A stretch of DNA of 35,782 bases from Prosthecobacter sp. (lineage in GTDB: Bacteria; Verrucomicrobiota; Verrucomicrobiia; Verrucomicrobiales; Verrucomicrobiaceae): contig JAUREI010000017.1 of NCBI GenBank assembly GCA_030827515.1, positions 1-35,782 on the forward strand, written 5' to 3'. The notes under the pieces were generated by a model. That model saw only the letters and a list, made by a program, of their open reading frames with translations. It did no database searches and had not been told where the DNA came from. Both the position numbers and the translations under genes were made by a program. Every line of letters begins with the position of its first letter. The first letter of the stretch is position 1. Shown here one piece after another: positions 1 through 35,782 of this stretch.

Positions 1-1275
1 GATGAGATCGTGGCGGCCGTGGACCGCCGCTTGGCAAGCGAGGCCGCCTCGCTCGACGACCTCTACCGCCACCTTCACGCCCATCCCGAGCTGTCCTTCC
101 ATGAGGAAGAGACCAGTCGCAGGATGGCCGAGGAACTGCGCGCCTGCGGCTTCGAGGTCACGGAGAAGGTGGGAGGCTGGGGCGTGGTCGGCGTGCTGCG
201 CAACGGGCCCGGTCGGACGGTGCTGGTGCGCGCCGACATGGACGCCCTGCCGGTGCGCGAGCTGACCGGCCTGCCCTTCGCCAGCCGGATCAAGGCCACC
301 GATGACGCAGGCAAGCAGGTGCCGGTGATGCATGCCTGCGGTCATGACGTGCACATGACCTGCTGGACCGGCGCCGCACGGGTGCTGGCGGCGGAGCGCG
401 GGCGCTGGCAGGGCACGCTGGTCTTCATCGCCCAGCCAGCCGAGGAACGCGGCGGCGGCGCGCGCGCCATGCTGGCCGACGGCCTCTTCGAGCGATTTTC
501 CAAGCCGGACCTCAGTCTTGCCCTGCATTGCTCGGCGGACCTGCCGGCCGGCCAGGTGGGCATCACGCCCGGAGGCATGACGGCCAGCGTCGACAATCTC
601 GACATCGTCGTGCACGGTGTCGGCGGCCACGGCGCCCAGCCACAGGCGACGAAAGACCCGGTGGTGATCGCCTCACAGATCGTTCTGGCCCTGCAGACGA
701 TTGCCAGTCGCGAAACCCATCCGCTCGATGCCGTGGTGGTCACGGTGGGTTCCTTCCAGGCCGGCACCAAGCACAACATCATCCCGGATCAGGCGCGCCT
801 GCAACTCACCGTGCGCGCCACCCGCGAGCAGACGCGCACCCAGGTGCTTGAGGCCATCCGCCGGATCAGTCGCGGCATTGGCCTCGCCGCCGGCCTGCCG
901 GAGGATCTGCTGCCGGAGGTGATCCTCGGCGATGAGTTCACCCCGGTGCTGCTCAACGACGAGGCCTTCACACGCCGGTTGCGCGGACGGTTGGAGGCGG
1001 TGCTGGGCAAGGACGCCGTGTCCGAGCGACCGCCCAGCATGGTGGGTGAGGATTTTGCCCGCTACGGCATGACCGAGGAACGCCGGCCGATCTGCATGTT
1101 CTGGCTCGGTGTCGTCCCCGAGGCGAAGTTCCGTCAGGCTCAGGAAAGCGGCGCTGCGCTGCCAAGCCTGCACAGTCCCTTCTTCCGTCCCGACGCCCCG
1201 CTGGCCGTGCGCACCGGCGCCAAGGGGCTGGTTCTGGGTGTGCTGGAAGGCCTGCAGGCAAAGGCGGTTGAGTAG
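1..1275 (+). CDS. M20 family amidohydrolase (hippurate/IAA-amino-acid hydrolase-like), 5' end cut by window
   Basis: The reading frame is open at the left edge, so the true start lies outside the window; a GTG at 10 is possible but cuts close to the conserved N-terminus. The 424 visible residues match the M20D amidohydrolase family, which removes acyl or amino-acid groups from amide-linked substrates using a two-metal site. Visible hallmarks are the RADMDALPV motif near nucleotide 230, the HACGHD metal-binding motif at 331-348, and QPAEE near 435, which carries the catalytic glutamate. A dimerisation-domain stretch follows (GVGGHGAQP near 615), and a late GEDFARY near 1045 supplies a further metal ligand. 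The length is normal for the family (about 390-430). The gene converges on rnr with a 54-bp gap. The exact substrate cannot be told from sequence; an N-acyl amino acid or peptide is the family norm. Confidence 0.93.
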   Translation, partial: DEIVAAVDRRLASEAASLDDLYRHLHAHPELSFHEEETSRRMAEELRACGFEVTEKVGGWGVVGVLRNGPGRTVLVRADMDALPVRELTGLPFASRIKATDDAGKQVPVMHACGHDVHMTCWTGAARVLAAERGRWQGTLVFIAQPAEERGGGARAMLADGLFERFSKPDLSLALHCSADLPAGQVGITPGGMTASVDNLDIVVHGVGGHGAQPQATKDPVVIASQIVLALQTIASRETHPLDAVVVTVGSFQAGTKHNIIPDQARLQLTVRATREQTRTQVLEAIRRISRGIGLAAGLPEDLLPEVILGDEFTPVLLNDEAFTRRLRGRLEAVLGKDAVSERPPSMVGEDFARYGMTEERRPICMFWLGVVPEAKFRQAQESGAALPSLHSPFFRPDAPLAVRTGAKGLVLGVLEGLQAKAVE

Positions 1276-1329
1276 GCATTCGGCGCCTGTTGGCGGCTCA
1301 CTGCCCCGAACGGAAGGATGGGTGGGGGA

Positions 1330-3759
1330 TCAGCGCTTGGTGCGACGGCGCCGTAACGAACCGGCGGGTTGGTCCTTGGCGTGTTGCGACGGTTTCTTGG
1401 CTTGCGGCGTGCCCTGGCGCTCCTGGCGCGACGAAGCACCCGCAGGGGGTTGGGGTGCGCCCTTGCCGGGCGGGCCCTTCCTGGGTTTGCGGTGTTGCGG
1501 GTGGCTGTCGGGCTGGCGCGGGGCACGGCCGGTCTGACCCTGAGCCGCGGGTGGGTTGCCGCGCCGCGGCTTGCGGCGCGCGCCACTGTCCTCGCGTGGC
1601 CCCGAATCACCCCGGCCCTGCGGCGGGCGGTTGCCGCGCGACGACTCCGCCTCGGCGGGACGGAAGTCGATGCGTTTGGTGACGCGGTCGACGCGCAGGA
1701 TTTGCACCGGCAGGGTTTCTCCCAGCCGGATGAGGCGGTGGGTGCGCCGGCCGAGGAGTTGGCCGCGGCCGGGATCGAAGATGTAGAAGTCGTCGGCCAG
1801 AGCCGAGAGCGGAACGAGGCCGCTCATGCCGAGTTCCGCGACATCGACGAAGAATCCGAAGTTGCGCACGTCAGTGACAAGTCCGGCGTAGGTCTGCGGC
1901 TGTTCGGCGTCGAGTTGGGCTTCGAGGAAGGCGTACAGCTTCACCTCGCGGCTGTCGCGCTCGGCATCGGCCGAGTTGCGTTCGGTTGCGGAGATGTGGT
2001 CGGCAATCCGGCGGGCATCCTCGTGCTGGAGGTGGACGCGCTCAAACAGAGCGCGGTGGACGACGAGGTCGGCGTAGCGGCGGATCGGCGAGGTAAAGTG
2101 GGTATACTGCTTCTTGGCGAGGCCGTAGTGGCCGAGTGCCTCGGTGGCGTAGCGGGCGCGCATGAGCGACTTCAGAAAGCCGATCTTGAGCGCCTGGCCG
2201 ATCGGCAGGGTGCCGAGTTTGGCGAGCAGTTTCTGGACTTCCGGGCGGTGGCTGAGATTGCCGCAGCGGACCCCGTGGCTGAGCACTTCCTCGCGGTAGT
2301 CGTTGAGGCGCTTTTCCTTGGGAGCCTCGTGAATGCGGTGCACGGCCGGGCGGTTGAGTGCCAGCAGGCGGCCGGCGACGGCCTCGTTCGCCAGCAGCAT
2401 GAATTCCTCAATGAGCTGGTGGGAGGCGTCGTTTTCCATGCGCTCGATGCGCAGCACGCGGCCCTGTTCGTCGAGGCGGATCTTGTTCTCCGGGAAGTCG
2501 AGGTCGAGCGAGCCGTTGGCAAAGCGGCGGGCGCGAACCTTCTGGGCGAGGCCGTGGGCGTCGTGCAGCATCGACTCCGTTTCGTCGCGCGGATCGCGCT
2601 GCAGGATGGCGAAGGCCTCCTGGTAGGTGAAGCGGCGCTGTGAGCGGATGACTGCCGAATAAAACTTTGCGTGGGCCACGCGGCCATCGCTCTCGAGCAC
2701 GAACTCGACGCACTTGGTGAGACGGTCGAGGTCGGGCTTGAGTGAGCAAAGCTCATTGCTCAGTGCCTCGGGCAGCATGGGGATGACGCGGTCGACCAGA
2801 TAGGTCGAGTTGCCGCGCTTGCGCGCCTCCTGGTCGAGCGCGGTGCCGGGGCGGACGTAGTGGGAGACATCGGCGATGTGGACCCAGAGCCGCCAGCGGC
2901 CGTCGGCCTCGCGCTGCACGCAGATGGCGTCATCGAAGTCCTTGGCGTCGTCGGGATCGATGGTGACGACCCGGTGCTTGCGGCAGTCGGTGCGGCCGGT
3001 GCACTCCTCGCGCGAGGGCTGGTTGTCGGGCCTCGAGCTGGCGATGGCTTGAGCCTCCTGCAGCACGGGCTTGGGGAAGTGCAGGGGCAGGTCGTAGTGG
3101 CGCAGCACCGAGAGCATGTCGACGCCCTCCTCGTCGGGCGCGCCGAGCACCTCGATGACCTCGCCTTCCGGCGGCACGTGGCGGGATTCCCAGCCGAGGA
3201 TTTCGACGACGACCTTGTCGCCAATGCGCGCCGGACGGCCGACATCGCGCGGTTCGGGCACATGCACGGCCGAGGGCAGGCGCGGGTCATCGGGAGTGAC
3301 ATGGAGGAATTTTTTGCCGCGCTCGAGGGTGCCGACGAAGCGGGTGCGGCTGCGTTCGAGCACGCGCACGACGCTGCCACTGCGGTCTTCCGGCGCGGTG
3401 GGCTTGCGCAGGCCGAGCGGCTTCAGGTTGAGCCGCACGAGCACCCGGTCGCCATGCATGGCAGTGTCGGTGGCGCTTTCGGCGATGCTGATCTCGGTCT
3501 GTCCGGGGGCGTCCGGCTGGACGAAGCCGCGGCCGCCGCGGGTGATCTGGATGACGCCGGGGATGAGGTCGGCGTCATCGGCGAGGATGTGGCGGTCGCC
3601 CTTCGTGCGGATGATGCGGCCCTCGGCAATCAGGCTGTCCAGAGCCGCTTCCAAGTCGGACTGACGGTCCGGGGCGAGCCGCAGGCGTTTGAGGAGCTCG
3701 GGGACGTTGGCCGGCGCGTAGTCGTTGTGGCCGAGCAGCTTGAGAAGCTTGTTGCGCAT
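1330..3759 (-). CDS. rnr: Ribonuclease R (3'-5' exoribonuclease, RNase II family)
   Basis: This 809-residue protein degrades structured RNA from the 3' end. The domains in order are an N-terminal winged-helix region (about 1-65), cold-shock-like OB folds, the RNB catalytic domain and an S1 domain (about 625-700). The acidic catalytic cluster DPDDAKDFDDAI lies near residues 267-278. After the S1 domain comes a roughly 105-residue tail rich in Arg, Lys, Pro, Gly and Gln, typical of RNase R but at the long end. I chose the ATG at 3759 because AAGGTG precedes it by about six bases; a GTG at 3774 would add five residues. It is the last gene of a minus-strand set with the DedA and nitrilase genes; the DedA stop lies 33 bp upstream. 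RNase II is the alternative family member, but the winged helix and basic tail favour RNase R. Confidence 0.95.
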   Translation of the reverse strand: MRNKLLKLLGHNDYAPANVPELLKRLRLAPDRQSDLEAALDSLIAEGRIIRTKGDRHILADDADLIPGVIQITRGGRGFVQPDAPGQTEISIAESATDTAMHGDRVLVRLNLKPLGLRKPTAPEDRSGSVVRVLERSRTRFVGTLERGKKFLHVTPDDPRLPSAVHVPEPRDVGRPARIGDKVVVEILGWESRHVPPEGEVIEVLGAPDEEGVDMLSVLRHYDLPLHFPKPVLQEAQAIASSRPDNQPSREECTGRTDCRKHRVVTIDPDDAKDFDDAICVQREADGRWRLWVHIADVSHYVRPGTALDQEARKRGNSTYLVDRVIPMLPEALSNELCSLKPDLDRLTKCVEFVLESDGRVAHAKFYSAVIRSQRRFTYQEAFAILQRDPRDETESMLHDAHGLAQKVRARRFANGSLDLDFPENKIRLDEQGRVLRIERMENDASHQLIEEFMLLANEAVAGRLLALNRPAVHRIHEAPKEKRLNDYREEVLSHGVRCGNLSHRPEVQKLLAKLGTLPIGQALKIGFLKSLMRARYATEALGHYGLAKKQYTHFTSPIRRYADLVVHRALFERVHLQHEDARRIADHISATERNSADAERDSREVKLYAFLEAQLDAEQPQTYAGLVTDVRNFGFFVDVAELGMSGLVPLSALADDFYIFDPGRGQLLGRRTHRLIRLGETLPVQILRVDRVTKRIDFRPAEAESSRGNRPPQGRGDSGPREDSGARRKPRRGNPPAAQGQTGRAPRQPDSHPQHRKPRKGPPGKGAPQPPAGASSRQERQGTPQAKKPSQHAKDQPAGSLRRRRTKR

Positions 3760-3792
3760 CCCACACCTTCGCACAAGCGGGCGCGGCTGTCG

Positions 3793-4434
3793 TCAGGCAT
3801 TTGGACCCTTGCGCGCCTCGCGGCGGTGGCGGATCACCTCGATGACAATGGGCAGCAGGGAGACGACGATGATCAGCAGGAAGACCAGCTTCAGGTTGTT
3901 CTTGATGACCGGGATGCTGCCGAGGAAGTAACCGCCGATGCCGAAACTGGCCACCCAGATGATGCCGCCGCCGAGGCTGAACAGGAGGAACCGGCTGTAG
4001 TGCATGCGGCCGAGTCCGGCGGTGAAGGGGGCGAAGGTGCGGATGATGGGCGCAAAGCGCGCGAGGATGATCGCCTTGCCTCCATGGCGCACGAAGAAGG
4101 CCTCGGTCTTCACCAAGTAATCGTTCTTGAACCAGCGCTGTTGCACCATCCAGCCGCCGGCGCGCCGGCCGATCCAGTAGTTGAGGTTGTCGCCGAGAAT
4201 GGCGGCTGCGACCAGCAGCGGCAGGATGATTTCCAACCGGATCAGGTCCTGGGCGGCGAGGGCGCCGACGGCGAACAGCAGGGAGTCGCCCGGGAGAAAC
4301 GGGGTCACCACCAGGCCGGTCTCGCAGAAGACGATGGCGAAGAGCAGGACGTAGATGAGCATGCCGTACTCCTGAGCGAAGACCTGGAGGTGTTTGTCGA
4401 CGTGGAGGACGTAGTCGAGGAGTTGGCTGATCAT
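3793..4434 (-). CDS. DedA family inner-membrane protein (VTT/SNARE-associated domain)
   Basis: This 213-residue membrane protein belongs to the DedA family, whose members are implicated in lipid-carrier flipping, membrane homeostasis and proton-motive-force maintenance. Visible family marks are the segment FCETGLVVTPFLPGDSLLFA near residues 35-54, the loop with GRRAGG, and FARFAPIIRTFAPFTAG in the second half, which holds the conserved arginines. Hydrophobic segments flank these, and two C-terminal spans follow, ending in a short basic tail. The start was placed at the ATG 4434 (MISQLLDYVL) because sequence upstream of it in frame does not look like protein and no better ribosome-binding site is present. 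It lies between the nitrilase gene (67 bp upstream) and rnr (33 bp downstream), so co-transcription is likely. Its specific transported lipid is unknown. Confidence 0.92.
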   Translation of the reverse strand: MISQLLDYVLHVDKHLQVFAQEYGMLIYVLLFAIVFCETGLVVTPFLPGDSLLFAVGALAAQDLIRLEIILPLLVAAAILGDNLNYWIGRRAGGWMVQQRWFKNDYLVKTEAFFVRHGGKAIILARFAPIIRTFAPFTAGLGRMHYSRFLLFSLGGGIIWVASFGIGGYFLGSIPVIKNNLKLVFLLIIVVSLLPIVIEVIRHRREARKGPNA

Positions 4435-4501
4435 GGAATCGTGCACAGTCAACGTTGGCGCGTCACGGGCAAATGAAATGTCCAAGGTCGAATTTGTCCG
4501 T

Positions 4502-5344
4502 TCATTCCGTGCGGGACTTGGTAGCGGCGTCCAGCAGTGGGCCAAACTCGCGCCAACTCCAGGCTGACTTGCTCAGGCCCCAGGCTCCCGGCCGAGCTGG
4601 GGTTGGGTCGATTTCGGCGAGAAGGAAGTCCTCCTGATGCCGCCGGCTCTGGACGAGGATCTCACCGCCCGGGTCCATGACGTAGCTGTCGCCATAGCCG
4701 ACACCGGCGTTGCGGGTGATGCCACTTTTCGCCGGATCGAGCACGACGTTGTTGGCGCGGACGAAGTAGACCTCGTTCTCGAGGGCGCGCGCCGTGTGAT
4801 CGGCTCGCACCTTCATGAAGTGGGAGATCAGGCCGGTGTCGCGGATAAAGTTAAAGTGAGGGGCGAAGATGACCCTGGCACCCTTGAGGGCAAGGATCCG
4901 CGCCGGCTCGATGTAGCCGCCGTCGGCGCAAATCAACACACCGAACCTGAGGCCACGGTGCTCCCAAACGGGGAAGTCGCGGCCCTGGCGGTGGAACTTC
5001 TGGTAGGCGGAGCATTTGCTGTAGGTGCCGAGCAGGTGGCCCCGGTGCGCCACCACGGCGGTGTTGTAGAGGTCGGTGCCGCGCTGCTCGTTGAAACCGA
5101 CGATGGCCAGGGCATCGTGGCGGCTGGTGACGTCGAGGACGCGCTGCATCCGCGGCGAATCGACCGCGAAGGCGCCGGCGCGGGCGAGTTCCTCAGTGTC
5201 GGGATAGCCGGTGAGAAAGCATTCCGGGAAGGTGACGATGGCGGCGCCGGCGGCATCGGCGCGCGCCAGGCCTTCCTCGAAGCGCCGCAGGTTGATGTCG
5301 AATTCCCCGCACCAGGCTTCGAACTGGCAGTGCGCGATTTTCAT
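4502..5344 (-). CDS. Nitrilase superfamily carbon-nitrogen hydrolase
   Basis: A 280-residue cytoplasmic enzyme of the nitrilase/amidase superfamily, which hydrolyses nitrile or amide C-N bonds through a Glu-Lys-Cys triad. All three residues are visible: E41 in FPECFLTGYP, K110 in TYSKCSAY and C139 in LICADGGYIEPAR. The start at 5344 (MKIAHCQFEAW) matches the usual beginning of the family; ten extra in-frame residues upstream do not resemble the family. It heads the minus-strand group with the DedA gene and rnr, and is divergent from the M14 carboxypeptidase gene across an 89-bp gap. The branch cannot be assigned. Aliphatic amidase, omega-amidase and N-carbamoyl-type activities are all possible. 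Confidence 0.9.
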   Translation of the reverse strand: MKIAHCQFEAWCGEFDINLRRFEEGLARADAAGAAIVTFPECFLTGYPDTEELARAGAFAVDSPRMQRVLDVTSRHDALAIVGFNEQRGTDLYNTAVVAHRGHLLGTYSKCSAYQKFHRQGRDFPVWEHRGLRFGVLICADGGYIEPARILALKGARVIFAPHFNFIRDTGLISHFMKVRADHTARALENEVYFVRANNVVLDPAKSGITRNAGVGYGDSYVMDPGGEILVQSRRHQEDFLLAEIDPTPARPGAWGLSKSAWSWREFGPLLDAATKSRTE

Positions 5345-5433
5345 GGCGGCATCCTGCGGATTTCGTGGCGGCAAGGCAATGGCAAAGTCGGTTTCGGCTT
5401 GCCCGTTGAGCCTGCGGCGACTGGAATGCCGTC

Positions 5434-6621
5434 ATGTTCCACCGTCTTTGCCTGCTGTCGGTCGTCTTGCTTGCCGCCTGCGCGCCGGAGCCTGCGCCGC
5501 CGTCCGCCGCTGCCGGTCCGCCGCGCCGCTGGGCCTTTGCCGACGGGGTGGTCTTCGAGGCGGATTTTCCCGGTGCCCGGTTGTCGGCCTGTGAGGCCCT
5601 GCCCAACGGCGGTTACGGGTTGGTGATCCGACCGGAGAACCTGCCGGTCAACAACAGCCCTTGGTTTTTCTTTAGGGTGAGCGCCGGGACCTCCCAGACG
5701 TTGCAGGTGCGCCTGCGCTGCCAGGGCGGTTCGCTGCGCTACGTTCCGAAAATCAGCACGGATGGCGTGCACTGGGTGACCCTGCCTGCCGAGGCCCATG
5801 AGCGCACGGCCGATGCCGGTGAGGCGCTGCTGCAACTGGAGGTCGGGGCGGAGCCGCTGTGGGTGGCGGCCCAGGAGCCGGTGTCGACGGCCGAACTGCT
5901 CGCCTGGGCCCGAACCCTCGAGCGACTGCCCTTTGTCGAGCGCACGGAATTCGGTGCCTCAGTGCGAGGCACGCCGCTTTGCCGGCTCGATCTCGGCAAC
6001 CCGGCCTGCGGTCGCCATGTCGTCATCCTCGGCCGCCAGCACCCCCCCGAAACCACTGGATCGCTGGCGCTGATGCGCTTTGTCGAGGAACTGGCGGGCG
6101 ACACGCCGCTGGCGCGCGACTTTCGGGCGGCATTTCATGTCATGATCCTGCCGCTGCTGAATCCCGACGGCGTCGATGCCGGCCACTGGCGGCACAATCT
6201 GGGCGGGGTCGATCTCAACCGCGACTGGCGCGACTTTGCCCAGCCGGAGACGCGGGCGGTGCGCGACGAGATCCTGGCCCTGCGCGAGCGTGGCCGGCTG
6301 TTCCTGCACCTCGATTTCCACTCGACCTTCAAGGACGTGTTCTACGTTCAGCCAGCCGAGGCGGTCACGTCGCCGCCCGGTTTCACACACCGCTGGCTCG
6401 ACGCCCTCCAGGCACGCGTGCCGGATTACGAAGTGCGTCGCTCGGCGAGCCCGGTGCCGACGCCGACCACCTCCATGTTTTGGGCTCATGCCCAGTCCGG
6501 CATTCCCTCGGTCACCTACGAGCTCGGTGACCACACCGAACGTTCGCGCCTGCGCCAGGTGGCTGCGGCTGCGGCGCAGGAAATGATGATGCTGCTTCTG
6601 GAGTTGCAGGACGCGCCTTGA
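5434..6621 (+). CDS. M14 zinc carboxypeptidase lipoprotein, cytosolic-carboxypeptidase (CCP)-like
   Basis: A 395-residue protein with a lipoprotein signal: a short hydrophobic stretch ends in LLAAC, giving Cys16 as the lipidated residue. Residues about 30-140 form a beta-rich N-terminal domain like that preceding M14 domains of the CCP subgroup. The catalytic domain shows H203 and E206 in RQHPPET, the substrate-binding NRDW near 265, H296 in DFHST as third zinc ligand, and the general-base E363 in VTYELGDHTE. All key residues are present, so activity is expected. CCP-type enzymes trim C-terminal or side-chain amino acids. A lipid-anchored version would act in the periplasm or at the outer membrane, presumably on peptides or murein fragments (inference). 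The gene is monocistronic by layout, converging on the Nudix gene. Confidence 0.88.
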   Translation: MFHRLCLLSVVLLAACAPEPAPPSAAAGPPRRWAFADGVVFEADFPGARLSACEALPNGGYGLVIRPENLPVNNSPWFFFRVSAGTSQTLQVRLRCQGGSLRYVPKISTDGVHWVTLPAEAHERTADAGEALLQLEVGAEPLWVAAQEPVSTAELLAWARTLERLPFVERTEFGASVRGTPLCRLDLGNPACGRHVVILGRQHPPETTGSLALMRFVEELAGDTPLARDFRAAFHVMILPLLNPDGVDAGHWRHNLGGVDLNRDWRDFAQPETRAVRDEILALRERGRLFLHLDFHSTFKDVFYVQPAEAVTSPPGFTHRWLDALQARVPDYEVRRSASPVPTPTTSMFWAHAQSGIPSVTYELGDHTERSRLRQVAAAAAQEMMMLLLELQDAP

Positions 6622-6667
6622 CCGGTCCCTGACGAGGCTCGTTCCAGCCGATTGGCAAGCAAGGTGA

Positions 6668-7195
<528 letters not shown>

Positions 7196-7274
7196 CTAGA
7201 CGGCGCCGGGCAGGGGCGCAAGGAGACAAAATCCGCGCTTGTCGCCCGCCGGCCTTCGCCGCTATCGATGGGGC

Positions 7275-8510
7275 ATGCCGTCCGCCCTCCGTTTCGCCGC
7301 TCTGCTCGTGTTGTTGGCCCCACCCCTGCCGGCGGCCGACTGGCCCCAGTTTCTTGGACCGTTTCGCGAGGGTCGCGCCGATCCCCGGGAAGCGGGGCTG
7401 CCGGCAACCTTCGCCCGGGAACCGGAGGTGCTCTGGCGCAAATCGGCCGGTTCCGGGTTCGCCGGACCGGTGCTTGCCGAAGGCAAACTGATCCTGTTTC
7501 ATCGTGAGGGCGGCGACATGACCACCGAGGCGCTGGATCCGCGCACTGGCAAGACGCTGTGGCGCAGCGTCTATGTGACCGATTACGTCGACAGCTTCGG
7601 TTTCGACAACGGCCCGCGCGCCGTGCCGGCTGTCGCCGATGGCCGGGTGTTCACCCATGGCCCGGAGGGGCGTGTGACCGCGCTGGATCTCGCCACGGGT
7701 CGCGAACTCTGGGCTTTTGACACCGCCGCGAAGGCGGGGTCGCCACCGGGGTTCTTCGGCCGCGCGCCGTCACCTCTGGTGGTGGGTGAACGCGTGTGGA
7801 TTGCCGCGGGCGGGGAACTGGACGGGCGCGACGCCGGAGTCATTGCGCTGGATGTCCGCACCGGTGCGCCGGTGGTGAGCGCGGTCGGCGACGAAGCTGG
7901 GTACGCTTCCCCCGTGGCGGTCGGCGCGGAACGGTTGCTGGCCTGGATGCGCAACCGGCTCTGGCTGGTGGAGGCGAGCACAGGCACGGTGCTCGATGCG
8001 CGGCCGCTGCGCTCGACGATGGATGCATCGGTGAATGCCGCCACGCCCTTGGCCTGTGGCGATGGCCGCTGGTTCGTGTCAGCCGGCTATGGCGTCGGTG
8101 CCAACCTTTTGCGCATCACCGACAAGCCGGCGCTGGAGGAGGTGTGGAGCCGGCAGGACTCACTTGACTGCCACTACGCGACGCCGGTGGTGTACGAAGG
8201 CCATCTGTATGGTTTTCACGGTCGCCAGGAGACCGGCATGAAATTGCGCTGCGTGCGGCTGGCCGATGGCGAGGTTGTCTGGGAAGCGCCCGACAAACTG
8301 CCGGGCGGCACCCTGCAGTTGGTGCACGACCGCCTGCTGGTCGTCACCGAGCAGGGCGAGCTGTGGGTGGTGCCGGCGAGCCCGGCGGGGTTCGACAAGG
8401 TTCTTGCCGTTCAGATCCTGCGCGCCGGTCACCGCAGCCATGCGGCCTATGCCGACGGCATGCTGTTCGCTCGCGACAGCGAGGAGCTCGTGGCGGTGCC
8501 GCTGCGCTGA
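7275..8510 (+). CDS. Secreted PQQ-like beta-propeller protein
   Basis: A 411-residue exported protein. Residues 1-20 form a signal peptide ending in PAA, followed by DWPQFLGPFREG, the characteristic opening of PQQ-like (quinoprotein-type) propellers common in Verrucomicrobia and Planctomycetes. Repeated blades are visible, for example ALDPRTGKTLWRS, ALDLATGRELWAFD and ALDVRTGAPVVSA, each with the D-x-x-TG turn before an aromatic or basic strand. No dehydrogenase cofactor ligands are evident, so this is probably a binding or scaffold propeller rather than a PQQ enzyme. I chose the ATG at 7275. A TTG at 7239 in the same frame follows an AAGGAG by about 13 bases and would add 12 residues before the signal peptide. 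The substrate is unknown. Confidence 0.85.
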   Translation: MPSALRFAALLVLLAPPLPAADWPQFLGPFREGRADPREAGLPATFAREPEVLWRKSAGSGFAGPVLAEGKLILFHREGGDMTTEALDPRTGKTLWRSVYVTDYVDSFGFDNGPRAVPAVADGRVFTHGPEGRVTALDLATGRELWAFDTAAKAGSPPGFFGRAPSPLVVGERVWIAAGGELDGRDAGVIALDVRTGAPVVSAVGDEAGYASPVAVGAERLLAWMRNRLWLVEASTGTVLDARPLRSTMDASVNAATPLACGDGRWFVSAGYGVGANLLRITDKPALEEVWSRQDSLDCHYATPVVYEGHLYGFHGRQETGMKLRCVRLADGEVVWEAPDKLPGGTLQLVHDRLLVVTEQGELWVVPASPAGFDKVLAVQILRAGHRSHAAYADGMLFARDSEELVAVPLR

Positions 8511-8959
8511 ACTCATTCGGAGGTGTCGCGCTGACCAAGACAGCGCCTTCGCCAGAGCAATCAGAAAAGGGCGACAGCAACCCAGGTTCATGCGGAACAA
8601 AGATGATGCGAGATTTGGACTACTGCGAATAAAGCAGCCCTTAACTCCGCCGGATGGCTGGTGGTCAGTCACGGTGCTGGCGGCGTCCTGACCCTGAAAC
8701 CGCACACGTCCGACATCCGCCGCCGGCGAGATTATCCGGTTCACGAAAAGCGGTGCCCTTGTGGAGTGTTTCACGCCGGCGACCAACGCCTTCCCGATCG
8801 CCAAGGCCTGTGCGCGCAAACCGGTGTTGTGCCAGGAGCGTTCGGCGTTTTTTGATGTGCAGGATCGCCAAGCCGTACGCAACCTGGCGCGTTAATCCTT
8901 GCCCAGACTATGCCAAGGGAGGTGGATCGCGGCAGCGGGTGTCATGCTCCAGTTTTGCC
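8511..8959. other. 449-bp stretch without a supportable gene
   Basis: This stretch separates the PQQ-like gene from the decayed outer-membrane gene. It has a short hairpin just after the PQQ-like stop (GCGCTG at 8528-8533 pairing with CAGCGC at 8541-8546, no T-run), perhaps a weak terminator. A stop-free plus-strand frame from about 8701 to 8895 encodes roughly 64 residues with plausible codon use (it contains ALVECFTPATNAF), but it has no start codon, is preceded by two stops and matches no family I recognise. It may be another gene remnant. Base composition is slightly less GC-rich than the flanks at 8550-8640. I see no convincing RNA gene or repeat. Confidence 0.5.
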
Positions 8960-9350
8960 ATGGACAACCCAACCTACTCCCGCAATTGGCTGCGCCGCCT
9001 TGGTGCTTGCGCCGCCGTTTTCCTCCTTTCGGCCACCACCCACGTGCTGGCGGAAAAGAACCCTGTTACACCGGTGGATGCGGTCGACTGGCTGCCGCTG
9101 GTTCATCCCCTTCATCGCCTTCACCGTGATGGACGAGGGCGACAACATTGCGCTCGACACCGAGGGTTATGACGTCATGAACTTCGGCGCCGCGCGCAGC
9201 GGCAACCGCACCCAGGACACTCTGGGCGCCGGCTTCCGCACCCGCGTGCTCGACAATGTCGACTTCGGTTTCGCCTATGAAAAGGCGGTCATTCGCCCGG
9301 AAGGCCTGACCGACGACCGTCTCACCTACGATCTCTGCATCCGTTTTTGA
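8960..9350 (+). pseudogene. Remnant of an outer-membrane beta-barrel protein gene (frameshifted, internally deleted)
   Basis: Two protein pieces lie in different frames. From the ATG at 8960, frame one encodes an apparent signal peptide (MDNPTYSRNWLRRLG, then AAVFLLSATTHVLA) and about 15 more residues, then loses sense and stops at 9172. From about 9100 the next frame encodes FTVMDEGDNIALDTEGYDV, then LGAGFRTRVLDNVDFGFAYE and a final strand ending in CIRF with a terminal Phe. That ending is typical of a barrel protein recognised by BamA. Only about 15 residues separate the signal peptide from this C-terminal segment, whereas barrels of this kind usually have several hundred, so both a frameshift near 9090-9120 and loss of the middle are inferred. 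Alternatives are a sequencing error in a genuinely small protein or programmed frameshifting; both seem less likely. Confidence 0.6.
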
Positions 9351-9405
9351 CGGCCTGACTGGCCGTGGGCGTCAGGTGTGACGCCTGTTGGGTTGAGTGG
9401 TGACC

Positions 9406-9443
9406 GGGCGCATGGAGTTCCCCTCCATGCGCCCTTTGCTTTT
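9406..9443 (+). terminator. Strong intrinsic terminator
   Basis: A perfect 12-bp inverted repeat, GGGCGCATGGAG (9406-9417) and CTCCATGCGCCC (9423-9434), with a 5-nt loop is followed by TTTGCTTTT. Two smaller perfect hairpins precede it (9350-9366 and 9368-9385). The terminator would end transcription from the decayed outer-membrane gene and insulates the site-2 protease gene, whose start lies 25 bp beyond. Confidence 0.85.
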
Positions 9444-9468
9444 GCCGGTGGGACGCGTAGGGTGCGCC

Positions 9469-10566
9469 ATGAGAGGGTCCTTCAAAGTCGCCACGATCGC
9501 CGGCACCGAGGTGCGCATCCACCTCACCTTTCTCATCCTGCTGGTTTTCGTCGCCCTGCACGGACTCAGCCGCGGCGGCGGCGCTGCCGGAGCGCTGGAT
9601 GCAGTGCTCTTCATCAGCGCCATGTTCCTCTGCGTGCTGCTCCATGAGTTCGGCCATGTCTTTGCCGCTCGCGGCTACGGCATCCGCACGCCGGACATCA
9701 CCCTTCTGCCGATCGGTGGGGTCGCCCGCCTGGAGCGCATGCCGCGCACCCCGGCCCACGAACTGGTCGTCGCGGTTTGCGGCCCGCTGGTCAATGTCGG
9801 CATCGCCGCCCTGATCTTTCTCGGGCTAGGTCTGCGCCCCGACCTGGATCCGGCCAACTTCCGCTTCGAGCAGTCCGGCCATTTCTGGGAAAAACTGCTG
9901 CTCTGGAATCTGCTGATGGTGGCCTTCAACTTGGTGCCCGCCTTCCCCATGGATGGCGGCCGCGTGCTGCGCGCCCTGCTGGCCATGGCCGTTGATTACG
10001 GCAGGGCCACCCGCTGGGCGGCGACCATCGGCCAGGGCATCGCCCTTTCGGTCGTGCTGTGGATGCTGCTTGGTGGCATCCCCTTCCAACCCATCCTGCT
10101 GCTCATCGCCTTCTTCATCTTCATGGCGGCCGGACAGGAGGCTGCCTCTGTCGCCGAAACCGAGGCCACCCGTGGCCTGCGTGTGCGCGATGCCATGATG
10201 ACCGAGTTCCATGTGCTGCCGGCCGACGCAGTGCTCGGCGATGCCGTCGAACGCCTGCTGGCCGGTTCCCAGCACGATTTTCCCGTGATGGATGGCGGCG
10301 GTGAACTGCTCGGTCTGCTCAGCCGCCAACGCCTCATCGAGGGTCTCGCCAAACATGGCAGCCTGCACCGGGTCGCCGGCCTCGCCGAGGACTGCCCGGA
10401 GTCCCTCGAACCCGCCGCCCGCTTGACCGAGGCCCTCGAACGCCTGCGCGCCACGTCCTGCCCGATGCTGCCGGTGTTCGACCCCTCAACCGGCCGCCTC
10501 GTCGGCCTGCTCACCGCCGAAAACGTCGCCGAAGTCCTCATGGTGCGCGCGGCGTTGGGAAGGTAA
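9469..10566 (+). CDS. Site-2 protease family (M50) membrane metalloprotease with C-terminal CBS pair
   Basis: A 365-residue membrane protein combining an M50 intramembrane protease domain with two CBS domains. The zinc motif HEFGH lies at residues 59-63 within a hydrophobic segment, and the third ligand motif NLVPAFPMDGGR places Asp162 as expected. About six hydrophobic spans run from residue 15 to 225. Residues about 240-365 form the CBS pair (RDAMMTEFHVLP, then PVMDGGGELLGLLSR, then VFDPSTGRLVGLLT), which in this family probably senses adenine nucleotides. Such SpoIVFB-like proteases cleave membrane-bound substrates, often releasing regulators; no partner is encoded nearby. The start at 9469 was chosen because upstream in-frame codons run through the preceding terminator. 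A weak AGGGTG lies just ahead of the start. Confidence 0.92.
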   Translation: MRGSFKVATIAGTEVRIHLTFLILLVFVALHGLSRGGGAAGALDAVLFISAMFLCVLLHEFGHVFAARGYGIRTPDITLLPIGGVARLERMPRTPAHELVVAVCGPLVNVGIAALIFLGLGLRPDLDPANFRFEQSGHFWEKLLLWNLLMVAFNLVPAFPMDGGRVLRALLAMAVDYGRATRWAATIGQGIALSVVLWMLLGGIPFQPILLLIAFFIFMAAGQEAASVAETEATRGLRVRDAMMTEFHVLPADAVLGDAVERLLAGSQHDFPVMDGGGELLGLLSRQRLIEGLAKHGSLHRVAGLAEDCPESLEPAARLTEALERLRATSCPMLPVFDPSTGRLVGLLTAENVAEVLMVRAALGR

Positions 10567-10611
10567 GGAACAGCTTTATTGACCCCCGATTCCCCTTGAG
10601 AACACCGGTGG

Positions 10612-10629
10612 CCGGGTGGAAATACCCGG
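10612..10629 (+). promoter_or_regulatory. Small hairpin in the prfC leader
   Basis: CCGGGT (10612-10617) and ACCCGG (10624-10629) form a perfect 6-bp stem with a 6-nt loop, ending six bases before the prfC start codon. No Shine-Dalgarno sequence is visible. The hairpin could restrict ribosome access, or it could be incidental. Confidence 0.3.
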
Positions 10630-10635
10630 TTCCTA

Positions 10636-12249
10636 ATGTCTGCCGCCTCTGAAATCGCCCGCCGCCGCACCTTTGCCATCATTTCGCACCCTGACGCGGG
10701 CAAGACGACGCTGACTGAAAAGCTGCTCCTCTACGGCGGCGCGGTGCAGTTGGCGGGCAGTGTCACGGCGCGCAAGAACCAGCGCGCGACCACCTCTGAC
10801 TGGATGGAGCTGGAGAAGCAGCGCGGTATTTCGGTGTCATCGACGGTGCTGCAGTTCGAGTACAAGGACTGCGTGGTCAACCTGCTCGACACCCCGGGCC
10901 ACAAGGACTTCTCCGAGGACACCTACCGCGTGCTCACCGCGGTTGATGCGGCGGTCATGGTCATCGACGCCGGCAAGGGCATCGAGGCGCAGACCCTGAA
11001 GCTGTTTGAGGTCTGTCGCCGCCGCGGCGTGCCGATCTTCACCTTCATGAACAAGCTTGACCGGCCGGCGCGGCCGCCACTCGAGCTGCTCGATGAGCTG
11101 GAGCGGGTGCTGGGCATCGCCTCCTGCCCGATCAACTGGCCGCTCGGCGACGGCGTCGATTTCAAGGGTGTGTACGACCGCGAGACGCGTCAGGTGCACC
11201 TTTTCGAGCGCACGGTCGGCGGCAAGTTCCGCGCGCCGGTGAACGTCCAGGACATCCACGATGATGCCGTGCGCGACGCCTTGCCGCCGCTGGTGTACGC
11301 CCGGGTCTGTGAGGAGCTGGAGCTGCTGGAAATGGTTGGCGCGCCGTTCTCGATGGACAACATCCGCAAGGGCCAGTTGACGCCGGTGTTCTTCGGCAGC
11401 GCCATGAACAATTTCGGGGTGCAGCTCATGCTCGACCGTTTCCTCGATCTGGCGCCGCCGCCGGCGCCGCGCCAGGTGGGCGAGGAGATCCTCATGCCGG
11501 AGAACCCGGCCTTCAGCGGTTTCGTCTTCAAGATCCAGGCGAACATGAACCCGCGCCACCGCGACCACGTGGCCTTCATCCGCATCGTCTCCGGCTGCTT
11601 CCAGCGCGACATGAGCGCGATCAACACCCGCACCGGCACGAAGATGCGCCTGGGTAACTCGCAGCGGCTGTTCGCTCAGGAGCGCGAGACGGTGAACGAG
11701 GCCTGGGCCGGCGACGTTGTTGGCTTGGTCGGCAATTACGGCTTCCAGATTGGCGACACGCTGGCGGAGGATCCCAAAATTCGCTTCGACGAGATGCCGC
11801 GCTTCGCGCCCGAGTGCTTTGCCTACCTGCACAACGAGAACACCTCGAAGTTCAAGCGTTTCCGCGACGGCCTCGACCAGTTGCTCAAGGAGGGGGTTGC
11901 ACAGCCCTTTGAGTTGCCCGACGCCGCCGTGCGCGTGCCCCTGCTCGGCGCCGTGGGTCCGTTGCAGTTCGACGTCCTGAAATACCGGCTTGAGACCGAG
12001 TACAACGCCGAGGTGCGCCTTGAGTTCGCTCCCTGGACCCTGGTGCGTTGGTTGCGTGAGAAAAACCCGGCGGACAAGCCGAAAGCAAAGGAGACAAACC
12101 CGCGTCCCGAATTGGCCGCCTCCTATGGCACCACGCTCGCGCTCGACAGTGCCAACCAGTGGGTGGCGCTGTTCAGCGACAAGGTGAGCTGTGGCTATTT
12201 CGAGACCAAGAACGCCGACAAGTTCGACATCAGTCCCTATCCGTTCTGA
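10636..12249 (+). CDS. prfC: Peptide chain release factor 3 (RF3 GTPase)
   Basis: A 537-residue translational GTPase that recycles RF1 and RF2 from the ribosome after peptide release. The G motifs are clear: SHPDAGKTT (G1, near residue 18), the switch region around RGISVSSTVLQF (G2), DTPGHKDFSED (G3) and FMNKLDRP (G4). The sequence ARKNQRATTSDWMELEKQRG is diagnostic of RF3 rather than EF-G. The C-terminal part carries the RF3-specific domains, including GPLQFDVLKYRLETEYNAEV. The length is normal (about 530). The ATG at 10636 begins the conserved N-terminus (MSAASEIARRRTFAIISHPD). The gene starts 69 bp after the protease gene, and its last 13 bases overlap the 3' end of the convergent hydrolase/glycosyltransferase gene. 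Confidence 0.97.
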   Translation: MSAASEIARRRTFAIISHPDAGKTTLTEKLLLYGGAVQLAGSVTARKNQRATTSDWMELEKQRGISVSSTVLQFEYKDCVVNLLDTPGHKDFSEDTYRVLTAVDAAVMVIDAGKGIEAQTLKLFEVCRRRGVPIFTFMNKLDRPARPPLELLDELERVLGIASCPINWPLGDGVDFKGVYDRETRQVHLFERTVGGKFRAPVNVQDIHDDAVRDALPPLVYARVCEELELLEMVGAPFSMDNIRKGQLTPVFFGSAMNNFGVQLMLDRFLDLAPPPAPRQVGEEILMPENPAFSGFVFKIQANMNPRHRDHVAFIRIVSGCFQRDMSAINTRTGTKMRLGNSQRLFAQERETVNEAWAGDVVGLVGNYGFQIGDTLAEDPKIRFDEMPRFAPECFAYLHNENTSKFKRFRDGLDQLLKEGVAQPFELPDAAVRVPLLGAVGPLQFDVLKYRLETEYNAEVRLEFAPWTLVRWLREKNPADKPKAKETNPRPELAASYGTTLALDSANQWVALFSDKVSCGYFETKNADKFDISPYPF

Positions 12250-14759
12250 AGGTCCCGCCCGCAGGTTTGCAGGCCCGCGCGACCGGCGGCGACCCGGATG
12301 CTGTGATGAAGCGTGCTGCGTGCGATGAGGACAACGGCGGCCGTGCTCAGGCCGAGCGCGGCGAGGCCGATGCAGGCGGGTTCGCTGCCGGCGGCGGCAT
12401 TCCAGGCTAGCAGACCCAGAGTGCCTGCGAGAACGAGGGCGAGCAGTGGCGGGAATCGCAACTGGCTGCGCACGCGCAGCAGGCAATGCTCGTCACGGTG
12501 GTATTCCTCGACGGTGAGGATGGCCGGCGAGAGATCGGCCTCAGGACGGAGTTCAAGATCAAAATCCTGCCAGCCGTCGTCGCCGCGCACCGCCCCGTGG
12601 ACAGCGCGCACGCAGGTCTCGAACTCGCGAAGGAAGGCCTCGCGGCACGGTCCAGCCTCGCTCCAGAACGGTTGTTCGCCCAGGGGCAGGACCCACTTGG
12701 GGCTTGGCGAAGGGGAGGCCTGCCAGCAGGGACCACGGCCTGGCGCGGCGCCAAGGTCGAGCATGCCAAGCAGGCGCGCGCCTTCGCGCACGAGCGGCTG
12801 CAGCCAGCACAGGACGAGGCGCAGCAGGCGTTCACGCACACTGAGCCGGAAGGGGGCGGGCGGCAGATGGCGGGCACGACCGGCGGCGAGCAGCCAGGAA
12901 GCGGCAAAGACGCCCGCTGCGAACGCTGGCAGACCCAGGGCGAGAAAAAGCACGGCCAGGGCCACCCAGATCAACCCGCTGAACCAGTCGGCCCAGCAGC
13001 GCGGACCTTGTTGGTAGATGCCCTGAAACAGCCCCAGGCCGAATGGGCCGTGAAAAATGCGCCCGGGAGCGAGGTCGCCACCGGTCTGATCGCCGTAGAT
13101 GCCGCCGCTCCAGCGTGCGCCGCCAAGCAGGCCGAATCGCTGCGGATGATCCTTCATTAACAGGGCTTCGGCACGGCCATAGCCGGCCTGCTGGCGCAGG
13201 TAGGCTCGCGTCTGATAGCGGCGATGGTGCCAGACCATGGCCCCGGGCGCGTAGCGCAGACGCCCCCCGGCTTCACGCAGGCGCCAGCAGACATCGACAT
13301 CGTCACCGGCCGCGACATAGGGGGCATGGAAGCCGCCGATTTCCAGCAGCGCCTTCTTGCGGATCGCGAGGTTGCAGCCGGGCAGGTGCTCGGCTTCGAC
13401 GTCGTCGAGCAGCACATGCACCGGGGCACCGGGTGCGGCGGCGACGACGGCTTCGGTGCGGTTGCGCGGCGGTGGCGGGATGTTGGGGCCGCCGGCGGCG
13501 ACCCATTGCGGATCGTCGAAGGCTTCGGCGAGCCGGTCGAGCCAGTCCGGTTCGGCCAGGCAGTCATCATCGGTGTAGGCGAGGATGTCGCCCGTGGCGA
13601 GTTTGGCTCCGAGATTGCGTGCGGCGCTCAGTCCGGCGTGATCCTGACGATGGCAGCAGACGAACGGGAAGGCCCGGGCGATCGCGGCGATGTCCTGGGT
13701 TGAACCGTCGTCGATGAGCAGGACTTCGTGATCCGGATGGCTCAGCCGGCCGAGTGAATCGAGGCAGGCGCGCAGGGTCGCGCCACCATTGTGGGTGCAG
13801 ACGATGACGGAAAAACGCGCCCGAGCGGCTGGCGGCGGTGCGAGCTCTTCAAGGCAGGCCTGGCAAACCGGTCGCTCGCGGCGGTCGGCATCGACGAGAC
13901 CGAACCGCCAGCCCTCCACCGTGCGCCCTCCCCGGTGCCATTCGTCGGTGTAACTGAACCAGACTTCGCCGGCAACGGCCGCCGCCTTGAGTGCGGCCCG
14001 CTGCTGGAGCAGGGCTTCGGCCTGGGCCGCTTCACCGTGTCGGGCGGCATCGAGCCCGTGTTCGGTGATCACGAGAGGCTTGTTGCCCGCGAGATTTTGC
14101 AGGCGCAGAAGGTAGGCGCGCAGGGCCGACGGGTCTTCGAGATAGACGTTGCAGGCCACCCAGTCGGCATTGCGCGGGATGAGATACTCGGTGCTTGGGT
14201 AGCCGGCGTAACTGAACAGCCGTTCCGGCGCGGCGGCCCGACCGACCTCGATGAGTTCCTCCAGAAAATCGCGGACACGCGCCGGACCAAGCCAACGCAC
14301 GAGGGTCTTTTCGATCTCGTTGCCGATCAGGATTGCCGCGACCTCCGGATGGCTGGCCAGCCGCGCAGCCTCGTCACGCACCGCAGCGAGGATCTCGCGC
14401 CGCCCCTGCGGGTGGCGCAGAAAATCGACGTGATCGGTCCAGGAGACGCCGACCAGCAGGTGCAGGCCTTCGCGGCCCGCGGCCTTGAGCACGGCGTCGC
14501 TGGGCGGTTGATAGACACGCACCGTGTTGAAGTTCAGCCGACGGATGCGGGCAAAATCTTCCGCCAGCCGGTCATCGGTCGGGAAGGGTTCGCCGCGAGG
14601 ATTGGACTGAAAGGGTCCATAGCTGACACCGCGAAGGTGCCAGCGCGCGCCGCCGGCACGCAGCCACTTGCCGGCCGTGGTGACAGCGGTGGGTGGCGGC
14701 GTGGATGGCGGCGGCATTCGGGTCCCAGTCAAGCATGGACGTGCGGCGGGGCAAAGCAT
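12237..14759 (-). CDS. Glycoside hydrolase (GH2/GH5-like TIM barrel) fused to GT2 glycosyltransferase, membrane protein
   Basis: About 840 residues with two catalytic domains. Residues about 25-300 look like a clan-A TIM-barrel glycosidase: WHLRGVSYGPF, FNTVRVYQPP, then IGNEIEK with E148 as likely acid/base and ITEHGLDA with E233 as likely nucleophile. A GT2 domain follows from about 316: FSVIVCTHNGGATLRACLDS, LLIDDGST, AYTDDDCLAEPDW as the DxD-like metal site, DDVDVCWRLREAGG, and QAGYGRAEALL near the usual Q-x-x-R-W region. Two membrane spans and a C-terminal region with two more spans complete it. A role in making or trimming a cell-surface polysaccharide is inferred. The start is uncertain: GTG at 14792, ATG at 14759 or ATG at 14717, none with a good ribosome-binding site. 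Its stop lies inside the end of prfC. Confidence 0.8.
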   Translation of the reverse strand: MLCPAARPCLTGTRMPPPSTPPPTAVTTAGKWLRAGGARWHLRGVSYGPFQSNPRGEPFPTDDRLAEDFARIRRLNFNTVRVYQPPSDAVLKAAGREGLHLLVGVSWTDHVDFLRHPQGRREILAAVRDEAARLASHPEVAAILIGNEIEKTLVRWLGPARVRDFLEELIEVGRAAAPERLFSYAGYPSTEYLIPRNADWVACNVYLEDPSALRAYLLRLQNLAGNKPLVITEHGLDAARHGEAAQAEALLQQRAALKAAAVAGEVWFSYTDEWHRGGRTVEGWRFGLVDADRRERPVCQACLEELAPPPAARARFSVIVCTHNGGATLRACLDSLGRLSHPDHEVLLIDDGSTQDIAAIARAFPFVCCHRQDHAGLSAARNLGAKLATGDILAYTDDDCLAEPDWLDRLAEAFDDPQWVAAGGPNIPPPPRNRTEAVVAAAPGAPVHVLLDDVEAEHLPGCNLAIRKKALLEIGGFHAPYVAAGDDVDVCWRLREAGGRLRYAPGAMVWHHRRYQTRAYLRQQAGYGRAEALLMKDHPQRFGLLGGARWSGGIYGDQTGGDLAPGRIFHGPFGLGLFQGIYQQGPRCWADWFSGLIWVALAVLFLALGLPAFAAGVFAASWLLAAGRARHLPPAPFRLSVRERLLRLVLCWLQPLVREGARLLGMLDLGAAPGRGPCWQASPSPSPKWVLPLGEQPFWSEAGPCREAFLREFETCVRAVHGAVRGDDGWQDFDLELRPEADLSPAILTVEEYHRDEHCLLRVRSQLRFPPLLALVLAGTLGLLAWNAAAGSEPACIGLAALGLSTAAVVLIARSTLHHSIRVAAGRAGLQTCGRDLQNG

Positions 14760-14869
14760 TCGAGTGAGCTGAGGAGGCTTTTCCCAACCCACGGGTGCTG
14801 GCGGACAAGATGGATCTTAGGGGGATCGAATTGGCTTTCCTCGAAATCGGATCACCGCTAGGCTGCATC

Positions 14870-16003
14870 GTGGCCTCTTTGACCCGTCGCCGTTGCCTTC
14901 AGGGCCTTGCCGCCTGTCTTGCCGCGCCGAAACTGGGGGCGCAGGAGCGGGGGCTGACGGAGGAGCAGTCGCGGCGGCTCGCCGAAATGGCCGAAGCGGC
15001 CCTGCGCGAGGAGGTGATCCCGGGCCTGTCGCTGGCCATCGCACGGCAGGGGCGGTTGGTCCATCGCGCCGCCTTTGGCCTGGCGGATGCGGGGGAGCCC
15101 TGCACCCCGGCGCATCAGTTTCGGCTGGCGAGTGTCTCCAAACCGATCACCTCCGTGGTGATCCACCGCTTGTTTGAGCAGGGACGGCTGGCGCCTGGAG
15201 ATCGGGTTTTTGGCGCGGCCGGCCGGCTGCCCCAATTTGAGACACCGACTCCGGCGCATCGGGCCATCACGATCCAGCACCTGCTGACCCACACCTGCGG
15301 CGGTTGGGGCAACAAAAAGAATGACCCCATGTTTCAGCAGGGGCAGCTTGGCCATGAAGATCTGATTGCCTGGACGCTGCGCACGATTCCCCTCGAAGGG
15401 GAACCCGGCCAGGGGTACGCCTATTCGAACTTCGGTTACTGTTTGCTCGGCCGCGTCATCGAGGCGGTTACCGGCGAGACCTATGAAACCGCAACCCGGC
15501 GCCTGGTGCTCGCCCCCTGTGGGGCCGCCGGCATGACAATGGCCGGTAGTTCACGCTCCGAACGTCAGCCGGGCGAGGTGGTTTACCACGGTACCCAGGG
15601 CGAGGATCCCTACCGGCCCGGCATGAACATCCGGCGCATGGATTCCCATGGGGGATGGCTTGCCAGCGCGGAGGAGGTGGTGCGATTTCTGGTGCATGTC
15701 GATGGCCATGCCGGCGCGCCGGATCTGCTGCAGCCGGCAACCCTGCAGGCCATGACCACGCCAACGACCGCCGGCCCCGGGTATGCGCGCGGCTGGAGCG
15801 TCAATGCCCGCCCGAACTGGTGGCATGGCGGCAGTCTGCCCGGCACGAGCACGCTCGCCGTGCGAACGGCCTCCGGTCTGTGCTGGGCGGTGCTGGCCAA
15901 CACTCGCCGGCGCAATCGCGAGGAACCCGGCCGGGACACCGGGGTGGTTCTGGATCGACTGATGTGGCGGTTGGTTCGTTCAGTGCCGGAATGGCAGGCC
16001 TGA
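14870..16003 (+). CDS. Exported serine hydrolase, beta-lactamase/penicillin-binding-protein-like
   Basis: A 377-residue protein with the penicillin-recognising fold of class C beta-lactamases and D-Ala-D-Ala peptidases. With a GTG start at 14870, catalytic S88 and K91 form SVSK, Y185 to N187 form YSN, and H319 begins HGGS, which replaces the KTG motif as in many esterase-like members. The N-terminus reads TRRRCLQGLAACLA, a twin-arginine-type signal with a hydrophobic stretch, so Tat export is likely. An ATG at 14810 is in frame but would add 20 residues before the signal. Substrates may be peptides or esters; antibiotic resistance should not be assumed. The stop lies one base from that of the convergent eda gene. 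Confidence 0.88.
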   Translation: MASLTRRRCLQGLAACLAAPKLGAQERGLTEEQSRRLAEMAEAALREEVIPGLSLAIARQGRLVHRAAFGLADAGEPCTPAHQFRLASVSKPITSVVIHRLFEQGRLAPGDRVFGAAGRLPQFETPTPAHRAITIQHLLTHTCGGWGNKKNDPMFQQGQLGHEDLIAWTLRTIPLEGEPGQGYAYSNFGYCLLGRVIEAVTGETYETATRRLVLAPCGAAGMTMAGSSRSERQPGEVVYHGTQGEDPYRPGMNIRRMDSHGGWLASAEEVVRFLVHVDGHAGAPDLLQPATLQAMTTPTTAGPGYARGWSVNARPNWWHGGSLPGTSTLAVRTASGLCWAVLANTRRRNREEPGRDTGVVLDRLMWRLVRSVPEWQA

Positions 16004-16004
16004 C

Positions 16005-16667
16005 TCAGGTTCCACCGCGCACGCGCGCCACCAGATCCGCCGCGTCGCGCGCGTTGGCACGGATCGCCTCCCAGTCGCGCCGCTGGACGAGATTGCGCGG
16101 TGCCAGCCAGGAACCGCCCAGGGCGAGCACGGAAGGTTCGCTCAGGTAGGCTTCGGCGTTGCCCGGTCCGACCCCGCCCAGCGGGATGAACTTCACACCC
16201 AGATGGGTGAAGGGGGCGGCAATCGTGCGCAGGTAGGCCAGGCCGCCGCAGGGTTCAGCGGGAAAAAACTTCAACAGGCGGGCATTTGCCTCGAGGGCGA
16301 TTTCGATGTCGGTCGGCGTGCAGACCCCGGGGGCGAAGGGCAGACCGCAACCGAGGGCGTGTTCGAGCACCCGCGGGTTGCAGCCGGGGGCGACCCCGAA
16401 GGCGGCGCCCGCGGCCTGGGCGTCGTCGACCTGCTCCGGGCGGAGGAGGGTCCCGGCCCCGGCGATCATGTCCGGCACCTCGGCGCGGATCCGGCGCAGG
16501 GCATCGAGGGCCGCCGGCGTGCGCAGGGTCAGTTCCATCGCGCGGATGCCGCCTTCGAAGAGAGCGTTGGCCAAAGGCACCGCATCGTCGGCGTTGTCGA
16601 GGATGAGCACGGCGAGGATGCCGGCCTGGTGCAGGCGCTCCTGAAGCGGGACAGGGAAGAGGTGCAT
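16005..16667 (-). CDS. eda: KDPG/KHG aldolase (2-keto-3-deoxy-6-phosphogluconate aldolase)
   Basis: A 220-residue cytoplasmic class I aldolase that cleaves 2-keto-3-deoxy-6-phosphogluconate to pyruvate and glyceraldehyde 3-phosphate, the last step of the Entner-Doudoroff and hexuronate routes; it may also cleave 4-hydroxy-2-oxoglutarate. E45 in MELTLRTP and the Schiff-base lysine K133 in LLKFFPAE fall at exactly the same numbers as in the E. coli enzyme. AGAGTLLRPEQ and GGVGPGNAEAYL (phosphate binding) are also present. The start at 16667 gives the normal length; 42 further in-frame residues upstream run into the divergent promoter region and do not look like protein. The divergent LacI regulator starts 106 bp away and probably controls it. 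A galactonate-type KDPGal aldolase is a possible variant. Confidence 0.93.
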   Translation of the reverse strand: MHLFPVPLQERLHQAGILAVLILDNADDAVPLANALFEGGIRAMELTLRTPAALDALRRIRAEVPDMIAGAGTLLRPEQVDDAQAAGAAFGVAPGCNPRVLEHALGCGLPFAPGVCTPTDIEIALEANARLLKFFPAEPCGGLAYLRTIAAPFTHLGVKFIPLGGVGPGNAEAYLSEPSVLALGGSWLAPRNLVQRRDWEAIRANARDAADLVARVRGGT

Positions 16668-16686
16668 GAAGTTCCAGCAAAGGCGG

Positions 16687-16696
16687 CGCAGCTGCG
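16687..16696. promoter_or_regulatory. Possible LacI-type operator between eda and lacI-like gene
   Basis: CGCAGCTGCG is a perfect 10-bp palindrome about 20 bp upstream of the eda start, within the 106-bp divergent region. LacI-family operators are short palindromes, usually with a central CG; this one has a central GC, and it is short enough to occur by chance in GC-rich DNA. Confidence 0.25.
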
Positions 16697-16773
16697 AGAT
16701 CAACCCGGAAGCGCAGGATGGGACGGGCAGGTTTTTTCTCGGCGCAGGCGCCTCGGGCGTGCTAGCGGTGGCA

Positions 16774-17823
16774 ATGGCCACAGTGCCCGCCACCCTTCAG
16801 GACATTGCCAACAGGACCGGCGTTTCGGTGATGACGGTGTCGCGCGCCCTGCGCGGGCAGAACCGGGTGGCGGCGACGACCCGGGAGCGCATTCTGGCCG
16901 CAGCGCGTGAACTCGATTATCAGCCCGACCCGCATCTGGCACGCCTGATGGGGTTGGTGCGCGCCCGCAAGCAGGTGCGCATTCGCGCCGTCATCGCCGT
17001 GATCCGTGAGGACGTGCCCGAGGATGGCCTGCTAACGCCATCCTATCAATACGTGCCGATCGAGGACATCCGCCGGCGCGCCCGCGGGCATGGCTACGAG
17101 GTTGAGGAGTTCTGGCTCGGGCGCGATGGCATGACCCCGCGCCGGTTGCAGAAGATCCTGCATGCACGCGGCATCGAGGGAGTCATCGTTTCGCCGCAGA
17201 GTCTGCAACTGCCCTGTGCCCGGCTCGACTATGCCCCCTTCGCTGCGGCCGCGTTTGGCTATGCCATGCGCGAACCGGCCCTGCACATGTGTGCAGGCAA
17301 CATGACGCTCGGCATCCAGACGGCGGCGAGGGAACTCGTGGCGCGCGGCTACCGCAGGATCGGCGTGGCGGTGACCCAGTGGATTGTCAACCGCTCCCAG
17401 TTCGGCTACAGCGGCGGCCTGTTTCACTGGCAGCAGGACCTGCCGGAGGGCGAGCGCGTGCCGATGCTGCTGTTTCCCGACAATGACATTAGCCGGGGCT
17501 ACGAAGTCTTTGCGCGGTGGATGCGGGCACACCGTCCCGACGCCCTGATCACCTTTGACACCCATGTGCCCGCCTGGCTGCGCCGGCTTGGCCTGCGCAT
17601 CCCGGAGGACCTTGGTTTTGTCGCCCACGACTGGACGCCTCGCATGCCTGAATTTGCCGGCATCTACCAGCAGCGCGACCACCTCGCTGCGGCTGCGGTG
17701 GATCTGGTGGTCACCCAGTTGTCGCAGAACGAACGCGGGGTGCCGGAGGTGCCGCGCCAGATCATGGTCCCCCCGAGATGGGTCGAGGGGCCGAGTGTGA
17801 GGAAACGCAGCGGTGACGAATGA
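16774..17823 (+). CDS. LacI family transcriptional regulator
   Basis: A 349-residue repressor-type protein. Residues about 6-40 form the LacI helix-turn-helix plus hinge: ATLQDIANRTGVSVMTVSRA is the diagnostic motif, followed by RERILAAARELDYQPDP. The remainder is a periplasmic-binding-protein-like effector domain with GIEGVIVSP, FAAAAFGYAM and a C-terminal EDLGFVAHDW, close to the family's usual IGFD-type strand. The start at 16774 puts the motif at the normal distance from the N-terminus; 36 extra upstream residues would not. It is divergent from eda, so a sugar acid or its breakdown product is a reasonable guess at the inducer (inference). Its end is 19 bp from the convergent AraC gene. 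Confidence 0.93.
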   Translation: MATVPATLQDIANRTGVSVMTVSRALRGQNRVAATTRERILAAARELDYQPDPHLARLMGLVRARKQVRIRAVIAVIREDVPEDGLLTPSYQYVPIEDIRRRARGHGYEVEEFWLGRDGMTPRRLQKILHARGIEGVIVSPQSLQLPCARLDYAPFAAAAFGYAMREPALHMCAGNMTLGIQTAARELVARGYRRIGVAVTQWIVNRSQFGYSGGLFHWQQDLPEGERVPMLLFPDNDISRGYEVFARWMRAHRPDALITFDTHVPAWLRRLGLRIPEDLGFVAHDWTPRMPEFAGIYQQRDHLAAAAVDLVVTQLSQNERGVPEVPRQIMVPPRWVEGPSVRKRSGDE

Positions 17824-17842
17824 CGAACCGAGAACCCGTGTG

Positions 17843-18754
17843 TCAGGCCGCTTCCGTGCCGCCGGCCCGGCAGGCGGAGGGTGACTGACCTGTGTGACGA
17901 CGGAACCAGGCGGTGAAGTGTGAGGCATGGCGGAAGCCGAGGCGGAAGGCGACGCTCTTGAGGGGGTCGGTGCCCGCGAGCACGAGTTCACGGGCGGTGG
18001 TGAGTCGTCGGCGTTCCCACAATTCGCGCAGGCCAAGGCCGAGATGTTGGCGCAGCAACTGGTCGGACCTTCGCGGGCCAAGAGAAAACTCCGGCGGCAG
18101 GGAAGGGGTGGCTTGTTCCAGTGGCAGCGAGTTGATCCAGACGAGCAGGCGGTCGATGAGACGGCGACTGCGGTCGGCGCGCGGTTCGGGCACGACCCCG
18201 GCGTTGTGCAGGCATTCCAGAGCGATCGCCAGCCAGGCCAGGAAGGCGCCGTCATGAACGGCCCAGCCTTCCGCCGGTCGCGCCTTTGGCAGGATGGCTT
18301 CGCGGTAGGTCACCACCCGGCGGCCGGGGTGGATCTGGCAGAACAGGCGCAGGGTGGCCTTGTGCAGGACCGGTGAATCGAGCACGAGATTGAGGCCCGA
18401 GTTGAGCAGGGGCGCGCCATCCGGCCAGGTGCCGCGAAAGCCGACCGAAAGCAGGCGCGTCCCCGGCGCAAACCACTGCCGGCGCAGACCGGGCTTGGAA
18501 AAGAACGCCTGTCCGGAAGTCACGACGATCTCGCGATCCTCGGCGTGGATCTTTGCCTCGCCTCGCTCGACGAAAAACACGCCCGGCGGCACGGTGATAT
18601 CGCCCGACCATTGGCCTGTCACCGGCACCGGCCCGCGATACACCCACAGCCACTCGTGGCGTAGGCTGCTCCAAGCTTCGGGTGACAGGCTGGGCGGCAT
18701 GCGACAGCATGGCGGAAGCGCCCCACCGTGCAAGCACTGGGCGATGTAAGTCAT
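17843..18754 (-). CDS. AraC family transcriptional regulator
   Basis: A 303-residue protein with a two-part AraC layout. The N-terminal half is a cupin-like sensor region (SGDITVPPGVFFVERGEAKI, then PGLRRQWFAPGTRLLSVGFRG). The C-terminal 100 residues hold the two helix-turn-helix motifs, with LRELWERRRLTTARELV and the signature VAFRLGFRHASHFTAWFRRH. The start is uncertain: ATG at 18754 (used here) or ATG at 18700 (MPPSLSPEAWSS); neither has a Shine-Dalgarno sequence. It is divergent from the large secreted protein starting at 18814. The 60-bp gap contains GC-rich CCGG-type repeats but no clear pair of AraC half-sites. Regulation of that neighbour is likely by layout; the inducer is unknown. 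Confidence 0.88.
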   Translation of the reverse strand: MTYIAQCLHGGALPPCCRMPPSLSPEAWSSLRHEWLWVYRGPVPVTGQWSGDITVPPGVFFVERGEAKIHAEDREIVVTSGQAFFSKPGLRRQWFAPGTRLLSVGFRGTWPDGAPLLNSGLNLVLDSPVLHKATLRLFCQIHPGRRVVTYREAILPKARPAEGWAVHDGAFLAWLAIALECLHNAGVVPEPRADRSRRLIDRLLVWINSLPLEQATPSLPPEFSLGPRRSDQLLRQHLGLGLRELWERRRLTTARELVLAGTDPLKSVAFRLGFRHASHFTAWFRRHTGQSPSACRAGGTEAA

Positions 18755-18813
18755 TTCAAGCAGGCATAACAGCCGGCGGTTGCCGGTCGGCCGGTTCGGG
18801 CTTTGCTGGGCGG

Positions 18814-21153
18814 ATGAAGTTCCGCCTGTTCCTCCCCCTTCTTGCCGCCTGTTCCGCCGGCCTGCTGCACGCCCAGAAGCCACGCCAGATCAGCGGCATT
18901 GTCCCGTCGCTGGCCATGTTCAACAACGAGGGCGAGTGCGGTACTGGCGCGGTGGTGCCCTGGGCTGGGCGGCTCTGGGTTGTCACCTATGGTCCGCACC
19001 TGCCCTTCGGTTCCAGCGACAAGCTCTATGAAGTCACCCCGGACCTGCGGCAGATCGTGCGACCCGAAAGCGTGGGCGGCACGCCGGCGAATCGTCTCAT
19101 TCATCGCGAGTCGAACCAGCTTTTCATCGGTCCCTATGCGATCGATGCCGACGGCGCGGTGCGGGTGGTGCCGCCTAGCCGCATGCCCGGCCGGCTCACC
19201 GGCACGGCGCGACACCTGACCGATCCGGCGAACAAGGTTTATCATGCGACCATGGAGGAGGGACTGTACGAGGTGGATGTGCACACGCTGGCCGTGCGCA
19301 GCCTGATCCGAGACGGCAATCCGCTGAAGGCCGGGTTCAAGGTCGAAACCCCGCTAACCGAACTTGAATCGCAACTGCCGGGGTATCACGGCAAGGGTCT
19401 GTATTCCGCACAGGGTCGGCTGGTTTATGCCAACAATGGCGACCGGGACAAGCGCGTGCTCACCGACCCAACCACGCCGAGCGGCGCCCTCGCCGAATGG
19501 ACGGGTGAGGGGGACTGGCAACTCGTCCGTCGCAACCAGTTCACCGAGGTCACCGGGCCCGGGGGACTGGAGGGCAGCCAACCGGAGGACCCTCTCTGGA
19601 GCATCGGTTGGGATGCCAAGTCGCTGCTGCTCATGCTGCTCGACGGCGGTCGCTGGCAGAGTTTCCGTCTGCCCAAGGTGAGTCACAGCTACGACGGCGC
19701 CCACGGCTGGAACACGGAATGGCCGCGCATCCGCGACATCGGCGAGGACGACCTGCTCATGACCATGCACGGCGCCTTCTGGCGATTCCCACGCACCTTC
19801 TCCGCAGGCAACACGAGCGGCATCCGCGTGCGCAGCGCCTACCTGAAGGTCATTGGCGACTTCTGTCGCTGGCACGATCGACTGGTGTTTGGCTGTGATG
19901 ACTCGGCGAAGTCAGAGTTCCTCAACAAGCGCCGGGTCAAGGGCGGCATCGACAGCATCGGCCAGTCGCAGAGCAACCTCTGGTTCACCGATCCCGCCAC
20001 GCCCGGTCAGTTGGGGCCCGCCCACGCCAGCGGCTCGGTCTGGTTGCGCGAACCGGTCAAACAAGGCGAGAAAAGCGATCCCTTCCTCGTCGCCGGCTGG
20101 AGTCACCGCAGTCTCTGGCTGGTGGATCATGCCGCCGGAACCGCGGAACGCCGGGACATCGCCGCCGACGTCGAGTGGCTCACCGTCGAGGCGCCCGGCG
20201 ATAGCGCCGAGTTCAGTGCCATCCTCACGCTCAGCAACGCTGATCCACGCGGCAGCAAGGCCGATCCGGTCTTTGATGGCATCGCCCGCATCGGCGAGAC
20301 GGCGGTGCAGACCGGTGTGTTTCGTCCGCGTGGCGACAACAAGCGAACGCTCAGTTTTGCCGCCGACGCGGGGTACTACGAACTCGACGGCGACCTGCAC
20401 CTGCGGCGCGTCCAGGATCCCGCTGCCGACGCGTGGGTGAAGAACAAGGTGGCCATCCCCAAGGAGGTGGTCACCCTCGACAAGGCAAGCGTGCTCGTGG
20501 TCGACGATCGCGGCCGGCGCTGGCGCCTGCCCCGCGCCAGCCGCGCCCTGGACGAAGCGACCCGCGGCGGCGAGTTGCGCCTGTGCCGCGAGGTCGCCAC
20601 CGAACGCGACATGCTCAGCGTGGCCGGCACCTTCTTCGAATTGCCGGCGGAAAACGCCGACGGCTTCGCCAAGATCCGGCCGGTGTGCTCGCACGACCTG
20701 CGGGTCACCGACTTCGGCGGTTACCGGGGTCTCCTGATGATCAGCGGCATTCGTCCCGACGCCCCGGCCGGTGAGCACATCCTGCGCAGCGACGATGGCA
20801 AGGCGGCGCTTTGGGCAGGGGTCATTGACGACCTGTGGAAGCTTGGCAAGCCGCGTGGCGAAGGCGGGCCGTGGAAGGACAGCCAGATCAAGGCCGGCGA
20901 GGCCAGCGATCCCTACCTGCTCTGGGGGTATGACCGCCGATCCCTGACCCTTGAGCATGACCTCAATGTGCCGCAGCACTTCCGTGTCGAACTCGATCTC
21001 ACCGGCACAGGCGTCTGGGTCACCTGGCAGCACCGGGAGGTGTCGCCCGGCGAGCAGGTCCGCCTCGAGCTTGAGCCCGCCGTTCAGGCGCGCTGGCTGA
21101 GGGTCACCGCCAGCGAGGATTGCACCGCGACCGCCTGGTTGACGTATGAGTGA
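18814..21153 (+). CDS. Large secreted protein of unknown function with propeller-like N-terminus and repeated C-terminal module
   Basis: A 779-residue exported protein; residues 1-19 form a signal peptide ending in LLHAQ. I cannot assign a named family. The N-terminal half has short beta-rich segments with aromatic-Gly turns (GRLWVVTYG, RLVYANNGDRD, LLMTMHGAFWRFPR), consistent with a beta-propeller. Two related segments occur further on: GEKSDPFLVAGWSHRSLWLV near residues 417-436 and GEASDPYLLWGYDRRSLTLE near 694-713. The second leads into a final beta-sandwich-like stretch ending TATAWLTYE. Similar SDP(F/Y)L-G-RSL endings occur, as I recall, in uncharacterised Planctomycete and Verrucomicrobial secreted proteins. 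The start at 18814 is set by the signal peptide. The divergent AraC gene is the likely regulator; the neighbouring sialidase-like gene suggests a glycan-related role (inference). Confidence 0.85.
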   Translation: MKFRLFLPLLAACSAGLLHAQKPRQISGIVPSLAMFNNEGECGTGAVVPWAGRLWVVTYGPHLPFGSSDKLYEVTPDLRQIVRPESVGGTPANRLIHRESNQLFIGPYAIDADGAVRVVPPSRMPGRLTGTARHLTDPANKVYHATMEEGLYEVDVHTLAVRSLIRDGNPLKAGFKVETPLTELESQLPGYHGKGLYSAQGRLVYANNGDRDKRVLTDPTTPSGALAEWTGEGDWQLVRRNQFTEVTGPGGLEGSQPEDPLWSIGWDAKSLLLMLLDGGRWQSFRLPKVSHSYDGAHGWNTEWPRIRDIGEDDLLMTMHGAFWRFPRTFSAGNTSGIRVRSAYLKVIGDFCRWHDRLVFGCDDSAKSEFLNKRRVKGGIDSIGQSQSNLWFTDPATPGQLGPAHASGSVWLREPVKQGEKSDPFLVAGWSHRSLWLVDHAAGTAERRDIAADVEWLTVEAPGDSAEFSAILTLSNADPRGSKADPVFDGIARIGETAVQTGVFRPRGDNKRTLSFAADAGYYELDGDLHLRRVQDPAADAWVKNKVAIPKEVVTLDKASVLVVDDRGRRWRLPRASRALDEATRGGELRLCREVATERDMLSVAGTFFELPAENADGFAKIRPVCSHDLRVTDFGGYRGLLMISGIRPDAPAGEHILRSDDGKAALWAGVIDDLWKLGKPRGEGGPWKDSQIKAGEASDPYLLWGYDRRSLTLEHDLNVPQHFRVELDLTGTGVWVTWQHREVSPGEQVRLELEPAVQARWLRVTASEDCTATAWLTYE

Positions 21154-21191
21154 GGTGGAGGGCTGAGGTCGTCCAGCATCGCGCGCTGTTC

Positions 21192-22982
21192 CTACGGCGC
21201 GAGTTCGGCGAGCGGGATCACCGCCAGCTCGGCGCTGTTGTTGTTCCAGAGTTCGCGACCCTCGCCGATGCGGCCGACGTTGCCGCCGTTGTTGGAGTAG
21301 CCGACGTAGAGATGACCCTCATGCTCGATGGCGTAGGGATAGGACAGGGAGACGCGCGCATGGGATTCGCCGGGCCCCTCGGGGAAGAGGGCGTGACGAA
21401 TGACGCAGACCCTGCTGAACTCGGTTTCGCCCGGGCGACTGACCGCGATCGTCAGCGGGGCTCGTCGTCCCCCGCCGTCGGCGCTGGTGCTGCAGACGAG
21501 GTAGCGCTGACCGGTGCTCAGGATCCCCGCGTAAGGTTTGCTGGTCGCCATGGGCAGATTGCTCGGGCGCATGAGCGTCCAGGTGCGGCCGTAGTCCTCG
21601 CTTGTGGCGGTCAGGGCGTTGGCCTCGGCACCGTAGCGGCTGAGGTTGGTGATGCGACTGCCCTCGACGAGGACCGTGGATTCGCCCCAGACCGTGCCGA
21701 GATCGGCCACTTGCGGGATGCGCACGAGATCCCACTTCAGGAGGTTGTCACCCTGGCTGATCGCCACTGCGGCCGGATGCCTGCCGCCGGCCGGTGCATC
21801 ACCCCCGGCGGATATGCCGGCCAGGATCCAGTTGCCGTTGTTCATGCGGATCGGCTCCTGCATGGGCCAGAATCCCCCCTTCAAAACGACGCCGAGCTGG
21901 TCGAAACTGCCGGTGGCTTCATTGAGCCGGTAGGCACGGGTGTGGACTCCCACCATCGTGCCGGTGTAGGCGCCCATGAAGGCCCAGAGCGTGCCCTTGT
22001 GGGAGAGGAAGACTCCGTGGCTGACTGCGACCTTCGGTCCGCCGTCATCCATCGTTTGCACCGCGCTCCAGGTGTGGCCCTGGTCGTCGCTCACACAAAA
22101 GCGTGCCTCCTCGGTGTCGGTGTTTTCTCCACCCTGATTGTGGCCAAAGCTGGCGTACAGCCGGCCCTTGTGGAATGCCAGACCAACTCCGTGCAGGAAG
22201 CGGTAGCGGTCCTTGCGGAATTCATAGGGTTTGATCACCGAGAAGCGCACGTTCCTGAGCACGGGCAGGTCGGCGGCCTTCGGCACCGGCTGCCGCTCAT
22301 TCCACAGCACCGCCTTGTGGACCGGTTCCGGCACGGGCAGGGTCGCGGTCACGGGTTGGTGGAGCGCGGCCAGTTCCGTGGCCGAGAGCGAGCGCGGCTC
22401 AAAGCGTGCCTCGTCAAGCCCACCGGCAAAGGTTTGCCGGGGGACACCATCAAGCACGCCACCGAGGGTGATCGGCGCGGCGCTGACGGGCATGGCCTGC
22501 GGCAAGTCGGTCCGCCCTTCCAGTTCCCCGTTCACCCAGAGTTCCATGGTCCGATCCCGACGCACCACGCTGATCAAGTGCCAGCGACCCGCCACAGGCT
22601 CGGTCTTGGCGGTCACGGTTTGCCAGCCTTTCTGCTGGACGTAGAGACGGAAGCGTCCGTCGGCGTCCACCATCACTCCCCATTCGCGCTCGCCGCGGCT
22701 GTAGCGGTTTTTGGCGGCGATCATGCGCTGGACATCGCGCAGCCGCACGGGATTGCACCAGACAGTGAAGGTGAAGTCACCGGTCGATCCGAGCGTGGCG
22801 GAATCCGCCAGTTCGAGCGAGCTGTGCCCGTCGAGCAGCAGCGCCCGATCCCGAACCCCATCGATCACCCTGGTTTCACCGTGCAGGCGCAGGCCCGGCT
22901 CACCGGGCGCGTCCAGGGGCCAGTGCGCGGCGTGCAGCGGCAGGGCGATCGAAAGCAGCAGGCAGGACTTCAACGAGGGCAT
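21192..22982 (-). CDS. Secreted sialidase-like protein with N-terminal LamG/concanavalin-type domain
   Basis: A 596-residue exported protein. After a signal peptide (to about residue 18) comes a laminin-G/concanavalin-like carbohydrate-binding domain (about 20-200: FTFTVWCNPVRLRDVQRMIA, MELWVNGELEGRTDL, GGLDEARFEPRSLS). The rest resembles a six-blade sialidase propeller. Two Asp-boxes are visible: SDDQGHTW near residue 297 and SEDYGRTW near 460. The canonical FRIP arginine motif is not clear; the corresponding place reads YRFLHGVGLAFHKGRLY. Exo-acting glycosidase activity on a sialic-acid-like or other sugar is therefore possible but unproven. It is the last gene of the minus-strand run, 55 bp after the tRNA, and converges on the 779-residue protein gene. 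Confidence 0.8.
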   Translation of the reverse strand: MPSLKSCLLLSIALPLHAAHWPLDAPGEPGLRLHGETRVIDGVRDRALLLDGHSSLELADSATLGSTGDFTFTVWCNPVRLRDVQRMIAAKNRYSRGEREWGVMVDADGRFRLYVQQKGWQTVTAKTEPVAGRWHLISVVRRDRTMELWVNGELEGRTDLPQAMPVSAAPITLGGVLDGVPRQTFAGGLDEARFEPRSLSATELAALHQPVTATLPVPEPVHKAVLWNERQPVPKAADLPVLRNVRFSVIKPYEFRKDRYRFLHGVGLAFHKGRLYASFGHNQGGENTDTEEARFCVSDDQGHTWSAVQTMDDGGPKVAVSHGVFLSHKGTLWAFMGAYTGTMVGVHTRAYRLNEATGSFDQLGVVLKGGFWPMQEPIRMNNGNWILAGISAGGDAPAGGRHPAAVAISQGDNLLKWDLVRIPQVADLGTVWGESTVLVEGSRITNLSRYGAEANALTATSEDYGRTWTLMRPSNLPMATSKPYAGILSTGQRYLVCSTSADGGGRRAPLTIAVSRPGETEFSRVCVIRHALFPEGPGESHARVSLSYPYAIEHEGHLYVGYSNNGGNVGRIGEGRELWNNNSAELAVIPLAELAP

Positions 22983-23037
22983 GGCAAGCCTACGTCTGGC
23001 ACGCGCCGCTTCATGCGACTCTCAGGCACCCGTCGAG

Positions 23038-23110
<73 letters not shown>

Positions 23111-23116
23111 GTGGGT

Positions 23117-26521
<3,405 letters not shown>

Positions 26522-26562
26522 GGCGGCGGACTGGGGATGGGGGCGGGTCGGCGGCTGAACCA

Positions 26563-27528
26563 TCAGAGGCGCTTGCGGGCGTCGAGCAGGGCGGCTTTCA
26601 GCTCCTGGATTTTGGTGTCGGCCTGCTGGATGAGCGGGTCGAACATGGGGATCTCACGGGCGTTTTGGCCCTGCTCATGTTTGCGGAAACCGAAAAGGTA
26701 GGTCTCGTTTTGGGGGCGCCAGCGGTTGAAGAAAAGTTCGTCCTTTTGCAGCACCTCGCGGCGAAGCGGTTCAAGTTCGGCGGCGGTGACCTGCGGGGCC
26801 TGCAGGCCGAGGCCTTCCAGCAGCTTCTGGCTGAGCTTGTCATAGCCCGTCGGCGAGTAGTGAACACCGTTTTCGGTCAGGGGGGCCGGGCTAACGCCGG
26901 GTTTGGGCACACCGCCCATGAGCTCGAACCAGTCGACGAAAAAGGCGTTCTGGGCAGCGGCGAACTTGCGCAGGGCGTCGCGAAAGCTGGCCAGCGCCTT
27001 GTTGGCGTCGGTCTGGTCCGGCAGCGGAGGCGGCAGCGTTTCCAGCGGCGGGGGCGAGGCGATGATGAGGCGGACGCCCGGGGCTTTACGGCGGATCAGT
27101 TCAAGCAGGTTGCGGTATGCGGTCAGGAAATCGGGCAGGCCGTTGAGTCGGTCGAAGCCCATTTCCGAACCGTAACACAGCAGGACCACGGTGGGTTTCA
27201 GCAGTTCCAGATGTTTTTCCAGACGTTCCAAACCCTCCTTGGGCGGTCCGAAGTAGGAGCGGGCATGACCAAAGACAGTGTCGCCACTCCAGGCCAGGTT
27301 GCGGACGCTGACCTTGGTTTCACCCAGTGCGAGTGCCAGGGACGGTTCGAAGCTGGCGTAGCGCTGCTCGCGCTCAAGCACCGTGCTGCCCAGCAGAACC
27401 AGACGATCGCCGCTCTTGAATTCGAAACGCTTTTTCTCGGCCGGCGCAGGCGGGGGCGCGGCGGGTTCCTGCGCGACAGCGGCGAGGGCGAGGCCGGTCC
27501 AGGCGGTGAAAAGGACGTTGCGGATCAT
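26563..27528 (-). CDS. SGNH/GDSL-hydrolase-like exported protein
   Basis: A 321-residue exported protein with a signal peptide (MIRNVLFTAWTGLALAAVAQ) and a short Pro/Ala linker. The fold matches SGNH hydrolases: GDRLVLLGSTVLEREQRY holds block I, LAWSGDTVFGHA block II, VVLLCYGSEMGF block III, and NGVHYSPTGYDKL block V. The catalytic pattern is altered from the textbook form: block I reads GST instead of GDS, and the Asp of DxxH is replaced in NGVH. Block I of this PVC subfamily is commonly variant, so esterase activity is uncertain. A helical C-terminal stretch (QADTKIQELKAALLDARKRL) ends the protein. It precedes the PVC haem protein gene and is probably co-transcribed with it. Confidence 0.82.
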   Translation of the reverse strand: MIRNVLFTAWTGLALAAVAQEPAAPPPAPAEKKRFEFKSGDRLVLLGSTVLEREQRYASFEPSLALALGETKVSVRNLAWSGDTVFGHARSYFGPPKEGLERLEKHLELLKPTVVLLCYGSEMGFDRLNGLPDFLTAYRNLLELIRRKAPGVRLIIASPPPLETLPPPLPDQTDANKALASFRDALRKFAAAQNAFFVDWFELMGGVPKPGVSPAPLTENGVHYSPTGYDKLSQKLLEGLGLQAPQVTAAELEPLRREVLQKDELFFNRWRPQNETYLFGFRKHEQGQNAREIPMFDPLIQQADTKIQELKAALLDARKRL

Positions 27529-27581
27529 GGGACTGGTATTTGACTCCCGCTGTTCCGGGAATGCAAGGGCCGAACGATGTC

Positions 27582-28370
27582 TCAACGCCGTCGCAGGACG
27601 AGGACGACATCGAGGTGGCGGCCGTCGAGACGGAATTCCGTTCCGGCCTCATGGGTGAAATCGTGGCAGGCTACCCTCTCCAATTCAGGCACCTTGCGCA
27701 GCAGGGCTTGCAGTTGGCGTGCGTCGTAGGTGCGAAACTGCCACTGCGTCTCCTGGGTGTGCGTTTGACCGGCCTGGGTGACCCGCAGCCGGGTGCGCAG
27801 GTTTTCCAGCCGCGTGCGGGGCTTGGCCGGCCAGGTGCGGGTGTTGCAAACCACGTTGATGCCGTCGCGCGAGGCCACCCACCGTTCGTGGTCGGGTTGT
27901 GTGCGGTGGTATTCGCTCAGGTGCAGGCCCAGCACGAAAATCCCCCCCGGGCGAAGGGCGGCGGCGATGCGCTGCAGGCAGGCTTGGGCGTCTTCGGCGG
28001 TGAGCAGGTACTTGAAGGTGCTGACCAAGCAGTGCGCGAGGTCGTAGCCTGCCGGGCCGGGCAGTTCAAAGCTTTGCAGTCGGTCCAGCCAGAGTCCGGC
28101 CTTGAAACCCGCCGCGGCCAGGCGCTCGCGTGCGTGATCGAGCATCGCCGCACTGCCGTCGAAACCGTCGACCTGCCAGCCGCGGCGGGCCAGTTCCAAC
28201 AGCAGCCGGCCGCTGCCGCAGGCGGGTTCGAGGACGCGCCGACGTTTCCCGGGCGTGCCATGCCGCTGCCAGATGGCTTCCAGGAAGTCGGCCTCGCGCG
28301 GCGTGTCGGCATCAAAGACGATGTCGTAGTAGAGCGGCGTGTCGTACCAGTCGCGGCGTTCGGTGGCCAT
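27582..28370 (-). CDS. Class I SAM-dependent methyltransferase
   Basis: A 262-residue cytoplasmic protein with a Rossmann-type SAM-binding core. Motif I is VLEPACGSGRLLLELARRG near residues 46-64, followed by the acidic end of strand two in DGFDGSAAMLDHARERL, a motif IV region in YDLAHCLVSTFKYLL, and the post-motif ALRPGGIFVLGLHL. The C-terminal part carries a beta-strand region (TQETQWQFRTYDARQLQALL) usual in small-molecule methyltransferases. The acceptor cannot be predicted. It lies in the minus-strand run, 42 bp after the dehydrogenase stop and 53 bp before the SGNH-like gene. Confidence 0.9.
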   Translation of the reverse strand: MATERRDWYDTPLYYDIVFDADTPREADFLEAIWQRHGTPGKRRRVLEPACGSGRLLLELARRGWQVDGFDGSAAMLDHARERLAAAGFKAGLWLDRLQSFELPGPAGYDLAHCLVSTFKYLLTAEDAQACLQRIAAALRPGGIFVLGLHLSEYHRTQPDHERWVASRDGINVVCNTRTWPAKPRTRLENLRTRLRVTQAGQTHTQETQWQFRTYDARQLQALLRKVPELERVACHDFTHEAGTEFRLDGRHLDVVLVLRRR

Positions 28371-28412
28371 GAGTCAACCAAGCCCGGCTTGAGGCACGTG
28401 GCCAGCGGCAAA

Positions 28413-29402
28413 TCAATCGACCAGGGCAACGGCCTTGATGACGCCGCTGCCGGGCGCGGTCCAGGCGGCCAAGGACTCCGGCAGCAGATTCCAGGAAGCG
28501 CGGTGACTGATCCAGGGCCGTGTGTCGATGCGTCCCGAGCGGATCAGGCCGATGATGCGCGGGAAATCCGGGCCGAGGGCGTTACGGCTGGCCAGCAGGG
28601 ACAGTTCACGGCGGTGAAAGAGAGGGTCGTCAAGCGGAACAGGCTCGGAGGTGATGCCGACATAGATCACGCGACCGGTGAAGCGTGCGTGGCGCAGCGC
28701 GCCTGCCATGGCGGCGGCGCTGCCGGTGGCGTCGAAGACGATCTGGGCGCAGGGTTCATCGGGCAGTTCGGCAACCACGGACACGCCGGGGTAATGGCGT
28801 TCCACGAAGGCCCGCCGCGCGGCGCCGGTTTCCAGCACGGTGACGCGCTTCGAGGCGAGGCGGGCGAATTCCAGCACACTGAGCCCGATCGGGCCGGCGC
28901 CGATGATGAGGATGTCCTCGTCCGGCCCTGGCCTGGCGCGGTCGACGGCGTGACAGCCGATGGCGAGGGTTTCGACGAGTGCCAGTTGCTCGCAGGCCAG
29001 GGCGTTGTCGGGATGCAGGCGGCAGGCTGGCAGGAGCAGGCGTTCGCGCAGCCCTCCGTCGCAGTGCACGCCTAGCACCTTGAGCTTTTCACAGCAGTTG
29101 GTTCGGCCCTGACGGCAGGAGTGGCAGGTCCCGCAGTTGAGGTAGGGCTCCACCGCACAGCGGTCGCCGGGTCGAAGGTGGTCGACTTCCGATCCGATGG
29201 CGAGCACCTCGACTCCAAGTTCGTGGCCGAGGATGCGGGGGAACGTGATGAAGGGCATTTTGCCAAGCCAGCCGCTGATGTCGGTGCCGCAGACGCCCAT
29301 GGCGTGCACGGCGACGAGCACCTCACCCGGACCGGGGGGACCAGGTTCGGGCAGATCAATCCATTCAAAGTGCTGCTTGGAGACGAGTTGCAGGGCGCGC
29401 AT
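28413..29402 (-). CDS. Zinc-binding medium-chain alcohol/polyol dehydrogenase
   Basis: A 329-residue MDR-family NAD(P)-dependent dehydrogenase. Catalytic zinc ligands are C38 in GVCGTD and H60-E61 in LGHELG. The structural zinc site is intact: C90, C93, C96 and C104 in the CxxCxxCx7C pattern. The nucleotide-binding motif GAGPIGLS lies near residue 168. The sequence resembles sorbitol, L-threonine 3- and sugar-acid dehydrogenases; the substrate cannot be settled, though a sugar alcohol or sugar acid fits the neighbourhood. The ATG at 29402 starts directly at the conserved MRALQLV. It follows the threonine-dehydratase-like gene by 44 bp. Confidence 0.9.
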   Translation of the reverse strand: MRALQLVSKQHFEWIDLPEPGPPGPGEVLVAVHAMGVCGTDISGWLGKMPFITFPRILGHELGVEVLAIGSEVDHLRPGDRCAVEPYLNCGTCHSCRQGRTNCCEKLKVLGVHCDGGLRERLLLPACRLHPDNALACEQLALVETLAIGCHAVDRARPGPDEDILIIGAGPIGLSVLEFARLASKRVTVLETGAARRAFVERHYPGVSVVAELPDEPCAQIVFDATGSAAAMAGALRHARFTGRVIYVGITSEPVPLDDPLFHRRELSLLASRNALGPDFPRIIGLIRSGRIDTRPWISHRASWNLLPESLAAWTAPGSGVIKAVALVD

Positions 29403-29446
29403 GGGCGCCGATCATGGCGCGAAAAACGCGGCGGGAAAGTCCGGCT

Positions 29447-30424
29447 TCAGGCTCCCGCCCGGGCTTGCAGGGCCCGTCCCAGCAGGTCAAGGCTGGCGTT
29501 GCCGCCGCTGAGCATGCAGCCGACCCGCGCGCCCCGCCATGGCCCGCAGGTTTTCTTCAGCGCCGCCCAGGCAAGGGCACCTGCACCCTCGGCCAGGTTG
29601 TGGGTGGCCTCGATCAGTTCGCGCATGGCCGCCAGCGCCTCGTCGTCGGTCACCGTCACGATGGCATCGGCATGGCTGCGAATCAGGGCCAGGGCATCGG
29701 CGTTTGGCGTGCTGCAGGCAACCCCCTCCGCCACCTGCGTCCGGCTTGGCTGGGTCACAAGTTCGCCCCGCGTGAAGGAGAGAGCATAGGCGGGTGCATG
29801 GGCGCTGACGACGCCGATAAGTCGGGTGTTCAAACCCAGGGCCTGGCGTGCGGCGGCCAGCCCGCAGAAGCCGGAACCGAGACCGATGGGAACGAAGACC
29901 GCGTCGAGCGGCGGTGCATCGCGGAAGAACTCCAGGCCGGCGGTCGCCACCCCGCGCACCAGCCAGGGGTGGAAGGAGGGCACCGGGTGCAGGCCTTCGG
30001 CGCGCGCCAGGTCTCGCGAGTGTTCGAGCGCCTCCTGAAACTCGCGGCCGTGCTCGACGAGTTCGGCGCCGAGGGCGCGCATGGCGGCGTTCTTGTCCGG
30101 GTTGTTGCCGCGTGGAACCACGATGACTGCGCGGCGTCCATGCCTGCGGGCCGACCAGGCGATCGACTGGCCGTGATTGCCGGTCGAGGCGGCGACGACG
30201 CCCGGAACCTCCGGTTCGGCGCGCAGCAGTTCATCAAGGTAGACCAGGCCGCCGCGCACTTTGAAGGCGCCGACCGGCGTGTGGTTTTCATGTTTGACCC
30301 AGACTTCCGATCCCGCGGCCGAGGAAAGCAACGGCCACGCACGGGCCGGTGTCGGTGGCACGAACGGCCGGATCAGCGCGGCGGCAGCCTCAATCTCGGG
30401 CAGGGTGGGCAGGTTCGCGTTCAT
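29447..30424 (-). CDS. PLP-dependent threonine/serine dehydratase-like enzyme
   Basis: A 325-residue fold-type II PLP enzyme. K55 in GAFKVRGG is the Schiff-base lysine, ASTGNHGQSIAW binds cofactor, and the glycine-rich phosphate loop appears as PIGLGSGF. The late MLSGGNAS carries the serine contacting the pyridine nitrogen. There is no C-terminal ACT regulatory domain, so it resembles catabolic or racemase-type members rather than IlvA. Likely reactions are deamination of threonine or serine, or of a hydroxy-amino acid such as hydroxyaspartate. Its ATG start overlaps the TGA stop of the SNF2 helicase gene (ATGA, 30421-30424), so translation is probably coupled. An earlier in-frame start at 30439 lies inside the helicase gene and is less likely. 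Confidence 0.9.
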   Translation of the reverse strand: MNANLPTLPEIEAAAALIRPFVPPTPARAWPLLSSAAGSEVWVKHENHTPVGAFKVRGGLVYLDELLRAEPEVPGVVAASTGNHGQSIAWSARRHGRRAVIVVPRGNNPDKNAAMRALGAELVEHGREFQEALEHSRDLARAEGLHPVPSFHPWLVRGVATAGLEFFRDAPPLDAVFVPIGLGSGFCGLAAARQALGLNTRLIGVVSAHAPAYALSFTRGELVTQPSRTQVAEGVACSTPNADALALIRSHADAIVTVTDDEALAAMRELIEATHNLAEGAGALAWAALKKTCGPWRGARVGCMLSGGNASLDLLGRALQARAGA

Positions 30425-33075
30425 TCCGTCACGGCACAACTCGCATCGAGACGAAGCCAGTCCAGCAACTCTTCGCGGCTCATCCGCGTCAGCAGACCCT
30501 CAAGGCTGTCGCTGTTCCCGACCAATTCTCCAGCGAGCCGGTCCTTGTCCTCCAGGAGGGCGTCGATGCGCTCCTCCAGCGTGCCTCGGCAGACGAGGGT
30601 GTGAACGACGACACTGCGGCGCTGGCCAAGGCGGTGGGCGCGGTCGGTGGCCTGGTTTTCCACCGCCGGATTCCACCAGCGGTCGAAATGGACGACATGA
30701 CTGGCGGCGGTGAGGTTGAGGCCGGTGCCGCCGGCCTTGACGCTGGCCACCAGAAAGGGCGGACCGTCGGGGCGCTGGAAGCTTTCCACGAGGGCGGTTC
30801 GTGCCCGCACCGGCGTGCCGCCATGCAGGACCAGGCCCTCGTGGCCGAAAATGCCGGCGAGAAAGCGGGCGAGCGGATCACAGGTTTCGCGGAACTGGGT
30901 GAAGACCAGCAGGCGCTCGCGCTGTTCGGCGAGAGGGGCGGCAATCTCGCCGAGGCGCAGGAACTTGCCGCTTGCCTCCGGCTGCCAGACGCCGTCGCCA
31001 TTCCAGTGGCTTGGATGGTTGCAGACCTGCTTGAACTGGCTGAGCAGGCCGAGCAACTGGCCGTTGCGTTCTTTTGGCTCGAGCAGCGGATCGGCAAGGC
31101 GGCGGGCGAGTTGATCGACCAGCTTGGCGTAGATGGAGGCCTGGCGACGTGTCAGGCCGCACCAGGCCTTGACGACGATCTTGTCCGGCAGTTCGGGCAG
31201 CAGCCGCTTGTCGGTTTTCAGTCGACGCAGCAGGAAGGGGCGCACCAGACGGCGCAGCGGCGCAAAGCCCTCGGAAGCGCGCGAGCAATGCTGCAGCAGT
31301 GCGGCGAAATCGGCGGGACTGCCGAGCAGTCCCGGCTGGAGGAAGTCGAAAAGACTCCAGAGGTCTCCCGGTCGATTCTCCACGGGGGTGCCGGTGAGGG
31401 CGATGCGGGCCGTCGCGGGCAGGCGTTTGATGGTGCGACTGACCGCGCTGGCCGGGTTTTTGATGATCTGGGCTTCATCCAGCACGACCAGATCCCAGGC
31501 ATGCTGCTGCCAGGCCGGGGCGCGGTGGAGCAGGGCATGGGTGGTGAGGACCGCGTCGAATCCCGCGAGACCTGCCGGATCGGCGAGTGCCCGGTCGACT
31601 TCGGGGCGCGGGCTGAAGGCCGGGTGGGCGACGAACAGGCGCAGACCCGGGGCAAAACGGGCGGCTTCCGCCTGCCAGTTGCCCAGCAGGGAGGCGGGTA
31701 CGACGAGCAGGGCGGCGCCTGGGGATTCCGTCTGCCGGGTCAGCAGCAGGGCCAGCACCTGAAGGGTCTTGCCCAGACCCATGTCATCGGCCAGACAGGC
31801 CCCGAGTCCGAGGCGGGTCATGCTGAGCAGCCAGCCAAAGCCTTCCAGCTGGTAGGGGCGCAACCGGGCCCGCAGGCCGGGAGGCGGTGTCACCGGTTCG
31901 GGCCTGCGCAGGCGTTCCAAGGTTTGGGCGAGGGCTTCATCGGCGAGGATGCGGGTCCACTTGCCGACGTTGGCGGTCGTCTCCGCCGGCAATTGGCGGG
32001 GAGGATGCCCGGCAAGCAGGCGCATGCCTTCAAGGAAGCCGATGCCGTTTTCACCGGCCGCCAGTGCGACGCGCTGCCAATGCGCGAGCACCTCGCGCAG
32101 ACGTGCCGGATCGACCTCGACCCAGCGGCCGCGCAGCGAGACGAGGCCCGTGTCCGCACTCAGCAGGCGCTGCCATTCGGCTTCGGTCAGCGGTTCGCCG
32201 TCGAGACTGCGCTCGATGCGGAAACGCAGCAGGGCCCCGACATGCAATCGGGTCTTGGGGTGCAGGTCGAGGTGGACTGTGACGGCTGGCCGAGGCCCGC
32301 GCCCGGCGTGCCACCAGTCGGGCAGCTTGACGACGATGCCGGCAGCTCGCAGCGCCTCGCTCTCGCGCAGCAGGCGCCAGGCTTCGTCGGGGGCAAGGGC
32401 AAGGGGCTGGAACAGGCGGCGCGACTCCAGCCATTCCCGCAGCAGGGGCGAGTCTGGTGTGGCGGCCCGCACCGGGGCTAGCAGCGCCTCCAGGGCGGCC
32501 GGCTCGCCGGCCAGCTTTTGCAGAGCGCGTGCCAGAGGCAGGTGACGCGGTTGGCCGGCTGCATTCAGGCCCTCGCTGTAGGTGGCCAGGAAGGCAAACG
32601 GGCGCTCCCGGTCGGCGGGGTTTTCCGCGAGATGGAAGTGAATCCGGCCGACGACCTGCCAGATCGGATTCACGGCCTGCAGGTATCCGGCCAGACCGTC
32701 GGGATGCCTTCCGGCGGTGGCGCCGACATGCGTGGCGAGTTGCCGCCACCAGTTCCGCAGGCAGTCCGGCGTAGCTCGCTCGGCTCCGGGGAAGGGAGGA
32801 ACCGCCGCGGCGAAGGTTTTGCAGCTTGCCGCGTCCGGTTCCGGCACGGCGGCGGCATCGCGGCACTGGCAGAGACTGGCCAGAAAGCGGCAGGCCCAGT
32901 CGCGCAACCAGCGCCAGGGAGGATCAAGCTCGACGTCCAGATGCGCCGTGACCAGCGCCAGCAGCAGGGGGGCAGCCCCCTCCGCAGCGGCGGTGGCCAG
33001 CCGTCGCTCGCTCTCGGTGGCGGGATTGCCTTCGACGAGCGGTATGCCATCGGGACCGAGGACGAGTTGCAGCAT
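30421..33075 (-). CDS. SNF2 family DEAD/DEAH-type helicase/ATPase with N-terminal accessory region
   Basis: An 884-residue superfamily 2 ATPase of the bacterial SNF2/RapA-like type, which translocates on double-stranded DNA or remodels nucleoprotein. The N-terminal 420 residues match the bacterial SNF2-associated region (WRWLRDWACRFL, then GLVSLRGRWVEVDPARLREV). The core begins with LRPYQLEGFGWL. Motif I DDMGLGKT is near residue 433, motif II VLDEAQIIKN near 531, motif III LTGTPVENRPGDLWSLFDFL follows, and motif VI QATDRAHRLGQRR is near 811. A zinc-binding SWIM domain is not evident. The ATG at 33075 (MLQLVLGPDGIPLVEG) matches the usual start; upstream in-frame codons read through the divergent promoter region. 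Its stop overlaps the dehydratase start. Confidence 0.93.
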   Translation of the reverse strand: MLQLVLGPDGIPLVEGNPATESERRLATAAAEGAAPLLLALVTAHLDVELDPPWRWLRDWACRFLASLCQCRDAAAVPEPDAASCKTFAAAVPPFPGAERATPDCLRNWWRQLATHVGATAGRHPDGLAGYLQAVNPIWQVVGRIHFHLAENPADRERPFAFLATYSEGLNAAGQPRHLPLARALQKLAGEPAALEALLAPVRAATPDSPLLREWLESRRLFQPLALAPDEAWRLLRESEALRAAGIVVKLPDWWHAGRGPRPAVTVHLDLHPKTRLHVGALLRFRIERSLDGEPLTEAEWQRLLSADTGLVSLRGRWVEVDPARLREVLAHWQRVALAAGENGIGFLEGMRLLAGHPPRQLPAETTANVGKWTRILADEALAQTLERLRRPEPVTPPPGLRARLRPYQLEGFGWLLSMTRLGLGACLADDMGLGKTLQVLALLLTRQTESPGAALLVVPASLLGNWQAEAARFAPGLRLFVAHPAFSPRPEVDRALADPAGLAGFDAVLTTHALLHRAPAWQQHAWDLVVLDEAQIIKNPASAVSRTIKRLPATARIALTGTPVENRPGDLWSLFDFLQPGLLGSPADFAALLQHCSRASEGFAPLRRLVRPFLLRRLKTDKRLLPELPDKIVVKAWCGLTRRQASIYAKLVDQLARRLADPLLEPKERNGQLLGLLSQFKQVCNHPSHWNGDGVWQPEASGKFLRLGEIAAPLAEQRERLLVFTQFRETCDPLARFLAGIFGHEGLVLHGGTPVRARTALVESFQRPDGPPFLVASVKAGGTGLNLTAASHVVHFDRWWNPAVENQATDRAHRLGQRRSVVVHTLVCRGTLEERIDALLEDKDRLAGELVGNSDSLEGLLTRMSREELLDWLRLDASCAVTE

Positions 33076-33200
33076 GTCCTGTTCTGAAACCGAAAAAACG
33101 GGTGTGGGCAAGGGACTCCTGGTCGGATTGGAGGGGATCAGAGGTCGGGGCAGGTCCTTGTCAGCAGCACCTTGCCGCGTGTTTTTTTTTCCCGGAAAAG

Positions 33201-33231
33201 TTGACTCCCACAAGAAAACCATGCGTTTCTA
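33201..33231 (+). promoter_or_regulatory. Candidate promoter for the small YHS-like gene
   Basis: TTGACT at 33201-33206 resembles a -35 box. A poor -10-like TTTCTA sits at 33226-33231 with a 19-bp spacer. The position, about 70 bp upstream of the start codon, is sensible, but the -10 match is weak. Confidence 0.3.
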
Positions 33232-33252
33232 CGTTGTGAGCAGGCCGGGGCA

Positions 33253-33268
33253 TGACGCCGCGGCGTCA
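33253..33268. promoter_or_regulatory. Perfect 16-bp palindrome upstream of the YHS-like gene
   Basis: TGACGCCGCGGCGTCA reads identically on both strands and ends 29 bp before the start codon at 33298. A spacer-less palindrome forms a poor RNA hairpin but a good site for a dimeric regulator. It lies downstream of the candidate promoter, where a bound repressor would block transcription (inference). Confidence 0.5.
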
Positions 33269-33297
33269 CCACAACACCCAAACTAGCACCATCCGCC

Positions 33298-33498
33298 ATG
33301 AAAACTCTGTTCACCCTCCTCGCCATCGCCGGCTTCGCCTCTGCCGCTCCGGTCAACACGACCTGCCCGGTCGCCGGCAAGCCCGCCAAGCCCTCCGTGA
33401 CCACCACCCACGAAGGCAAGGAAGTCGCCTTCTGCTGCAACAACTGCAAAGGCAAGTTCGAGGCCGACCCGGCCAAGTACGCTGCCAAGATCAAGTAA
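33298..33498 (+). CDS. Small exported cysteine-rich YHS/TRASH-like protein
   Basis: A 66-residue protein with a signal peptide (MKTLFTLLAIAGFASA) leaving a mature chain of about 50. The mature part carries C23 in TTCPVAGKP and C46, C47 and C50 in VAFCCNNCKGKFEADPAKYA. This CPV...FCCxxC...F..DP.KY pattern is the YHS/TRASH-type metal-binding signature found in copper-handling and other metal proteins. Periplasmic binding of copper or another soft metal is a fair inference; the metal is not shown. The ATG at 33298 is the only sensible start. The gene has its own 16-bp upstream palindrome and a strong terminator 18 bp after the stop, and so looks like an independent, well-expressed unit. Confidence 0.88.
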   Translation: MKTLFTLLAIAGFASAAPVNTTCPVAGKPAKPSVTTTHEGKEVAFCCNNCKGKFEADPAKYAAKIK

Positions 33499-33515
33499 GA
33501 CCCCGTCTTGCCTAC

Positions 33516-33551
33516 AAAAAAGCGGAGCTGCTCGCGCGGCTCCGCTTTTTT
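33516..33551. terminator. Bidirectional intrinsic terminator
   Basis: GCGGAGC (33522-33528) and GCTCCGC (33539-33545) pair with a 10-nt loop, flanked by six A on the left (33516-33521) and six T on the right (33546-33551), which extend the stem. It sits between the small plus-strand gene and the convergent TIM-barrel gene and should end transcription from both sides. Confidence 0.92.
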
Positions 33552-33566
33552 CATGGGTTGGTGAGA

Positions 33567-34424
33567 TCAGCGATGCACGCTTTTGAACTCACGGGTGAGG
33601 CTGGTGAGCGAGTCCTCGACCCCCATGCGTTCCAGGCTGCTGGCACCGACGAAGCCGTCGGCCGTGGTTTTGCCAAGGATGTACTCGACGTCCTTCGGCG
33701 TGTTGATTGGGCCGCCATGGGTGAGGGTGAAGACGTTCGGGTTGACGCTCTTGGCCGCATCAATGATTTCCTGGGTGCGCTTGACGGTGAAGTCCCAGTC
33801 GACCACCGCGTTGACCACGCCGATACTGCCGCCGACGGTCGTGCCGACATGGGCGATGACCGCATCGGCCCCCTGTTTGGCCATTTCGATGGCTTCCTCG
33901 GGAGTGGCGACGTAGACAATACTGAAAAGGTCCATGCGCGTGGCCAGGCCGACCATTTCGAATTCCTTCTGCACGCTCATGCCTGTTTCCTCAAGCACGC
34001 CGCGGAAATGACCGTCGACGATCGTGTGGGTGGGGAAGTTGTTGACGCCGCTGAAGCCCATCTCCTTGACCCGGCCCAGCCAGTGCCACATGCGCCGGCG
34101 CGGATCGGTGGCGTGGACGCCGCAGACGACCGGGATCTCCTTGACGACCGGCAGGACCTCGTACTCGCCGATCTCCATGGCGATGGCATTGGCGTCGCCG
34201 TAGGCCATGAGGCCGCAGGTGCTGCCGTGACCCATCATGCGGAAACGGCCGCTGTTGTAGATAATGATGAGGTCGGCGCCTCCCTTCTCGATGAACTTGG
34301 CGCTGATGCCGGTGCCGGCGCCCGCGGCGATGATGGGTTCGCCCTTCGCCAGGGTGGCCTTGAGGCGGTCGACGACTTCCTGCTTCGTGTAGGGGTTACC
34401 GATTCCGGTCCAGGGATTGGGCAT
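33567..34424 (-). CDS. PEP-hydrolase-like TIM-barrel protein (TIM-barrel signal transduction family)
   Basis: A 285-residue cytoplasmic TIM-barrel protein of the phosphoenolpyruvate-hydrolase-like family (often annotated as TIM-barrel signal transduction protein). Family marks are PIIAAGAGTGISAKFIEKGG, ADLIIIYNSGRFRM, GLMAYGDANAI, PVVCGVHATDPRR, MGFSGVNNFPT and TLTHGGPINTPKD near the end. In many genomes and in fungi this domain is adjacent or fused to a Tm-1-like ATP-binding (UPF0261) protein; none is present here in 2 kb on either side. The start at 34424 (MPNPWTGIGNPY) matches the family; 20 upstream residues in frame do not. It is divergent from an AraC gene across 106 bp holding direct and inverted repeats. 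Its reaction is not established. Confidence 0.88.
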   Translation of the reverse strand: MPNPWTGIGNPYTKQEVVDRLKATLAKGEPIIAAGAGTGISAKFIEKGGADLIIIYNSGRFRMMGHGSTCGLMAYGDANAIAMEIGEYEVLPVVKEIPVVCGVHATDPRRRMWHWLGRVKEMGFSGVNNFPTHTIVDGHFRGVLEETGMSVQKEFEMVGLATRMDLFSIVYVATPEEAIEMAKQGADAVIAHVGTTVGGSIGVVNAVVDWDFTVKRTQEIIDAAKSVNPNVFTLTHGGPINTPKDVEYILGKTTADGFVGASSLERMGVEDSLTSLTREFKSVHR

Positions 34425-34458
34425 GGCGGTTGGGTGGGTGCGGGGTTGTTCGGAGGAT

Positions 34459-34479
34459 TTGGCTTCATTGCGAAGCCAA
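34459..34479. promoter_or_regulatory. Perfect 8-bp inverted repeat between TIM-barrel and AraC genes
   Basis: TTGGCTTC (34459-34466) and GAAGCCAA (34472-34479) are separated by ATTGC. There is no T-run on either strand, so it is more like an operator or a leader hairpin of the TIM-barrel transcript than a terminator. It ends 11 bp from the direct repeats at 34490. Confidence 0.5.
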
Positions 34480-34489
34480 CTCATGTTTC

Positions 34490-34520
34490 AAATCATCAAA
34501 CGCCGTTCATAAATCATCAA
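34490..34520. promoter_or_regulatory. Candidate AraC-family operator: two identical 10-bp direct repeats, starts 21 bp apart
   Basis: AAATCATCAA occurs at 34490-34499 and again at 34511-34520. The 21-bp periodicity, two helical turns, is the classic spacing of AraC-family half-sites. The A/T-rich repeats stand out in GC-rich DNA and lie 10 bp upstream of the AraC start, placing them to control the divergent TIM-barrel gene and the regulator itself. Confidence 0.6.
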
Positions 34521-34530
34521 TTGCCCGGCC

Positions 34531-35418
34531 ATGCACGCCTCCGCCTCCATCCATGAACTATCCGAAACCCACACCCATGGGCCGGACACCGACTTCCGGG
34601 TGGTGCGCGCCGATGAGGCTGATCGCCGTTCCTGGCTACGCGGAGCACCGGTCTGCGGGACCTTGAAGACCCATCGCATTTCCCATGCCGGCGTCATGAC
34701 CGCGCGGGCACCCTACCGAATCGTCCGCATGCATCAGGGCGGCATGTACTTCCTTGCCTGCCTGGAGGGTGAGGGACGTGTCCTGGTGGACGGTCGCTGG
34801 CAGAAATGCGGGGCCGGCATGGCCGTGGCGTTGCCGCCCTTCATGGTCAACGCGTTCGAGGCCGTGCGCGGCAAGACCTGGCGCTGCTGCTGGGTGCGCT
34901 ATGAGCAGGAGCCGGGACAGCGCCCCATCCTCAGCAGTAGCTCGCCGCAGATGGCCGCCTTTGACGGCGGGCCCCTGTGGAGTGCCATCGAGGGGCTGAT
35001 TGCCGAGGCCGGTGAGGCGGCAAAACCGGCCGCCATGTTTCACTGGGTCGAACTGGTGCAGGGTTACGTGGAACGCTTTGCCCAGCCCTGGCAGCAGGAT
35101 GACCGGCTCTGGAGGGTCTGGGAAAAGGTCGCTGCCGACGTTGGCCGGGACTGGACCCTTGATGAACTGGCGCATCAGGCGCACGTCAGCGCCGAGCACC
35201 TGCGCCGGCTTTGCCGCAAGGCACTGGGACGCACGCCCATGCACCACGTCACCTGGCTGCGCATGCGCAAGGCCTGCGAGCTGTTGTCGACCACCAACCT
35301 GAAGATTGAGACGGTGGCGAACACGGTTGGCTACCAGAACCCCTTTGTTTTCTCGAACACCTTCAAGAAGTGGATCGGCTGGCGGCCGAGCGAGCACCGC
35401 AGCCGGATGGGCAGCTGA
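34531..35418 (+). CDS. AraC family transcriptional regulator
   Basis: A 295-residue regulator. The N-terminal half is a cupin-like ligand domain (PYRIVRMHQGGMYFLACLEG, GRWQKCGAGMAVALPPFM). The C-terminal 100 residues contain both helix-turn-helix motifs: WTLDELAHQAHVSAEHLRRL and the signature VANTVGYQNPFVFSNTFKKW. The ATG at 34531 lies 10 bp after the second direct repeat. It is divergent from the TIM-barrel gene, its likely target, and probably regulates itself as well. Dihydroorotase begins 58 bp downstream, but that gene is housekeeping and probably unrelated in regulation. Confidence 0.92.
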   Translation: MHASASIHELSETHTHGPDTDFRVVRADEADRRSWLRGAPVCGTLKTHRISHAGVMTARAPYRIVRMHQGGMYFLACLEGEGRVLVDGRWQKCGAGMAVALPPFMVNAFEAVRGKTWRCCWVRYEQEPGQRPILSSSSPQMAAFDGGPLWSAIEGLIAEAGEAAKPAAMFHWVELVQGYVERFAQPWQQDDRLWRVWEKVAADVGRDWTLDELAHQAHVSAEHLRRLCRKALGRTPMHHVTWLRMRKACELLSTTNLKIETVANTVGYQNPFVFSNTFKKWIGWRPSEHRSRMGS

Positions 35419-35476
35419 GCTTCCCTGCAGCCAACTCTTGCCACGCCCGTCTGGCATGTCATCATAGCGCCGCCGC

Positions 35477-35782
35477 ATGAAACGCCTCTACCGCAACGCC
35501 CGCATCGCCCGCGAAGACAGCCCACGGCTCGAGGAGGCCGATGTCCTGATCGAGGGCGACCGCATCACAGGCGTGGCGCCGGCCATGCGCGGGGTCAAGG
35601 ACTGCGTCGAGATCGACTGCGCGGGCGCCGTCCTGCTGCCGGCGCTTTTTGACCTCCATGTGCATGCCCGCGAACCCGGCCAGGAGGAGAAGGAGAACAT
35701 CGCCAGCTGCGCCGAGGCCGCCATCAACGGCGGCATCACCGGATTTGTCATGATGCCCGACACCGCGCCGGCGGTGGACGGC
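35477..35782 (+). CDS. pyrC: Dihydroorotase, 3' end cut by window
   Basis: The first 102 residues of a class I dihydroorotase (amidohydrolase superfamily), which cyclises carbamoyl-aspartate to dihydroorotate in pyrimidine synthesis. The amino-terminal beta-sandwich strand MKRLYRNARIARED is followed by VLIEGDRITGVAP and then the metal-binding motif DLHVHAREPGQEEKENI, whose two histidines start the binuclear zinc site, and GGITGFVMMPDTAP. No stop occurs before the window ends. Dihydropyrimidinase or allantoinase are relatives, but the AREPG and MMPDTAP sequences favour dihydroorotase. The gene follows the AraC gene by 58 bp with no obvious ribosome-binding site. Confidence 0.88.
   Translation, partial: MKRLYRNARIAREDSPRLEEADVLIEGDRITGVAPAMRGVKDCVEIDCAGAVLLPALFDLHVHAREPGQEEKENIASCAEAAINGGITGFVMMPDTAPAVDG

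Follow-up and report, generated by a model that had tools for sequence, protein, structure and literature searches.

A conserved Verrucomicrobiae fusion of a clan GH-A glycosidase-like barrel and a GT2 glycosyltransferase, with both predicted active sites in one membrane protein

The window analysed here is the whole stretch of 35,782 nucleotides of contig JAUREI010000017.1 from Prosthecobacter sp. On its minus strand, the frame running from 14759 to 12237 comprises 840 codons and a stop by translation, and encodes a fusion of the domains listed below.

12237 to 14759, minus strand: GH-A barrel/GT2 fusion gene, 840 aa (translation, ORF list, homologues)
13842 to 14684, minus strand: clan GH-A (beta/alpha)8 barrel, GH157-like, residues 26-306 (profile against PDB, AlphaFold, VIA)
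14316 to 14318, minus strand: E148, predicted acid/base, in N147-E148 after strand 4 (invariant in 135 distinct homologues; strand positions)
14061 to 14063, minus strand: E233, predicted nucleophile, at the end of strand 7 (invariant; same column as E224A of LaGH157, 9g4n)
13140 to 13817, minus strand: GT2 glycosyltransferase domain, residues 315-540 (PF00535, E 1.9e-27)
13563 to 13571, minus strand: D397-D399, metal-binding DxD motif (D397 and D399 invariant)
12870 to 12998, minus strand: first membrane hairpin, residues 588-630 (hydropathy; model helices 596-607 and 611-631)
12453 to 12695, minus strand: small soluble C-terminal module, residues 689-769 (model; no Pfam match)
12309 to 12467, minus strand: second membrane hairpin, residues 765-817 (hydropathy; model helices 771-789 and 793-827)

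The start codon may be ATG 14759, ATG 14717 or GTG 14792, the last of which would add 11 aa according to the ORF list, and homologues vary in this stretch. At its stop, the frame shares 13 bases with the end of the convergent gene for release factor RF3, and a beta-lactamase-fold gene begins 36 bases from the fusion gene on the opposite strand. Besides these, the neighbours include KDPG aldolase and similar proteins, the remaining ones being unrelated to glycans. Named relatives of the fusion gene were found in Prosthecobacter, Brevifollis and other Verrucomicrobiaceae. Elsewhere in the window, two large plus-strand frames without a Pfam match (18682-21153, 823 aa, and 21150-23078, 642 aa) overlap by 4 bases and could be a two-gene operon; a 407-aa minus-strand frame (17032-18255) likewise had no Pfam match, and 23117-26563 encodes a protein of 1148 aa with DUF7133 and HEAT repeats.

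When the barrel was searched as a single sequence, Pfam returned a weak match to GH72 (E 0.017) within a mixed set of weak hits, and its family could be named only after a profile had been built from 46 homologues. The best match of this profile in the PDB was the GH157 enzyme LaGH157 (9fz9, E 1.8e-25), followed by GH2 glucuronidases, GH158 and GH72 glucanosyltransferases, and members of the barrel family matched the GH72, GH2 barrel, cellulase and 'catalytic core' models of Pfam. Structure prediction gave the same picture. The AlphaFold model was matched to LaGH157 with a Foldseek E of 7.9e-14 and a VIA Z of 31.3, and the barrel folded alone (pLDDT 93.6) had LaGH157 as its best VIA match (9g4n, Z 30.4, 2.6 A over 279 residues). 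Membership of clan GH-A is firm. Since a GH2 beta-glucuronidase scored only ca. 1 unit lower (Z 29.1), assignment to GH157 is a lean from sequence and model rather than a finding, and the fold lists past GH157 and GH2 were not taken to exclude further families.

The AlphaFold model with DSSP places an Asn-Glu pair after strand 4 and a Glu where strand 7 ends, which is the arrangement of retaining clan GH-A enzymes. Both E148 and E233 were invariant in all 135 distinct homologues. Among the 119 homologues less than 90% identical to one another, no other glutamate of the barrel was invariant, whereas R81, W107, N147, N204 and W274 were. E233 shares its alignment column with the glutamate that the depositors of LaGH157 changed to alanine (E224A). 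The barrel, at ca. 19% identity to GH157, aligns with LaGH157 at the nucleophile and acid/base positions. Conservation of the two glutamates shows that the site is in use, but does not tell the type of reaction.

The GT2 assignment is unambiguous: PF00535 matched residues 317-471 with 96.7 bits against a cut-off of 23.3. D397 and D399 were invariant in the 135 distinct homologues, and D486, D487, H511, R514, Q523, Q524 and Y527 were invariant as well. The window protein lacks QxxRW, a motif typical of processive synthases. The closest named NCBIfam family for this domain was MftF (TIGR03965, E 1.1e-49), and the domain is 37% identical over 235 aa to an MftF of Thermomicrobium.

AlphaFold folded the whole chain with a pLDDT of 83 and a pTM of 0.83, as a GH-A barrel followed by GT2 and two late hairpins. 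Hydropathy and the model revealed no membrane span before the barrel or between the barrel and GT2, which are joined by a linker of ca. 10 residues, and the window protein has no signal peptide. Nucleotide-sugar-using GT2 enzymes act in the cytoplasm. Because the barrel is joined to such a domain without a span, it should be cytoplasmic as well, and the orientation of both active sites towards the cytoplasm is well supported by this reasoning from sequence and model. By hydropathy, several relatives carry only the first hairpin, and all eight Akkermansiaceae members analysed lack any span. In two homologues, apparent N-terminal hydrophobic stretches fall within stop-to-stop extensions that had not been trimmed; in another (L021), a marginal one covers the linker and the first GT strand. 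In the C-terminal module, W699, R706, D734 and E752 are more than 90% conserved; this module appears to be retained in the Akkermansiaceae homologues that have lost the hairpins.

With the window protein as query (E <1e-40), 27 of 288 sampled genomes of the phylum matched, all of them in one class. A more central query matched 236 of 384 genomes of class Verrucomicrobiae, in 113 of 171 genera, and some of the matching genomes are as small as 1.3-1.7 Mb. No fusion match came from the 20 genomes of a single genus, seemingly Akkermansia. A plasmid collection searched with the full protein yielded GT2 hits only and no fusion. Both domains were present in all 171 extracted homologue records, 135 of them distinct. 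Strong family matches to a barrel-only profile were confined to frames of ca. 800-900 aa. Pairwise identities of barrel and GT2 across the homologues were correlated at 0.90, which, together with the presence of both domains in every homologue, argues for one old fusion event. The recurrence of the fusion in so many genomes, several of them single-contig, rules out an assembly or gene-calling artefact. The initial annotation, made from the letters alone, had described a glycosidase and a glycosyltransferase in one chain, with a clan-A-like TIM barrel keeping E148 and E233, a GT2 domain with a complete-looking DxD region, and C-terminal membrane spans. This description stands for the window protein, and the existence of the fusion, its domains, the retention of its active sites and its class-wide conservation are well supported.

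The same annotation had stated that the gene stands alone. This is true of the window but not of the family at large, as was seen from a neighbourhood survey of 88 loci (ca. 1.7 Mb). In 15 of them, representing nine families, an ABC exporter gene lies next downstream on the same strand, with its match starting -28 to +95 bp from the fusion gene; the two genes overlap or lie a few bases apart. These exporters carry the Pfam domains ABC_membrane and ABC_tran, and only three other matches to them occurred in the ca. 1.7 Mb of neighbourhood. The exporter was not linked in the other 73 loci, nor in Verrucomicrobiales, the order to which the window belongs. Four genomes in which the fusion gene is not linked to it carry a clear relative of the exporter elsewhere (51-57%, far above paralogues). 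Three of these four exporters (L209, L210 and L212) are followed by a GT-B-like gene, and in two cases a hexapeptide transferase gene lies between. In L158 and L190, too, the exporter is followed by this GT-B-like gene, which in L156 comes after the fusion gene itself. No family name was found for the GT-B-like genes, some of which match Glyco_trans_1_2 weakly. The partner genes are located as follows.

L158, 5801-6982: GT-B-like gene
L209, 9644-12099: GT-B-like gene
L210, 10794-11969: GT-B-like gene
L212, 6455-7621: GT-B-like gene
L156, 6181-8516: GT-B-like gene
L210, 10141-10794: hexapeptide acyltransferase gene, between ABC exporter and GT-B-like gene
L212, 7685-8269: hexapeptide acyltransferase gene, between ABC exporter and GT-B-like gene

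Other recurring neighbours (QueA-like, SAICAR-synthetase-like, thymidylate-synthase-like and aminotransferase-like) were rejected as partners, as they look common or housekeeping when read from sequence. In Verrucomicrobiales, this genome included, the best exporter match was ca. 35-40%, no better than in genomes without the fusion, and no distinct ortholog was seen; a single-query search found no GT-B-like relative in this genome. An export step is therefore supported in parts of the class, and is no more than possible in this organism.

The most likely reading, to which we give a probability of roughly 0.5, is a two-active-site enzyme with a coupled build-and-edit mechanism. GT2 would transfer a sugar (glucose, with UDP-glucose as donor, being the likeliest) to an acceptor on the cytoplasmic face of the membrane, giving a short oligosaccharide, perhaps of beta-gluco type. 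The barrel would then trim, transglycosylate or cyclise this product, setting its length or shape. In lineages with linked genes, an MsbA-type ABC exporter may take the product through the membrane, and another enzyme, GT-B-like, may add to it. In Verrucomicrobiales, including the organism of the window, the product may remain inside or take another exporter, because no distinct ortholog of the exporter was found there. What the substrate and the product are can be guessed at from the similarities to GH157 and MftF, and the link to glucose comes from remote similarity (ca. 19% identity to GH157; 169.6 bits to MftF against a cut-off of 280). A coupled synthesis-editing machine for a surface polysaccharide had been suggested for this gene. 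Two predicted active sites in one chain are supported, and the coupling of building and cutting is plausible, but a surface synthase working through the membrane is not supported for a protein with no span or signal peptide between its domains, no QxxRW and a two-hairpin anchor that is missing in one family.

Several other explanations were weighed. The barrel may bind sugar or serve as a scaffold without being catalytic, presenting the acceptor to GT2; aromatic and acidic residues would be conserved in a binding site too, and a GH-like module in the cytoplasm beside a GT would be unusual. Yet across 135 distinct sequences, with barrel identities as low as 30% between pairs, neither the two catalytic glutamates nor the accessory residues of clan GH-A vary, which makes this explanation improbable. 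It is likewise unlikely, if slightly less so, that GT2 attaches its sugar to a small molecule or a cofactor, in the manner of MftF with mycofactocin, and that the barrel only removes or recycles the sugar. The closeness of the GT domain to MftF, although under the cut-off, and the missing processive-synthase motif are in keeping with such a role; on the other hand, this genome contains no mycofactocin maturase above its cut-off, and the exporter adjoining the gene in nine families suggests that the product is exported.

We consider it quite improbable that the two domains act on unrelated substrates and are fused only for joint expression or membrane location, as the barrel is always fused in this family and the two domains have diverged in step. 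A trans-membrane machine like NdvB, with GT2 polymerising in the cytoplasm and the barrel cutting or cyclising in the periplasm, would account for both kinds of domain in one chain and for a barrel whose relative acts on beta-1,3-glucan, as GH17 does. The short span-free linker, the lack of a signal peptide and of QxxRW, and the wholly span-free Akkermansiaceae homologues make it very unlikely.

The coupled build-and-edit enzyme can be extended to a wider proposal: a class-wide Verrucomicrobiae enzyme whose building and reshaping steps both take place on the cytoplasmic side and yield an oligosaccharide for export, which could be a cyclic or branched beta-glucan. An ABC exporter dedicated to it and a new partner of GT-B-like type would complete the system, as a solution independent of Cgs and NdvB. 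This proposal is tentative, and we regard it as possible rather than probable. Most genomes sampled from this large class, which has been little studied, retain the gene, and its product is probably something on which the cells depend. The candidate partners named here (ABC exporter, GT-B-like protein and hexapeptide acyltransferase) make the pathway testable. In the literature, we found no paper on this fusion protein and no GH-GT2 fusion other than those with GH17. If both sites share one product, the protein would be a further, separately built fusion of transferase and glycan-editing domains, and to our knowledge the first in which a GH157-like barrel lies on the cytoplasmic side.

Among known proteins, LaGH157 (PDB 9fz9, 9g4n and 9g5g) is the best profile and fold match, with a clan GH-A barrel whose nucleophile and acid/base align with those of the window protein; it differs by its low identity and by having neither a GT2 domain nor a membrane anchor. 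Another GH157 member, BcellWH2_01931 of Bacteroides cellulosilyticus, is a cell-surface endo-beta-1,3-glucanase (PMC10229575). MftF has a similar GT2 domain but no hydrolase domain, and the window protein scores below the curated cut-off of TIGR03965. A BcsA-type processive synthase was also rejected: the window protein has no Q(Q/R)xRW and two hairpins instead of a multi-span channel, and the Akkermansiaceae homologues have no span.

In the Pseudomonas NdvB or 'Orphan' GH17-GT2 cyclic beta-glucan synthase, GH17 is periplasmic and a membrane region lies between GH17 and GT2 (PMC10237404). The window protein resembles it in carrying a beta-glucan-type GH barrel N-terminal to GT2 in one membrane protein. 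It differs in its GH157-like barrel and in having both domains on the cytoplasmic side, and, as no span precedes or separates these domains, it fails as a member of the NdvB type. The transferase and glycan-editing domains of Cgs are all cytoplasmic, and its glucan is then passed to a transporter (PMC10901819). The layout is similar in that transferase and editing domains share one cytoplasmic chain, but the Cgs transferase is GT84, its editing domains are of other kinds and it has six spans; Pfam found no phosphorylase domain in the window protein, where GT2 and a clan GH-A barrel were found. By the features tested, the window protein is Cgs-like in its working layout and NdvB-like in the kinds of its domains, and belongs to neither family.
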